A stretch of DNA of 64,000 bases, taken from NCBI GenBank assembly GCA_905182885.1, contig CAJJCW010000001.1, positions 372,001 to 436,000 of the forward strand, in the 5' to 3' direction. A model generated the notes under the pieces. It searched no databases, had not been told where the DNA came from, and saw only the letters and a program-made list of their open reading frames with translations. The position numbers and the translations under genes are program-made. Every line of letters starts with the position of its first letter. Position 1 is the stretch's first letter. This DNA is from SAR86 cluster bacterium SAR86B. GTDB lineage: Bacteria; Pseudomonadota; Gammaproteobacteria; Magnimaribacterales; D2472. Shown here one piece after another: positions 1 to 64,000 of this stretch.

Positions 1-1
1 A

Positions 2-541
2 AAAACTATAGTCTTAAATGGATCAGCAACTGACGAAGAGTTGTTAAAAAGTGAAAATATATCAAATATAGATATATTTTGTGCTTTAACTGATGATGAT
101 GAGACAAATGTCATGTCTTCGCTACTGGCAAAAAAAATGGGCGCTAAGAAAACAATGATTATCTTAAATAATCCCTCTTATCTTGGTTTAGTGCCTGGTT
201 TTATAGATATCTATATAGCTCCTTACAGGTTAACTGTATCCTCTGTACTTCAAGACTTAAGAGAAGGTGATGTTGCTCAAGATGTTATGCTAAAAATGGA
301 TGCGGGGGCAGAGGCAATAGAAGGAATAGTTCATGCCAATGAGTTCACATCCAAGCTTTTTGACAAGCCTATAAAAGATATTCCCCTCCCAGAGGGAGCC
401 TGTATTGCAGCTATTGTCAGACACGGGGAAGTTATAATGCCCAGCTCTTCTGTTGAGCTCTGTCTGAATGACCACTTAATTATATTTCTGGCCGATAAAA
501 AGGCTGTTAGCGAAGTAGAGAAACTCTTTAAATCAAATTAA
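2..541 (+). CDS. trkA: TrkA, K+ uptake regulatory subunit (5' truncated by window edge)
   Basis: This is the C-terminal part of a Trk potassium-uptake regulator; the frame is open back to base 2, so the start lies outside the window. TrkA binds NAD(H) or nucleotides on the cytoplasmic face and gates TrkH. The visible part holds the end of an RCK/TrkA_N nucleotide-binding fold (ALTDDDETNVMSSLLAKKMG) followed by a TrkA_C domain ending in DHLIIFLADKKAV. The stop codon shares one base with the start of trkH (TAATG), so the two are translationally coupled. Identification rests on domain pattern plus the trkH neighbour. Confidence 0.93.
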   Translation, partial: KTIVLNGSATDEELLKSENISNIDIFCALTDDDETNVMSSLLAKKMGAKKTMIILNNPSYLGLVPGFIDIYIAPYRLTVSSVLQDLREGDVAQDVMLKMDAGAEAIEGIVHANEFTSKLFDKPIKDIPLPEGACIAAIVRHGEVIMPSSSVELCLNDHLIIFLADKKAVSEVEKLFKSN

Positions 542-1974
542 TGAACCCAAAAGCGATAATTAGTCTATTTAGTATCCTGGTGATGTTTTTTAGCGCCTCT
601 TTCGTGCTGCCTATAGCTGTATCTCTAATATTTAAAGACTCAGCTCTAATGATCTTTGTTAGCACTTTTTGTCTAGTTTTCGGGCTAGGTTTAATGGGAT
701 GGCTTTTTTCTAGGGGAGATAATGACGAACTAGGTCAAAAAGACGGCTTTATTATCATTACTTTCTTTTGGTTGATATTGGCTATTGCCGGGTCAATACC
801 TTTTGCTTTAAGTGGCATGCCTTTTGTTGACGCTTTTTTTGAATCAATGTCTGGCATCACGACAACAGGGGCAACTGTTATATCAGGACTCGATAGCATG
901 CCGCAGTCACTTCTATTTTACAGACAGCTACTTCAATGGATGGGGGGAATGGGTTTAATTGTTTTAGCCATAGCTGTTATGCCCTTGCTTGGTATAGGAG
1001 GCGGCCAGCTCTATAAAGCGGAAATACCTGGTGCAATGAATGACCAGAAACTAACGCCTAGAATAAAAGAAACAGCTCAGGCCCTTTGGGCTATATACCT
1101 TGGGTTAACTATTGTGTGCGCTTTTTTATATTATATTGGTGGAATGTCTGGCTTTGATGCTATTTCACACAGCCTCAGCACTGTCTCTATTGGAGGATTT
1201 TCAACCCATGACCAAAGTATTGGTTATTTCAATAGCGGTTTTATTGAGTTTGTATGCATAGTGTTTATGGTACTTTCAGCTCTAAGCTTCACCCTTCATT
1301 ACTTTGCTATCTATATGCGCAAGCCGCTCAAATATCTTGCAGATCCGGAGCTCCGTTTTTTTATATCCATATTAACTATAATTTTTTTACTTTCTGTTTG
1401 CATAAGCTTATTTTCAAAGTCTGGGGATATTTCAATTAGGGAGCTTTTATTTCATTCTGTTTCAATAGTAACTACCACAGGTTTCTCCATAGGTGATTCT
1501 GGTGATTGGCCTATTTCTATTGGCTTCTTATTTCTTTTAGGAGCTTTTATTGGAGCTTGTTCTGGATCAGTCGGTGGAGGCATTAAGTCATGGAGAGTGT
1601 TAATTATGATTAACTATGCCTATATAAATCTTATGAAGCTTGTTCACCCAAATGGTGTTTTCTCTTTAAAAATTGGATCTAAGACTGTTGAGGAGGATGT
1701 TGCTTCTTCCGTTTGGGGATTCTTTTCTATATATGTAATTTCATTTGTTATCCTGCTTTTGGCTTTGCTTGTAACTGGCTTAGATTTTGAATCTGCCTTT
1801 TCTGCAATTGGCGCTTGTTTAAATAATCTGGGCCCAGGTCTCGGCGATGTCTCTCAGACATATGAAAGCGTTACTCCATTTGGAAAGGCTATATTAGCCT
1901 TCGCAATGATACTTGGAAGATTAGAAATATTTACATTGCTTGTTTTATTTATGCCTATTTTTTGGGATAAGTAA
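541..1974 (+). CDS. trkH: TrkH, potassium transporter membrane subunit
   Basis: The 477-residue polytopic inner-membrane protein moves K+ with H+ or Na+ in complex with TrkA. Four pore-loop motifs of the TrkH/KtrB superfamily are readable: SGITTTGATV near residue 105, VSIGGFSTHD near 220, VTTTGFSIGD near 315 and CLNNLGPGLGD near 425; the central glycines form the selectivity filter. Length fits the family (about 480). The ATG overlaps the trkA stop by one base. The gene ends directly against the convergent acyltransferase gene, with no space between the two stop codons. Confidence 0.95.
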   Translation: MNPKAIISLFSILVMFFSASFVLPIAVSLIFKDSALMIFVSTFCLVFGLGLMGWLFSRGDNDELGQKDGFIIITFFWLILAIAGSIPFALSGMPFVDAFFESMSGITTTGATVISGLDSMPQSLLFYRQLLQWMGGMGLIVLAIAVMPLLGIGGGQLYKAEIPGAMNDQKLTPRIKETAQALWAIYLGLTIVCAFLYYIGGMSGFDAISHSLSTVSIGGFSTHDQSIGYFNSGFIEFVCIVFMVLSALSFTLHYFAIYMRKPLKYLADPELRFFISILTIIFLLSVCISLFSKSGDISIRELLFHSVSIVTTTGFSIGDSGDWPISIGFLFLLGAFIGACSGSVGGGIKSWRVLIMINYAYINLMKLVHPNGVFSLKIGSKTVEEDVASSVWGFFSIYVISFVILLLALLVTGLDFESAFSAIGACLNNLGPGLGDVSQTYESVTPFGKAILAFAMILGRLEIFTLLVLFMPIFWDK

Positions 1975-2838
1975 TTAAATATTTAGGTAGGGATTGCTTA
2001 TTCCTGTTGGTGGCTTTTTAAATCTTTTGTATTCCCAGGAATAATCAGAAGCATTTATATTAATTAACTTTTCAATATCTTTATTCATAGATAGTTGGTG
2101 CTTACTATCATTGTATATATCTGAATTACTATTTATTAAATTAACTTCTAGTTTTTTATTTACATTTAAATTTAGGCTTATAAAGACCACCGGCTTATTT
2201 GTTTTTAGCGCAAGTGATGGAACTAGTGTTGTGGTGTAAGAGTCTCTATTAAATAATTTAACATACTCCCCCATGCCATCTTGTGGAACCTGGTCCGGAG
2301 CAAGACATATCACCTTGTTTGAAATTAACGCTTTATATAATTGTCTTACGCCCGAAATAGAAGCCTCAAAAACTTTGTTGTTATTTTCCTCTCTTTGGGC
2401 TCTAACAAAGGAGTCTAGTTTTTGATTTTTTACTTTTTTATAAAGCGTGGTGGTATTAGATTTTACATTAATCCACTTAAGCAACATATCAACACTTCTA
2501 CTATGAATAGCAGCAATTATTAATCCATTATTATTTGATATATTTTGTGTAAGCAGAAACTGATCTGTGATTTTAAATATATTTTCATGTGCATGATGTG
2601 TCTGTCTTGACCAGCTGGTAAATGTTTCAAACCCGCTTACCAAGCTTTCAACAAAGCTCTGTTTTGCAAGATCTTTTTGTTCCTTATTATCAAGAAGGGG
2701 GTAAGCAATTTTTATATTTATCAACGTGACTTTAAACATTGAAGATCTTTTATAAAAACCGAACAAGCAGTAGAGTTTAACTAGGCCTCTTATTGTAGAG
2801 CTTGGTGGGGTTGATATTAAATAAAATAAAGCTTTCAT
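1975..2838 (-). CDS. Lipid A biosynthesis (LpxL/HtrB-like) acyltransferase
   Basis: This 287-residue protein fits the LpxL/LpxM family, which transfers an acyl chain from acyl-ACP to the Kdo2-lipid A precursor at the inner membrane. It shows an N-terminal hydrophobic segment, the catalytic HX4D motif as HSRSVD near residue 113, a DQ element (APDQVPQDGMGEYV), and the terminal family signature YSWEYKRFK with trailing PP. It is slightly short for the family (about 300). The gene converges with trkH and diverges from the glycyl-tRNA synthetase gene. Related Gammaproteobacteria also keep a lipid A-modifying gene between trkA and the glycyl-tRNA synthetase genes. Which acyl position it modifies cannot be told. 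Confidence 0.8.
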   Translation of the reverse strand: MKALFYLISTPPSSTIRGLVKLYCLFGFYKRSSMFKVTLINIKIAYPLLDNKEQKDLAKQSFVESLVSGFETFTSWSRQTHHAHENIFKITDQFLLTQNISNNNGLIIAAIHSRSVDMLLKWINVKSNTTTLYKKVKNQKLDSFVRAQREENNNKVFEASISGVRQLYKALISNKVICLAPDQVPQDGMGEYVKLFNRDSYTTTLVPSLALKTNKPVVFISLNLNVNKKLEVNLINSNSDIYNDSKHQLSMNKDIEKLININASDYSWEYKRFKKPPTGISNPYLNI

Positions 2839-2944
2839 TCTGATTACTTATTCTTTGATTGTTATATAATCTTAATAGATTTTATTAATATAGGTTAATT
2901 AATATTTAAATCAATAACCTATTATTTAAGAGCTAGGCATTCTT

Positions 2945-2966
2945 TAAGTAGACATATGTCTACTTA
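2945..2966. promoter_or_regulatory. 22-bp perfect palindrome before the glycyl-tRNA synthetase gene
   Basis: The two arms are TAAGTAGACAT and ATGTCTACTTA, giving an uninterrupted dyad of 22 bp. It ends about 20 bases before the likely start codon, inside the 141-bp gap between divergent genes. It could be a repressor operator or, in RNA, a hairpin just ahead of the ribosome-binding site. No other copy was noticed in the window. No regulator can be assigned. Confidence 0.6.
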
Positions 2967-2985
2967 TTATTAACAGGAGATGAAA

Positions 2986-4347
2986 TTGACAGCTAAAACA
3001 ATGGACGAGCTTGTAGCACTTTGTAAAAGAAGGGGTTTTATCTTTCAATCTGGCGAAATTTATGGCGGATTACAGGGAATGTATGATTACGGTCCCCTTG
3101 GTGTTGAGTTAAAAAATAATCTTAAAAGAGCATGGTGGAATTCCATGGTTTACGAAAATGATAATATAGAGGGCTTAGACGCTGCAATTTTATCAAACCC
3201 CCTTGTTTTAAAGCATTCTGGCCATGAAGATACTTTTTCAGATCCAATGGTTGACTGTAAGTCATGTCAAGCAAGATGGAGGGCTGATTTAGTTGAGGAT
3301 TCTAAATGCCCGGCTTGCAAATCAACAGATCTAACTGACCCAAGACCATTCAATCTAATGTTTAAGACTAGCGTTGGGCCGGTCGATGATGGGAAGTCTT
3401 TTGCCTATCTTAGGCCTGAAACTGCACAACAAATATTTACTAACTTTAAGAATGTCGTAGACTCAACTGCAAAATCATTACCCTTTGGGATCGCCCAAAT
3501 AGGAAAAGCATTTAGGAATGAAATTACGCCTAGAAACTTTATTTTTAGAGTAAGAGAATTTGAACAAATGGAATTAGAGTTTTTTGTTGTCCCAGGTACA
3601 GATGAGGACTGGCATAACAAATGGGTTACAAGTAGGGTTAATTGGTGGGAGGAACAGGGTGTTCCAGAAAGTAGTCTTGAGTTATATGAGGTTCCTGGTG
3701 ACGAGCTTGCGCATTACTCTAAGAGAACTGTTGATATTATGTATAAGTTCCCTCACGGGGTCGAAGAGCTCGAAGGTATTGCAAATAGAACTGATTTTGA
3801 TCTTGGCTCTCATACAAAGAATCAAGACGAGCTAGAAATTTCTGCAGATGTTATGCCCAACAAGGCATCTAACGCCAAGTTAGCAATTCAAAATATAGAA
3901 ACAAAAAAATGGGTAGTTCCGTATGTTATAGAGCCATCCGCTGGAGTCGATAGGGGTATATTAGCAATTTTAAATGAATCTTATGATGTGCAAGAGTTAG
4001 ATGGCGGTAAAGAAAGAACTGTTTTGCATTTGAAACCACACTTATCGCCTATTAAAGCTGCCGTGATACCTCTTAAAAAAAATAATGAGGACCTTGTTAA
4101 AACTGCATCAGATCTCAAGAAAGCTCTTCAAAAGCTAAACTTGGGAAGAGTTGTTCTGGAGAATTCAGGAAATATAGGCAAGAGTTACAGAAGACATGAT
4201 GAGATCGGCACGCCTTTATGCATAACTATAGACTTTGATACACTTGAAGATGGCTCTGCGACAATAAGGGACAGAGATTCAATGAAGCAAGAAAGGGTAA
4301 GCCTAGACTTAATTCCAGAATACCTTATCAAGACTATAAATAGCTAA
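2986..4347 (+). CDS. glyS: Glycyl-tRNA synthetase, homodimeric (alpha2, GlyQS/eukaryote-like) type
   Basis: It charges tRNA-Gly with glycine in the cytoplasm. The single-chain class II core is clear: [15 protein letters not shown] near the N-terminus, motif 2 as [19 protein letters not shown] near residue 180, a CxxC...CxxC zinc ribbon (CKSC, CPAC) near 90-115, and a C-terminal anticodon-binding domain. Length (about 453) fits the bacterial alpha2 form, not the separate glyQ/glyS subunits usual in Gammaproteobacteria. Start choice: an ATG at 2980 abuts the AGGAG at 2975-2979, so the TTG at 2986, six bases from it, or the ATG at 3001 is better placed. plsC follows after 3 bases. Confidence 0.95.
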
Positions 4348-4350
4348 GTA

Positions 4351-6977
<2,627 letters not shown>

Positions 6978-8054
6978 TTATCTTAATTGTTCCACGTGGA
7001 ACTTTTTAAATTCTCTAAAACTGGACTCTATTTTACTACTAAAATGATCATCTATACAGGAAAAAATTATTTGATTGTTAAGTGTGTTTAGAAGCTCTAA
7101 AAAGATATCAAATGTATTGGTATCTAGCTCTGATTTAATATCATCTATTATCAAGGTAGCGTTGATATTATGTTGTTTTCTGAGAACTTCGTGTTGTGCG
7201 CAACACCATAGTATTGAAAATAGTTTTTGCTCTCCTCGCGAAAGGATTTGTCTAGCATCAACATCGCCTATAAGAAACTTAATATCTGCTTTGTGCGGTC
7301 CTTCCGTTGTTGATCTTCTCTTAAGATCTTTAAATCTATTATTAGTCATTATACTAATAAGCTCAGATGACTTATCCCAGCCTGGAAAAAAATCAATAAT
7401 AATATCATTTAAGAAATTTACTGAGGAGGAGTGTTTGATAGTATTAATGAGGATGTTTAATTCCACTAAGGTTGCTTTAAAAAAATCTTCTCTTTTAAGG
7501 TCTAACTTTTCACCTTCTTCAGAAATTTTTATATCCCAAGGTTCTATATTTAAAATAGAGCCTGATTTAAGAAGGCTATTTCTTTGCTTTAAACATCGGT
7601 AGTAAGCAAACCAATTTTCTAGAAAACTTTTATCAGATACAAAAAGAGATCTATCTAAAATTTTTCTTCTAAAATCCGGGGAAGCGTCTGCGAAGGAAAA
7701 CGTGTTGTTATGTATTGCAGTTGACGGGAACTCTCTGATCAGTCTGCTGGAGGTTGTCTTGGTATTGTTTACTAGTATTGAGATAGATTTATTTTTTTCC
7801 TTTGTTACAGAAAGGATGTACCCCTTGTCAACGTCGTAGCTTTTAAGGGAAAAAGAATCTTCGCCTTGGGCAATTAAAGCATGAAGGTTTGAGCTTTTAA
7901 AAGATTTGCCACTTGAGCAAAGATGAATAGCCTCAAGTAAAGAGGTTTTACCGGAGCCATTTTTACCATAAAAGAAATTAATTCCAGGAGATAGCTCTAT
8001 TTTTGTTGATTTAAAACACCTAAAGTTATTAAGTGTTAATTCTTTAAAGGCCAT
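6978..8054 (-). CDS. recF: RecF, recombination mediator ATPase
   Basis: RecF is an SMC-like ATPase that with RecO and RecR loads RecA at gaps and stalled forks. The Walker A motif FFYGKNGSGKTSLLEA lies near residue 28, the signature region is SRGEQKLFSILWC near 267, and Walker B is TLIIDDIKSELD near 296. Length 358 matches the family (357 in E. coli). It starts 2 bases after the dnaN stop. The last codons (F-H-V-E-Q) double as a parS site at 6988-7003, so this coding end is under dual constraint. Confidence 0.95.
   Translation of the reverse strand: MAFKELTLNNFRCFKSTKIELSPGINFFYGKNGSGKTSLLEAIHLCSSGKSFKSSNLHALIAQGEDSFSLKSYDVDKGYILSVTKEKNKSISILVNNTKTTSSRLIREFPSTAIHNNTFSFADASPDFRRKILDRSLFVSDKSFLENWFAYYRCLKQRNSLLKSGSILNIEPWDIKISEEGEKLDLKREDFFKATLVELNILINTIKHSSSVNFLNDIIIDFFPGWDKSSELISIMTNNRFKDLKRRSTTEGPHKADIKFLIGDVDARQILSRGEQKLFSILWCCAQHEVLRKQHNINATLIIDDIKSELDTNTFDIFLELLNTLNNQIIFSCIDDHFSSKIESSFREFKKFHVEQLR
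6988..7003. promoter_or_regulatory. parS: parS centromere-like site (ParB binding)
   Basis: The 16 bases TGTTCCACGTGGAACT match the known bacterial parS palindrome (TGTTTCACGTGAAACA and the TGTTCCACGTGGAAC form known from Pseudomonas); only the last base breaks symmetry. The site lies in the 3' end of recF and encodes its FHVEQ codons. parA and parB are in this window about 10 kb away, and the distance to the dnaA/rpmH junction is about 3.5 kb, as expected for an origin-proximal partition site. No second copy was found by eye. Confidence 0.88.
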
Positions 8055-8056
8055 TT

Positions 8057-9160
8057 TTAGATAAGCAGAGGCATTACAACATACTTGAAGCTATCAGAGC
8101 CTGGGTTGGTTATTAAACAACTTTTATCTGAGCCGAAGAAATGAATCTCAACATTATCATTGTCAATTGATGAAATTATCTCTTGAAGGTAGTTAACATT
8201 AAAAGCTATATCCATAGCCTCGCCTGCGTAAACACAGTCAACACTTTCTTCTGCCTGTTCTTTTTCAGGATTATTGGCTGATATATTAATTTTATTGTCT
8301 GAGGTTATTATTCGTATTCCTCTATACTTTTCACTTGAGAGAACACTTACTCGACTTAAACTTTCAGATAATGTTTTTTTGTTAATGGTCAATGTTGAGC
8401 TATCTCCTGATGGGATAACTTGCTCATAATCTGGGAACTTACCTTCAATTAGCTTGCTTGAAAAAGTCGTACCTGAAACATCAACAGTTATAGAGTTTGC
8501 GCCTAACTGAAGAAGAATATTTTCTTTTTCATCTCCCACAAGCTTCCCTATCTCATTAATAGACTTTCTTGGCACTATGCCTGTAATTTGCTCTGAAACG
8601 CCCTCATTAAGGCCTAATGAAGCAAGTGCTAGACGATGAGCGTCAGTAGCAACACTAGTAATCTGCGTATCTTCTATTGAAAGGTATAAGCCGTTTAAGT
8701 AGTGCCTCCAATCTTGATTCCCCATAGCAAAAGCAGTTTTACTGATTAGGGATTTAAGGTTTTGAGGGGTAATGTTTATTGAGTTTGATTTTTCTTCTTT
8801 TTCAAAAACAGGAAAGTCTTCACTTGGTAGTGTTGCTAAATTATATTTACCGGAGTCTGTTTCAATTCTTAAGTTGTCGCCATCTAAAAAGAAGTGAACC
8901 TCTGACATGTCTGAAAAAAGTCTACACAACTCACTAAGCTTTTTTGCTGGAGCGGTTACCCTGCCCCCGCTTTTAAAGTTTGTTATTGTTGATATTGTTG
9001 ATATCTCTGACTCTAAATCTGTGGCTGTAAGTCTTAAAGTAGACTCGTCCACTTCAAATAAAACATTTGCTAAGATTGGGAGAGTTTGTCTTTTTTCAAC
9101 AACACCAAGGGTTGCTGTAAGAGATTTTACAATCTCCTCTTTTGATATATAAAAATCCAT
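8057..9160 (-). CDS. dnaN: DNA polymerase III beta subunit (sliding clamp)
   Basis: DnaN is the ring-shaped processivity clamp of the replicative polymerase. The 367-residue length and the opening MDFYISKEEIVKSLTATLGVVEKRQ fit the family, as do LRLTATDLESEIS near residue 55 and the C-terminal end NPGSDSFKYVVMPLLI, close to the usual YVVMPMRL. Three clamp domains are implied by length. It lies 2 bases after dnaA and 2 bases before recF, so it is an operon gene. Confidence 0.97.
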   Translation of the reverse strand: MDFYISKEEIVKSLTATLGVVEKRQTLPILANVLFEVDESTLRLTATDLESEISTISTITNFKSGGRVTAPAKKLSELCRLFSDMSEVHFFLDGDNLRIETDSGKYNLATLPSEDFPVFEKEEKSNSINITPQNLKSLISKTAFAMGNQDWRHYLNGLYLSIEDTQITSVATDAHRLALASLGLNEGVSEQITGIVPRKSINEIGKLVGDEKENILLQLGANSITVDVSGTTFSSKLIEGKFPDYEQVIPSGDSSTLTINKKTLSESLSRVSVLSSEKYRGIRIITSDNKINISANNPEKEQAEESVDCVYAGEAMDIAFNVNYLQEIISSIDNDNVEIHFFGSDKSCLITNPGSDSFKYVVMPLLI

Positions 9161-9162
9161 AA

Positions 9163-10458
9163 TTAATTTGTTAGTGCTCTATTGAGGTTTCTGTAGTCTT
9201 CTTCTTGTGATGGGTTCTCTTTTCTAAGTTCTTTTATTTTTTTACAAGCATGTAAAACTGTTGTGTGATCCCTTCCATTAAAAGCTTCTCCTATTTCTGG
9301 CAGGCTGTGGTTTGTTAGCTCTTTAGTGAGCGCCATGGCTAACTGCCTTGGTCTGGTGATTGACCTGCTTCTTCTTTTAGACAGTAGGTCTGAAAGCTTA
9401 ATATTATAATACTCTGCAACTGTTTTTTGTATGTTCTCAATACTAACCATTTTAGCTGATATTACAAACAGGTCTTTAAGGGCCTCTTTAACTAACGCTA
9501 GATCGATTGGTTGATTGGTGAAGCGGGAATTAGCAACAACTCTTTTTAGGGCGCCCTCAAGCTCCCTGATGTTAGATCTTATTCTTTGTGCGATATAAAT
9601 AGCACAGTCGTTTGGAAGCTCGACACCCATGGATGAGGCTTTCTTTAATAAAACGGCGGCTCTTGTTTCAAGTTCTGGGGGATCTATTACTACCGGCAAG
9701 CCCCATCCAAGCCTAGATTTTAGTCTTTCCTCCAGCCCGTCTATTTCTTTAGGATATTTATCACATGTCAATATCATCTGATTGTTTCTGTCTAGCAGGG
9801 CATTGAATGTATGGAAGAACTCCTCTTGGGACTGCTCCTTTCCAGCAAAAAACTGTATATCATCAATCAATAAAGCATCTGCATTCCTATAAAAGGATTT
9901 AAACTCATTCATTGCTCCCAATTGAAGAGCCTTCACCATGTCTGAAACAAACTTTTCTGAGTGAACATATACAATCCTCTTATCTGGATCATTTTTGCGG
10001 ATTTCATTGCCCACAGCATGCATTAAATGGGTTTTACCCAGTCCGACTCCACCATATATGAACAAAGGGTTGTAATCTCCCTTGGGGTTTGAGGCTACTT
10101 GTTTTGAGGCTGCTAGAGCAAGATGATTAGACTTTCCCTCAACAAAAGTATCAAAAACATAAGAATCAACTAACTTAGATTGGCCTGATTCACTACCTTT
10201 TTTATATTTATCAACAAATGTTTCCTTTGTATGTGTTTTAAAAACTAAACTTATGTCCTTTTTTGATTGGTTTTTAACCATTTCCGTGATTTCGGTTGAA
10301 AGGTTTGCTTCTACATAATTTAAAATAAAGTCATTTGGAGCCACAAGCTCTAGTATATTATCGCTTAAATTAGCTTTTAATGGTCTGATCCAGGTGTTAA
10401 AATCGTCCTGGGTAAGTTTATTTTCGAGCTTTTCTGAGCATTTATTCCAAAATTCCAA
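9163..10458 (-). CDS. dnaA: DnaA, chromosomal replication initiator
   Basis: DnaA is an AAA+ ATPase that melts oriC. Readable motifs: Walker [17 protein letters not shown] near residue 135, Walker [21 protein letters not shown], sensor II region, and the DnaA-box-binding helix-turn-helix [20 protein letters not shown] near the C-terminus. I set the start at a TTG (10458-10456) because GAGGAG lies about six bases upstream of it and the resulting N-terminus ([14 protein letters not shown]) aligns with family starts; an ATG at 10482 is in frame but has that Shine-Dalgarno inside its own codons. First gene of the leftward dnaA-dnaN-recF-gyrB operon. Confidence 0.97.
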
Positions 10459-10640
10459 TCTGTTCTCCTCAATTATGAACATCTAGTCTATTAAAAAACT
10501 AACAAGATATCTACAGGATAACACCATGAATTTTCTGTGGATAACTTGTTGATATAAATTATTCATTTGTTTTTGGTGAATTATGTGAAATGTTTAAATT
10601 ATTGGGCTATAATGCCCCACTATTTTTTGGACAGCATATT
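10459..10640. other. dnaA-rpmH intergenic region with DnaA boxes; possible origin or dnaA autoregulatory region
   Basis: This AT-rich gap separates divergent dnaA and rpmH. It holds one perfect DnaA box in reverse orientation, TGTGGATAA at 10536-10544 (TTATCCACA on the minus strand), and a weaker one two bases further on, TGTTGATAT at 10547-10555 (two mismatches). In many bacteria oriC lies here. Only two boxes in about 180 bases, part of it taken by the rpmH promoter, is little for a full origin, so dnaA autoregulation is an equally good reading. Confidence 0.5.
10585..10613 (+). promoter_or_regulatory. Probable sigma-70 promoter of rpmH-rnpA
   Basis: A perfect -10 TATAAT at 10608-10613 lies 17 bases after GTGAAA (10585-10590; 4 of 6 matches to TTGACA). 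The -10 is itself bracketed by GGGC and GCCC, a short dyad around the melting region. Transcription would start near 10620, about 20 bases before the rpmH start codon. Confidence 0.6.
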
Positions 10641-10775
10641 ATGAAAAGAACATTTCAACCTAGCACTCTTAAGAGAAACAGAACTCACGGCTTCAGAGCT
10701 AGAATGGCTACTAAGGCAGGTAGAGCTATATTGTCTGCAAGAAGAAAAAAAGGGCGTAAGGATTTAACAGTATAA
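10641..10775 (+). CDS. rpmH: 50S ribosomal protein L34
   Basis: This 44-residue, very basic protein opens [18 protein letters not shown] and continues with the [20 protein letters not shown] block, diagnostic of L34. The ATG at 10641 gives the family length; an in-frame upstream extension to 10590 would cover the promoter and is rejected. It is first of the rightward rpmH-rnpA-yidC-mnmE series, with 3 bases to rnpA. Confidence 0.97.
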
Positions 10776-10778
10776 AAC

Positions 10779-11066
10779 TTGGTGCTTTCAAAGCTTCCAA
10801 AACAATTCTATTCGTCTAAAAATTTTAGAATTTTCTTTCTAAAAAACGACAAAGAATCCCTAAGAATATCAATATCTAAAAAAAATTTTAAGCTTGCTGT
10901 GTCGAGAAATCTTATAAAAAGACGTATCAAGGAAGTTTTTAGAATTAATGAATTGAAAGTTGAACAAGGTTGCTTTCTTGTATTTGTTTTTGCTCCTTTT
11001 TCTAAATTAAAATACTCAGATGCTTCTGTTGAAATCGTTAACGCTGTAAAATCTCATAACTTATAA
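10779..11066 (+). CDS. rnpA: Ribonuclease P protein component
   Basis: RnpA binds the RNase P RNA and helps recognise precursor tRNA for 5' maturation. The RNR signature appears as AVSRNLIKRRIKEVFR near residue 40, preceded by LRISISKKNFKLA. At 95 residues it is shorter than usual (about 115-120), mainly at the C-terminus. The start is TTG at 10779 or GTG at 10782; neither has a clear Shine-Dalgarno, and translation is probably coupled to rpmH three bases upstream. yidD, often found after rnpA, is absent: yidC starts after 14 bases. Confidence 0.93.
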   Translation: MVLSKLPKQFYSSKNFRIFFLKNDKESLRISISKKNFKLAVSRNLIKRRIKEVFRINELKVEQGCFLVFVFAPFSKLKYSDASVEIVNAVKSHNL

Positions 11067-11080
11067 CAATATCCTGTCAA

Positions 11081-12622
11081 ATGAATATCAGAAAAATTTA
11101 CGTTGGTTTAATTGCTTTTCTATTGATGGCAATGTTTTATGCCTGGACCTCTGAAACCAGAGCCCTATCGACATCAACCCAATTAGCAGAAGCAAAATCA
11201 GAAAATGCATTACCAGCTGTTTCAAACAACGGGGATTACGTAACTATAGAGAATGATCTATTAAAAGTAAGGGTTGCTGTTAGTACAGGTGCAATAGTCG
11301 AGACAAGGTTAAAAGAATACAAGGTTGAGAACATCGAAGGCTCCCTAGGGTCCAGGGTTTTTGGATCTGATGAGTCTAGTTTATTCAAATATTATTTTAA
11401 AAGCGGCTTCACAGGACAAGATGCGAACTATGAGTTAGATTCCTACTCTGATGATTTTATTGTTCTTATTGATAAGACTAGGGGTTTAAGCAAAAAAATA
11501 TCATTTCTTCCTGAGACTTATGAGCTTTCAATTGCGGACTCATCTTTAAATGGTTTAAGTGGCAAGGCTTATGCCTCTCTATACCGAACAGGTGGAAGGT
11601 CTTTAGACTTAAAAACGAACATGGCAGATGGTGGTTTTATGAACAGCAGTTCATACGAGGGCGTGGCGATTAGCACTCAAAATGACGCCTATGAAACAAC
11701 AAGGCTGAGGTCTTTGGATGAGCCAATATCTGAACTTTCTCGGTCTGGTTGGATAGCCTTTATTGAAAAATACTTTTTTGCTGCCTTGTTAGGTTCTGAG
11801 GGTGTTATTTATAACTATATTGCTCAGCCGGCAAATGCTGGAATCTATAGCATGGGTTATACGGTTGAAAAAGCTGAAACACAAAACCTTGTTTATGATC
11901 ATAAGCACAGGTTGTATATTGGGCCAAAAATTAGAAAAGACCTTTCTGAAAGGGCAGAAAATTTAGAGCTTTCAATTGACATGGGTTGGTTTTGGTTTAT
12001 ATCTCAGCCGATGGTTTTATTTTTAGACTTAATTAATGGTGTTGTTGGTAGTTGGGGGCTTTCAATTATCATCTTTACAATTCTTTTAAAGCTGCTTTTG
12101 TGGCCTGTAACAGCAAAAGGTTATGCTTCGATGGCTGGTATGCGAAAGGTGGCTCCAGAAATGAAGGAGCTTCAAGAAAGATATAAAAATGACAGACAAA
12201 AGCTTGGCACGGAAACAATGGCTTTATATAAAAAACATAATGCAAACCCTGTGGGTGGCTGCCTGCCAATGCTCGCTCAGATGCCATTTTTTATAGGCTT
12301 CTTTTTTGCCTTAAGGGAAATGGTGGAGCTAAGGCACGCATCTCTTGGTTTTTGGCTTACCGATCTTTCAGTGCCGGACCCGCTTTTTATACTGCCTATA
12401 CTTTTTGGAATGGTTATGGTTCTTACGCAAAGACTTAACCCGCAGCCTCCCATGCAAGACCCAACTCAAGCACAGGTAATAAAATATATGCCGGTGATGT
12501 TTTCTGCTTTCTTTTTTGTTATGCCTTCTGCTCTTGCTCTTTACTCTGTAATCAACAGTGGGGTCTCCCTAATTCAACAAAGGTTGATTTATAAAAAACA
12601 TGGTGCTGTTGTTGATGAGTAG
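11081..12622 (+). CDS. yidC: Membrane protein insertase YidC/Oxa1
   Basis: YidC inserts and folds inner-membrane proteins with or without SecYEG. The 513-residue protein has an N-terminal membrane anchor (residues 5-22), a large periplasmic domain (about 50-300) and the conserved C-terminal Oxa1 core with hydrophobic segments near 315-345, 395-415, 430-450 and 470-495; GGCLPMLAQMPFFIGFFFAL is typical. It is somewhat shorter than E. coli YidC (548). The gene lies between rnpA and mnmE (12 bases). Confidence 0.95.
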   Translation: MNIRKIYVGLIAFLLMAMFYAWTSETRALSTSTQLAEAKSENALPAVSNNGDYVTIENDLLKVRVAVSTGAIVETRLKEYKVENIEGSLGSRVFGSDESSLFKYYFKSGFTGQDANYELDSYSDDFIVLIDKTRGLSKKISFLPETYELSIADSSLNGLSGKAYASLYRTGGRSLDLKTNMADGGFMNSSSYEGVAISTQNDAYETTRLRSLDEPISELSRSGWIAFIEKYFFAALLGSEGVIYNYIAQPANAGIYSMGYTVEKAETQNLVYDHKHRLYIGPKIRKDLSERAENLELSIDMGWFWFISQPMVLFLDLINGVVGSWGLSIIIFTILLKLLLWPVTAKGYASMAGMRKVAPEMKELQERYKNDRQKLGTETMALYKKHNANPVGGCLPMLAQMPFFIGFFFALREMVELRHASLGFWLTDLSVPDPLFILPILFGMVMVLTQRLNPQPPMQDPTQAQVIKYMPVMFSAFFFVMPSALALYSVINSGVSLIQQRLIYKKHGAVVDE

Positions 12623-12634
12623 TGGTTTTGTTTT

Positions 12635-13945
12635 ATGTCTATAGTTTTTGCATTAGCTACTCCAGCTGCAAAATCAGCTATTTGTATTTTTAGGGTTTCG
12701 GGAGAGGGTTGCTTAAAATCCTTGAACGAGCTTATTGAAAAACCCTTAGACGGCCATAGGGTTTTTGGGGTTAGGCCTATTTATTTTAAAAAAAGACTTT
12801 TAGATACTGTCGGGGTGATCTCTTTTAAGGGTCCTGAGAGTTACACCGGGGAGGATTCTTTTGAGGTATATGCTCATGGCGGTCTTGGTGTTATGTCTTT
12901 ATTTGTTGATCTTTTTAAAAGCGCTGGCTTTGATGAGGCGCCCCCAGGAGAATTTACTAAAAGGGCGTTCTTAAACGGTAAATTAAGCCTTAACGAGGCC
13001 GAAGCTGTTGTTGATGTTATAGACAGCTCAGCAGAAGAGGATGTTTTTTTGTCCTCACAATCTTTGTCTGGGGAATTTTCAAAAGCTGTTGTTGGTTTTG
13101 CCGAAGATATAGACTTTATTCGTGTGCGCGTTGAAGGGGAGATAGACTTCTCAGACGAGGGAGAGGATTTTTTAGACGGCTCTCTTTTTAACGATCTTGA
13201 TAATTTGATTAGCAGGTTTGATCTTTTTGTTGGGGGTTGTCTCAATAAAAAAAACAGGCTTGTTAAAAATAAAGTTCTTTTTGTTGGGCCTGTTAACTCT
13301 GGTAAATCATCTGTTTTTAACAGGCTTTTAGGTTTTGAAAGGGCCTTGGTTTCGAACATTCCTGGCACAACAAGAGACTTAATTGAATCTGAGGTTTTTT
13401 ATAACGATCTTAGTTTCTCAATATTTGATTCTGCTGGTCTTAGAGAAACCGATGATTTAATAGAGGCGAAGGGGATGGCTTTGGCGGTTGATGAAATTGG
13501 AAGTGTTGATGTTGTTGTTGGTGTTTTTGAAAAAAACGACCCTGTGGTTATGGCTCAATTTAGTGAGATGGCAAAAAATAAAATATACATACGGGTTTTG
13601 AATAAGATTGATCTCGGTGGCTCTGGTGTAACTGGTTTTGATTGTTGTCTTTCGGCAAAAACCGGAGAAGGTTTTGATTTTTTTAAGGCTGCTCTTATAG
13701 ATGCTTTTGCTGCTGAGGACTCGCACAGCTCAACCTACCTTGTTCGTGAAAGACACATTAGCCTTTTTGGAGAGTCTGTTCTAAGTTTAAAAGGGGCCCT
13801 TGGTAGATTAAAAAAAGCTGAGGCTATAGAGCTAGCCGCTGAAGATTTAAAAATAGCTAGGTCTTGCCTAGATGAAATTGTTGGTTTTAAGAGTTCGGAT
13901 GATTTGTTGGGAGATATTTTTAGTACTTTTTGTATTGGAAAGTAG
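12635..13945 (+). CDS. mnmE: tRNA uridine-5-carboxymethylaminomethyl modification GTPase MnmE
   Basis: MnmE (TrmE) works with MnmG to modify U34 in tRNA wobble positions. The N-terminal folate-binding part (ALATPAAKSAICIFRVSG; SYTGEDSFEV; APPGEFTKRAFLNGKLSL), the G domain (GPVNSGKSSVFN near 216, FDSAGLRETDD, NKID) and the invariant C-terminal FCIGK are all present. It is slightly short (436 against about 454). The coding strand is strongly G- and T-rich (for example 13441-13500: 22 G, 5 C), unlike mnmG just downstream on the same strand. Confidence 0.96.
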   Translation: MSIVFALATPAAKSAICIFRVSGEGCLKSLNELIEKPLDGHRVFGVRPIYFKKRLLDTVGVISFKGPESYTGEDSFEVYAHGGLGVMSLFVDLFKSAGFDEAPPGEFTKRAFLNGKLSLNEAEAVVDVIDSSAEEDVFLSSQSLSGEFSKAVVGFAEDIDFIRVRVEGEIDFSDEGEDFLDGSLFNDLDNLISRFDLFVGGCLNKKNRLVKNKVLFVGPVNSGKSSVFNRLLGFERALVSNIPGTTRDLIESEVFYNDLSFSIFDSAGLRETDDLIEAKGMALAVDEIGSVDVVVGVFEKNDPVVMAQFSEMAKNKIYIRVLNKIDLGGSGVTGFDCCLSAKTGEGFDFFKAALIDAFAAEDSHSSTYLVRERHISLFGESVLSLKGALGRLKKAEAIELAAEDLKIARSCLDEIVGFKSSDDLLGDIFSTFCIGK

Positions 13946-14164
13946 TTAACCTGTTAATAATCTGTGGTTGTTTTTAGGCTCTTTTTTTTATCAACAGCTT
14001 TTAATCAGCTTAGTTAATGGTGTATGGGTATGTTTAAACATGGTTTATACATCTCTAAGGCCCTTTTGTTTTGTGGCCTTTCTTTAGTTGTTAACAGAAA
14101 AGGGCTTCTCTAATAGAAATAACAATAAGTATATAATATAGATATTATTGGTTTTAATAAGTAT
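13946..14164. other. mnmE-mnmG intergenic region: candidate replication origin or skew boundary
   Basis: 219 bases without a gene. Two DnaA-box-like sequences differ from TTATNCACA only at position 6: TGTTAATAA at 13952-13960 (reverse) and TTATCAACA at 13988-13996 (forward); a weaker one, TTGTTAACA, is at 14088-14096. There is a 12-bp palindrome ATGTTTAAACAT at 14030-14041, a stem AAGGCC/GGCCTT at 14057-14080, and a very AT-rich last 60 bases that could unwind. E. coli oriC lies next to mnmG. Base-composition strand bias flips abruptly across this gap. Origin function is inference. Confidence 0.45.
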
Positions 14165-16012
14165 ATGAATAAATATGATGTGGTGGTTGTTGGTGGAGGG
14201 CATGCCGGTGTTGAGGCTGCGCACGCCGTCTTTCGATCGGGCTTAAAGTGTGCCCTTGTAACTTTTGATGCAGAAAAAATTGGGCAGATGTCCTGTAACC
14301 CAGCTATAGGCGGCCTTGGTAAATCTCATATTGTTCGTGAGATAGACGCAATGGGCGGAATCATGCCAATTGCCACAGACATGTCAGGAATACAGTATAG
14401 AACCCTTAACACAAGAAAAGGCTTCGCCGTCCAAGCCCTAAGAGTTCAGTGTGACAGAGAGCTATACAAAAAAGGAATACAGAAGCTATTAAACCAAACA
14501 GACATCGATATTTTTGAGGACGAGGTTGTTGATATTGTTGTAGAGAAAGACTCTGTAAAAGGCGTTATTACCAAAACAGGCGAGGTTCTGGCAGAGAAAA
14601 CCATCTTAACAACAGGAACCTTTTTAAACGGAATTATGTACACAGGCCAAGACTCAGAAAAAGGGGGAAGAGTGGGAGACAGCTCGTCCATACCTCTGTC
14701 GAAAAAACTTTATAGCCTAAAACTCCCAATGGGCAGATTAAAAACAGGAACACCAGCAAGAATAAAACTTACCAGCCTCAACACATCAGCAATGGAGGAA
14801 CAGCCGGGCGACACACCAACACCATGGATGTCACTAACAAATAAAGTTTCTGAACATCAAAAACAACTCTCCTGTTTTATAACCAGAACCAGCAAAGCAA
14901 CACATAAAATAATTGAAAAAAACATTCACCTCTCTGCAATGTACTCAGGAAACATTGTTGGCATTGGGCCAAGGTATTGCCCATCAATAGAAGATAAAAT
15001 ATTTAAATTTAAAGACAAAGACAGCCACCAAATATTTATAGAACCAGAGGGTATCAACAAGGACCTTGTATATCCAAACGGCATTTCAACAAGCTTACCA
15101 AAAGAGGTTCAAGAACAGTTTATTTTATCTATTAACGGAATGGAAAACTCAATAATTGAAGAGTATGGATATGCTGTTGAGTATGACTTTATTGACCCGA
15201 GATCTCTCCATCAAACCCTAGAGACTCATTTTTTTAAAGACTTTTACCTAGCAGGTCAAATAAACGGGACAACCGGTTACGAGGAAGCCGCAGCTCAAGG
15301 GCTAATGGCCGGAGTTAATGCGGCGCTTTCAATAAAAAAAGAAGGTGAGTTTGTTTTGGATAGGAGCGAGGCCTATATAGGCGTAATGATAGACGATCTC
15401 ACAACCCACGGCATAACAGAGCCCTACAGAATGTTTACAAGCAGGGCCGAACACAGACTCCTTTTATCGCAAAGCAACGCCGAGCAAAGACTTCTTAGAA
15501 AAGCGCATAAAATAAAGTTAGTTGATGATGAGAGAATGGCAGCCTTCTGCCAAGACGAAGAGGAATATAAAAAGTTTGTAACAAACATCCTTGAAAAAAC
15601 AAAAGTCACAGAGTTCACCAACAAGAAAAAAGAACTAATCAAACTAAGTGAGAAAAAAAGCATAGCCACTATTTTAACCAGACCAGATATTGACGAAAAT
15701 ACAATATTTGAAACAACCAAGGAAAATAAAAAACACTTAGCAAGGGCTGCTGTTGAAATTAAATACAAGGGCTATATAGAAAAACAACTACGAGAAATAC
15801 ATAAAAACAAAAAACAAAACCATAAAAAAATCCCAACCAACTTTTCCTATGCAAACTTAAGCGGCCTATCAAACGAAGTTGTAGAAAAACTCTTAAAGGC
15901 AAAGCCAGAGACAATAGGCTCAGCCTCCAAGATAGAAGGAGTAACCCCAGCAGCCATAAATCTAATTCTAGTAATGCTAAAGAAAGAAGAGATACAAAAG
16001 GCTCATGCATAA
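14165..16012 (+). CDS. mnmG: tRNA uridine-5-carboxymethylaminomethyl modification enzyme MnmG (GidA)
   Basis: MnmG is the FAD-dependent partner of MnmE in cmnm5U34 synthesis. The FAD-binding VVVGGGHAGVEAA is at residues 6-18, followed by the family blocks CNPAIGGLGKSHIVREIDA and RKGFAVQALRVQCDRELY; FLAGQINGTTGYEEAAAQG-like sequence (YLAGQINGTTGYEEA) lies near 360. Length 615 is close to the usual 629. The coding strand is A- and C-rich (15781-15840: 2 G, 13 C). It overlaps rsmG by 8 bases. Confidence 0.97.
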   Translation: MNKYDVVVVGGGHAGVEAAHAVFRSGLKCALVTFDAEKIGQMSCNPAIGGLGKSHIVREIDAMGGIMPIATDMSGIQYRTLNTRKGFAVQALRVQCDRELYKKGIQKLLNQTDIDIFEDEVVDIVVEKDSVKGVITKTGEVLAEKTILTTGTFLNGIMYTGQDSEKGGRVGDSSSIPLSKKLYSLKLPMGRLKTGTPARIKLTSLNTSAMEEQPGDTPTPWMSLTNKVSEHQKQLSCFITRTSKATHKIIEKNIHLSAMYSGNIVGIGPRYCPSIEDKIFKFKDKDSHQIFIEPEGINKDLVYPNGISTSLPKEVQEQFILSINGMENSIIEEYGYAVEYDFIDPRSLHQTLETHFFKDFYLAGQINGTTGYEEAAAQGLMAGVNAALSIKKEGEFVLDRSEAYIGVMIDDLTTHGITEPYRMFTSRAEHRLLLSQSNAEQRLLRKAHKIKLVDDERMAAFCQDEEEYKKFVTNILEKTKVTEFTNKKKELIKLSEKKSIATILTRPDIDENTIFETTKENKKHLARAAVEIKYKGYIEKQLREIHKNKKQNHKKIPTNFSYANLSGLSNEVVEKLLKAKPETIGSASKIEGVTPAAINLILVMLKKEEIQKAHA

Positions 16013-16628
16013 AAAACTAGAAGATCGTATAAAAGAAAGCCTACCAAACCAATCGGACGATGAGCTAAAAAAAATAAAAGTTTTTGTACTAAGGGCTATA
16101 GAATTTAACAAGTCCCACAATATATTTGTTAGAGAGATCGCTGAAGAGGTTTTTGAAAAAGACATATTGGACTGTATGCCTCTCATAGAAAAAATTAATC
16201 ATGACGAAAAAATATTAGACATGGGTTCCGGAGGAGGGTTTCCAGGTCTATTAATTGCCATCTTGCGACCCGGATGTGAAATACACCTATTAGAAAAAAG
16301 CCAAAAAAAATGCTACTTCTTAAACAAAATAATCCATGAGCTAGAATTAGCAAATGTAAAAACCTTAAACACCCATATTAGACCAAACAATAAATTAGGG
16401 ACCTATAATCTAATAACATCAAGAGCTTTTTCTTCTACAGAGAACACCTTAAAACTTTCAAATAAAAACCTTGAAACAGGAGGAAGATACATTCTTTTAA
16501 AGGGTAGAGAAGAGAAAATAATTGAAGAAACTCAATCTCTAGACACAAACAAATATAAGTGTGAAATAATCAAAATAGAGAACACAAAACACGAAAGACA
16601 TTTGGTTGAGATAAAGATTAATGAATAA
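16005..16628 (+). CDS. rsmG: 16S rRNA (guanine527-N7)-methyltransferase RsmG (GidB)
   Basis: RsmG methylates G527 of 16S rRNA using SAM. The 207-residue protein has the SAM motif ILDMGSGGGFPGLLIAILRP near residue 70 and a downstream LITSRAFSS that matches the conserved SRA segment. Start (ATG, 8 bases inside the end of mnmG) and end (8 bases inside parA) overlap, giving a coupled mnmG-rsmG-parA-parB unit. It shares the A/C-rich coding strand of mnmG. Confidence 0.95.
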   Translation: MHKKLEDRIKESLPNQSDDELKKIKVFVLRAIEFNKSHNIFVREIAEEVFEKDILDCMPLIEKINHDEKILDMGSGGGFPGLLIAILRPGCEIHLLEKSQKKCYFLNKIIHELELANVKTLNTHIRPNNKLGTYNLITSRAFSSTENTLKLSNKNLETGGRYILLKGREEKIIEETQSLDTNKYKCEIIKIENTKHERHLVEIKINE

Positions 16629-17382
16629 AATACTAGCCATAGCCAATCAAAAAGGCGGAGTTGGCAAGACAACAACCGCAGTCAACTTGGCAGCAAGTCT
16701 TGCTGGTACAAAAAGAAAGGTCTTACTCATTGACCTAGATCCCCAGGGAAATGCCTCTACTGCAGCTGGAATGAACAAAGGAGAAACAAACACCCTTGCA
16801 AATATTTTTTTTGACCAAACACCCATAAATGAATGTATTTATAAATCACCCGATGGTTATGATGTTATTCCTGGAGGGCAGGATTTAATTGCCCTAGAGG
16901 TTAGTATCAGATCAGAAGGAAAACAAACCTTTTTAACTAAAGAATTAAAAGCCCTTGAAGGCGATTATGACTACACAATAATTGACACACCCCCAACACT
17001 GAACCAATTAACAATTGAGGCTTTATTTGCTGCCTCTGGCACACTAATTCCACTTCAATGTGAATATTACTCCCTTGAAGGAGTAACAGGCCTAATGGAC
17101 ACAATCCAGACACTTTCTGATAAAAACTTATCTTCAAATAGGGTGCTTGGAATAGTAAGAACAATGGTTGATATGAGAAATAACCTTGCAAGAGAAGTCT
17201 CCAACGAACTTGAGACACATTTTTCTCATTTAGTATTCAACACGCTTATACCAAGGAATATAAAACTTGCTGAAGCTCCCAGTCACGGCGTATCAGGGGT
17301 AAAATATATGCCAAATTCATATGGGGCAAAAGCCTACCTCGCTTTAGCGGGGGAGTTAATAAGGAAGGTTGAATATGTCTGA
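16621..17382 (+). CDS. parA: Chromosome partitioning ATPase ParA (Soj)
   Basis: This Walker-type ATPase binds the nucleoid non-specifically and, with ParB bound at parS, moves sister origins apart. The deviant Walker A NQKGGVGKTTTAVNLAASL is at residues 8-26, with LLIDLDPQGNAST and the YTIIDTPPTL Walker B. The 253 residues with no N-terminal helix-turn-helix place it with the small chromosomal Soj type. Overlaps rsmG by 8 and parB by 8 bases. A cognate parS lies at 6988-7003. Confidence 0.95.
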   Translation: MNKILAIANQKGGVGKTTTAVNLAASLAGTKRKVLLIDLDPQGNASTAAGMNKGETNTLANIFFDQTPINECIYKSPDGYDVIPGGQDLIALEVSIRSEGKQTFLTKELKALEGDYDYTIIDTPPTLNQLTIEALFAASGTLIPLQCEYYSLEGVTGLMDTIQTLSDKNLSSNRVLGIVRTMVDMRNNLAREVSNELETHFSHLVFNTLIPRNIKLAEAPSHGVSGVKYMPNSYGAKAYLALAGELIRKVEYV

Positions 17383-18214
17383 AGACAATAAAATTCTGAA
17401 CCGAGGGTTAGACGCGCTTTTAGGTGGAGGCGGCTCTAACCAAAGAACAGTTAAAGATATAAATGTAAGCAATATCAATGCGGGAAGATTCCAGCCTAGG
17501 GCAAATTTTGACGAGACTAAACTAGAAGAGTTAACCAACTCAATTCAAAAGCACGGTGTTCTTTCTCCAATTCTTGTAAGGGAGCTTGGGTTAAATAAGT
17601 ATGAGGTTATAGCAGGCGAGAGAAGATTGCGGGCTTCTAAAAAAGCAGGGCTAGAGACAATACCTTGTTTAGTAGATCAGAAAAAAGATCAAGATGCTCT
17701 CGAGTCTGCCTTGATAGAAAACCTACAAAGAGAAGACCTTAATGCTGTTGAAGAGGCCAGGGGTTACGACAGATTAAAAAGAGAGTTTGGGCTTACGCAA
17801 GATGATGTTGCAAAGTCGACCGGCAAAGCAAGAAGTACGATTGCTAACTCAATAAGATTACTATCACTTCCCGCAACTGTTTTAGACCTTCTTTCATCAG
17901 GACAAATTGAAAAAGGTCACGCAAAGCTATTAGCTTCGCTTGATCCGTCCGAGGCAGAAGCAGCCGCTCAAAACATTATTAAAAACAAACTTACAGTCAA
18001 AGATGTAAGCAACCTATCCGGTAAAAAAACTAATAAAAAAACATCACCAACCAAAACTAAAGATAAAGATCTTCTAAACATAGAAGAAGAAATGTCAGAA
18101 GGTTTTGGACATAAAATAGAAATCGAAGCTAGAAATAAAAAATCAGGCAAAGTAGCCATTTCTTACAACACCTCAGACGAGTTAGAAAATATTATTTCCA
18201 AACTAATAAATTAA
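17375..18214 (+). CDS. parB: Chromosome partitioning protein ParB (Spo0J)
   Basis: ParB is the parS-binding CTPase clamp. Present in order: a basic N-terminus ending NRGLDALLGGG, the ParB/Srx NTPase domain with YEVIAGERRLRASKKAG near residue 70, SALIENLQREDLNAVEEA near 105, a helix-turn-helix (LTQDDVAKSTGKARSTIANSI) near 145, and a C-terminal dimerisation part after a K/T-rich linker. I chose ATG 17375 because AAGGAAGG at 17361-17368 lies about six bases upstream. Predicted 279 residues. Confidence 0.95.
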   Translation: MSEDNKILNRGLDALLGGGGSNQRTVKDINVSNINAGRFQPRANFDETKLEELTNSIQKHGVLSPILVRELGLNKYEVIAGERRLRASKKAGLETIPCLVDQKKDQDALESALIENLQREDLNAVEEARGYDRLKREFGLTQDDVAKSTGKARSTIANSIRLLSLPATVLDLLSSGQIEKGHAKLLASLDPSEAEAAAQNIIKNKLTVKDVSNLSGKKTNKKTSPTKTKDKDLLNIEEEMSEGFGHKIEIEARNKKSGKVAISYNTSDELENIISKLIN

Positions 18215-18247
18215 CTAAAGAAATCTTAAAATTAATCACCAAACACC

Positions 18248-18276
18248 TTGTTTCTAACGGCATATATTTCTATAAT
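18248..18276 (+). promoter_or_regulatory. Probable sigma-70 promoter of the ATP synthase operon
   Basis: TTGTTT (18248-18253), a 17-base spacer and a perfect TATAAT (18271-18276) lie in the 103-base gap after parB. Transcription would begin near 18283, about 35 bases before atpI. The gap has no clear hairpin terminator for the par genes, so read-through is possible. Confidence 0.55.
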
Positions 18277-18317
18277 TCTCGCCAACTAGTTCACAAAAAA
18301 TTTAAAATTTAAATCTC

Positions 18318-19576
<1,259 letters not shown>

Positions 19577-19594
19577 TAGATCTGATTAACTTGA

Positions 19595-19831
<237 letters not shown>

Positions 19832-19837
19832 AAAAAC

Positions 19838-20308
19838 ATGAATATTAACGCCACCCTGATTGCCCAAGCACTAGTCTTTGTAGTGTTTGTAGCTATATGT
19901 TGGAAATACGTATGGCCTCCAATCATCTCAATCATGGAAGAGAGAGAAAAAAGAATCTCGGATGGTTTAGAAGCGGCAAAAAAAGCAGACGATTCATTGG
20001 AAGAGGCGAAACTAGCCTTCGACAAAGAACTTAATCAGGCTAAGTCAGAGGCAGCTGGAATTCTTGAAAAAGCCAATGCAAGAGCATCTCAAATTGTTGG
20101 AGATGCGTCATCTAAAGCAGAGGCTGAAGCAGAGAAAATAATGACCTCAGCATCTACAACCATTGAAAATGAGACCAACAAAGCCAAAGAAGAATTAAGA
20201 CAGCAGATGTCTGAGATTATCATTGATACAACTCAAAAGATTCTTGGCGATGAAATCTCACCAGAAAAGCATGATGCTATTCTGAAAAAGGCAGCAGAGG
20301 AACTCTAG
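19838..20308 (+). CDS. atpF: ATP synthase F0 subunit b
   Basis: The 156-residue peripheral stalk subunit has one N-terminal membrane helix ([22 protein letters not shown]) followed by a long charged coiled coil rich in Ala, Glu and Lys. Length equals E. coli AtpF. It starts 6 bases after atpE and is 3 bases from atpH. Confidence 0.95.
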
Positions 20309-20311
20309 ATA

Positions 20312-20848
20312 ATGATTGAGTTAACTCCACTCGCAAGACCTTATGCAAAAGCCTTGTTTGCAACTGCGCTTGAGATTGAGAAATTGGAAGATATGGCTAG
20401 CGAACTAAAGATCATGGCCATTGTTTCTGAGTCGGTGGAAGTAACTAACACTATTGAGAATCCAACACTGTCAAGACAGCAACTGGTAGATACATTGGTT
20501 AATCTTTTTGAAGATAGTATTACAGATACATCAAAAAGACTTCTTTCTATTTTGGCAGAAAACAAAAGATTAAATCTTCTTCAGCCAATTTATTCAATCT
20601 ATCAAGAGCTTCTTGAGAACCATAAAGAACAGAATTCTATCGAGGTGTTTGTGGCAACTGCACCAAGCGACGAAGCCAAAGAAGGCATTGAGAAAAAGCT
20701 CAGATCTTCTTATGGCAATGATGCAAATATATATTTTTCAGAAGACCCAAAGTTAATGGGCGGTTTATCTATAAAGGTAGGCGATGAAACACTAGATCTT
20801 TCCATAAGAGGAAAGGTTAACAAGCTTGTAAACCAATTAAATTTTTAA
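20312..20848 (+). CDS. atpH: ATP synthase F1 subunit delta
   Basis: The 178-residue protein opens LTPLARPYAKALFATALE, the conserved ARPYAKA start of the delta/OSCP family, and ends with the family element KLMGGLSIKVGDETLDLSIRGK (read as two short blocks MGGLSIKVGDETLD and SIRGKVNKL). It connects the stator stalk to F1. Located between atpF and atpA, 9 bases before the latter. Confidence 0.95.
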   Translation: MIELTPLARPYAKALFATALEIEKLEDMASELKIMAIVSESVEVTNTIENPTLSRQQLVDTLVNLFEDSITDTSKRLLSILAENKRLNLLQPIYSIYQELLENHKEQNSIEVFVATAPSDEAKEGIEKKLRSSYGNDANIYFSEDPKLMGGLSIKVGDETLDLSIRGKVNKLVNQLNF

Positions 20849-20857
20849 GGTGAAAAA

Positions 20858-22402
20858 ATGAGTCAATTAAACCCATCAGAAATTTCCAGCGTACTAAAAG
20901 AAAAAATCGCTGGTCTTGATCTTTCAGCAGAAAGAAAAAATGAAGGCATTATCGTCAGTGTTTCTGACGGAATTGTAAGAATACATGGCATGGGCGATGT
21001 TATGTACGGAGAAATTATAGAATTTGAAAACGGATCAAAAGGAATGGCTCTTAACTTAGAGCAAGATTCAGTTGGTGCTGTTGTTCTGGGTGACTACCTG
21101 GAACTTGTCGAAGGACAAAAAGTTGTCTGTACAGGAAAAGTTTTAGAAGTACCTGTTGGAGAAGCTTTGCTTGGAAGAGTAGTTAACACTTTGGGTGTTC
21201 CAATTGATGGGAAAGGCGAAATAAAAGCAGAAAGAATGGCTCCTGTTGAAGTTGTTGCCCCTGGAGTTATTGCTCGTCAATCGGTTGATCAACCAGTTCA
21301 AATTGGATTAAAAGCTGTTGATGCTATGGTGCCAATTGGAAGAGGGCAAAGAGAGCTTATTATTGGAGACAGACAAACCGGTAAAACAGCTGTTGCAGTT
21401 GATGCAATTATTAACCAAAAAGGTACAGGCGTTAAATGTATATATGTTGCTATAGGACAGAAGCAGTCCACCGTAGCTAACGTTGTTAGAAAATTAGAAG
21501 AATACGGTGCCATGGAACATACAATCGTTGTTTCAGCTACAGCTGCAGATCCAGCTCCTATGCAATATTTATCAGCTTATTCAGGATGCTCAATGGGTGA
21601 GTACTTTAGAGATAAAGGCGAAGATGCATTAATCGTTTACGATGATCTTTCAAAACAAGCTGTAGCGTATAGACAGGTTTCTTTACTATTAAAAAGGCCT
21701 CCTGGAAGGGAAGCGTATCCTGGAGATGTTTTCTATCTTCATTCAAGACTTTTAGAAAGAGCGGCTAGAGTAAATGCGGAATATGTTGAAAAAGCTACTG
21801 GTGGAAAAGTAAAAGGAAAAACAGGTTCTTTAACAGCTCTTCCTATTATCGAAACATTGGCTGGCGACGTATCAGCATTTGTTCCAACCAACGTAATTTC
21901 AATTACAGACGGTCAGATTTATCTAGAAACAGAATTATTTAATTCAGGCATTAGGCCAGCTATTAACCCAGGTCTTTCAGTATCTAGGGTTGGTGGAGCA
22001 GCACAAACAAAGATAATGAAAAAATTAGCCGGTGGCGTAAGAACTGCGTTAGCTCAATATCGTGAACTAGCAGCTTTCTCACAGTTTGCCTCTGATTTAG
22101 ATGATGCTACTAAACTTCAGCTTGCAAACGGTAAGGCGTTTACTGAACTTTTAAAACAGAAACAATATGCTCCTATGAGTGTTGCACAACAAGCATTAAG
22201 CTTGTTTGCCGCTGACAGAGGGTATATGGGTGACGTTGAAGTTGATAAGATCCTAGCCTTCGAAGAAGCATTACACGGTTACCTAACTTCAGAGAAAGCT
22301 GAATTAGAACAACAGATAAATACAACAGGCGACTGGAATGATGACATTGAAAGTCAATTCACAGCTCTTGTTGAAGACTTTAAGAAAACACAAACTTTTT
22401 AA
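20858..22402 (+). CDS. atpA: ATP synthase F1 subunit alpha
   Basis: The 514-residue non-catalytic nucleotide-binding subunit shows Walker [16 protein letters not shown] near residue 170, the [19 protein letters not shown] block, the arginine-finger region [10 protein letters not shown] near 373, and length equal to the E. coli protein (513). Shine-Dalgarno AAGGTG precedes the ATG. The coding strand is G-rich again here (21121-21180: 18 G, 6 C). Confidence 0.98.
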
Positions 22403-22414
22403 TTTATAAAAGAA

Positions 22415-23278
22415 ATGGCTAACACTAAAGAAGTAAGAAAGCAGATTGCGAGCATTAAAGGCACGCAGAAGATTACTTCAGCTATGGAGATGGTTGCTGC
22501 GAGTAAGATGAAGAAAACTCAAGATAGCATGCTTGAAGGAAGGCCTTATTCTTTAAAAATTAAAGATGTGATAGCTCATATAGCGTCTGCTAGTTCAGAG
22601 TACCCGCATCCTTTTTACCAAGAAAGAACTCCGAAAAAAGCTTGTTTTATTGTTATCTCATCAGACAAAGGTCTTTGCGGCGGCTTAAATACTAATTTAT
22701 TTAGACAGGTGATAAATAAGTCAGCTGAATTAAATAAAGAAGGTATAGAGTCTTGCTTTGCTTTAGTTGGAACAAAGGCAGCTTCATTCTTTAAGGGTGT
22801 TGGCGGTCAGGTTGTAGCTGTTGCCGACAAACTTGGCGATAAGCCAAACCCAGACGATCTTATTGGACTAACGAAAGTCGCTCTAGATATGCACAAAAAT
22901 GGGGATATTGATCAGGTTTACCTATGTTCAAATAGTTTTGTAAATACTATGACCCAAGCTCCAGGTGTTCAGCAGTTAATTCCATTAGCGCCAGCTGAAC
23001 AGGATGAAGTGATTTCGACACACTGGGATTATATTTATGAACCAGAGGCAAAAGAACTTTTAGACGGCTTGCTAACTAGGTACATAGAGTCCTTGGTTTA
23101 TCAGGCAGTGGTAGAAAATAATGCATGTGAACAGGCAGCAAAAATGATTGCCATGAAAAGTGCAACGGATAATGCAGGTGACTTGATTAAAGAATTAGAA
23201 CTTTTATATAACAACGTAAGACAAGCGGCTATTACTCAGGAACTTTCTGAGATAGTTGGCGGCGCAGCAGCAGTTTAA
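22415..23278 (+). CDS. atpG: ATP synthase F1 subunit gamma
   Basis: The central-stalk subunit of 287 residues opens [20 protein letters not shown] and closes with [22 protein letters not shown]; both ends are family signatures (IxxxxNTQKIT and RQAxITxExxEIVxGAxA). [11 protein letters not shown] near residue 85 is also diagnostic. It ends 10 bases before the atpD start, with AAGGAG in that gap. Confidence 0.97.
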
Positions 23279-23288
23279 GGAGAAAATT

Positions 23289-24687
<1,399 letters not shown>

Positions 24688-24689
24688 GT

Positions 24690-25103
24690 ATGAGTACTAT
24701 TAAGATCAGCATAGTGTCCTCAAGTGAGGAAATTTATTCCGGTGAAGCCACTATGGTCTTTGCCACGGGATCACTTGGTGAGCTTGGTATTGCTCCTGGT
24801 CATACACCTCTTTTAACTGGACTAGCTCCAGGACCCGTAAGAGTTCAGAATGGCTCAGAAGAAGAAGCATTTTATTGTTCAGGTGGCTTTATAGAAATTC
24901 AGCCCGACTTAGTAACTGTTTTATCGGACACAGCAGAAAGAGCAGATAATTTAGATGAATCTGAAGCCATTAAAGCCAAAGAAGCAGCAGAACAAGATCT
25001 TGCCAATAAAGATGCAACTTTAGACTATGCAAAAGCGTCAGCTCAACTAGCCGAAGCGGTAGCAAGACTAAAAACTATTCAAAAACTACGCAAAAACCAG
25101 TAA
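24690..25103 (+). CDS. atpC: ATP synthase F1 subunit epsilon
   Basis: The 137-residue protein has the N-terminal beta-sandwich (SSSEEIYSGEATMVFATGS, GELGIAPGHTPLLTGLAPG) and a C-terminal helical hairpin rich in Ala. Length matches the family. It is the last gene of the operon; a small stem (AAGGTA 25102-25107, TACCTT 25114-25119) overlaps its stop codon but lacks a T-run, so glmU may be co-transcribed. Confidence 0.95.
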   Translation: MSTIKISIVSSSEEIYSGEATMVFATGSLGELGIAPGHTPLLTGLAPGPVRVQNGSEEEAFYCSGGFIEIQPDLVTVLSDTAERADNLDESEAIKAKEAAEQDLANKDATLDYAKASAQLAEAVARLKTIQKLRKNQ

Positions 25104-25129
25104 GGTATTCATTTACCTTTAAAAATATT

Positions 25130-26485
25130 GTGAGCGTACATACCATAATACTTGCAGCCGGACAGGGCTCAAGAATGAAATCTAATAAAGCAAAAGTCTT
25201 ACAGCGCATTGGTGGAACCTCTATGCTTGAGAAGATTTGTCATACAGCCGGGGCTGTAAGTTCGGATATCACTTTAGTCGTGGGCTTTGATAAAGAGTCT
25301 GTTTTAGAAGAGGCCGGTAACTATAATCTAAATATAACATCAAGCCTTCAACCCAAGCCTATAGGAACAGGCGATGCTGTCAGGTGTGGGTTAGATAAAG
25401 TACAAAATGACTCAAAGGTTCTAGTTTTATATGGCGATGTTCCGCTTATCAAAAAAGAAACCCTACAAAATTTAATAGAAAGCTCCAATTCAGGATTATC
25501 TATTTTAACAACTGTTCTTGATAATCCATTTGGGTATGGAAGGGTAAAGACAAACGATAATAATGAAGCTCTTGAGATAGTTGAAGAAAAAGATGCAACT
25601 GATGAAGAGAGGCAGATTCAAGAAATTTTTACAGGAGTTCTTTGCGGCTCAAAAGCCCTAATAGAAGAAGGACTTTCTAAAATAACTAATAATAATGCTG
25701 CCGGTGAGTTTTATTTAACAGATTTAGTTTCTATAATTAATGAAAAAGGGATTAGAATTAATACATACAAGGCTTCAAACGAAGAAGTTAAGGGCGCAAA
25801 CAGCAAACAAGAACTTGAACAATTAGAGACCACATACAGAGCAATGAAAGCAGAAGACTTATTTGAAAAAGGAATTACCATCACCGATGCATCAAGACTT
25901 GATGTTAGAGGAAGTGTAGAGTGCGGAAGAGACTGTTCTATTGACGTAAATGTAATCCTTGAGGGCAATATTATTCTTGGAGACAACGTGTCTATTGGCC
26001 CCAACTGCATTGTTAAAAATACAAACATAGGCAGCAATACAAAAATAGAAGCTTTTTCTCATATAGACGGAGCTAAGATTGGAGATAGTTGCGTTATCGG
26101 ACCTTATGCAAGATTAAGAGAAGGCAGTCAAATAGAGAGTTCCGCTAAGGTTGGAAATTTTGTAGAGATCAAGAACACAACACTTGGAAAAGGCTCTAAG
26201 GCAAATCATTTTACCTACCTTGGAGATACGGTTATTGGCGAGGGCACGAATGTAGGTGCTGGGACTATCACTTGTAACTACGATGGCAAAGACAAACATA
26301 AAACCTCTATAGGCGATAACAGTTTTATTGGAAGTAACACCTCGCTTGTAGCACCAGTAACGGTTGGTTCAAATACTACTATTGCTGCTGGATCTGTTAT
26401 TACAAAAGATATACCTGATAATGCCCTTGGGTTTGGAAGAGCAAAGCAAGAAAATAAAGAAAACTGGTCTAAGAAAAAGGATTAA
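25130..26485 (+). CDS. glmU: Bifunctional GlcNAc-1-P uridyltransferase / GlcN-1-P acetyltransferase
   Basis: GlmU makes UDP-GlcNAc for peptidoglycan and lipopolysaccharide. The N-terminal pyrophosphorylase signature IILAAGQGSRMKSNKAKVL is at residues 5-23, with VLYGDVPLI and GEFYLTDLVSI. The C-terminal half (from about 250) is a left-handed beta helix of hexapeptide repeats with NHFTYLGDTVIGEGTNVGAG acetyltransferase elements. Length 451 fits. The start is GTG at 25130. glmS follows after 2 bases, the usual pair. Confidence 0.96.
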   Translation: MSVHTIILAAGQGSRMKSNKAKVLQRIGGTSMLEKICHTAGAVSSDITLVVGFDKESVLEEAGNYNLNITSSLQPKPIGTGDAVRCGLDKVQNDSKVLVLYGDVPLIKKETLQNLIESSNSGLSILTTVLDNPFGYGRVKTNDNNEALEIVEEKDATDEERQIQEIFTGVLCGSKALIEEGLSKITNNNAAGEFYLTDLVSIINEKGIRINTYKASNEEVKGANSKQELEQLETTYRAMKAEDLFEKGITITDASRLDVRGSVECGRDCSIDVNVILEGNIILGDNVSIGPNCIVKNTNIGSNTKIEAFSHIDGAKIGDSCVIGPYARLREGSQIESSAKVGNFVEIKNTTLGKGSKANHFTYLGDTVIGEGTNVGAGTITCNYDGKDKHKTSIGDNSFIGSNTSLVAPVTVGSNTTIAAGSVITKDIPDNALGFGRAKQENKENWSKKKD

Positions 26486-26487
26486 CT

Positions 26488-28315
26488 ATGTGTGGAATAA
26501 TTGCAGCTGCATCGACAAGGAATGTCGGAAAACTTTTAGTTCAAGGTCTTCACAAGATGGAATACAGAGGCTATGACTCTGCCGGTATAGCCCTTCATCA
26601 AAACGAATCAATTGCGCATTTGCGTGCCTTAGGAAAAGTTCAAATCCTTGAAGATATGATGGTTGCTGAAAAACCTAAAAGTAAGCTTGGTATAGCGCAT
26701 ACAAGATGGGCTACCCATGGCGAACCTTCAGAAGCCAACGCCCATCCACATAAATCAAAAGATTCTGTTTATATTGTTCATAACGGAATTATTGAAAACT
26801 ACGTTGAACTAAGAGACTCACTCATTAAAGACGGTTATGACTTCACCTCTCAAACCGATTCAGAACTTATTGCCCATTTACTTGATTATTATTTAAGCCA
26901 AAACAACAGCATGATAGATTCTATGTATTTAGCCAAGGCTAAACTAGAGGGTGCTTATGCAATTGCAGCAATAGATATCAAGGATGATAAAAATCTGGTT
27001 GTAGCAAGAAATAAGTCACCGCTTTTAATTGGCATTGGAACCGATGAAATGTTTGCAGCTTCTGATCCTCTGGCCATCGCTCAACTTACTAATGACTTTG
27101 TATTTCTAGAAGACGGCGACGTTGCAGAAATTTCTGCAGAGAGCTATAGAATATTTGATGACTCTAAAACAGAAGTAACTAGAGATATAACCCGTATAGA
27201 TATTTCAAGCCAAGCAACCTCAAAAGGCGACTACAGGCATTATATGGAAAAAGAGATATACGAGCAGCCAGATGCAGTTTCAAACACTATTGATGGCAGA
27301 ATTGGAGGAGAAGACGTTCTTGATAATATCTTTGGCCTAGGCTCTAGTGAGCTTTTTTCTAAAGTTAAGCGAATTCAGATTGTTGCTTGCGGAACAAGTC
27401 TTCATGCAGGCAGAGTTGCAGCAAACTGGTTTTCATCCATTGCTGAACTGCCTTGTCAGATAGATTATGCCAGTGAGTATAGGTATAGAAATCCACACGT
27501 TGATGAAAACTCTCTTATCATTACTATTTCACAATCCGGTGAAACGGCTGATACTTTAGCGGCTTTAAATTTTGCCAAAGAAAAAGACTACCTAGCTTCA
27601 CTGGCTATTTGCAATGTTCCAACTAGCTCCCTTGCCAGAGAATCTGATTTTGTATTATTTACCAATGCAGGACCTGAAATTGGCGTAGCTTCAACAAAAG
27701 CATTCACTACTCAGCTAGCAGGCCTTATGCTTCTTAGCGCTGTCATTGGCTAAAAGCAGAGACTTAAACCCACTACTTAGAGCAAGAGTTATTAAGGGTC
27801 TAAGACTACTTCCAGAAACAATTACAGAAGCCTTAGAGTTAAGAGAAGAAGTTGCAGCTATAGCCCCAAGCATAGCGAGTAAAGATAACGCGCTGTTCTC
27901 TAGGAAGAGGTATTTTTTATCCTATAGCCAAAGAGGGTGCTTTAAAACTTAAAGAAATATCATACATTCACGCAGAGGCATATCCAGCCGGAGAGTTAAA
28001 GCACGGTCCTTTAGCCCTGATAGATGAAAACATGCCCGTTATTGCACTAGCTCCTGAAAGTGAAATAGCTGAAAAGTTAATCTCTAATCTTGAAGAGGTT
28101 AAAGCAAGAGGCGGAACCCTTTATGTCTTCGCAGATCCTTCAGTCAAGATGGATGTTAAGGCAGGCAAATTAGTTATATGCCAAAATGCGATTTCTTACT
28201 AACACCCATTGTTTACAATATCCCACTTCAGATACTTTCATACGAAGTTGCTCTTTTAAGAGGAACGGATATTGATCAGCCAAGGAACTTAGCCAAGTCA
28301 GTCACTGTCGAGTAA
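26488..28315 (+). CDS. glmS: Glucosamine-6-phosphate synthase with three frame breaks
   Basis: GlmS makes glucosamine-6-phosphate from fructose-6-phosphate and glutamine. The N-terminal MCGIIA places the catalytic cysteine at residue 2; glutaminase (about 1-240) and the first SIS domain are intact. Three single-base breaks follow: an extra base near 27747-27752 (ATTGGC, family continues AKSRDLNP), an extra base near 27897-27902 (TTCTCTAGGA, family continues [10 protein letters not shown]), and a missing base near 28188-28190 (AATGCGATT, family continues [12 protein letters not shown]). The end [12 protein letters not shown] is perfectly conserved. The total of 1828 bases equals 609 codons plus one. 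Read errors in an essential gene are likelier than decay. Confidence 0.92.
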
Positions 28316-28316
28316 T

Positions 28317-28487
28317 TTCGAACAGTGAATTAAAAAGGAGAAATGATGGAAGGATTAGCAGTCATGGGATTTATTTTTGGGATAATGGGAGTGGTAGCAT
28401 TTGCCCGACTAGAAAAACTTACAAAGACTCTAAAAGAAAAAGGAATTCTAGAAGAGAATTACAAGGAAGAGTAATTCACTGTTCGAA
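28317..28487. repeat. 16-bp perfect inverted repeat flanking a 43-codon gene
   Basis: TTCGAACAGTGAATTA at 28317-28332 and its exact reverse complement at 28472-28487 bracket the small gene 28343-28474; the right arm begins with that gene's TAA stop. Arms of 16 identical bases 139 bases apart are not expected by chance. The element could be a small mobile or MITE-like unit, or a terminator or processing structure. It overlaps the glmS-end repeats. Confidence 0.7.
28343..28474 (+). CDS. Small membrane protein, 43 residues, unknown function
   Basis: AAGGAG at 28335-28340 precedes two consecutive ATG codons (28343, 28346). The protein begins with a hydrophobic stretch (GLAVMGFIFGIMGVVAFA) and continues with a charged tail rich in Lys and Glu (KLTKTLKEKG, then ENYKEE). 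One membrane helix with a cytoplasmic helix is likely. I do not recognise the family. A good ribosome site and the tight fit between repeat arms support expression. It lies 27 bases downstream of glmS. Confidence 0.6.
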   Translation: MMEGLAVMGFIFGIMGVVAFARLEKLTKTLKEKGILEENYKEE

Positions 28488-28541
28488 CTGAATCAGTCAC
28501 TATGGAGTCAACAAAACAGATAACTAAAGGAAATAGTTAAC

Positions 28542-28712
28542 ATGGCAAAAATCATCATTACACAATCAATTCTTTGGGCAGCAGCAATTATCAGCACTGC
28601 TCTAGTTGCTCCTAGTGATTCAGGTTGGTTGCTATTAACTGTACTAGCAACAATATCAATAGGTACTCTAAAAAATGGAATCAACTCTATCAAAAATGGG
28701 CAAGAGGAGTGA
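28542..28712 (+). CDS. Small membrane protein, 56 residues, unknown function
   Basis: ATG at 28542 follows AAAGGAAA about ten bases upstream. The product has two hydrophobic segments (ITQSILWAAAIISTALVA and GWLLLTVLATISIG) joined by a short polar turn, ending KNGINSIKNGQEE. The TGA stop shares a base with an ATG at 28712 (TGATG) that opens the next gene. I do not recognise the family; it has the shape of a small two-helix membrane protein. Confidence 0.55.
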   Translation: MAKIIITQSILWAAAIISTALVAPSDSGWLLLTVLATISIGTLKNGINSIKNGQEE

Positions 28713-29452
28713 TGTACTGCTCGAAATCTAATCAGTCATTGTCGAGTAGTTTAACAGATAATTATAAATATTTAGCAGCAGGCGCGCTCATAGTTCTAGC
28801 ACTGATATTTGGACCATCCTTGTGGGTGAAGATGGTTATGAGGAGGTATTCATCGGAAAAGCCTGAAATGCCAGGCACTGGGGGAGAGCTCGCAAAGCAT
28901 TTGATCGAGCGATTTTCTTTAAAAGATGTGAAGGTCGAAGTAACTGAGCTAGGAGATCATTATGATCCAATTGAAAAAAAAGTAAGGCTTTTGCGAGAAC
29001 ATTATGAATCTAAATCGCTAACTGCAATTGCAATTGCGGCTCATGAGGTTGGACATGCGATTCAGGATCAGCAAGGTGATAAACGTCTAGCCACTAGAAC
29101 AAAGATGGTCCCCGTTGCTAATAACGTGGCTCGTTGGAGTGTTATCATTATTTCTTTATCGCCGGTGATCGGTATTATTACGCGGCATCCACTGCCATTT
29201 TCTTTATTGCTTTTTCTAGGGCTTTCCGGTTTTATCGCTCGCATGATGATTCATGCGGTGACTCTACCGATTGAATTTGATGCAAGTTTTTCTAAAGCGC
29301 TCCCTTTATTAAGGGAAGGGAATTACGTATCGCAGTCAAACGAAAAAGCCGTTAGTAGTATTCTTAGGGCAGCAGCCCTTACTTATGTCTCAGCCGCGCT
29401 AGCCGACATTTTAAACCTTGGTCGTTGGATTGTTATAATATCAAGGCGATGA
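28712..29452 (+). CDS. Neutral zinc metallopeptidase, YugP/Zn_peptidase_2 family
   Basis: A membrane-bound zinc peptidase: an N-terminal helix (AAGALIVLALIFGPSLWV), the HEVGH active site in IAIAAHEVGHAIQDQQGD, two or more further hydrophobic segments, and PIEFDASFSKALPLL, a family element supplying the third ligand region. Function in the family is unclear. ATG 28712 overlaps the upstream stop; because its first 12 codons overlap repeat copy C, a TTG at 28739 is a possible real start. It uses many CGN arginine codons (about half), while neighbours use mostly AGA, suggesting transfer. Confidence 0.8.
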   Translation: MYCSKSNQSLSSSLTDNYKYLAAGALIVLALIFGPSLWVKMVMRRYSSEKPEMPGTGGELAKHLIERFSLKDVKVEVTELGDHYDPIEKKVRLLREHYESKSLTAIAIAAHEVGHAIQDQQGDKRLATRTKMVPVANNVARWSVIIISLSPVIGIITRHPLPFSLLLFLGLSGFIARMMIHAVTLPIEFDASFSKALPLLREGNYVSQSNEKAVSSILRAAALTYVSAALADILNLGRWIVIISRR

Positions 29453-29531
29453 AACAAGATAGAATTCACAATCGATGAACGTATTGAAAAAAGATAATAT
29501 CATTTATATGAACCTTAATAAAGATATAAAA

Positions 29532-29906
29532 ATGAAAAGATTATTTGTATTAACAATGCTTACATGCATGATTCCATTCGCAGTTGCGGATCATCATAAA
29601 GATGTAAAATCTAAAGAGAAAAAGATGAATAACCCAAACCATCTGTTGAACTTTGCTGAGTGCAAGGAGATAAAAGAAGGAATAGGTGGAATATTGTCCA
29701 TGAGCGGTGGAATATGGAAAGAAATAGAGAAAAATCCTGAGGACAAAAAGAAATGGGGAGAAGTTATTGCTCTTTCTGATTTAGCTGCAAATTACTCTAC
29801 TGTTTATGATGTATGGTGCAAAGACATGATACGCAAAAGAATGAAATCACGAGATAAAGCTAAAAAAGAAAAGAAACACAAGAATCACGAAAAGCCTGAT
29901 AATTAA
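29532..29906 (+). CDS. Small secreted protein, unknown function
   Basis: The 124-residue product starts MKRLFVLTMLTCMIPFAVA, a good signal peptide with likely cleavage before DHH. The mature part is lysine-rich, has two cysteines (AECKEI, VWCKDM) that could form a periplasmic disulphide, and ends in a strongly basic K/H-rich tail. I chose the internal ATG at 29532 over one at 29475 because the signal peptide begins there. Family not recognised. Confidence 0.6.
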   Translation: MKRLFVLTMLTCMIPFAVADHHKDVKSKEKKMNNPNHLLNFAECKEIKEGIGGILSMSGGIWKEIEKNPEDKKKWGEVIALSDLAANYSTVYDVWCKDMIRKRMKSRDKAKKEKKHKNHEKPDN

Positions 29907-29989
29907 AAAGAATAATTCTAAATCTCTATTTTATTCAAGTTAATTGGGGTGGAATAATATAAAAGAAGAAATGAACCTTCTATTTGATT

Positions 29990-30022
29990 GACCGCAGGCA
30001 TCTAAGTCTATAACCTGCAGTC
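29990..30022 (+). promoter_or_regulatory. Stem-loop before the DEAD-box helicase gene
   Basis: GACCGCAGG (29990-29998) can pair with CCTGCAGTC (30014-30022), one G-U wobble, across a 15-base loop, ending 32 bases before the helicase ATG. DEAD-box helicase messages often have structured leaders that permit autoregulation or cold control; that role here is inference. There is no T-run, so it is not a typical terminator. Confidence 0.45.
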
Positions 30023-30054
30023 ATCTGAACACTCTCACCAACCCTATTTAAAAA

Positions 30055-31989
30055 ATGTCATTCAAAGAACTCGGTTTATCTGAACCAATATTAAAATCTC
30101 TAGAAGAGCTTGATCATTCAAAGCCTTCTGAAATTCAACAACAAGCAATCCCCGTAATTCTTGCAGGCAAGAACCTTATGGCTGCTGCCCAAACAGGTAC
30201 TGGTAAAACAGGAAGCTTTGTTCTCCCAATGTTAGAAATGTTGATCGAAAAAGCAAAGCCTTATGATAAAAATGTTCATGCCCTAGTTTTGACTCCAACT
30301 CGAGAACTAGCAGCTCAGGTCAGAGAGAATGTTCATAAGTATGGAAAGTTCACTAATATCAAATCAACAGTTGTTTATGGGGGGGCCAAAATTTTCCCTC
30401 AAAAATCTAAGCTTAAAAAAGGCGTAGATATTCTGGTTGCAACGCCAGGAAGATTACTGGATTTGGTTAACCAGAAAGCAGTCAAGCTAGACCGAGTTCA
30501 AATGCTCGTGCTAGATGAGGCAGATCACATGCTAGACATGGGCTTCATCCATGATATTAAAAAGATTATCGCGATGACTCCGCCTACAAGACAAAATTTA
30601 CTCTTTTCAGCAACCTTCTCCCCAGAAATTAAAAAACTAGCTCAATCGCTGGGTGATGAATTAGTAGAAATCAATGCTCAATCACCAAATACTACTGTCA
30701 GTAAAATAAAGCAGATAGTTTATAACGTTGATAAAAATAAAAAAACTGACTTGCTGGCTCACATGATCCAAGAAGAGCAATGGGAGCAAGCGTTAGTTTT
30801 CTCTAGAACCAAGCACGGCTGTGAAAAAATTGCTGATTATTTAAATGCAGCAGGAATTGAAACAGAAACTATTCATGGTGATAAAACTCAAGGAGCAAGA
30901 ACTAAAGCTCTAAGAGAGTTCAAAGGAAAATTTGTACGAGTGCTTGTTGCTACAGATGTTGCTGCTAGAGGAATTGATATCAGCAATCTTCCTTTTGTTG
31001 TTAATTTTGATATGCCTACTTATCCAAATGATTATATCCACAGAATTGGTAGAACAGGTCGAGCAGGGCAAGAAGGAACCGCTATATCCCTTATGAGCTC
31101 AGATGAGCATAAGTTTTTAAGAGGGATTGAAGGGCTATTAAAAATTAAAATTGATCAAACTAGCCATGAAGCTTTTAAGCCAAACGACAAGCCTTCGGGT
31201 GGAGGTCGTGGCAATCCTAGGTCAAGAGGCCCAAGAGGAGGAAAGCCAAGTTTCTCAAGGAATAGACGAAGCTCTGATGATAAATCTGGAAACAGTTTTT
31301 CTAAACCAGGTGGAAGTAGCTCAAGACCAAGCAGTGGTGGTGGAAGACCAAATACTAGCGGAGCCGGAAGACCAAGTTACGGCGGCAAGCCAAATACTAG
31401 CGGAGCTGGAAGACCTGAGCGAAGCGGATCTGGAAGACCAAATACTAGCGGAGCTGGAAGACCAAGTTACGGCGGCAAGCCAAATACTAGCGGAGCTGGA
31501 AGACCTGAGCGAAGCGGATCTGGAAGACCAAATACTAGCGGAGCTGGAAGACCAAGTTACGGCGGCAAGCCAAATACTAGCGGAGCTGGAAGACCTGAGC
31601 GAAGCGGATCTGGAAGACCAAATACTAGCGGAGCTGGAAGACCTGAGCGAAGCGGATCTGGAAGACCAAATACTAGCGGAGCTGGAAGACCAAGTTACGG
31701 CGGCAAGCCAAATACTAGCGGAGCTGGAAGACCTGAGCGAAGCGGATCTGGAAGACCAAATACTAGCGGAGCTGGAAGACCAAGTTACGGCGGCAAACCG
31801 AACACTAGCGGAGCTGGAAGACCTGAGCGAAGCGGATCTGGAAGACCAAATACTAGCGGAGCTGGAAGACCAAGTTACGGCGGCAAGCCAAATACTAGCG
31901 GAGCTGGAAGACCAAGCAGCGGTGGCGAAAGACGTGGTAGTAATACAACAAACAAATCATATAATAAAAAAATAGGACCAAAGCGCTGA
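30055..31989 (+). CDS. DEAD-box ATP-dependent RNA helicase (RhlE-like) with repetitive RG/SG-rich tail
   Basis: The core (1-375) has the Q motif (SKPSEIQQQAIPVIL), motif I AAQTGTGKTGSF, Ia PTRELAAQV, II VLDEADHMLDMGF, III SATF, V ATDVAARGIDI and VI HRIGRTGRAG, so it is an ATP-dependent RNA unwinding enzyme like RhlE. From about residue 380 the protein is a basic, Gly/Arg/Ser-rich disordered tail; residues 432-620 are 12 tandem units beginning PNTSGAGRP. Such tails bind RNA and can drive condensate formation (family knowledge). No close operon partner. Confidence 0.93.
   Translation: MSFKELGLSEPILKSLEELDHSKPSEIQQQAIPVILAGKNLMAAAQTGTGKTGSFVLPMLEMLIEKAKPYDKNVHALVLTPTRELAAQVRENVHKYGKFTNIKSTVVYGGAKIFPQKSKLKKGVDILVATPGRLLDLVNQKAVKLDRVQMLVLDEADHMLDMGFIHDIKKIIAMTPPTRQNLLFSATFSPEIKKLAQSLGDELVEINAQSPNTTVSKIKQIVYNVDKNKKTDLLAHMIQEEQWEQALVFSRTKHGCEKIADYLNAAGIETETIHGDKTQGARTKALREFKGKFVRVLVATDVAARGIDISNLPFVVNFDMPTYPNDYIHRIGRTGRAGQEGTAISLMSSDEHKFLRGIEGLLKIKIDQTSHEAFKPNDKPSGGGRGNPRSRGPRGGKPSFSRNRRSSDDKSGNSFSKPGGSSSRPSSGGGRPNTSGAGRPSYGGKPNTSGAGRPERSGSGRPNTSGAGRPSYGGKPNTSGAGRPERSGSGRPNTSGAGRPSYGGKPNTSGAGRPERSGSGRPNTSGAGRPERSGSGRPNTSGAGRPSYGGKPNTSGAGRPERSGSGRPNTSGAGRPSYGGKPNTSGAGRPERSGSGRPNTSGAGRPSYGGKPNTSGAGRPSSGGERRGSNTTNKSYNKKIGPKR
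31348..31914 (+). repeat. In-frame tandem repeat in the helicase C-terminus (42- and 48-bp units)
   Basis: Two unit types alternate: A, 42 bp, PNTSGAGRPSYGGK; and B, 48 bp, PNTSGAGRPERSGSGR. The order is AB AB AB B AB AB A, then a partial PNTSGAGRP. Units are nearly identical at the nucleotide level (exceptions: GCC for GCT in the first, and CCGAACACT near 31798), indicating recent expansion or homogenisation. Copy number could be misassembled. Confidence 0.95.
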
Positions 31990-32149
31990 TTTAAAAAACA
32001 TTTTCCTTATATAAATTCTATACAAACTTTTTTTAGATGCCTTGGATGAACTAAATAGTCTTCTGTCCACAGACATAATCTAAGGTTTATACTTAATATC
32101 ACTCTGACTTAACTAATGTCATTAATAATTCAAAATTAAGGAATATAGA

Positions 32150-34252
32150 ATGCAATTAAATATTAAAAATACCTTCGTACTATTTCTGCTGTGTGGATTT
32201 ACATCGAGCGTAACTTCTAATGAAGTTCAATCTCCTTATAGCGCAACAATAACAAGAGATATATTTGGCGTTCCTCATGTTCATGGCGCAACAGATGCAG
32301 ACGCTGCGTTTGGTCTCGCCTATGCACAAGCTGACGATGACATAAAAAACATCTTAAGCACTATTGATTTAGCGAGTGCCAACTCAGGCTTAAAATCAGG
32401 CCGTGATGGCGCAACAACTGACTATCTTATTAAAGCATTAGGTATAAGCGAGTTAGTTGAAGCAAGATATGAAGAAGATTTATCGTTAGAAGTTCAAGCA
32501 GTCCTAGAAGGCTTTGTTGCAGGATTAAATTATTGGCTCTCATTAAATCTAAATAATGAAACTAAAGATTATTACCCAGTTAATAAAGTAGATTTAGTTG
32601 CAAGTTTTGCAATTCAAAATATATTCTTCGCTCAAATCGATAGTGCTATTAAAGACCTTATGAATATGCCAAAAGAGATAAGCACAGCAGAGCTAGATAA
32701 AGGCGGGGAATCATTAAAGGTAGCTAGTTTAGTAGCAGGTTCAAACGCTTTTGCGCTTAATTCTAATAAAACTACAGATGGAAAAACTAGACTTATTATT
32801 AATTCTCATCAGCCTCTTGATGGCCCAGTTGCTTGGTATGAGGCTCATATCTCAAGCGATGAAGGCTGGAATATGATGGGAGGACTATTTCCTGGATCGC
32901 CTTTTGTTTTTGTAGGATTTAATGAAAATCTTGGGTGGGGCATGACAGTTAACAAGCCAGATCTAACAGATGCATTTAAGCTTCAAATTAATCCAGATAA
33001 TGATAATCAATATTTACTTGATGGAAAGTGGGAAGATTTTGAGACTAAAAATATTAAGCTACCCACTAAATTATTGGGACCAATCAGATGGACCTTTAAT
33101 AGAGAAGCAAAATATACGAAACATGGTTTAGTGCTAGAAACAGACTCAGGCTCTTATGCCTTAAAGCTTGCAGGCATGAACGACATTAGACAAGCTGATC
33201 AATGGTTTCGTATGAATAAAGCTCAAAATAAAGAAGAGTGGATAGATGCAATGAAAATGCGAGCTATCATATCTTTTAATGCAGTCTATGCGGATAAAGA
33301 AGACAATATTATGCTGCTGCACAATACAGCAGGGCCAATTAGAAATGAGGCGTATGATTGGACGCTTCCAGTTGATGGAACCAAGTCAGAACTAATTTGG
33401 GATCAGATAACACCTTTTGATGAAATACCTCTATTAGTTAATCCAAATTCTGGATGGATTGTGAGCGCCAATCAAGATCCATTTAGAGTTTCAGCAATTA
33501 CAGATAATCTTAAACGAAGCGATTACTCAAAAACTCTTGGTATAGAAACTAAAATGACAAACCGCGCTTATAGAGTCATCGAGATTTTTGATAATAATAA
33601 AAAATTTAATGAACAAGACCTTCTGGATGCAAAGTTTGATAACCAGTACTCTACAGAATCAAGATCTGTAAAATATCTAAAAAATATTCTTGAAACAGAA
33701 TATGAAGATGAAGAGCTCAAAGATGCACAAAAAATATTAAATGCTTGGGACTTAAAAACAGATTACAACAACAGATCTGCTGCACTTGGTGTTTGCATAC
33801 TCCAAGAAGAGTGGAGGGCATTTATGAATGGAATAGATGCTCTAGATTCTAAAAAAATGTTTGAGGATTGCATTGATCAGATCAAAGATTCATTCGATCG
33901 AGTTGATCCGCTTTGGTCAGAAGTAAACTTTCTTATGCGAGGAGATCTAGCTTTACCAATTCAAGGCGGGCCAGATACTCTAAGAGCTGTTTATGGAAGA
34001 CCTCAAGACGATGGCACTCTAAAAGCAGTTGCTGGAGATGGTTTAGTAGTTTCATTAGCTTGGGATTCTGTGGGCAATCAGGAAAGCCGAAGTATTCACC
34101 AATATGGTAGCGCTACTCAAGATTCAACATCTAAGCATTATAATGACCAGGCTAAGTTATTTGTGGACGAGCAAATGAAGCCCACATTCTTTAACAAAAC
34201 AGAGCTTAAAAATAACACTGAGAGCGTAATCACAGTTCCATTTAATAAATAA
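32150..34252 (+). CDS. Penicillin acylase family (Ntn) hydrolase, acyl-homoserine-lactone acylase-like
   Basis: This 700-residue periplasmic amidase precursor has an N-terminal signal peptide (FVLFLLCGFTSSVTS), an alpha chain opening with TITRDIFGVPHVHGATDADA, and the autoprocessing site LVAGSNAFAL near residue 200, where the serine after glycine becomes the catalytic N-terminal nucleophile of the beta chain. Family members hydrolyse amides such as penicillins, acyl-homoserine lactones or acyl-amino acids; the substrate here is unknown. It stands alone, with 160 bases upstream and its own AAGGA ribosome site. Confidence 0.88.
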   Translation: MQLNIKNTFVLFLLCGFTSSVTSNEVQSPYSATITRDIFGVPHVHGATDADAAFGLAYAQADDDIKNILSTIDLASANSGLKSGRDGATTDYLIKALGISELVEARYEEDLSLEVQAVLEGFVAGLNYWLSLNLNNETKDYYPVNKVDLVASFAIQNIFFAQIDSAIKDLMNMPKEISTAELDKGGESLKVASLVAGSNAFALNSNKTTDGKTRLIINSHQPLDGPVAWYEAHISSDEGWNMMGGLFPGSPFVFVGFNENLGWGMTVNKPDLTDAFKLQINPDNDNQYLLDGKWEDFETKNIKLPTKLLGPIRWTFNREAKYTKHGLVLETDSGSYALKLAGMNDIRQADQWFRMNKAQNKEEWIDAMKMRAIISFNAVYADKEDNIMLLHNTAGPIRNEAYDWTLPVDGTKSELIWDQITPFDEIPLLVNPNSGWIVSANQDPFRVSAITDNLKRSDYSKTLGIETKMTNRAYRVIEIFDNNKKFNEQDLLDAKFDNQYSTESRSVKYLKNILETEYEDEELKDAQKILNAWDLKTDYNNRSAALGVCILQEEWRAFMNGIDALDSKKMFEDCIDQIKDSFDRVDPLWSEVNFLMRGDLALPIQGGPDTLRAVYGRPQDDGTLKAVAGDGLVVSLAWDSVGNQESRSIHQYGSATQDSTSKHYNDQAKLFVDEQMKPTFFNKTELKNNTESVITVPFNK

Positions 34253-34373
34253 AATTATATTAACTGCAGTTGTCATTAGAACCATGATCACTATTCCGCA
34301 GCAAAGCTCTTTTTCTTGATATGATTCGCGAGATCAATTAGTTACAACAGAACAGTAATGGTATTAAAAGACC

Positions 34374-34853
34374 TTATCTAGGAATACCTATTCTAAGTGT
34401 TATATTTTGTAAGGTAGGCTCTGTTATTGTAAATTTTGCTTGATCAAATGATGGTGCTGACATTCTGCCCATTACATTATTAGAAAATCCATATTGCTCC
34501 TTTGGAATCCCGAGAAAATTTTTATCCATTTTGAAATTTCCATTAGAATCAACAAAAAAAGTTATTGCATATTCTCCGTGAGGCAACATGATATTTATTT
34601 CAAGGTCTTGAGGGTTTATTTCTCCTGAATAGGTAACGCAAGACTCTTCCTCAGATTCATTTTCAGTCACTCCCTCAAATCCTGCTGCACTGTCGCAGAC
34701 AATAAAATACAAAACTCCAGGCTTGTTTAAATTCAAAATATTTATCTTTAAGTTTGATTCTTCAGAATAAGACTTAGGTGTAAATACCATACAAGTTAAA
34801 ATAAGAGGAACAGCCCAGCAATACCTCACATATTTTGATAGAATTTTTTTCAT
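34374..34853 (-). CDS. DUF2141 family exported protein
   Basis: The 159-residue protein has a signal peptide (RYCWAVPLILTCMVFTPKSYS) and the DUF2141 pattern: a beta-rich domain with ITFFVDSNGNFKMDKNFLG and IPKEQYGFSNN near residues 100-120. DUF2141 proteins are periplasmic, function unknown. Two cysteines (VCDSAAG, SCVTYSG) could form a disulphide. Monocistronic as far as can be seen; 88 bases separate it from the next leftward gene upstream. Confidence 0.82.
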   Translation of the reverse strand: MKKILSKYVRYCWAVPLILTCMVFTPKSYSEESNLKINILNLNKPGVLYFIVCDSAAGFEGVTENESEEESCVTYSGEINPQDLEINIMLPHGEYAITFFVDSNGNFKMDKNFLGIPKEQYGFSNNVMGRMSAPSFDQAKFTITEPTLQNITLRIGIPR

Positions 34854-34941
34854 ATTTTTATTTTATACTGGTATATTATTTGCCATCAATATGGCCTAGC
34901 TTTGCTTTCATTGAAATAATACTATCACAAGATTTTAATAT

Positions 34942-36372
34942 TTATTCTCTATTAAAACAGATCACTTTTGATTGCGTCATTTCTTGTATTGCATAACGCA
35001 CGCCTTCACGCCCTAAGCTGCCACGTTTATAACCGCCAAAGGGCATGGCATCAAAGCGGAAGTCGGAAGAATCATTGATCATCACGCCACTTGCTTCTAA
35101 GCTATCTGCTGCTTTTAAAGCCGTTTCCAAGTTAGAAGTAAAAATACCTGCATGCAAACTATAATCTACACGATTTGCCCAAGAAATTACCTCATCAAAA
35201 CAATCAAATGATTCCAAGATAACGACTGGAGCAAAGACTTCTTTCATGCATAATCGAGATGTAGTAGGAACTTTAGTCAATACTGTTGGGGTATATATAT
35301 TATCGTTACGTTGATGCCCTGTTAGTAACATAGCGCCTTGCTTAATTGCATCCTCCACCCAAGATTGGATACGCATGGATTGCTCAGGCGTTATCATCGG
35401 TCCAACATCGGTTGCCTCATTCATAGGATCACCAACATTGAGTGCTTTTGTTTGTTCGACAAATGCTGATAAGAATTTATCGAAAATACTGTGTTCAACA
35501 AAAATACGTTGGGTACCGATACAATTTTGGCCTGATGCCCAAAAAGATCCAGAAACCGTTGCTTTTACTGCCTTATCAAGGTCACTGTCCGCCATAATAA
35601 TTACGGGTGCATTGCCTCCCAAATCCATTGCTATTTTTTTTAAGCCAGCAGTCTTTGTAATTGCTTCACCTGTTGCCATTCCTCCTGTAAAGGAGACCAT
35701 ACGAATATCATTAGCAGATACTAGTTCCCTTCCAATATCGGCATCGCCAATCACCACAGAAATAATATGCTTATTTAATCCTCCGCGTACAAACGCATCA
35801 ACCAGTTTAATAGAAGATAGTGGAGCAAGTTCTGACGGTTTTAAAATAACAGAATTACCAGCAGCAACTGCAGGCCCTAACTTGTGTGCAACCAGATTAA
35901 GAGGATCGTTGAATGGAGTAATCGCCAATATAATACCTAGAGGGTCGACGTGGGTGTAGCCTTGTCTTCCGCTGGCACCCTCAAAGGAATCAAAAGGAAT
36001 TATTTCACCACTTATTCTCTTAGCTTCTTCTCCGGACAATTCCAATGTATTAATGCACCGGGTAACTTCTTTGCGGGCCTGCATAATAGTTTTTCCTGCC
36101 TCGTTCACTATTAATAAAGCAAAGTCTTCTAGCTCATTACGCACAATGGCAGCCGTTGCAAATAAAATATTGGCACGCTGATAACGAGCTATTTTCCGAC
36201 TGATTTCAAAGCCGTGTTTGGCACTTACTAGCGCAGCCTCAACATCTTTTGAAGTTGCCGCAGGAATAGAATCAATAATGATCTGTGAAAAGGGGTTTAT
36301 TACATCAATCATTTGTTGATGCTGTTTATTTTTCTCAAGCGGTTCAGTATTAAAGGATTTCATACTAAACAT
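34942..36372 (-). CDS. NAD(P)-dependent aldehyde dehydrogenase
   Basis: The 476-residue ALDH oxidises an aldehyde to an acid. The N-terminal Rossmann part includes ITPFNDPLNLVAHKLGPAVA and ILKPSELAPLS; SFTGGMATGE binds the cofactor; the catalytic cysteine is in FWASGQNCIGTQR near residue 285; the end is PFGGYKRGSLGREG. The motif that usually reads LELGGN reads MDLGGN here, an Asp for the general-base Glu. It overlaps the homoserine dehydrogenase gene by 8 bases and is translationally coupled. A substrate of aspartate-semialdehyde is a plausible inference from that partner. Confidence 0.88.
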   Translation of the reverse strand: MFSMKSFNTEPLEKNKQHQQMIDVINPFSQIIIDSIPAATSKDVEAALVSAKHGFEISRKIARYQRANILFATAAIVRNELEDFALLIVNEAGKTIMQARKEVTRCINTLELSGEEAKRISGEIIPFDSFEGASGRQGYTHVDPLGIILAITPFNDPLNLVAHKLGPAVAAGNSVILKPSELAPLSSIKLVDAFVRGGLNKHIISVVIGDADIGRELVSANDIRMVSFTGGMATGEAITKTAGLKKIAMDLGGNAPVIIMADSDLDKAVKATVSGSFWASGQNCIGTQRIFVEHSIFDKFLSAFVEQTKALNVGDPMNEATDVGPMITPEQSMRIQSWVEDAIKQGAMLLTGHQRNDNIYTPTVLTKVPTTSRLCMKEVFAPVVILESFDCFDEVISWANRVDYSLHAGIFTSNLETALKAADSLEASGVMINDSSDFRFDAMPFGGYKRGSLGREGVRYAIQEMTQSKVICFNRE

Positions 36373-37411
36373 TCACATGCTGATGAATTGCAATAATATC
36401 TGACAAGATAGCGTATGCGGTCTCAGTTCGTCCTGCACCAGGTCCAGAAATCGTCACATCACCTAGCATTCCTGAGGTAAAAGTAATTGCATTAACCACG
36501 CCATTGATACCACTAAGTGGATGAAGTAGGTCAAGCTTCTTTGGTGAAACACTTGCAATAATAGACCCATCGTCTTTCTTGCTAGCCTCACCTATAAGCT
36601 TCCAATGCTGACCTTCCGCAACGGCTTCTTTTATCATAACTTCAGAAAGGGAAGTAATGCCTTCACACTTAACATCATCTTGAGTTAAATTAGCATCCCA
36701 TAAGCGATTCGCTAAAACTATAACCTTTAACATTACATCCTTACCTTCAACATCAGCACTAGGGTCCGCTTCAGCAAATCCTTGTTGCTGTGCAGAGGTA
36801 ATAGCATCTGTAAAAGTTTGACCTTGCTCAACCAAACCCAAAACATAGTTTGCAGTGCCATTCATGATGCCAGTGAATTTATTAATCTCACTGCCCTTCA
36901 TTAATTTGTCTGCAAAGCGAAGGACTGGTGTGCCGCTCATCACAACACCCTCATATTCAAAACTGACATTATTTTTTAGCGCTAAATCTATTAACTCCTT
37001 TTCTGCAAAAGCAAGAGGGCCTTTATTTGTAGTTGATACATGCTTGCCATTAGCTAATGCCCAGCGACAATGCGAGATAGCAGCCTGTCCTGTAACTGAG
37101 TCAGTTACCGTGGCCTCAACAATAATATCTGCATTGCTATTTTTAATAATATCTTCATTGTCTGCCTTTGCATTCCCATTTCGCAATGAAGCAAAAGCTC
37201 CTTTAGCTACCGGCAATTCGTTAAGTAAGTCTAGGTCGATACCTTCTGGTGAATACACTGATCCTAAAAATATATCTGAAACTGCAACAATACATATATT
37301 AAAACCCATTTCACGATAAAATTTTTCTGGATTTATTGAAATAATGTTAACTAGAGCTCTATTAACACCGCCAAAACCAATAAGTGCAATGTTGTAATTG
37401 ATTTTATACAT
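36365..37411 (-). CDS. Homoserine dehydrogenase, short form without ACT domain
   Basis: The 348-residue oxidoreductase interconverts homoserine and aspartate-semialdehyde with NAD(P). The Rossmann motif ALIGFGGVNRALVNI is at residues 10-24, and catalytic-domain signatures are GIMNGTANYVLGLVEQG near 182 and GFAEADPSADVEGKD near 215. It lacks the C-terminal ACT regulatory domain of biosynthetic enzymes (about 430 residues) and of the aspartokinase fusions. Coupling to an aldehyde dehydrogenase and a large inverted repeat upstream suggest a regulated, possibly catabolic role. Confidence 0.88.
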   Translation of the reverse strand: MYKINYNIALIGFGGVNRALVNIISINPEKFYREMGFNICIVAVSDIFLGSVYSPEGIDLDLLNELPVAKGAFASLRNGNAKADNEDIIKNSNADIIVEATVTDSVTGQAAISHCRWALANGKHVSTTNKGPLAFAEKELIDLALKNNVSFEYEGVVMSGTPVLRFADKLMKGSEINKFTGIMNGTANYVLGLVEQGQTFTDAITSAQQQGFAEADPSADVEGKDVMLKVIVLANRLWDANLTQDDVKCEGITSLSEVMIKEAVAEGQHWKLIGEASKKDDGSIIASVSPKKLDLLHPLSGINGVVNAITFTSGMLGDVTISGPGAGRTETAYAILSDIIAIHQHVNV

Positions 37412-37473
37412 AATGCGAAACCTCTAAAATTGAATTTTCGCTATTATTACAAAGGTGGCTCCAAAAGACTTGC

Positions 37474-37523
37474 GCTAATCAACCAAATATATGGTCATTT
37501 TGACCAAAATTTGGTTGATTAGC
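37474..37523. promoter_or_regulatory. 50-bp nested inverted repeat, probable operator between divergent genes
   Basis: Outer arms GCTAATCAACCAAAT (37474-37488) and ATTTGGTTGATTAGC (37509-37523) are perfect 15-base complements. Inside is a second dyad, TGGTCA (37492-37497) and TGACCA (37501-37506). It lies 63 bases from the homoserine dehydrogenase start (leftward) and 55 bases from the lipoprotein start (rightward). An Lrp/AsnC-type gene sits at 40860-41297 and is a candidate regulator, by proximity only. Confidence 0.7.
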
Positions 37524-37570
37524 TAATGAATTTTTGAAATTTTTTTGTGATAATAATTTAATTCCTAATC

Positions 37571-37636
37571 ATATAAATATGAAAAAATTTCTTAGCTATA
37601 CATTAGTTTCAACGTTCATCCTTGCTAGTTGTAGTG
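37571..37636 (+). repeat. 66-bp direct repeat, copy 1 (start of lipoprotein gene)
   Basis: The bases from 37571 to 37625 (leader plus the first 15 codons of the lipoprotein gene) recur without change at 39460-39514; after one T/C difference a further 10 bases also match. The copy therefore includes the translation start region and signal peptide, but not the mature proteins, which have diverged. Confidence 0.95.
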
Positions 37637-39456
37637 GTGGTGGTGACACTTCAGGTGGTTCAAGTAATTCAAATGACGCTCCAATCTTTACTAATACCTC
37701 TATGTTTATTTCTGTTCAAGAAAATCAAACAGGAGCTTTTACAATATCTGCGTCAGACTCCGACGGCGATGCTATTACCTTTTCTATCTCTGGAACTGAC
37801 AGCGCTTTATTTAATGTCACAACTGCAGGGGTCATTACATTTAAAACTGCTCCAGATTTTGAGGCTCCATCTGATGCAGATGTTGATAATGTTTATGTTT
37901 TAGTTGCACAAATTAGTGACGGAAAGTTAAGCGCCTCATTGGAACATTCAGTTACAGTCACTAATGATACGTCTGATGATGATGTTACATCAAGTAATTT
38001 TGATGGCGTTTTGATAAGAGATGGTTATGTTCATTCTGCAACTGTTTGTAGGTCCTTCCCACTTGCAGACGGAACTGATACTTGCCGTTTTGTGCTTGCT
38101 GAAAATAAAACTACAACAAATATGTTTGGTTCGTTCTCATTAGAAATTGAAGACAGGGACGGCCCTATAAAATTAATAGCTAGAAATGAGCTTGGTTTAA
38201 ATCCCGTTTTTGACGCATGGTCAACCGGCTTGGGCATAATTGATCCTACACGAGAACAAAATTTTGTTATTTCACCATTGAGCACATTGGTATATCTTGA
38301 TGATAGATTTTCTTATGAATCCGTAAAGGAAAAGCTTGGTGTTGATTCAAACTTTATGGTTCGTTTTGATGACCCTTATCTCAGTATTAATAATGCCGCA
38401 TCAAATAAAGCTGCTTTAGTAAATACTCAGTTGCTCATGATGTTCGAGGTATTGGCTTGGGTGCAAGATTATTCAGGTGGTGCTCCTGGCAACGAACTTG
38501 CTAAATCCAAAGTTATGGATGCTATTTTTAATCGAGACGCGTCAACTGAAACCTCCCTTGGTGATACCACTTTAGTAAGAGACGTATTCCTTAATCTTGC
38601 TCTACCTAACTATACAGTTACAAATGCACAACTTGAGAATCTATCAGGAAGTTTTTCGTCATTCTTACAAAAAGTTTATGTTGATTCAAATAATGAGCAG
38701 ACTTATTTCTCCATGACAGCAAAAGATCATGTAATTCCGCTTCTTATGGGAATTTTAGATGATACAGTTGATAGCTCTGAAATTGATCAAATAATGTTTG
38801 ACACCTTACAGTGGGTCTCAGATAAAAGCTCAAGAACAAATCTTACAGATGTTGAAGACTTTAGAACAACATCCTATACAGTTGGGAACAGCGGGTCTGC
38901 ATACTACACAGTTGATGGAGTAAATGCAGATTCAACTGCTTTGGTAATATATGCAAAAGTTGGAGATACTATAGTCTTTGAACCAACCTCATCAAGCGTT
39001 TTCGCTGGACATCCATTCGAAATATCTACTTCTCAAAATGATACCGCTGGTAATAATAATATTGGTTCGAATGAAGGATGGAGCCAGTCAAGCAATAGCC
39101 TTACTGTAACGGCAGATACCCCAACAGTTTTATATCCTCATTGTGGCGTTCATTCAGGTATGTATACAAACGGAAGAATAGAAATAGTGACAACATTTGA
39201 TCAATCAAAACTAGATATTAATCAAGCTTCTGGTGCATTAGAGGTAAATGGAACTGTTTCTGTAGGCCCATTCAAAGGCGCCTCAGGATTTACACATAAA
39301 GTCTATCTGAGAACTGCTGATGCTGGGGATAGTCAACATGCACATGAGTTTAAAGAATATCCTGGAATAACTTTCTATATGCCAGCTGGTCAGGGCTATC
39401 ATGGACAAACTTCAAGTTCCGGAGAGCTTAGTTTTAAAACTAAGTCGCATTATTAA
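37579..39456 (+). CDS. Lipoprotein with cadherin-like and cupredoxin-like domains
   Basis: The 625-residue exported lipoprotein begins KKFLSYTLVSTFILASC; LASC is the lipobox. After a Gly/Ser linker, residues about 35-135 form a cadherin-like repeat (VQENQTGAFTISASDSDGDA, VITFKTAPDFEAP, VLVAQISDGK). The middle is unassigned and helical. Near residues 445-550 there is a cupredoxin-like domain: GHPFEIS supplies a His, and YPHCGVHSGM has the C-x2-H-x2-M type-1 copper pattern. ATG 37579 is chosen over an upstream in-frame one because it opens the signal peptide. Its neighbour is a paralogue. Confidence 0.8.
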   Translation: MKKFLSYTLVSTFILASCSGGGDTSGGSSNSNDAPIFTNTSMFISVQENQTGAFTISASDSDGDAITFSISGTDSALFNVTTAGVITFKTAPDFEAPSDADVDNVYVLVAQISDGKLSASLEHSVTVTNDTSDDDVTSSNFDGVLIRDGYVHSATVCRSFPLADGTDTCRFVLAENKTTTNMFGSFSLEIEDRDGPIKLIARNELGLNPVFDAWSTGLGIIDPTREQNFVISPLSTLVYLDDRFSYESVKEKLGVDSNFMVRFDDPYLSINNAASNKAALVNTQLLMMFEVLAWVQDYSGGAPGNELAKSKVMDAIFNRDASTETSLGDTTLVRDVFLNLALPNYTVTNAQLENLSGSFSSFLQKVYVDSNNEQTYFSMTAKDHVIPLLMGILDDTVDSSEIDQIMFDTLQWVSDKSSRTNLTDVEDFRTTSYTVGNSGSAYYTVDGVNADSTALVIYAKVGDTIVFEPTSSSVFAGHPFEISTSQNDTAGNNNIGSNEGWSQSSNSLTVTADTPTVLYPHCGVHSGMYTNGRIEIVTTFDQSKLDINQASGALEVNGTVSVGPFKGASGFTHKVYLRTADAGDSQHAHEFKEYPGITFYMPAGQGYHGQTSSSGELSFKTKSHY

Positions 39457-39459
39457 ATA

Positions 39460-39525
39460 ATATAAATATGAAAAAATTTCTTAGCTATACATTAGTTTCA
39501 ACGTTCATCCTTGCCAGTTGTAGTG
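39460..39525 (+). repeat. 66-bp direct repeat, copy 2 (start of second lipoprotein gene)
   Basis: This is the partner of 37571-37636: 55 identical bases, one mismatch, then 10 more identical bases, covering the leader, ATG and signal-peptide codons through the lipobox. Confidence 0.95.
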
Positions 39526-40766
39526 AAGGTAGAGATTCAGGAGGTGGTAACTTTTGTTCAAACGCTCCGAATTCCGCCCCGGTAATTACTACTAGCAATG
39601 ATGATTACATCTATATGCAAGAAAACCAAACAATTGCATTTACCGTTGAAGCCACTGATGCGGATGGAGATGTAATAAATTTTACTAAAAATCAAAGTGC
39701 TGATGGAGGTCTATATATAAACGGTAGCACGTTTTTTAATAGCGAAGATTTAATAGATATTGATATATCTACGGGAGTGGTAACTTTTAATGAAGCTCCA
39801 GATTACGAAAATCCTGTGGATACTGATGGTGACAATATTTATAAAATCTACCTTAGTGTTAACGATGAAAAAGATTGCTTCACCCCTTACGTACGAAACC
39901 GGATTTATAAGATCTTTGAGATAAAAGTAACAAACGATCCTTCAGATGATGATGATGAAGCTTGGTCTCCATGGGATGGAAATCTGATTTTAAACAATGA
40001 CTATGCGCCTTATGATAAACATCTAACGTCATATGGGCTCATCGTTGCAGGCCTTCCAGATGTGACAGAAGATTTCATGAAAAAAATTGGAGATATTGTA
40101 AATGCTACTTTACGTAGAAATGGTATAACAACCGATCCTGACAGAAATTTATTGCTAGGTAACATCATTTACTACCAAACCTTGCAACGAGTGGGGTCAA
40201 CGGGAATGAGCAGTTATGACCCGCCTTTAGATGAAACAAACTATCCAGGATGGGATTATGTAAATGACAACTATGAAGTTATTGATTTTATTTGGGAAGC
40301 CACTCAAAACTCCTCAGAAGACGAAAAGACAAATGCGGCTCAGGTCAATGCAATTATCAAGCCTCTCTTGCATACAATTACGTTAATCCTAGAGAAATCA
40401 TTTACTGCATGGAGTTATGAAGATCCTTCATCTGAACTAGTACTAGCTATGAATGAAGCCATAAATGGAGGCTATTATGATCCAACTGGCAAATTTGGAG
40501 ACCTTTCAGAAACAGACCCAACTGCATATAAAAGAGCAATAGCCGAAGATTTTGCATACTGGATGATTTATACTGCATGGGGCTCATATTCTTCTTTTTT
40601 ACCAGGTGATTCTCCAGAATGGACAATTGAGACTCTTGATGAAATGGAGTCAAATACTCCTTTAGCTTATGCACTTTATGACGATTATATTTATCGTATC
40701 TTAGGTAATCCTATAAGATACTTAGAAGCATTAACTTTTGAATTAACTCAAACAACACTAAACTAA
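39468..40766 (+). CDS. Lipoprotein with cadherin-like domain, paralogue of the preceding gene
   Basis: The 432-residue protein shares the same signal peptide and lipobox (ILASC) with the gene upstream, then a cadherin-like domain (MQENQTIAFTVEATDADGD, GVVTFNEAPDYENP, YLSVNDEKD). The rest, about residues 165-432, is helical and rich in aromatic residues, and matches no family I recognise; the cupredoxin domain of its neighbour is absent. It starts 11 bases after the upstream stop, so the two form an operon of duplicated lipoprotein genes on the outer membrane or periplasmic face. Confidence 0.75.
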   Translation: MKKFLSYTLVSTFILASCSEGRDSGGGNFCSNAPNSAPVITTSNDDYIYMQENQTIAFTVEATDADGDVINFTKNQSADGGLYINGSTFFNSEDLIDIDISTGVVTFNEAPDYENPVDTDGDNIYKIYLSVNDEKDCFTPYVRNRIYKIFEIKVTNDPSDDDDEAWSPWDGNLILNNDYAPYDKHLTSYGLIVAGLPDVTEDFMKKIGDIVNATLRRNGITTDPDRNLLLGNIIYYQTLQRVGSTGMSSYDPPLDETNYPGWDYVNDNYEVIDFIWEATQNSSEDEKTNAAQVNAIIKPLLHTITLILEKSFTAWSYEDPSSELVLAMNEAINGGYYDPTGKFGDLSETDPTAYKRAIAEDFAYWMIYTAWGSYSSFLPGDSPEWTIETLDEMESNTPLAYALYDDYIYRILGNPIRYLEALTFELTQTTLN

Positions 40767-40859
40767 ATGATATGTCTTCCCAACCATTAATTTCGATATA
40801 AAAAATGAAAACTATTGAGTGAGAGTATAGAAATCGTTTGAAACCCCTAAAAATATAAA

Positions 40860-41297
40860 TTATTTAGTTTGAGACAAAACAAAAACTGTATTTGTATCTT
40901 CAACGCTTTTTAGATTACTTATACTTTGCCATATTTCATGAATCCGCTTTTGTGAAGGTGCTTTTATAAGAAGAAAAATATCATGCTCACCACTTACAAT
41001 GTAACAAGATTGTACTTCTGATATCTTGTTTGCATAGTCAATCACTTCGTTATTTCGCATACGATCTTTACGATAAACCATAATAGATGCAACTACTGAT
41101 TTGTCTTCAGCCAGCTCATTACCCAAGATCGTTGTGTAGCCCTTAATGATGCTTAATGTCTCTAGTCTTTTTATGCGATAAGTTATTGCATTGCGAGATA
41201 AATTTACAATAGAGGATAATTCAGTTATTGATATGCGTGCATTGTCTGTCAATGCTGTGATAATTTTATGATCAATATGGTCTAGCTCTTTTTTCAT
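40860..41297 (-). CDS. Lrp/AsnC family transcriptional regulator
   Basis: The 145-residue protein has an N-terminal winged helix-turn-helix (DHIDHKIITALTDNARISITELSS, with LSRNAITYRIKRLE as recognition helix) and a C-terminal RAM effector domain (EVQSCYIVSGEHDIFLLIKA). Family members sense amino acids. ATG 41297 is chosen because AGGA lies five bases upstream and the HTH begins there. It follows the XRE gene by 7 bases in the same direction, and may control the homoserine dehydrogenase locus nearby (inference). Confidence 0.88.
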   Translation of the reverse strand: MKKELDHIDHKIITALTDNARISITELSSIVNLSRNAITYRIKRLETLSIIKGYTTILGNELAEDKSVVASIMVYRKDRMRNNEVIDYANKISEVQSCYIVSGEHDIFLLIKAPSQKRIHEIWQSISNLKSVEDTNTVFVLSQTK

Positions 41298-41304
41298 ATT
41301 TTTC

Positions 41305-41520
41305 CTATTTTGGAAGCTCAAACAGATCCTCAACTTTGCACTTAAGAATCTTTGAAATCTTCAAAGCCAAAACAGTTGAGGGAACATAAATGCCATTCTC
41401 AATAGCATTGATGCTCTTCCTAGACACTTCAGCATTTTCAGATAGAGCTTGCTGAGTTAAGCCATCAGCCATGCGAAGCTTTGCCAGATTATTTAAAAGG
41501 TTTTTATGATGCTTGCCCAT
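41305..41520 (-). CDS. XRE-family small transcriptional regulator
   Basis: The 71-residue protein is a single Cro/CI helix-turn-helix: LRMADGLTQQALSENAEVSR and KSINAIENGIYVPSTVLALK, ending KCKVEDLFELPK. It belongs to the YozG-like group of small repressors encoded beside a membrane protein. It lies 12 bases after the membrane-protein gene and 7 before the Lrp gene. A second such module is at 59009-59661. Confidence 0.88.
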   Translation of the reverse strand: MGKHHKNLLNNLAKLRMADGLTQQALSENAEVSRKSINAIENGIYVPSTVLALKISKILKCKVEDLFELPK

Positions 41521-41532
41521 TAAAACATGTCC

Positions 41533-41937
41533 TTAGTTCTTTTCAAATTTTGCAACTGCTTTATCTATCTCAGAACCTGCATTAGGATAGATATATCCCG
41601 CAACCAAGGAACCAAAACCAATACAGATAATCAATAGACCTACTCCTATCAGGAACTCTATTTGTACTAGGCCAAAGACAAATAATCCCAATCCTATGAA
41701 CATGGTAATAACCCCATTTCTTCTGTAATCCATTGGCTTTTTATTTTCTTTAAAATTTTCTAATAAATCTTCAATCTCAGAGGGATCTTTTAAGTTTTTA
41801 GCAATCTCTACCATAGCCCCATATTTATCTTTTTCCATCTTAGTACTGTAGTACAAGATTACCCAAATAATAAATACCGGCATCGATATTGCTGCATATG
41901 CAGTTCCTTGTTCCATCATTAAATGTATTTCATCCAT
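41533..41937 (-). CDS. Small membrane protein (DUF6249-like) partnered with XRE regulator
   Basis: The 134-residue protein has an N-terminal membrane helix (YAAISMPVFIIWVILYYS), a charged cytoplasmic stretch (about 30-70) and two hydrophobic segments (GVITMFIGLGLFVFGLVQ and FLIGVGLLIICIGFGSLVAG). I associate it with DUF6249-type proteins on topology, with modest certainty. AAGGAG lies six bases before the ATG. It is the first gene of a leftward unit with the XRE and Lrp genes, driven from the 45-bp element region at 41973-42017. Confidence 0.65.
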   Translation of the reverse strand: MDEIHLMMEQGTAYAAISMPVFIIWVILYYSTKMEKDKYGAMVEIAKNLKDPSEIEDLLENFKENKKPMDYRRNGVITMFIGLGLFVFGLVQIEFLIGVGLLIICIGFGSLVAGYIYPNAGSEIDKAVAKFEKN

Positions 41938-41972
41938 AAAAGCTCCTTAAAATAGTTAATTTTTCTAAAAAT

Positions 41973-42017
41973 GTAACGCAAAGGTATCATCAATAATGTG
42001 TGAAGTAAAGGTTACAT
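41973..42017. promoter_or_regulatory. 45-bp conserved element, copy 1 (divergent promoter)
   Basis: The element starts GTAACG, contains AAGGTATCAT and GAAGTAAA, and ends GTTACAT. A second copy at 63468-63512 matches at 36 of 45 positions without gaps. GTAAC at one end and GTTAC at the other are inverted. It lies 36 bases from the leftward membrane-protein start and 55 bases from the rightward dipeptidase start, so it is a shared operator or promoter. Confidence 0.7.
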
Positions 42018-42071
42018 TATAAATATTTCTTTATAGTGGAATTAAACACAGCAGTTCATTAGAATTAGTTT

Positions 42072-43241
42072 ATGAAAAAAATAATAATAGGATTAGCTCT
42101 TCTTGTAATTCTTTTACTTGCTTCAGGTCGAATTTTTCTTCCTTCTTGGCTTGATAAACAAATGAACCCAGTCTCAGATCACTTACCTTTTGTAGTTTCA
42201 GACAAGGCTAGAGATTTACACAAAACATTATTAATAGGCGATTGGCACTCAGACAGTGCTTTATGGAATCGAAATTTAAGTAAGACCTATGATTATGGCC
42301 ATGAAGATATACCGAGAATGCAAACAGGAAATATAGCTCTGCAGATGTTTACAACGGTAACTAAATCACCTTCCGGTCAGAACTATGACAGCAATGAAAC
42401 GGCCTCTAGAGACAACATTACTTCATTGGCTATTGTTCAAGGTTGGCCAATTAAAACCTGGTCAAGCCTTACAGAAAGAGCAATTTTTCAGGCCGAAAAA
42501 ATTCGCGATCTATCCCTTCGTGATTCTAAAAATTTAATGTTAATAGAGTCTCAATCTGACCTGAAGCAATTTATGATTAAAAGGGAATTAAATCCAACAC
42601 TTATTGGCGCACTTATTGGCACTGAAGGATCCCATGCCTTGGATGGAGATTTAAATAATATAGAACGACTTTATAACAAAGGGTTTCGAATGATGAGCCT
42701 GCATCATTTCTTTGATAATAAGCTTGGAGGATCATTGCATGGCATAACCGGACAAGGGCTAACTGATTTTGGAAGACAGTCGATAGTTGAGATGCTTCGC
42801 TTAAATATCATCATTGATGTATCTCATTCCTCTGAAAATGTTGTCAAAGATGTTCTGGATATCACCAATAGACCAATTGTTGTTAGTCATACAGGTTTTA
42901 ATGGACATTGTGAATCTCCTCGAAATATTAGCGATGGTTTAATGCAATCAATTGCTAAAAAAGGAGGGTTAATTGGTGTTGGTTTTTGGGATGGAGCAGT
43001 CTGTGACAATACTCCTAAGTCAGTTGCAGAAGCTATTGTTTATGGGATTGAGCTTATTGGTGTTGATCATGTGGCGCTCGGATCAGATTTTGATGGAGCT
43101 ATTACTCCAGGTTTTGATAGCTCAGAGCTCGTAGCTATAACTCATGAATTACTTGAGTTAGGCCTAAGCGACTTTCAGATTAGAAAGGTAATGGGTGGGA
43201 ATATGTTCGCTTTCTTACAACAGAACCTTCCTACTAATTAA
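42072..43241 (+). CDS. Membrane dipeptidase, peptidase M19 family
   Basis: The 389-residue zinc dipeptidase (renal dipeptidase family) has an N-terminal membrane anchor (IIIGLALLVILLLASGRIF), the metal-binding HxD in LIGDWHSDSALW near residue 57, the bridging-Glu segment IGTEGSHALDGD, SLHHFFDNKLGGS, IDVSHSS and VVSHTGFNG, each a known metal-ligand or substrate block, and DHVALGSDFDGAI. It faces the periplasm. The next gene starts after 2 bases. It is probably controlled from the 45-bp element upstream. Confidence 0.92.
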   Translation: MKKIIIGLALLVILLLASGRIFLPSWLDKQMNPVSDHLPFVVSDKARDLHKTLLIGDWHSDSALWNRNLSKTYDYGHEDIPRMQTGNIALQMFTTVTKSPSGQNYDSNETASRDNITSLAIVQGWPIKTWSSLTERAIFQAEKIRDLSLRDSKNLMLIESQSDLKQFMIKRELNPTLIGALIGTEGSHALDGDLNNIERLYNKGFRMMSLHHFFDNKLGGSLHGITGQGLTDFGRQSIVEMLRLNIIIDVSHSSENVVKDVLDITNRPIVVSHTGFNGHCESPRNISDGLMQSIAKKGGLIGVGFWDGAVCDNTPKSVAEAIVYGIELIGVDHVALGSDFDGAITPGFDSSELVAITHELLELGLSDFQIRKVMGGNMFAFLQQNLPTN

Positions 43242-43243
43242 CA

Positions 43244-44089
43244 ATGGTTAATACCCTAGACCACCTTATTGTTGCTGTTGAAGATTTAGAAAAGGCAGAG
43301 CAAAACTATACCAAAATATTTGGCATGCCTCCTGTATGGAAGGGCGAGCACAAAGAGCTAGGCACCGCTAATGCCTTATTTAATTTTCAAAATACTTACT
43401 TTGAACTTCTAGCAGTCAAAGGAGAGGGGCTTGGAGCAGCACTTGTTGACTACTATCTAGAGCAAAGTGGAGAAGGCCTTATTGGAGTAGTGCTTGGAAC
43501 GGATGATATCTCTAAAACCACAACAGAAATCCGAGATAAAGGGTTTGCTGTTGCAGACCATACCGAAGGTGAGGGAATAAATTTTAAAGACCAACAAATA
43601 AGAAAATGGAAAAACCTTTTTCTACCCCCAGAACTAACAAGAGGAATATTTTCATTTATTATCCAACATACAGAAGGAGAGCTTCCCCCTTTCAAAACGC
43701 AGGAGCCATCCGTTATAAATAAGCTTGATCACCTTGTCATCAATACAAATGATGCAGATGGCTTTATAAAAATTTATAAAGATATTTTTGGCATAAGGCT
43801 GGCCTTAGACAAGGTAATAGATCATTGGAAAAGTAGAATGCTATTTTTTAGACTGAATAAAACAACGATTGAGGTAATAGAAAAAAAAGATGATCAAGAT
43901 AGCAATGATAGATTATGGGGTCTTTCATGGGAGGTTGAAAGTATAAAAGAGGCGCATAAAAGGCTTGTAGCTGAGGGTGTTAAAGTCACCCCTATAAAAA
44001 AAGGGATAAAAGAGAATACTTTGGTGATAACAATAAAATCTAACACGCATAACGTTCCTACCTTGCTCATTGAGCACATAAAGGGTTAA
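43244..44089 (+). CDS. Two-domain VOC (glyoxalase-fold) protein
   Basis: The 281-residue protein is two vicinal-oxygen-chelate repeats: LDHLIVAVEDLEKAEQNYTK at the start with FGMPPVWKGE, and LDHLVINTNDADGFIKIYKD with IFGIRLALDK near residue 165. The first His and later Glu of each repeat could bind a metal. The N-terminal part resembles the DUF/Glyoxalase_3-like group. It starts 2 bases after the dipeptidase gene, so they are co-transcribed. Substrate unknown. Confidence 0.8.
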   Translation: MVNTLDHLIVAVEDLEKAEQNYTKIFGMPPVWKGEHKELGTANALFNFQNTYFELLAVKGEGLGAALVDYYLEQSGEGLIGVVLGTDDISKTTTEIRDKGFAVADHTEGEGINFKDQQIRKWKNLFLPPELTRGIFSFIIQHTEGELPPFKTQEPSVINKLDHLVINTNDADGFIKIYKDIFGIRLALDKVIDHWKSRMLFFRLNKTTIEVIEKKDDQDSNDRLWGLSWEVESIKEAHKRLVAEGVKVTPIKKGIKENTLVITIKSNTHNVPTLLIEHIKG

Positions 44090-44125
44090 ATTAAGTTAAC
44101 AGAACTAATTACATTACAAAATACT

Positions 44126-44917
44126 ATGAACAATTTTAAATATATATACGGCCTAACAATTTTTGCATTGATGATCTCATTTGTGCCTTTCCTTAATTCT
44201 CATGACCTTCAAAAAGCTGTAGCCAGTGACAGCCGAACTCCAGCCAATGTGGCAAGAGATTCTTCAAGGCATCCCATGGAAACACTAAGCTTTTTCCGAA
44301 TAAAGTCCGACATGACAATTGTTGAACTATCTCCAGGAGGAGGATGGTATACAGAAATACTGGCTAATTTTTTACATGAGCCTGGAAAACTTATAGCTGC
44401 TCATTTCGACCCTAATTCAGAAAGAGCTTACTACAAAAGGAGTAGAGCTAACTTTGAAAAAAAGATGAGTTCAAATTCTATGTATGACAATGTTGAGATG
44501 GTAGCCATAAATTCAAATTTAGCGGAACCAAATAGTGTGGATGCAGTTCTAACATTTAGAAATCTTCATAACTGGCTTGGATCAGATATGGACTTAATCT
44601 TTTCTAATTCTTATAAAGCCCTTAAAACTGGAGGGTTATTTGGGGTTGTTGAGCATAGGGCTAAGCCTGGAACTTCAATGGAAGCAATGAAAAAAAGCGG
44701 CTATGTTTCTGAAGAGCATGCAATAGAGATAGCCAAGAAGCATGGTTTTGAATTGGTTGATAAATCAGAAATTAATGCAAACCCAAAAGATTCAACAGAT
44801 CATTCTGGCGGAGTATGGACTTTGCCTCCAAACCTAAGACTTAAAGATGAAGACAGAGAAAAATATCTTGAAATAGGAGAGAGCGATAGAATGACCCTCC
44901 TATTTATAAAATCTTAA
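44126..44917 (+). CDS. Exported class I SAM-dependent methyltransferase-like protein
   Basis: The 263-residue protein begins with a hydrophobic signal-like segment (YGLTIFALMISFVPFL) and carries a methyltransferase fold: VELSPGGGWYTEILANFL near residue 72 for SAM, DAVLTFRNLHNWL near 140 and GGLFGVVEHRAKPG near 172. It fits the predicted methyltransferase group COG4798. An export signal on a SAM enzyme is odd, because SAM is cytosolic, but is seen in that group. It follows the VOC gene by 36 bases. Confidence 0.78.
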   Translation: MNNFKYIYGLTIFALMISFVPFLNSHDLQKAVASDSRTPANVARDSSRHPMETLSFFRIKSDMTIVELSPGGGWYTEILANFLHEPGKLIAAHFDPNSERAYYKRSRANFEKKMSSNSMYDNVEMVAINSNLAEPNSVDAVLTFRNLHNWLGSDMDLIFSNSYKALKTGGLFGVVEHRAKPGTSMEAMKKSGYVSEEHAIEIAKKHGFELVDKSEINANPKDSTDHSGGVWTLPPNLRLKDEDREKYLEIGESDRMTLLFIKS

Positions 44918-44928
44918 AAAAGAGCTTA

Positions 44929-45600
44929 TTAAAAACCAACGTAGGTAAGCAGCTCACTGTTATCAGCTCGAACTGAACGCACATCGTTAGCTGCAAAGGT
45001 TTCGTCTGGATATCCCATTGCTATACATATCATTATATTTTGATCGTCCGGAATATTGGCATGTTCTCTCACTATGTGAGATTGCATTATTCCCTGCCCA
45101 TTGATGACGCACCCAATACCCTTTTCCCAGGCAGACAAGACAATGCCATAAGCCAATGAACCAAGACCAAAGTGAGTAATTCCTGCGGGTTCAAGATATT
45201 TATCGTAGGTCAGGACAAGTGAAACTGGAGCATCAAATTGACGAAAGCCTCGAAGCATCCAATCCATTCGCTTTTCTTTATCGTCTCTTTCTATGCCCAT
45301 TGCCTCGAATAGCTGGATTGCTACATCAATTTGTTTCCGTCTATGCTCTCCTTCATACTCTTCTTTGTATGCAAAATCACGAACATGCGGTTTGCCAGCC
45401 ATAGTCTCATCTACATTACCCTTTCTTATTTTATCAAGAACATCACCAGTAACGGCATGGATATGCCAAGTCTGAGTGTTATATGATGACGGAGCCCATT
45501 TAGCACCACTGATTATTTCTTCTATAACCTCTTTCGGGACAGGCTTGTCTAAAAAACCACGAACACTTTTTCTTGATTCTGCAAATTCACTAAATTTCAT
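44929..45600 (-). CDS. Nitroreductase family FMN oxidoreductase
   Basis: The 223-residue protein starts FAESRKSVRGFLDKPVP, with the FMN-phosphate-binding arginine cluster SRKSVRGF, then WAPSSYNTQTWH near residue 40 and GIGCVINGQGIMQSH near 165; all are nitroreductase signatures. It would use FMN and NAD(P)H to reduce nitro compounds, quinones or similar substrates. It converges with the methyltransferase gene (11 bases between stops). Confidence 0.9.
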   Translation of the reverse strand: MKFSEFAESRKSVRGFLDKPVPKEVIEEIISGAKWAPSSYNTQTWHIHAVTGDVLDKIRKGNVDETMAGKPHVRDFAYKEEYEGEHRRKQIDVAIQLFEAMGIERDDKEKRMDWMLRGFRQFDAPVSLVLTYDKYLEPAGITHFGLGSLAYGIVLSAWEKGIGCVINGQGIMQSHIVREHANIPDDQNIMICIAMGYPDETFAANDVRSVRADNSELLTYVGF

Positions 45601-45701
45601 AATGCTACTTTTTAAAAATTAATATGCATCAAAGTTTGCCATAGTTTTTTAAATTTATATATTCAATTTCTGTGCAAATTTGATCAGAATATATGGAATT
45701 T

Positions 45702-46913
45702 TTATAACTTAGTTATGGCAACATGCCCAAGATCAACCAGATCATCAATCGAGGAATCACTCCACCCCAATTCAATAAGAATATTGCGACTATGTTCGCC
45801 CAGCAAAGGACTTGGCTCTGCTTGAGAGGTTGACTCACCTCCAAATAGAGCTGGTGGAGTCGGTACTGTTAACTCTCCCAAAGTCTCTGTGACATAGGTT
45901 TCCAAGGCCCCAATAGCCTTTATTTGATCAATTGACTCTATATCATCTCTTTTCACACATGGCGCACAGGGTATGTCAGCCGCAGCTAAAACTTCCATAG
46001 CTTTTTCAACGCCTATATCTAAACGAGGCTCTTTCATGACATAGGAGATACTACTCATATTAGTCATCCTTTGCGGAATTGAGGCAAAGTTTCCTGTTCC
46101 AACTAATTCTGGATAACCAAGCATTGGCAGAAGAGCCTCCCAATGAGAATCTTTTAGTGGAGCAACCGCAACCCCGCCATCGGTATAGTTAATTGTTTGG
46201 AAGTAATCTGATCCAGGAGACATTTCAATCTTGTCATCATCTTTTAGTGTTCTATGCATCATTCCATCTGGCCACATAAATGCTAAGCATGAGTGAAGCA
46301 TGGAAATATCAATATGTTGACCCTTGCTAGTAGTAGCTCTTGCTAATAAGGCTGCTGTTGCTGCTTGGCAGACTGTGTAAGCTGTTACTTTATCGCAAAG
46401 AAATGTACGAATAAAATCAAACTTATTATTCTCCGGGGCTTGTAAATCAGTAAAACCTGCAAGACCTTGTATTACATGATCAAAGGCTGGAAGGTCGGCC
46501 ATGGGGCCTTTAGTGCCAAAGCCACTTACCGCTACATAGATTAATTTAGGATTTATTTCACGGAGAACATCTGATCCAAGACCAATTCTATCCATAACTC
46601 CTGGACGATAATTATGAAGAAGAACATCTGCACGAGCTGCTAATTTTTTTACAGCTTCAACACCAGCTTCAGACTTTAAATCAATAGCTAATGATCGCTT
46701 GCCCCGATTACAGTTATGAAAAAATCCCGATACTCCATTTTTCTGAGTTCCCAATGGACGCATTTGATCCCCGCCTAAAGGAGGTTCAACTTTGATTACA
46801 TTAGCGCCCTGAGCGGCCATTGTCATAGCGGCCAGCGAACATGTAATCATATTAGATAATTCAATAACCTCTATGCCTGCAAGCGGCTGATTAGCAGTTG
46901 GAAAATTTTTCAT
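45702..46913 (-). CDS. CaiB/BaiF-type class III CoA-transferase
   Basis: The 403-residue protein moves CoA between carboxylic acids. Family signatures: ANQPLAGIEVIELSNMITC at the start, AQGANVIKVEPPLGGDQMRP near 35 and NRGKRSLAIDLKSEAGVEAV near 70; the conserved catalytic Asp is in LPAFDHVIQGLAG near 152. It stands alone between the nitroreductase gene and a divergent rightward cluster. The actual acyl group is unknown. Confidence 0.92.
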   Translation of the reverse strand: MKNFPTANQPLAGIEVIELSNMITCSLAAMTMAAQGANVIKVEPPLGGDQMRPLGTQKNGVSGFFHNCNRGKRSLAIDLKSEAGVEAVKKLAARADVLLHNYRPGVMDRIGLGSDVLREINPKLIYVAVSGFGTKGPMADLPAFDHVIQGLAGFTDLQAPENNKFDFIRTFLCDKVTAYTVCQAATAALLARATTSKGQHIDISMLHSCLAFMWPDGMMHRTLKDDDKIEMSPGSDYFQTINYTDGGVAVAPLKDSHWEALLPMLGYPELVGTGNFASIPQRMTNMSSISYVMKEPRLDIGVEKAMEVLAAADIPCAPCVKRDDIESIDQIKAIGALETYVTETLGELTVPTPPALFGGESTSQAEPSPLLGEHSRNILIELGWSDSSIDDLVDLGHVAITKL

Positions 46914-47021
46914 GAGACCCCCCTCACTTTCTTGTATTAAAATACTAGCACATTTGATAACTTCATCATTAGAACTCTCTATTGTTATCTCGTTCTACCT
47001 TTTTACTTCGAGGAGATAAAA

Positions 47022-47042
47022 ATGATAATATTAATACAATGA
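47022..47042 (+). CDS. Six-codon leader peptide (MIILIQ) coupled to the next gene
   Basis: GAGGAG at 47010-47015 is spaced for an ATG at 47022, which opens ATG ATA ATA TTA ATA CAA TGA. The TGA overlaps the ATG of the SRPBCC gene (ATGA at 47039-47042). That gene has no ribosome site of its own at normal distance, so translation may reach it by reinitiation. Four of six residues are Ile/Leu. Its function is inference. Confidence 0.4.
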   Translation: MIILIQ

Positions 47043-47422
47043 AAACTCTAAAAGAAATAACTACCTTCAATTGTTCAGCAGATCATTTATGGAGCATTTT
47101 ATCTGATGTATCACGATGCGACTGGGTACCAACAATAGATAAAATTCACTTAGAGGGAGATTGCAGAGTTTTCGAAATGGAAGGCATGGGCAGCGTTAAA
47201 GAACAAATATTACTTCTTGATAATGCTTCTATGAAGCTTCAATATTCAGCCATAGAAACTCGTACACCTCTTGATCATCACTTAGCAACAATGCAAATAT
47301 CAAAGATTGATGAAGGCAGCTGTCAACTTGAATGGACTACTGAAATAGAGCCTGAAATATTTGCAAGCGCCATCCATCAAGGCATGCTTATTTCTATAGA
47401 CGGAATTAAGAGCGTTATATAG
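47039..47422 (+). CDS. SRPBCC (START/Bet v1-like) family protein
   Basis: The 127-residue product KTLKEITTFNCSADHLWSIL followed by DVSRCDWVPTIDKIHLEG has the opening of a polyketide-cyclase/START-like fold, which binds a hydrophobic ligand in a cavity; TRTPLDHHLATMQISKID follows. The start at 47039 gives the usual N-terminus; an in-frame TTG at 46982 is possible but adds unrelated sequence. It lies 3 bases before the MBL hydrolase gene. The ligand is unknown. Confidence 0.75.
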   Translation: MKTLKEITTFNCSADHLWSILSDVSRCDWVPTIDKIHLEGDCRVFEMEGMGSVKEQILLLDNASMKLQYSAIETRTPLDHHLATMQISKIDEGSCQLEWTTEIEPEIFASAIHQGMLISIDGIKSVI

Positions 47423-47425
47423 ACA

Positions 47426-48124
47426 ATGGTTCTAAAACAGATTTTTGATACTGATTCATCAACCTACTCTTATATTCTTGCCTCTAATGAAGGCAACGCC
47501 ATAATAATTGATCCAGTTACAAAAGATTTAGAAAAGTATAAAAATATTTTCCAAGAGCTTGATGTGACTTTAATTTTCTCCGTTGAAACTCATACCCATG
47601 CAGATCATATCTCTGGCTCAGGCGCATTAAATGAAATATACGGTTCAAAAATTTTAAGTTCTTTAGATAAGATGGACTCAAGAGCACATAGAATTCAAGA
47701 TGGCGAGATGATTGAGCTGGATGAAATAAAGATTAGATGCCTTCATACACCAGGACACACAGATGACTCTTATTGTTTTATTCTAGAGTCAGAAAATCCA
47801 AATATTTTATTCTCCGGTGACACGCTTTTAATTGGAGGAACTGGAAGATCAGACTTTCAAAACGGATGTCCATCAAGCTTGTATGAATCTATTACTAAAA
47901 AACTCTTCACCTTAGATGATAAAACACTTGTCTATCCAGGCCATGATTACAAAGGATTAACGGTGAGCAGTATTGCTCATGAAAAAAACCACAATCCAAG
48001 ACTGGGTAATAAATCAAAAAAGGAATTTATTGAGATTATGGCAAATTTAAATCTTTCATATCCTAAAATGATAGATGAAGCAGTCCCCTTAAATAAAAAC
48101 TTTGGGATGCCAGATAAGGATTAA
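47426..48124 (+). CDS. MBL-fold hydrolase, ETHE1/persulfide dioxygenase-like
   Basis: The 232-residue protein has the metal motif ETHTHADHISGSGAL near residue 50, CLHTPGHTDDSYCF near 108, FSGDTLLIGGTGRSDF near 132 and VYPGHDYKG near 170, the order seen in ETHE1-type sulfur dioxygenases with one iron. The GTGRSDFQNG block is characteristic of that subgroup. It would oxidise glutathione persulfide to sulfite. Co-transcribed with the SRPBCC gene. Confidence 0.85.
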   Translation: MVLKQIFDTDSSTYSYILASNEGNAIIIDPVTKDLEKYKNIFQELDVTLIFSVETHTHADHISGSGALNEIYGSKILSSLDKMDSRAHRIQDGEMIELDEIKIRCLHTPGHTDDSYCFILESENPNILFSGDTLLIGGTGRSDFQNGCPSSLYESITKKLFTLDDKTLVYPGHDYKGLTVSSIAHEKNHNPRLGNKSKKEFIEIMANLNLSYPKMIDEAVPLNKNFGMPDKD

Positions 48125-48147
48125 CAAGAGAAGCCTTTCACCACTCT

Positions 48148-48177
48148 TTGACATCAATAAATCTTATCTGTTATAAA
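48148..48177 (+). promoter_or_regulatory. Sigma-70 promoter immediately before an acyl-CoA dehydrogenase gene
   Basis: A perfect TTGACA (48148-48153), an 18-base spacer and TATAAA (48172-48177) end five bases before the ATG at 48183. Transcription would start at or next to the start codon, implying a leaderless or nearly leaderless message; only AAAAGG two bases from the ATG could serve as a ribosome site. Confidence 0.6.
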
Positions 48178-48182
48178 AGGCA

Positions 48183-49334
48183 ATGATTTTAAACAAAGAC
48201 CACCAAGCCATTCGTGATACCGTCTCCGGTTTCATTGAAAAAGAAATTAATCCTTATACAGACCAATGGGAGGAAGAGGGAATTTTCCCTGCCCATGATC
48301 TATTTAAAAAAATGGGTTCACTCGGATTGCTTGGTATATCAAGACCAGAAGAATTTGGTGGCATGGGATTAGATTACAGTTATGAAACCGTTTTCTCTGA
48401 AGAGCTCGGGCTCATCAATAGCGGCGGTGTTGCCATGGCTATAGGGGTTCAGACCAATATGGCTACTCCTTCATTAGCTACACATGGAAGTGATGAGTTA
48501 CGAAGAGACTTCCTTATGCCGGCTATCAGCGGAGATATGGTTTGCTCTATTGCGGTAAGTGAGCCCTCAGCCGGTTCTGATGTATCTGCAATAAAAACAA
48601 CAGCAAAAAAAGACGGAGACGACTACATTATTAATGGCACAAAGATGTGGATTACTAATTCAACTCAAGCTGATTTTATTTGTTTATTAGCAAATACAGG
48701 AGAGGGAAATCCTCACTCAAATAAATCTTTAATCGTTGTGCCAATGAATCTACCTGGAATAACTTTATCTGAAAGGTTTAATAAGCTTGGAATGAGATCT
48801 TCAGATACAGCACAAATCTTCTTTGATGATGTAAGAGTTCCTCAAAGATATTTAATAGGCCAAGAGGGCAACGGATTTCGTTATCAAATGGAGCAGTTCC
48901 AGGAAGAAAGAATATACGGAGCAGCAGGCGCTTTAAAAATGCTTGAAAACGTTATCAAAGATACCATTGAATATACAAGCCAAAGACAAGCTTTTGGTAA
49001 ATCTATACTCGACAATCAAGTCGTCCACTTTAGATTGGCTGAATTACAAACAGAGGTTGAATCTTTACGAGCGCTTACCTACGGAGCTGTAGAAGGCTAT
49101 ATAAATGGTGAAGATGTAACAATGAAAGCATCTATGGCAAAGTTAAAAGCTGGAAGACTAGGAAGAGAGGTCACGGATAGCTGTCTTCAATATTGGGGTG
49201 GAATGGGTTATATGTGGGATACCCCTGTTTCAAGGGCATTTAGAGATGGACGTTTAACCTCAATTGGCGGAGGGGCCGATGAGATAATGCTTGGCATAAT
49301 ATGCAAACATATGGGAACTCTACCTAAGAGATAG
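48183..49334 (+). CDS. Acyl-CoA dehydrogenase
   Basis: The 383-residue FAD enzyme introduces a 2,3 double bond in an acyl-CoA. Signatures: MVCSIAVSEPSAGSDVSAIKT near residue 118 (split as CSIAVSEPSAGSDV), YIINGTKMWITNST near 148, RQAFGKSILDNQ near 270, and the C-terminal QYWGGMGYMWDTPVSRAFRD with a conserved tail RLTSIGGGADEIM. Length is typical. It might act on a branched or amino-acid-derived acyl-CoA; that cannot be decided here. Confidence 0.93.
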   Translation: MILNKDHQAIRDTVSGFIEKEINPYTDQWEEEGIFPAHDLFKKMGSLGLLGISRPEEFGGMGLDYSYETVFSEELGLINSGGVAMAIGVQTNMATPSLATHGSDELRRDFLMPAISGDMVCSIAVSEPSAGSDVSAIKTTAKKDGDDYIINGTKMWITNSTQADFICLLANTGEGNPHSNKSLIVVPMNLPGITLSERFNKLGMRSSDTAQIFFDDVRVPQRYLIGQEGNGFRYQMEQFQEERIYGAAGALKMLENVIKDTIEYTSQRQAFGKSILDNQVVHFRLAELQTEVESLRALTYGAVEGYINGEDVTMKASMAKLKAGRLGREVTDSCLQYWGGMGYMWDTPVSRAFRDGRLTSIGGGADEIMLGIICKHMGTLPKR

Positions 49335-49336
49335 AT

Positions 49337-50644
49337 CTATATAAAGTTTTCTGCGTGGAAGTCTTTGATTGCTGAATCAACCAAGGCATCTCGAACCTGA
49401 AGCTCTTGATATAAGTTCAAAGAATCCAGAGTCTTACATCTGCTAAGAGCCACATAAGTCTGACCTGTTGCAAAAGCTCCTTGTCCTAAGTCTATAGAAC
49501 AACTCTCTAGTGTTAGACCTTGAGCTTTATGAATAGTTACTGCCCAGCCAAGCTTTAAAGGAAACTGTTTGAAAGATGAAACAACTTCTTCCTCCATCTC
49601 ATCATGATATTCATCGTAAACATATTTAACTTTATTCCATTCTTCTCTCTTAACTTTAAAGATATCTTTTCCAACCTTAACTTTTATAACCTTTCTATTT
49701 TTATCATTACAATTTGTAACGACACCAACGGTCCCATTAACCCATCTTCCTTCACTGTCGTTCTTAATAAACATAACTTTAGAGTCTTTTTTAATTCTTA
49801 AAACACGAGGAGCAGGTAAGTCATTTTCATTTAATTCGCCGTACTCTTCTGATTTTGCGGCAGTGGCCGGACCTTCAATTAAATTTAACATCTCTTCATT
49901 TATTTGCTCAGCACGATACTTTCTTGTTGTGATGATCATGGAAGACTCATTGGTGAATTCCGGGTTGTAGCAAGCCCTATTAATTTTATCGATCGACTCT
50001 TCTAGATCATTGCCTAAACGAATATTATTTAATAACGAGTAAAAATTCTTATCCTCACTTTGTCTAAAGGAGTAAGTGAGTTCAAAGAATGATGGAGCCT
50101 CTATTTCTTTGTAGCTCATGGCACTAAAAAAATAAACTGACTCATATTTTTCATCAATAGCATTAACTTCATGATCTTTAACCACTGGGGGCAGCTGAAA
50201 GAGATCTCCGCAAGCCAGCACATGAATACCACCAAATGGCTCAGATGAATTTCGATGCACCTTCAGAGTTTCTGATATGGCATCTAGCATAGGAGCTCTA
50301 ACCATAGATATCTCATCAATAATAAGAAGCTCTAGCTTCTTTAATAACTTTTTAAATCTAGGGTCGTTAGACTCCTGTATTACAGGAAAAGTATCAAAAC
50401 CAATACGAAATGCTGAATTGATAGTGCTTCCACCGATATTTAAAGCAGCAACACCAGTGGGGGCAACCACCATTTTTTTAAGTGAACATTCATCCACAAC
50501 CCTCTCAATAAGGGTAGTTTTACCAGTTCCCGCAGCACCTGTGAGGTATATAAATTGCTGCTCTTCACCGTCTAGCAACTCAACAACTTGATCCAATGTT
50601 TTATCAAATGAATCAGCAGGATTTTCTATTTTTTTTGTTACCAT
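49337..50644 (-). CDS. PIF1-like (SF1B) DNA helicase
   Basis: The 435-residue ATPase has motif I YLTGAAGTGKTTLIERV near residue 33, VVAPTGVAALNIGG, motif II LLIIDEISMVRAPMLD near 108, CGDLFQLPPVV near 148, and the C-terminal GWAVTIHKAQGLTLESCSIDLG (as WAVTIHKAQGLTLES) and QTYVALSRCKTLDSL, the pattern of RecD2/PIF1-family helicases. It would unwind DNA 5' to 3' and resolve structured DNA. It converges with the acyl-CoA dehydrogenase gene, 2 bases between stops. Confidence 0.9.
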   Translation of the reverse strand: MVTKKIENPADSFDKTLDQVVELLDGEEQQFIYLTGAAGTGKTTLIERVVDECSLKKMVVAPTGVAALNIGGSTINSAFRIGFDTFPVIQESNDPRFKKLLKKLELLIIDEISMVRAPMLDAISETLKVHRNSSEPFGGIHVLACGDLFQLPPVVKDHEVNAIDEKYESVYFFSAMSYKEIEAPSFFELTYSFRQSEDKNFYSLLNNIRLGNDLEESIDKINRACYNPEFTNESSMIITTRKYRAEQINEEMLNLIEGPATAAKSEEYGELNENDLPAPRVLRIKKDSKVMFIKNDSEGRWVNGTVGVVTNCNDKNRKVIKVKVGKDIFKVKREEWNKVKYVYDEYHDEMEEEVVSSFKQFPLKLGWAVTIHKAQGLTLESCSIDLGQGAFATGQTYVALSRCKTLDSLNLYQELQVRDALVDSAIKDFHAENFI

Positions 50645-50746
50645 AAGTACAAACGATTTGAATTTTTGTAAAGATTTGTTTTGATCTTTTTATCTAGTTT
50701 AGATGTAAGATTATAAGCTAAAGAGAATAAGGGAAAACACTTACAT

Positions 50747-52036
50747 ATGAAAAAAGTAGCTATTATTGGAGCGGGGCCATCAGGGATAACTGCAATCAAG
50801 AATTTTGCTGATCTTGGTTTTGAAGTAACGGCCTTTGAAAGATGCGGGGGAGTTGGAGGGAATTGGAGATTTAATGATCCCTCAGGCCATTCAAGTGTTT
50901 TCGAAACCACTCATATCATTAGTTCAAAACACACCTCTTTTTATGAAGATTTTCCTTTACCAGAATCAGCCTCCGACTATCCTTCACATAAAGAGTTACT
51001 AGATTACTTTAATGGTTATGCAGATCATTTTGATATAAAAAAGCTCATAAAATTTGGAACTGAGGTTGTGAGCTGTAACCAGAGAGAAAATAGCTCGTGG
51101 GAAGTTGAGTGGAAGAATATAACTTCAAACGAAGTCACTATAGAAATCTTCGATGCATTAGTTGTCTGTAATGGCCATCACCACAAACCAAGATATCCTG
51201 AATATCCAGGTGAGTTCTCTGGAGAGCTTATTCATTCTCATGATTTTAAGTCTTCTAAGCCATTTAAAGATAAGCGTGTTTTGGTTATAGGCGGAGGAAA
51301 CTCAGCATGTGATGTTGCCGTTGAGACTGCAAGAGTTTCTGCATCAACTTCTATAAGCTGGAGAAGAGGGTATTATTTAATACCTAAATTTATGTACGGT
51401 CTTCCAGTTGATTTGTATGCATTGAAGAACAGATGGATGCCTACTTTTTTAAGGGAATCATATACCAAAATGATGCTTGAGATATTTCAAGGTAAAAATG
51501 AAGATATAGGCTTACAGAAGCCAGCTCAAAATTTATTTGGCACTCATCCTACTGTAAATTCAGAACTTTATTATGCAGTGAGACACGGAAAGGTAGTGCC
51601 TCAAGTTGAAATAGAGAAATACGAAGGAAATACAGTCCACTTTAAAGACGGCAAGAAAGGTGAATATGATGTAATTATTGCTTGCACTGGATTTCAGATC
51701 AAACATGATTTCTTTAAAAAGAGTTTTATAAATTATGAAGAAGGAAAAACTCCCTTGCTTCATAAAATGATTCCGGCAGATATAAAGAATCTTTACTTTA
51801 TTGGTCTTTTTCAGCCCTTAGGCTGTATCTGGCCAGGAGCTGAACTTCAATCAAAACTTGCTGCTAAACATTTGTCAGGCCAATGGACACCCAACAAGCC
51901 CATTAAAGAATTGATTAAAAAAGAGCTAGCAAATCCAGACGTTAAGCAAATAGATACTCCAAGACATACCATTACGGTTGATGATTATTCTTTTAGAGCT
52001 CGTCTCAAAAAAGAACTTAAAAGATCAGTAGCATAA
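50747..52036 (+). CDS. Flavin-containing monooxygenase
   Basis: The 429-residue enzyme has the FAD motif VAIIGAGPSGITAIKNF at residues 4-20, the FMO fingerprint FSGELIHSHDF near 155, and the NADPH motif VLVIGGGNSACDVAVETA near 180. Members oxygenate a nitrogen or sulfur atom; bacterial trimethylamine monooxygenase belongs here, but this sequence cannot be assigned that substrate by eye. ATATGTGT spacing shows no strong ribosome site. A methyltransferase gene follows at 10 bases. Confidence 0.9.
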   Translation: MKKVAIIGAGPSGITAIKNFADLGFEVTAFERCGGVGGNWRFNDPSGHSSVFETTHIISSKHTSFYEDFPLPESASDYPSHKELLDYFNGYADHFDIKKLIKFGTEVVSCNQRENSSWEVEWKNITSNEVTIEIFDALVVCNGHHHKPRYPEYPGEFSGELIHSHDFKSSKPFKDKRVLVIGGGNSACDVAVETARVSASTSISWRRGYYLIPKFMYGLPVDLYALKNRWMPTFLRESYTKMMLEIFQGKNEDIGLQKPAQNLFGTHPTVNSELYYAVRHGKVVPQVEIEKYEGNTVHFKDGKKGEYDVIIACTGFQIKHDFFKKSFINYEEGKTPLLHKMIPADIKNLYFIGLFQPLGCIWPGAELQSKLAAKHLSGQWTPNKPIKELIKKELANPDVKQIDTPRHTITVDDYSFRARLKKELKRSVA

Positions 52037-52046
52037 GAAAGTCCCA

Positions 52047-52679
52047 ATGAACAAATGCATTGTTTGCGAGAGCGGCCTTATTGAAAGCTTTTATACATCA
52101 GATAAAAAAAAGCATTGGAAGTGCAATACATGTGCAGCAAAGTTTCTAGATACTATTCATTACGTTGATGAAGAAACCGAAAAAGGTCGCTACCTAGAAC
52201 ATAAAAACATTATCGATGATCCGGGGTATAGAAAGTTTTTATCAAAATTATCAGATCCATTAAAAGATAAGCTGTCCCCTAATAGCAAAGGTCTTGATTT
52301 TGGCTGTGGCCATGGGCCTGCTTTAGAAGACATGTTGAAGTCAGATGGTTTCGAGGTAGATTTATACGATCCATTCTTCTTCCCAAATCAGGATATTTTT
52401 ACAAAGCAATATGACTTTATAACCTGCACAGAAACTGTAGAACACTTCTTTAATCCTTGTGAGGAATTTAAAACACTAGATAAATTATTATTACCTGGTG
52501 GCTGGTTAGGTGTTATGACAGATTTTATAACAACTGAAGATGCATTTGATCGTTGGTATTACAGGCGAGATCCAACCCATGTAGTATTTTATTCTGAAAA
52601 AACGTTTGAAGTTATAGCAGACCAGCGAGGCTGGAATTGTGAAATACCATCTAAAAATATAGTCTTATTCAATAAATAG
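52047..52679 (+). CDS. Class I SAM-dependent methyltransferase with zinc-ribbon N-terminus
   Basis: The 210-residue protein starts with two CxxC pairs (CIVC, CNTC) that would form a zinc ribbon, then a methyltransferase domain: GLDFGCGHGPALEDML near 80 (SAM motif), FITCTETVEHFFNP near 125 and LLLPGGWLGVMTD near 150. The pattern is that of the Methyltransf_12/23-type group. It follows the monooxygenase gene, suggesting co-transcription; substrate unknown. Confidence 0.82.
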   Translation: MNKCIVCESGLIESFYTSDKKKHWKCNTCAAKFLDTIHYVDEETEKGRYLEHKNIIDDPGYRKFLSKLSDPLKDKLSPNSKGLDFGCGHGPALEDMLKSDGFEVDLYDPFFFPNQDIFTKQYDFITCTETVEHFFNPCEEFKTLDKLLLPGGWLGVMTDFITTEDAFDRWYYRRDPTHVVFYSEKTFEVIADQRGWNCEIPSKNIVLFNK

Positions 52680-52694
52680 AAAAGACTTATTCAG

Positions 52695-53081
52695 CTAACT
52701 TTTGTCTTTAGTAGACAAGACCAATAGACCAGCAGCTATGGCAGTATTTTTTACAAAATTCTGCAATTCATGGGCGAATGAAGGATCTGAAGATAGATCC
52801 CAAAAGTTATGAATATATATATTTATCAGAACTGTGAGGCCAAATAATATTAACGCACTTTCCCTGAGATATTTATTAGCAATAATAGAAACACCTAGTC
52901 CAACTTGAAGAAGAATAACAATAGGCAAGGCGATTGATGCAAGAGGCACCCCTTTTGATACCATTAAAGAGAGCGTATCAGAATATCCAAATATTTTTGA
53001 AATACCCGGAAGTAAAAAATAAATACCAAGAAATGATCTACCAATTAAAAAGGCTACGCTGTCTAAGTTTTTTATATTCAT
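52695..53081 (-). CDS. DoxX-like membrane protein
   Basis: The 128-residue protein has four predicted membrane helices: the first includes LIGRSFLGIYFLLPGISKIFG, typical of DoxX (family opening R...LG..FL..G..K). DoxX proteins are linked to redox or thiosulfate-quinone functions, mostly unassigned. Monocistronic, convergent with the methyltransferase and divergent from the serine hydrolase. Confidence 0.78.
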   Translation of the reverse strand: MNIKNLDSVAFLIGRSFLGIYFLLPGISKIFGYSDTLSLMVSKGVPLASIALPIVILLQVGLGVSIIANKYLRESALILFGLTVLINIYIHNFWDLSSDPSFAHELQNFVKNTAIAAGLLVLSTKDKS

Positions 53082-53102
53082 AAAATATGATAACTTAAAT
53101 GC

Positions 53103-54305
53103 ATGACAAAATTTTTTCTAATCAGCCTGTCCATCATTTTAGTAATTGTGGGATTTTTTTACGGCCCAAAGATTACAAGACTTTATAATTTGAGCAATCT
53201 ATATAATGAAGAAAAGATAGCAGACAATTTTATTAATATAGATAAAATATTTCTTGTCTCAGATTCTATTTCTCCTTCAAGCTCACCACATAAATTTAAT
53301 ACTAAACAATATGACTTACCAGAAACTTATTTATTTGAAGGAGAGGAAAAAAATCTACAAGAAGACCTGGCTCACTTTAAAACTGATGGCCTGATGATTC
53401 TCCATGAAGGAGATAAGTTATATGAAAACTACTGGAACAATAACTTAGCTTCATCTAAACATATAGCATTCTCTGTCTCTAAATCTTTTCTATCAGCCTT
53501 AATCGGCATCGCAGTAGATGAAAGTTTAATAGATAGCATAGAAGATCCTATAACTAAATATTTACCAGACTTTAATGGAACGGGCTATGAAGGAGTTTCA
53601 ATAAAAAATATTCTTCAAATGTCATCAGGTGTTGAATGGAACGAGGACTATGCAGATCCAAAATCTGATATCAACAGATTTGGAAGAGCTGTAGCCAAAG
53701 GTGTTTCGTTTAGAGACTTTGCAAAGACATTAAAGCGATCAAAAAAGCCAGGCACTTATCATCATTATGTGAGTATCGATACACAGGTTCTTGGATTTCT
53801 TTTAGCAGAGGTTACCGGCATGCCTCTAAAAGAATATCTGCATGAGAAGATTTGGAGCAAGATTGGAATGGAAGACGGTGCTTATTATATTATTGATAAT
53901 ACTGGAGAGGAGATGGCTCTGGGAGGTCTTAATGCAACACTAAGGGATTATGCAAAGTTTGGACAGTTATTTCTTAACAAGGGAAACTGGAAGGGTGAGC
54001 AAATAGTTCCAGAGGCATGGGTAAAGGCATCTTATGATACAGACGGACCGCACTTAATACCTGGAGAAAGCGATCTCTCATCTAGTCCTTGGGGCTATGG
54101 TTTGCAATGGTGGGTACCTGGGTTCCCAGATACTGACTATACTGCTGCTGGTGTTTATAACCAATATATATACATAGACCCACTTACAAATATTGTAATA
54201 GCCAAGACTTCATCTAATCATAGATATACAGCTGAAAAAGAGTATTCAAAAGCAGCTCATATGGCTATGTTTAGGGCGATAGCAAAAGATATCAATCAAA
54301 ACTAG
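53103..54305 (+). CDS. Serine hydrolase, class C beta-lactamase/DD-peptidase family
   Basis: The 400-residue protein has an N-terminal hydrophobic anchor (FFLISLSIILVIVGFFYGP) so it faces the periplasm. The catalytic SxxK is SVSKSF near residue 125; a Tyr motif YHHYVSID lies near 220 in the position of YxN; GYGLQWWVPG is the family tail motif. Similar proteins are esterases, D-aminopeptidases or penicillin-binding enzymes. It diverges from the DoxX gene by 21 bases. Confidence 0.85.
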   Translation: MTKFFLISLSIILVIVGFFYGPKITRLYNLSNLYNEEKIADNFINIDKIFLVSDSISPSSSPHKFNTKQYDLPETYLFEGEEKNLQEDLAHFKTDGLMILHEGDKLYENYWNNNLASSKHIAFSVSKSFLSALIGIAVDESLIDSIEDPITKYLPDFNGTGYEGVSIKNILQMSSGVEWNEDYADPKSDINRFGRAVAKGVSFRDFAKTLKRSKKPGTYHHYVSIDTQVLGFLLAEVTGMPLKEYLHEKIWSKIGMEDGAYYIIDNTGEEMALGGLNATLRDYAKFGQLFLNKGNWKGEQIVPEAWVKASYDTDGPHLIPGESDLSSSPWGYGLQWWVPGFPDTDYTAAGVYNQYIYIDPLTNIVIAKTSSNHRYTAEKEYSKAAHMAMFRAIAKDINQN

Positions 54306-54384
54306 GAAACTTTTTAAATGTATTGTCCTGTTAGATGATTGCTAATCATTAAAATAAATACGATCTAACCGCACTTTAAAATAT

Positions 54385-54948
54385 ATGAATATAAGAATAT
54401 TGAGAATTATCTTTTTTATACCGACTCTCTTTCTAATCGCTTGCCAGCCTCCAGCCGAAGTTAATAAATACACTCCCCCAATTAGTAAGGATTTTTTTCA
54501 AAACAGCCAGGTGATAAATAAATCCTTCGACGATTTATGGGATATGGCTGGTTTAATCTCTAATGATTCATATCAGCTATCTGCTGAAGATAAAGTCTTA
54601 GGTGAGATGGTGTTTACCTTTAGCTCAGATGATGTATCAAAGTACATTGACTGCGGAATGATGAATGATGAAATATACGTAGATTATATCTATAGAATTT
54701 TTGAATCATTATTGGATGGACAAATAAATATAAAGTTTGAATCCATTAACCCAAGTTCAACGAGGCTAAGTGTAAACATTTTATATAAATTTATTTCTAA
54801 GGAAACAGGAACTAGGTGGATGTTTGAAACTAATAAGCCAAAGTCTATATTAGTTGGCAACCCGGCATACGGAGCAGACCCTTATCGAGAATGTCGCTCC
54901 AAACATTACTTAGAAGCAAGTGTTATTAACCAAATCGATGAGTTTTGA
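54385..54948 (+). CDS. Lipoprotein of unknown function
   Basis: The 187-residue product has a signal peptide with lipobox FLIAC (Cys20), a proline-rich linker and a mixed alpha/beta domain with SFDDLWDMAGLISNDSYQLS. That opening resembles the START-like or BamC-type folds seen in small outer-membrane lipoproteins, but no family can be named. Cysteines at IDCGMM and RECRSK may pair. It stands alone. Confidence 0.6.
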   Translation: MNIRILRIIFFIPTLFLIACQPPAEVNKYTPPISKDFFQNSQVINKSFDDLWDMAGLISNDSYQLSAEDKVLGEMVFTFSSDDVSKYIDCGMMNDEIYVDYIYRIFESLLDGQINIKFESINPSSTRLSVNILYKFISKETGTRWMFETNKPKSILVGNPAYGADPYRECRSKHYLEASVINQIDEF

Positions 54949-55041
54949 CTTATAGACCACACTTTAGAGTAGCGCATATTTCCTTCTAGGACTTTTACTA
55001 TATATACTTTAATTGAATCAAATTATTCAATGGAGAAGATT

Positions 55042-55665
55042 ATGAAAAAATTATTCACAGTATTAACCTTATTTGGAGCAGTAGCTATTTCAGCAGGGCA
55101 CCATGAAATGGGTCATGCAGACCATGAGCATATGGGCAACTCTGCAGACTGGCAAATAGAAGCTTACAGTTCAGCTGCACCAGCTTTTATTGGAAATAGC
55201 GCAACTATTATTGGCACTTCTGGAAAAGTTTTAAGAAAAGGATCTAATGGCTGGACGTGTCAGAGTGGCAATCCAAGACCCTTACCAGAAAAAGGCTGGA
55301 AGAATGCTCATGAAGCAATGGCAGTTTGTCATGACGATGAAGGCATGAAATGGATGATGGGCTATATGTCTGGCACTAAGCCAAATATGGAAAGAGATAG
55401 TTATATGTGGATGCTTAACGGAGATATGGGCGAAGATAATACTACTGCCGGAGTATTTGATAAAAAAGATTCAACTCCCGGACAATGGATAGAATCAGGA
55501 CCTCATTTAATGTTAATGCCAAAGGACCCTTCATCTTTAGATAACTTTTCGACTGATTTTACTACTGGAGCACCTTACGTGATGTTTGCAGGAACTGATT
55601 ATGCCCATCTTATGATCCCTGTTGAAGGATATTATATGTATCAACCGGAATCTTCTCCTAAGTAG
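55042..55665 (+). CDS. Secreted His-rich protein of unknown function
   Basis: The 207-residue protein begins KKLFTVLTLFGAVAISA and is cleaved before GHHEMGH, giving a His/Met-rich mature N-terminus (HHEMGHADHEHMG) that may bind a metal. The rest holds GSNGWTCQSGNPRPLP, a paired cysteine (AVCHDDEG) and WMMGYMSGTKP. The fold is not recognised. ATG 55042 is chosen because TGGAGAAG lies correctly upstream; an ATG at 55030 is in frame. Its signal-peptide/ADHH layout resembles the small protein at 29532-29906. Confidence 0.65.
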   Translation: MKKLFTVLTLFGAVAISAGHHEMGHADHEHMGNSADWQIEAYSSAAPAFIGNSATIIGTSGKVLRKGSNGWTCQSGNPRPLPEKGWKNAHEAMAVCHDDEGMKWMMGYMSGTKPNMERDSYMWMLNGDMGEDNTTAGVFDKKDSTPGQWIESGPHLMLMPKDPSSLDNFSTDFTTGAPYVMFAGTDYAHLMIPVEGYYMYQPESSPK

Positions 55666-55701
55666 CAAAGGCACGGCTTCAAGGAGATAAGATTTTTTAC
55701 G

Positions 55702-55735
55702 TAACTCTATTTGTTTCTTTAAATAAATAGAGTTA
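55702..55735 (+). terminator. AT-rich 11-bp hairpin downstream of the His-rich protein gene
   Basis: TAACTCTATTT (55702-55712) and AAATAGAGTTA (55725-55735) are perfect complements around a 12-base loop. It lies 37 bases after the stop and 32 before the next ATG. With few G-C pairs and no long T-run after it, termination is plausible but not certain. Confidence 0.4.
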
Positions 55736-55766
55736 TTGTAGATTGTATATTTAGGGGGAATTAGCT

Positions 55767-56072
55767 ATGGAACGATATACAAACTTTAAAGATTTTTATC
55801 CTTATTATTTAAGTGAACACGATAATAAGTACACAAAACTTCTTCATTTTATTGGTACAACAATATCAATATATTTTTATGTAAGATTCTTTATGACATT
55901 TAATTTTATGTTCTTGCTTTACTCATTGTTAGCAGGATATGGATTTGCTTGGATTGCACACTTTTTTGTAGAGCATAATAAGCCTGCAACTTTTAAATAT
56001 CCTTTGTGGAGCCTTATAGGCGATCATAAAATGTATTTAGAAATACTTCAGGGTAAACACAAAATTTTCTAG
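55767..56072 (+). CDS. DUF962 (Mpo1-like) membrane protein
   Basis: The 101-residue protein carries the DUF962 pattern: FKDFYPYYLSEHDNKYTKLLHFIGTT at residues 8-33 (visible as YPYYLSEHDN and LHFIGTT), and AWIAHFFVEHNKPATF near 68 with YPLWSLIGDHKMY. Yeast Mpo1 of this family is an iron-dependent dioxygenase of 2-hydroxy fatty acids; three conserved His here fit that metal site. Two or three membrane helices. Good ribosome site GGGGGAA. Confidence 0.88.
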   Translation: MERYTNFKDFYPYYLSEHDNKYTKLLHFIGTTISIYFYVRFFMTFNFMFLLYSLLAGYGFAWIAHFFVEHNKPATFKYPLWSLIGDHKMYLEILQGKHKIF

Positions 56073-56147
56073 TTCATAGGAAGGTACCCAAATTCCTATT
56101 CCTTTAAATAGAGTAAAATAAATAAACATACTGCGGGGGGTATTTTT

Positions 56148-56648
56148 ATGTTTGGTGGAATTTCTTATATTGGTTGGTTTCATACTATTCTTGGCACAGC
56201 CGCTATCGTTATCGGGCTCTACCTCTTGATAAGAGATAGATTTATTTTCATGGATACCAAGCTTGCAAACTTTTATTTGTTTAGCACAGTAGTTACATCA
56301 GCATCATCATTTCTTTTATATCAGGCAACGGGCTCTTTCAATACAGCTCATTGGCTTTCTGTAATAACTATTCTGGCAGTACTATTCGCATTAGCCTTAC
56401 AGAGGTTTAATATTTTTGGTTTTTTAACAGTTTATTTTAAACAACTCGCTTTAACAGGCACCGTATTTTTTAGCATGCTTCCAACGACAGCAGAAGTTTT
56501 ACAAAGACTGCCTCCGAGCAATCCTATAGTTGATTCTATTGAAGATCCCTTGGTTCTAAAATTCTATATGTCGTATGTTGTTCTTTTTGGTGTCTTTGGA
56601 ATTTATCAGGTTATAAAAATATCTCGGGAGGATATAGATGGAGTTTAA
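56148..56648 (+). CDS. Multi-pass membrane protein of unknown function
   Basis: The 166-residue protein has four to five hydrophobic segments starting at residues 8, 40, 68, 95 and 140. No motif is recognisable with confidence; the layout is like DUF2306-type membrane proteins. GGGGGG lies eight bases before the ATG. Its end overlaps the aldehyde dehydrogenase gene by 11 bases, so they are likely co-transcribed. Confidence 0.6.
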   Translation: MFGGISYIGWFHTILGTAAIVIGLYLLIRDRFIFMDTKLANFYLFSTVVTSASSFLLYQATGSFNTAHWLSVITILAVLFALALQRFNIFGFLTVYFKQLALTGTVFFSMLPTTAEVLQRLPPSNPIVDSIEDPLVLKFYMSYVVLFGVFGIYQVIKISREDIDGV

Positions 56649-58011
56649 AAGTCACGAAGAGCTTGTTGGAGCCTCAACGAAAGCTGCTAAAAAATGGAGG
56701 TTAGTTCCTGCCCCTCAAAGAGGAGAGTTTATAAGACAATTTGGAAATGAACTAAGAAATCAGAAGACTGAGCTTGCAAAAGTCATTACCAAAGAGGCAA
56801 GAAAAATTGTTACTGAGGCCGAAGGAGAAGTTCAAGAAGCTATCGATATGTGCGATTTTGCTACTGGTTTAAGTAGGCAGCTATACGGCCTTACTATGCC
56901 AAGTGAAAGGCCAGATCATAGGCTTCAAGAATTATGGCAGCCCATCGGTATAGTTGGATGTATCACAGCCTTTAATTTTCCTATGGCAGTATTTGCATGG
57001 AATTTTTGCCTAGCATCAGTGTGTGGCAATAGCATTATATGGAAACCAAGTCCCCACTCAAATGGATGCGCAGATGCTATTAAAAAAGCTTGGGATGAAG
57101 TTGCCGGAGAACACAAAGATCTTCTTCTGGTATTAAAGGGTGGCAATGCAGAGGCTACAGCTCTTTGTGAAGATGCCAACATATCACTCATATCTGCAAC
57201 AGGCAGCACTCAAATGGGCAAAGAGCTCGCCCCAATAGTGTCAGCAAGGCTTGGCAGAACTTTATTAGAGTTGGGCGGCAACAATGCAGCAATTATTTGT
57301 CCTTCTGCTGATCTAGACCTAACAGTTAAAGGCATTACTTTTTCAGCCTGTGGAACAACTGGGCAAAGATGTACAAGTTTAAGAAGAGCATTTGTTCATG
57401 AAGATATTTATGAAGACTTCATGCAAAAACTCCATGCTTATTACTCTAGTCTCAAAATTGGGGACCCATCTGTTTCCTCAAACCAAATAGGACCGCTAAT
57501 TTCAGAAAGAAGTTATAACGACATGCAAGGAGTTCTAGAATCAATTAAAAATAAAGATGTAACCGTTCACGGAGGTCAAAGATTAGAAGTTGGAGACCCT
57601 GAAGAGTTTTATGTCATGCCAGCAATTGTTGAAGTTTCACAAATCGAAGACGAAATGTTAAATGAAACTTTCGCACCAATATTATATGTGAAGAAATTTA
57701 CAGATCTCACTAACGCAATTGAAATGCAGAATAATGTTAAGCAAGGTTTAAGCAGCTCGATTTTTACAAATGACATGAGAGAGTCTGAGTTATTTTTAAG
57801 CTCAGAAGGAAGTGATTGCGGAATAGCAAATGTAAATATTGGAACAAGTGGTGCAGAAATAGGCGGCGCTTTTGGCGGAGAGAAAGATACTGGTGGCGGA
57901 AGAGAATCTGGTTCAGATGCTTGGAAAGCTTATATGAGAAGAGTCACAGCAACAATTAATTACGGAAAGGATCTTCCTCTTGCTCAAGGGGTAGAATTTG
58001 ATGAAAGCTAA
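56638..58011 (+). CDS. Aldehyde dehydrogenase, ALDH7 / aminoadipate-semialdehyde type
   Basis: The 457-residue ALDH has VGCITAFNFPMAVFAWNFCL near residue 103, KPSPHSN, ISATGSTQMGKEL, TLLELGGNNAAI near 213, and the catalytic Cys in GTTGQRCTSLRR near 247; the C-terminal EIGGAFGGEKDTGGGRESG (as IGGAFGGEKDTGGGRE) is characteristic of ALDH7 (antiquitin, piperideine-6-carboxylate dehydrogenase). It would oxidise alpha-aminoadipate semialdehyde to aminoadipate. The overlapping saccharopine-dehydrogenase-like gene supports a lysine-degradation role. Shine-Dalgarno GGGAGG. Confidence 0.87.
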   Translation: MEFKSHEELVGASTKAAKKWRLVPAPQRGEFIRQFGNELRNQKTELAKVITKEARKIVTEAEGEVQEAIDMCDFATGLSRQLYGLTMPSERPDHRLQELWQPIGIVGCITAFNFPMAVFAWNFCLASVCGNSIIWKPSPHSNGCADAIKKAWDEVAGEHKDLLLVLKGGNAEATALCEDANISLISATGSTQMGKELAPIVSARLGRTLLELGGNNAAIICPSADLDLTVKGITFSACGTTGQRCTSLRRAFVHEDIYEDFMQKLHAYYSSLKIGDPSVSSNQIGPLISERSYNDMQGVLESIKNKDVTVHGGQRLEVGDPEEFYVMPAIVEVSQIEDEMLNETFAPILYVKKFTDLTNAIEMQNNVKQGLSSSIFTNDMRESELFLSSEGSDCGIANVNIGTSGAEIGGAFGGEKDTGGGRESGSDAWKAYMRRVTATINYGKDLPLAQGVEFDES

Positions 58012-59008
58012 AATTGCAATTATTGGAAAAGGAAATATCGGCTGGGCCATTAAAGAATTGCTCAAGGAAGATTATGAAATTAAACATGGAGATATAACGG
58101 AAGGACTTGATGCCAGAGACGTTGATCAGGTTAGGACTTTTTTAGAGGGAGCGGATGCTGTTATTTCTGCAGGCCCTTTTGCAATTAATAAAAATATTGG
58201 AACTGTTGCTGCCGAAATGGGCATAGGATATTTTGATTTAACTGAAGATGTTGATACAACAGAATTTATAAGAACCATCGATACTGCAAGCGTTATGATG
58301 CCTCAATGTGGGCTTGCCCCTGGAGCAATCAATATTTGTGCAGCCAGCATGATGAATCAATTTGATAAAGTGAATGAAGTTATGATGAGAGTAGGCGCTC
58401 TACCAAGATTTACAAATAACGAAATGAGCTATTACCTAAGCTGGTCTACTAACGGGCTCATAAACGAGTATTGCAATGAAGCTGATGCTATTTATGAGGG
58501 CAAAGCTATTAAAGTTATGCCATTAGAGGGAGCTGAAAAATTAACAATAGACGGCGAGTCTTATGAGGCATTTAATACTAGCGGAGGTTGTGCAACTATG
58601 TGCGAGACCTATGAAAATAAGGTAGATAACTTATCCTATAAGACTATCAGATACCCCGGCCATTTAAATCATATGAAATTTCTATTTAACGACCTCCATC
58701 TTAAAAAGAACAAAGATATTTTAGAAAAGCTTTTTGATAAAGAAGTCCCAAGAACAACAAATGATGTAATTGTCTTTTTTGTAAAGGTAATCGGTGAGAT
58801 AGATGGAATACTCCAAGAAAAAACTTATTTAAAGAAAATATATGGAGATGATAAATTTAGCGCAATCCAATTAACTACAGCATCTGGTGTTTGCAGTGTT
58901 TTGGATATGTATATAAATGGGAAAATATCTTCCGAAGGATTTATCAAACAAGAATCAATATCTTGGAATGATTTCGTAGACAATAAGTTCGGAGAGGTTT
59001 ATACCTAA
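58001..59008 (+). CDS. Saccharopine dehydrogenase-like / lysine 6-dehydrogenase-type oxidoreductase
   Basis: The 335-residue protein has an N-terminal Rossmann motif IAIIGKGNIGWAIKELL at residues 4-20, then SAGPFAINKNIGTVAAEMGI near 53 (as ISAGPFAINKNIGT), DLTEDVDTT, MPQCGLAPGAINI near 96, and KTIRYPGHLNHMKFL near 205, the pattern of the saccharopine dehydrogenase/lysine 6-dehydrogenase family. It would form aminoadipate semialdehyde from lysine or saccharopine, the substrate of the ALDH it overlaps by 11 bases. ATG 58001 is preferred to the adjacent TTG. Confidence 0.83.
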   Translation: MKAKIAIIGKGNIGWAIKELLKEDYEIKHGDITEGLDARDVDQVRTFLEGADAVISAGPFAINKNIGTVAAEMGIGYFDLTEDVDTTEFIRTIDTASVMMPQCGLAPGAINICAASMMNQFDKVNEVMMRVGALPRFTNNEMSYYLSWSTNGLINEYCNEADAIYEGKAIKVMPLEGAEKLTIDGESYEAFNTSGGCATMCETYENKVDNLSYKTIRYPGHLNHMKFLFNDLHLKKNKDILEKLFDKEVPRTTNDVIVFFVKVIGEIDGILQEKTYLKKIYGDDKFSAIQLTTASGVCSVLDMYINGKISSEGFIKQESISWNDFVDNKFGEVYT

Positions 59009-59203
59009 TTAATCCTCGTATATAAAAATCTTATCAATAGGAAGTTCAAAGCAGTGGGTTAGCTTTATTGCCAAGGTAAGAGAGGGATCAAATTTCCCAT
59101 TCTCAATAGAGTTAACTGTCTGTCTACTTACAGATAAAATATCAGCAAGAGCACTCTGACTTATGCCTTTACTAGTGCGAAGCTCTTTTAATATATTTTT
59201 CAT
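59009..59203 (-). CDS. XRE-family small transcriptional regulator (second copy of module)
   Basis: The 64-residue protein is one Cro/CI helix-turn-helix: LRTSKGISQSALADILSVSR then QTVNSIENGKFDPSLTLAIK, ending ELPIDKIFIYED. It is the YozG-like type and a paralogue of the regulator at 41305-41520. It follows a membrane-protein gene by 8 bases. Its likely operator is the palindrome at 59711-59732 in front of that gene, indicating negative autoregulation. Confidence 0.9.
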   Translation of the reverse strand: MKNILKELRTSKGISQSALADILSVSRQTVNSIENGKFDPSLTLAIKLTHCFELPIDKIFIYED

Positions 59204-59211
59204 ATTACCGG

Positions 59212-59661
59212 CTATTTTATATGTAATTTATAAAACCTATAACCATTGATGCAAGCACCAATAGCAAATCCTAAGAAAAGATCCACAAAACCAATTTTGT
59301 AACTTATGAGAGGTGACACTGCAGCCATGGGTATGCCTATTAAAATGAACCCTAAAGCACCTCCAATCATCGACATTTCATTATATTTTTGAAACAATAT
59401 ATCTTGATTTTTTAGTACCTGTATATAGGTGTACACCGCAGTATAAATAAGAACAATTTCAGCAATAGCAAACCAAATGTAATTTTGTTCGGTCATGCTG
59501 CCAAAAGTCTCAATGTTATCAGCTGAAAGCGAAACGCTAAACCAGCCTGCAATTCCTCCAGCTAGACCAGATGTTACTAAGCATGTAATCCAATTTCTTT
59601 TGTCAGCTCCTTTTAAAGATTTAATATCTATCCAAAATCCGTAACCAGTAATTTTTGCCAT
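59212..59661 (-). CDS. Membrane protein partnered with XRE regulator
   Basis: The 149-residue protein has four hydrophobic segments (about residues 22-38, 50-70, 92-110, 117-135) with GLAGGIAGWFSVSLS and a central QVLKNQDILFQKYNEMS loop. Function unknown; in similar modules a membrane protein of this size is controlled by the small XRE repressor. I chose ATG 59661; in-frame ATGs at 59676 and 59691 are alternatives. GAGGAAT lies about ten bases before the chosen start. Confidence 0.65.
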   Translation of the reverse strand: MAKITGYGFWIDIKSLKGADKRNWITCLVTSGLAGGIAGWFSVSLSADNIETFGSMTEQNYIWFAIAEIVLIYTAVYTYIQVLKNQDILFQKYNEMSMIGGALGFILIGIPMAAVSPLISYKIGFVDLFLGFAIGACINGYRFYKLHIK

Positions 59662-59710
59662 CTTAATATTCCTCATGTAAGTTGGTACCAATATAGTCCC
59701 AAACTTTTTT

Positions 59711-59732
59711 TATGTCAAGTAAACTTGACATA
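59711..59732. promoter_or_regulatory. 22-bp operator palindrome of the XRE/membrane-protein module
   Basis: TATGTCAAGT (59711-59720), a 2-base AA centre and ACTTGACATA (59723-59732) form a perfect dyad. TTGACA, a good -35, lies inside the right half on the plus strand, and its mirror on the minus strand, so repressor binding would block the promoter. Similar GTCAAGT-ACTTGAC dyads precede small XRE regulators of this type in other microbes (from memory). It lies 50 bases before the membrane-protein start. Confidence 0.75.
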
Positions 59733-59786
59733 ACTAAATAGAAATTCAATAGTGAAATCCATTAAAAAAAGTGCAATACTTACATC

Positions 59787-60278
59787 ATGAAAACAAAACA
59801 ATTATTCTCAGCCTTATTTTTATTAATTCTTTTCTCTGGATGTGCGCTTATTACCGATGAGTATCAAGCAAATCAAAGAAAAGTTATAGCATATCTTCTT
59901 GAGGATCTTCCATTACCAGATGATGCTCAGATTATAAAAGCCCCAACTGTTCTTCTCGGAACAGGCGCTTCAATATCTGGAAGAATTATTATGACTTCTA
60001 GTTATAGTCCTGCTGAAAACTTAATATTTTATGGAACAGAAACACTTTCTACTGGCTGGCAGTTAATCTCATCTAAAGTTGGGGAAGAGGTCACCTTGGT
60101 ATATTCAAAAGCAGGAAGATTCGTGACTATCTATATTTCTCCTAAAAGCACTGTAGGTGGCTTTATGACCGGTGATTATGGCAGTGATATAGATATTTCA
60201 GTTGTTCATCCTGATTCAATAGGCATTCAAAACCCTTACGAGAATCTTGACTACGAATCTTTACCAGAAGCTCCTTAA
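59787..60278 (+). CDS. Lipoprotein of unknown function
   Basis: The 163-residue protein has a signal peptide and lipobox LFSGC (Cys19), then DLPLPDDAQI and VLLGTGASISGRI, ending in an acidic tail. The mature domain is beta-rich with IMTSSYSPAENLIFYGTET. No family recognised. It diverges from the XRE module. Confidence 0.6.
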   Translation: MKTKQLFSALFLLILFSGCALITDEYQANQRKVIAYLLEDLPLPDDAQIIKAPTVLLGTGASISGRIIMTSSYSPAENLIFYGTETLSTGWQLISSKVGEEVTLVYSKAGRFVTIYISPKSTVGGFMTGDYGSDIDISVVHPDSIGIQNPYENLDYESLPEAP

Positions 60279-60301
60279 TATAAGACTTCTCTCATAAATA
60301 G

Positions 60302-60988
60302 ATGAGCCCGTTAATCTTATTAAGCCCATCGCATATTATTGTCTGCATTATTTGCCTTGCAGCTATCATTTTTATACCAAAGTATTTTAAGAATTCCTCG
60401 AAAGCCACTCACAACAATTTGGCCTATGTAATTATCTGCATAATATTGATAAATCAAAGCATGGATCTTTATAGAGAAGGTTATATGGATGTCTGGAAAC
60501 TTGGACTTCCTCTTCACTTGTGTGATTTTACTTCTTTCGCTTCACTAATATATCTCTTAACAAAGAAAAGGGATTTTTTTCTATTTGCATTCTTTTTTGG
60601 GATAAGTGGAGCAGGGATAGCAATTCTTACGCCAGATACAGTATATGGCTTTCCCTATGTAGGATATATTCAAAGCCAAGCTGGCCATACAGCCATATTG
60701 ATGGGAGTTTCTTACGGAATAATTATAGACAACCAAAGGCCTTACTTTAGAGATGCTGCTAGAATGCTTGGATTTGCAACGATTATATTAGGCTTTATGT
60801 ATGTAGCTAATTATCTTCTTGGGCCTCCAGCAAATTACTGGTTCTTAGTTGAAAAACCTATTGGCGACAATATCACCTCATTTATGAGGTCCGAGCCTTT
60901 TCATATAATAGATTTATATGGTTTAGCGATTATCCTAGTCTATTTAATGTATTTACCTTACTATCTAAAAGATAGATCAAGGCAATAA
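60302..60988 (+). CDS. TIGR02206/YwaF family membrane protein
   Basis: The 228-residue integral membrane protein has six to seven hydrophobic segments. The family-type block WKLGLPLHLCDFTSFASLIY near residue 62, TPDTVYGFPYVGYIQSQAGH near 113 (as YGFPYVGYIQSQAGH) and late PANYWFLVEKP match the TIGR02206/YwaF pattern. Function unknown. It begins 23 bases after the lipoprotein gene and ends 2 bases before the acyltransferase gene, a likely operon. Confidence 0.8.
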   Translation: MSPLILLSPSHIIVCIICLAAIIFIPKYFKNSSKATHNNLAYVIICIILINQSMDLYREGYMDVWKLGLPLHLCDFTSFASLIYLLTKKRDFFLFAFFFGISGAGIAILTPDTVYGFPYVGYIQSQAGHTAILMGVSYGIIIDNQRPYFRDAARMLGFATIILGFMYVANYLLGPPANYWFLVEKPIGDNITSFMRSEPFHIIDLYGLAIILVYLMYLPYYLKDRSRQ

Positions 60989-60990
60989 TT

Positions 60991-61614
60991 ATGAGCAAGA
61001 GAATTAGTAAAACAGCATCCAGAACTCAAATACCTTTTAAATATAGGGCTAATAGGCCTAAGATTGTTCAATGGTTAGCCAGAGGCCTGCTTAGAGCATT
61101 TAGATGGAAAGTTGAGGGTTTAATACCTCCAGTTCAGGGTAACGAGAACTTAATAGTAATAGCAGGACCCCATACTTCTAATTGGGATGGTGTTTTTGCG
61201 TTTGCTGCCATAATAGGTATAGATGCAAAAATTTCATTTTTTGGAAAATATACTCTCTTTACAACTCCTATTTTAGGGAGATTTTTGAAGTACATGGGAG
61301 GCATTCCAGTTGACAGGAGTAAGCCGGGATTAGGCCTTACAGAAATTGCTATAAAAAATATGTCAAAACTTAATGGTTCTTTGATTGCTATGTCGCCAGA
61401 GGGAACAAGAGCTAAGACTGAGAAATTTAAAACAGGATTCCTTCGGATAGCAGAGGCTGTAGAAGGAAAGATATTTCTTGCATCTTTTGACTTTGGCAAT
61501 AAAAGAATTCTTCTTGATAAATTCTTTAATCCATCTGGAGACAATGATTTAGATTTAGCTTTTGCAAAAGAATACTTCACCCAATTCCAAGCAAAGCGCC
61601 CAGAAAACTATTAG
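60991..61614 (+). CDS. PlsC-type acyltransferase
   Basis: The 207-residue protein has the HX4D motif as GPHTSNWDGVFAF near residue 55, GGIPVDRSKPG near 104, and SPEGTRAKTEKFKTGFLRIA near 132, with FPEGTR replaced by SPEGTR. That set indicates a lysophospholipid acyltransferase; the acceptor is unknown. It is distinct from the plsC gene at 4351-5055. It overlaps the stop of the convergent DUF885 gene. Confidence 0.88.
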   Translation: MSKRISKTASRTQIPFKYRANRPKIVQWLARGLLRAFRWKVEGLIPPVQGNENLIVIAGPHTSNWDGVFAFAAIIGIDAKISFFGKYTLFTTPILGRFLKYMGGIPVDRSKPGLGLTEIAIKNMSKLNGSLIAMSPEGTRAKTEKFKTGFLRIAEAVEGKIFLASFDFGNKRILLDKFFNPSGDNDLDLAFAKEYFTQFQAKRPENY

Positions 61615-63450
61615 TTAGTTTCTAGACCCTTAGCAATCATCTCATCCACCATTTTTTCTACTATGAATAGTGGAGGATTTCCGTTATCTAAAACAGCAGA
61701 ATGAAAATCTTTAATATTAAATCTATCACCAAGAGCGTCCATTGCTTTTTCTCTTAATTCTAGAATTTTGATCATGCCAACTTTGTAGCTCAGGGCTTGT
61801 CCTGGCCAAACGATATATCTTTCAATTTCAACACGACATTCAGTATCTGACATACCAGTTTTTGCTTTCATGTAGTCGATAGCCTCTTCCCTTGTCCATT
61901 TTTTATAATGTAGGCCGGTATCTACAACCAACCTAACAGCTCTAAATATTTCACTTTGTAAAATTCCAAGTTCATCGTAAGGGTCTGGAGCTAGACCAGC
62001 TTCAAGCGCTAATTGCTCAGAATAAAGAGCCCAACCCTCAGAAAAGGCAGAAGTCTGATAGCCAAATCTTCTATATAAAGTTAACTCTTCATTTTCTAGT
62101 GAATGCGCAATCTGATGATGGTGTCCCGGCGTTGCCTCGTGATATGCAAGAGTTTTCATGCTGTATTTTGGTGTTTGCTTTATGTCATATAGATTTACAT
62201 AAAAAGCACCAGGCCTACTTCCATCAAGTGCCGGGGCCTGATACCAACCACCAGGAGATGTTTTCTCTGAATATTCTGGAGCAGCTATAACAGTTACAGG
62301 AGCCTTGGGCATGGTATGGAAATATCCTTTAATACCTTCAGTAGCCTCAGTAACCATATCCATATAATCTTGAACTACTATCTCTTTTCTATCAGCAGTA
62401 TCTTCATAGAGCAGTGAAGGGTCTTCGTTTAACTCATTCATAAGAGTACCTGGAGTTTTATTTGCATCGTAACCAAGAGAAACAAGAATCTCTTTCATCC
62501 TTGATGAAATTCTTGCTACTTCACTTAAGCCAATATTATGAATTTTCTCTGGGCTATAGTTTGTTGTTGTATAGGATCGTATTTGTAATTTATAGAATTC
62601 ATCTCCATTTGGCTGGGACCAAATTCCGTGATGAGGGTTAGCACTGTCTCTTGTTGAGACCATAAAATCCCTGAGCAAAACAAAACCAGGCGTAACACTT
62701 TTTTCTATAGATGATTTTAGATCAGAACCAAGGGATGCAAGCTCATCATCTGTGATATTTAATAGCGCAGCTTTTTTAATAAATTGAGTATAAAGAGGGT
62801 GCTCCTCAAAAGAATAATTTATTAATTCATTGAGTTGTTTAATTAAATGAGCATACACAAACTCCGGCGCATAGATTCCTTCTGCAGCTTGTTTTTCTAG
62901 CCAATCTAGCTGTCCTGAATAAACATCCAATTACAAGGTCAGTTCTTTTTATGAAATCTTTAGCTTCTGAATAATCCCTAACAGGGTGCATATCACTCAT
63001 AAAACTAATAATGCTATGGTGCGCACCTCGAACCTGGTTTAATGGATAATCATGATATGGAAATTCTTCTAATTGCCTTAGATTATTTTCAGTATCAAAA
63101 ATAGCTATACTTTTAGTAATCTTTTGATTATCAGATAAAGAGCTATCTTTATATTTGTTTAATATCTTAAGAGTTTTCTTTGCATCTTTAATATCAGCCT
63201 GATTATCCTCAGGGTTTGGTATTGAGAGCTTAGAATTATGCTTTGTAAACCAGTTGAATTGATCAAATATTCCTAAATACGTCATAGTTTCAGGAGAGTC
63301 GGCGAGGCCTGTCAAAAGCTCTTTATTTAAGAAATGATCAATGGAGACGGGTTTCATGAAGAAAAGATTTACCAAATACAGAGAGCTCAGGCTAAGCCCA
63401 AAAATAAAAACCAATCCAATCGCTTTAAATCCTCTTTTAATCATCATCAA
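61611..63450 (-). CDS. DUF885 family metallopeptidase with one frame break
   Basis: The N-terminal part (63450 to about 62935) has a membrane anchor (GLVFIFGLSLSSLYLVNLFF) and runs into DFIKRTDLVI; the family sequence resumes one base further on with DVYSGQLDWLEKQAAEGIY. The C-terminal part carries the HEATPGHHHQIAH zinc motif and ALYSEQLALEAG. An extra G in ATTGGATG (62929-62936) explains the break; 1840 bases equal 613 codons plus one. Members are exported peptidases or hydrolases. A 45-bp element precedes the start. Confidence 0.85.
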
Positions 63451-63467
63451 TCTCCTAGTAGATATAA

Positions 63468-63512
63468 GTAACGTGAAGGTATCATTAACAACAAGAGAAG
63501 TAAACGTTACAT
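63468..63512. promoter_or_regulatory. 45-bp conserved element, copy 2 (divergent promoter)
   Basis: It matches copy 1 (41973-42017) at 36 of 45 positions without gaps: GTAACG, AAGGTATCAT, GAAGTAAA and GTTACAT are identical. Here the end arms are a 7-base dyad (GTAACGT/ACGTTAC). It lies 18 bases from the DUF885 start on one side and 73 from the crotonase start on the other, with the same orientation relative to the two divergent genes as copy 1. Confidence 0.7.
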
Positions 63513-63584
63513 AAATAATTTATAAACATTATTACATGTTTTTTTTGATAAACTCTATTACGTAAAAATTATATACAGGAAAAA

Positions 63585-64000
63585 ATGACTGATAAGTTAG
63601 CAACCTTGTCTCATGAAGGAGACGTTTCAATAATTACCTTAGATGATGGCAAGGCTAATGTATTTTCAGAAGAGATGACCCAAGCTTTTAATGATTGTTT
63701 GGATAAGGTTCCAACAGAGACCGGCTCTTTAATAATAACTGGAAGACCTGGAATGTTCTCGGCTGGTTTTGATTTAAAGGTCATAGCTTCAGGAGATGTT
63801 CCTAAAATTAAAACAATGTCTGTGAGCGGCTTTAAGCTTTTATCAAGAATATTTTCTTTTCCAAGGCCAATAGTTGCTGCTTGCTCAGGACACGGCATAG
63901 CCCTTGGAACTTTTTTATTATGCTGTTGTGATTTTAGAATTGGAGTTAAGGGTGAGTTTCTACTAGGAGCAAATGAGATGAGAACTAACATGGTAATACC
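63585..64000 (+). CDS. Enoyl-CoA hydratase/isomerase (crotonase) family, 3' truncated by window edge
   Basis: The 138 visible residues open LATLSHEGDVSIITLDDGKA, with the CoA-binding GMFSAGFDLKVIA near residue 55 and the oxyanion-hole block VAACSGHGIALGTFLL near 95, all crotonase signatures. CAGGA lies four bases before the ATG at 63585. The gene continues past the window. It diverges from the DUF885 gene with the 45-bp element between. Confidence 0.9.
   Translation, partial: MTDKLATLSHEGDVSIITLDDGKANVFSEEMTQAFNDCLDKVPTETGSLIITGRPGMFSAGFDLKVIASGDVPKIKTMSVSGFKLLSRIFSFPRPIVAACSGHGIALGTFLLCCCDFRIGVKGEFLLGANEMRTNMVI

Follow-up and report, generated by a model that had tools for sequence, protein, structure and literature searches.

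In the SAR86 cluster bacterium SAR86B, the short gap between mnmE and mnmG is a predicted chromosomal replication origin (oriC), surrounded by a lineage-specific strand asymmetry of inverted polarity that decays over ~4–5 kb, a reading to which we give a probability of about 0.7. This small-genome bacterium most likely begins copying its chromosome at the point where base bias flips, and for a few kb around that point its sequence has drifted the other way from that of E. coli. The window analysed here is a stretch of 64,000 nucleotides, in which the block mnmG–rsmG–parA–parB had been singled out, by a sequence-only reading, as having a strand bias opposite to that of both neighbours. This block is the right arm of a pattern centred on the predicted oriC.

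The + strand of yidC–mnmE is rich in T and G at synonymous sites and that of mnmG–rsmG–parA–parB in A and C, and the step between the two falls at the mnmE–mnmG gap (13946–14164). Taken per gene, the fourfold-site skews of mnmE are +0.58 (TA) and −0.02 (GC), and those of mnmG −0.32 and −0.51. With amino acids controlled, the + strand G+T excess in the window passes from +0.23 in the first kb on the left to −0.18 in the first kb on the right; the gap step is 0.370, with a z of 7.2 among 3380 positions drawn from 20 sampled stretches plus the window, and the runner-up, 0.139 in size once the 3 kb around each listed position were excluded, lies in the same zone at 17.3 kb. The gap step ranks largest in all three sampled genomes (G000, G006 and G018; z 7.2, 7.6 and 6.2), each represented by 20 stretches of 20 kb and its own oriC stretch. 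The six hand counts of G and C made in the sequence-only reading proved exact on recount, and the flip that it placed at the mnmE–mnmG gap is borne out by per-gene fourfold skews, which change sharply at 13.95–14.16 kb; the third-position skew it proposed as a check does reveal the bias at fourfold sites, with a sign change at this left edge. Opposition to both neighbours holds at the left edge, where there is a true sign change, but not at the right edge (18–20 kb), where the signal decays toward baseline over ~4–5 kb with no second flip. The return to G-rich sequence at 21 kb is simply how the atp genes are composed as coding sequence; at their fourfold sites GC skew is mostly still negative. 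Over all positions, the raw skews of mnmG–parB are near zero for GC (+0.016) and −0.258 for TA.

The left arm, yidC–mnmE (11081–13945, + strand), is T/G-rich on a strand that points toward oriC, and the right arm, mnmG–rsmG–parA–parB (14165–18214, + strand), is A/C-rich on a strand that points away from it, more weakly in parB. The outward strand, read 5′ to 3′ from oriC, is thus A/C-rich on both sides and the inward strand T/G-rich, most strongly near oriC. Across 29 family loci, and with amino acids controlled, the G+T excess forms an antisymmetric cusp (+0.21 at −1.5 kb, −0.19 at +1.5 kb), and a fit to the family bin values of this excess gives decay lengths of 4.3 kb (se 0.7) on the left and 5.3 kb (se 2.0) on the right. 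The family-average sign change lies 150–300 bp inside mnmG, not at the AT-rich DUE-like element described below. Codon selection or transcription-linked mutation that is specific to the genes, separating yidC–mnmE from mnmG–parB irrespective of position, would fit with mnmE and yidC pointing into the gap and mnmG–parB away from it, and with the finding that, at fourfold sites, the coding-strand effect (C>G, T>A) exceeds that of replication in most of the stretches sampled from this genome. We nevertheless consider it unlikely: when the outer left flank gyrB–recF–dnaN–dnaA (5052–10482, − strand) is binned for G+T excess, the excess in the recF and dnaN bins is smaller than in mnmE but shares its sign although the genes are oppositely oriented, the bias is graded with distance from the gap both within and across genes (18 loci), and three genomes outside the order with the same gene order (G094, G184 and G099) lack the step. 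The dnaA bin at −4.5 kb breaks the gradient, being without the excess of mnmE sign. R-loop exposure of the non-template strand was rejected as a cause, as it would be expected to enrich the mnmG–parB sense strand in T, the opposite of what is observed.

The gap itself is 72% AT and contains DnaA-box-like matches, namely TTATTAACA (13952–13960, − strand), with two mismatches to TTATCCACA, and TTATCAACA (13988–13996, + strand), with one; it has no exact TTATCCACA. An R1-like box, TTGTTAACA (14088–14096, + strand), is positioned exactly 13 nt before CTAATA, a spacing as in E. coli oriC, and beside mnmG is a strongly conserved AT-rich DUE-like element that begins CTAATAGAAATAACAATAAGTATATAATATAGATATTATTGG (14110–14160, + strand), which is invariant in the three genomes compared and is the best-conserved stretch of 27 aligned gaps. 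Among 40 gaps of the order, TTAT[CT][ACT]ACA is matched 53 times (mean 3.2 and maximum 9 in 200 shuffles), with at least one match in 32 gaps and none of this exact form in the other eight. The box followed after 13 nt by [CT]TAATA occurs in strict form in 18 of the 40 gaps (shuffle mean 0.03) and in loose form in 24; at other spacings of 8–19 nt the strict pair is found once at 12 and once at 14 nt and at none of the rest, and a search of both strands of the whole window gave a single match. An intergenic position beside mnmG, a cluster of DnaA boxes and an R1-like box at a fixed spacing from the DUE are as in an E. coli-type oriC, but the many Dam GATC sites of that type are missing, with none in the window gap and four in all 40 gaps of the order. 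Many GATC sites are a feature of the Dam/SeqA subgroup.

A single dif-like match was found in 10 of 11 genomes, the exception being the incomplete G000, so that its position is seen in relatives only; it is approximately opposite the gap, at 49.7–50.3% of the circle in four of six single-contig genomes and at 38–40% in two. From the oriC-like anatomy we infer that the mnmE–mnmG gap initiates replication, and together with a dif roughly opposite this places the block at the start of one replichore, as its initial 4 kb, rather than making it an inversion or a second origin. The second initiation site proposed near 18.2 kb finds no counterpart, since the parB–atpI gap has no DnaA-box-like site with up to two mismatches allowed and the skew does not flip again there. 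Alternatively, forks may run inward from initiation sites beyond about ±4 kb, in which case the gap would resemble a local terminus under ordinary E. coli polarity, an idea akin to the second origin of the sequence-only reading. The polarity would then agree with that of mismatch repair (MMR)-defective E. coli, and the dnaA–rpmH gap does contain one perfect DnaA box; this is, however, quite improbable, as the oriC-like anatomy sits in the mnmE–mnmG gap itself, the parB–atpI gap is devoid of boxes, dif is approximately opposite, and two gap-flanking origins would be required throughout the lineage. A terminus at the gap is likewise countered by the position of dif in relatives.

In all 28 family genomes having both genes, mnmE exceeds mnmG in both skews, and a weaker form is present in other families of the order (TA in 12 of 12, GC in 7 of 12). 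The sign of the step is identical in all 40 measurable genomes of the order, and at the 40 loci holding both genes mnmE adjoins mnmG across a gap of 186–329 bp. The mnmE TA skew of one family member, G023, is merely +0.04, and elsewhere in the order the step is smaller, that of G038 (+0.030) lying inside the range of genomes outside the order (−0.070 to +0.083). These counts cover 29 of the family's 37 genomes and, from elsewhere in the order, 12 of 24, a choice that was not random; a family stretch without mnmE (L126) and a class stretch without mnmG (G130) were left out, and most ‘atpD’ labels, being secondary matches to atpA, were unused, with duplicates removed from the skew comparison. 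A step of the family's size is absent from 19 gammaproteobacteria outside the order, MutS-less ones included, and no such step is seen in the mnmG neighbourhoods of these genomes, among them G094, G184 and G099 with the shared order mnmE, mnmG, rsmG, parA, parB, or of E. coli.

Synonymous sites are near saturation within the genus (fourfold p-distance 0.53–0.63 in most pairs of 14 same-genus genomes), and the upkeep of the step in such sequence argues strongly against an inherited relic. A past inversion that was later reversed, or acquisition of the block from a foreign source or the other strand, would fit a composition unlike that of the left neighbour; either is very improbable given the constancy of mnmE–mnmG adjacency and of step sign over 40 loci of the order, the centring of the pattern on the gap, and an equilibrium of recent substitutions that still differs by side. 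What does survive from the sequence-only reading is a distinct strand-specific mutational history for the block, now seen as part of an antisymmetric, graded pattern.

Singleton substitutions among six close species give a G+T equilibrium of 0.67 on the left and 0.44 on the right, and far-left genes likewise tend to G+T (0.55). When twofold sites are included, A>G and C>T changes together number 50/200 on the left versus 103/604 on the right (p 0.017), and G>A and T>C changes together 60/413 versus 69/328 (p 0.025); singly, none is significant in this clade (A→G p 0.12, T→C 0.086, C→T 0.082, G→A 0.40). The G fraction at NNR twofold sites is 0.45 in mnmE and 0.23 in mnmG (genome 0.23–0.24), and the T fraction at NNY sites 0.79 and 0.51 (genome 0.78–0.80), values which, set against the genome baseline, indicate that the main change is A→G on the inward strand. 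In the flanking dnaA, dnaN, recF and atp genes NNY T is lowered to 0.61–0.69, under the genome baseline, so that, relative to these genes, C→T on the left contributes too and A→G accounts for less of the pattern.

The expectation of a G/T-rich strand to the right of an origin does not hold here. At fourfold sites C is enriched in leading relative to lagging genes in each of the three sampled genomes, and A in two of them (the G000 comparison took in 15 C1 stretches and the window), so the classical leading-strand G>C and T>A relative to lagging is not found. This genome-wide difference is weak, with T/A not significant in G018 and nothing consistent in intergenic DNA, and could in part stem from leading and lagging genes differing in expression. 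Global strand asymmetry was rejected as sole cause of the step, leading and lagging fourfold G+T in G000 differing by ~0.04 compared with 0.37 at the gap.

Searches of 21 genomes found no MutS, no MutL above the cut-off and no EndoV, with Ung present in 18 and PolA in 20. We put it at even odds that the mirror-image, reversed footprint, which extends ~5 kb from oriC in both directions, comes from the initiation process, e.g. through template exposure or a dedicated initiating polymerase, in which case the absence of mismatch repair would be what makes it readable from sequence. Exposure of the leading-strand template at initiation is the mechanism we favour, tentatively, since on its own it is possible rather than probable: the helicase would have opened several kb by the time leading-strand synthesis was fully under way, the template near oriC would therefore stay single-stranded for longer than elsewhere, and A→G with some C→T would accumulate on it and persist in a lineage without detectable MutS, MutL or EndoV. 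Cytosine deamination should normally be faster than adenine deamination in single strands, so A→G dominance would need Ung to remove most uracil. Loss of MutS as a sufficient cause was rejected, as G094 and G184 have no MutS match, the same gene order and no such step, as was loss of EndoV as a specific cause, 17 of the 19 genomes outside the order also lacking it. More doubtful is a polymerase hand-off, whereby the first few kb of each leading strand would be made by a lower-fidelity polymerase (e.g. Pol I, which begins the leading strand of ColE1 plasmids) before Pol III takes over, with T→C errors on the new strand uncorrected without MutSL and fading as hand-off occurs. The graded decay over ~4–5 kb on both sides, the lack of MutS and MutL matches and the presence of PolA in 20 of the 21 genomes are consistent with this, but a widespread PolA leaves the distinctness of the lineage unexplained, and MutS-less genomes outside the order do not have the step.

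An initiation footprint limited to the first few kb from oriC would naturally record the in vivo start of leading-strand synthesis, here in bacteria that have probably not been cultured. The bacterial transition from loading of the helicase to coupled synthesis is difficult to observe directly. Origin-finding by skew plots assumes G/T-rich leading strands, and one published method (PMC2099444) defines the leading strand as that with G>C at fourfold sites, a definition which would mislabel it in this lineage. A reversed-polarity oriC pattern is not described in the titles and abstract openings of open-licence PMC literature on SAR86 skew, mutS, origins and inverted skew, and the portion of PMC6042203 consulted reports genome-wide skews with no oriC zone.

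Compared with E. coli oriC (NC_000913.3, 3925744–3925975), the gap is similarly upstream of mnmG (gidA) and shares the box, 13 nt and CTAATA AT-rich element, oriented alike with respect to mnmG, but it has almost no GATC where E. coli has many, its boxes are mostly TTATYAACA-like variants, and its far side is mnmE instead of mioC. Like the classical replicative asymmetry, in which leading strands are G/T-rich (E. coli by the same method: leading +0.036, lagging −0.066), the bias switches sign at the origin, but here the polarity is inverted and concentrated within ~5 kb of oriC. The mitochondrial heavy strand has an A→G gradient along the replicon that is ascribed to single-stranded time; A→G on one strand, in graded form, is common to both systems, whereas here two mirror-image gradients surround a bacterial oriC. 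The strand bias of MMR-defective E. coli (PMC8510543) is also transition-dominated in the absence of MutSL, but if forks leave the gap, A and C are there assigned to the leading and lagging templates the other way round.

The six hand base counts on which the sequence-only reading had based a flip of strand bias at the mnmE-mnmG gap (window 13946-14164) were all exact on recount, and the flip is seen at third positions, where fourfold sites give a TA skew of +0.58 in mnmE vs -0.32 in mnmG and a GC skew of -0.02 vs -0.51. With amino-acid content controlled for, by measuring G+T in each fourfold codon family against the genome's own usage, the left-minus-right step in G+T excess was 0.370 over 3 kb in the window's genome, at 14.3 kb (z 7.2, 3380 positions), and the top step also lay in the oriC stretch in two other genomes of the lineage, G018 (0.397, z 7.6, 2877 positions) and G006 (0.293, z 6.2, 2881 positions). 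The first runner-up falls in this stretch too in each of the three, in which other steps are at most 0.151 in size (positions less than 3 kb from a listed one being excluded). A second flip near 18-20 kb, which would have set mnmG-rsmG-parA-parB apart from both neighbours, was not found; the G+T excess fades there.

Across 29 family loci, the strand that is sense for mnmG has a G+T excess that goes from about +0.1 at -3.5 kb up to +0.2 at -1.5 kb, is -0.12 to -0.19 over +0.5 to +3 kb and fades by about 5-7 kb; exponential fits give decay lengths of 4.3 kb (se 0.7) on the left and 5.3 kb (se 2.0) on the right, and a single bin, in dnaA, departs from the curve. The family-average sign change lies within the first 150-300 bp of mnmG, not at the DUE-like AT-rich element. 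Both skews are higher in mnmE than in mnmG in all 28 family genomes having both genes, and in other families of the order this holds for TA in 12/12 and for GC in 7/12. Since fourfold divergence is 0.53-0.63 in most pairs of 14 genus members (smaller inside three close-species groups), the pattern has been independently kept up; this upkeep and its conservation argue against an inversion of the block, its acquisition or a second origin at 18.2 kb, none of which is needed.

The gap is a candidate oriC, predicted from sequence. In the window's genome (G000; 1.05 Mb in 3 contigs, completeness 84.67%; window at C1:372001-436000), gyrB-recF-dnaN-dnaA occupies the left part of the window on the minus strand, followed on the plus strand by rpmH/rnpA, yidC, mnmE, mnmG, rsmG, parA, parB and the atp genes, in that order (rpmH, rnpA, gyrB and recF being named from sequence, position and length). 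The small genome, the gene order and two matches to Gammaproteobacteria MAGs suggest a member of the SAR86 group. The box TTAT[CT][ACT]ACA has 53 matches in 40 gaps of the order (shuffle mean 3.2); a box with [CT]TAATA following after exactly 13 nt is present in 18 of the 40 (shuffle mean 0.03), and the 64-kb window holds a single instance, at 14088. Three genomes with fourfold differences of 0.35-0.58 are identical over the AT-rich element by mnmG (14110-14167, reaching into the beginning of the gene), a conservation that perhaps exceeds the need of a bare unwinding element. Genes in the sample from contig C1 point away from the gap 239 times vs 124. A dif-like site has one match each in 10 of the 11 genomes searched, with none found in G000; among six single-contig relatives, its position is 49.7-50.3% of the circle in four and 38-40% in the other two. 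A perfect DnaA box, TTATCCACA, the sole exact one in the window, lies in the dnaA-rpmH gap (10536-10544), where it perhaps serves dnaA autoregulation. Elsewhere, a DEAD-box helicase ORF (30055-31989) has in its C-terminal region a local GC peak of 0.486 with an A excess (AT skew 0.37), at 31001-32000, and, nested in a different frame, a 274-aa ORF (31151-31975).

Genome-wide, fourfold C is higher in leading than in lagging genes in G000 and G018 (0/2000 permutations each) and in G006 (10/2000; 102/2000 without the oriC zone), and fourfold A in G000 and G006 (0/2000 each), with no significant difference in G018; intergenic DNA of the three has no consistent leading/lagging skew. Expression differences may partly lie behind this contrast, and against so weak a genome-wide polarity the oriC zone is exceptional. 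The mnmG step ranges from +0.166 to +0.339 across the family (28 genomes) and from +0.030 to +0.192 across 12 further members of the order, the low end (G038) overlapping the -0.070 to +0.083 of 19 stretches from gammaproteobacteria outside it (8 without a MutS match, 11 with one). The origin may lie away from mnmG in many of these 19; two of them, G094 and G184, share the full gene order and have no MutS match, with steps of -0.047 and +0.029.

MutS, matched in 128/140 genomes of the class sample, was found in 0/21 genomes of the order, as were MutL over the cut-off (short weak matches in 2) and EndoV, the last also absent in 17/19 others; Ung is present in 18/21 and PolA in 20/21. Where mismatch repair is lacking, errors linked to replication can shape synonymous sites. 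Among six close species, singleton substitutions head to a G+T of 0.67 in the left arm, 0.44 in the right arm and 0.52 in the far-left genes; adding twofold sites gives a contrast between the arms of modest significance (p 0.017 and 0.025), and no single change type differs significantly between them. The NNR sites of mnmE have a G frequency of 0.45, those of mnmG 0.23 (genome baseline 0.23-0.24), and for T at NNY sites the values are 0.79 and 0.51 (baseline 0.78-0.80), which point to A to G on the gap-facing strand as the main change from baseline. NNY T of flanking genes is also under baseline (0.61-0.72), so the local background is somewhat different.

With forks leaving the gap, the strand gaining G and T would be the leading-strand template, and prolonged single-strandedness of this template near oriC at initiation would yield a mirror-image bias graded with distance. 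Leading strands begun by a lower-fidelity polymerase would be expected to leave the same mirror-image gradient, and the data fit both alike; prolonged template exposure is weakly favoured. The oriC of E. coli K-12 carries box-13-CTAATA, oriented relative to mnmG as in the gap. The G+T excess of E. coli, by the same method, has the usual sign (+0.036 right, -0.066 left), opposite to that of the window's lineage; in mismatch-repair-defective E. coli, too, the strand assignment is the opposite one (PMC8510543).
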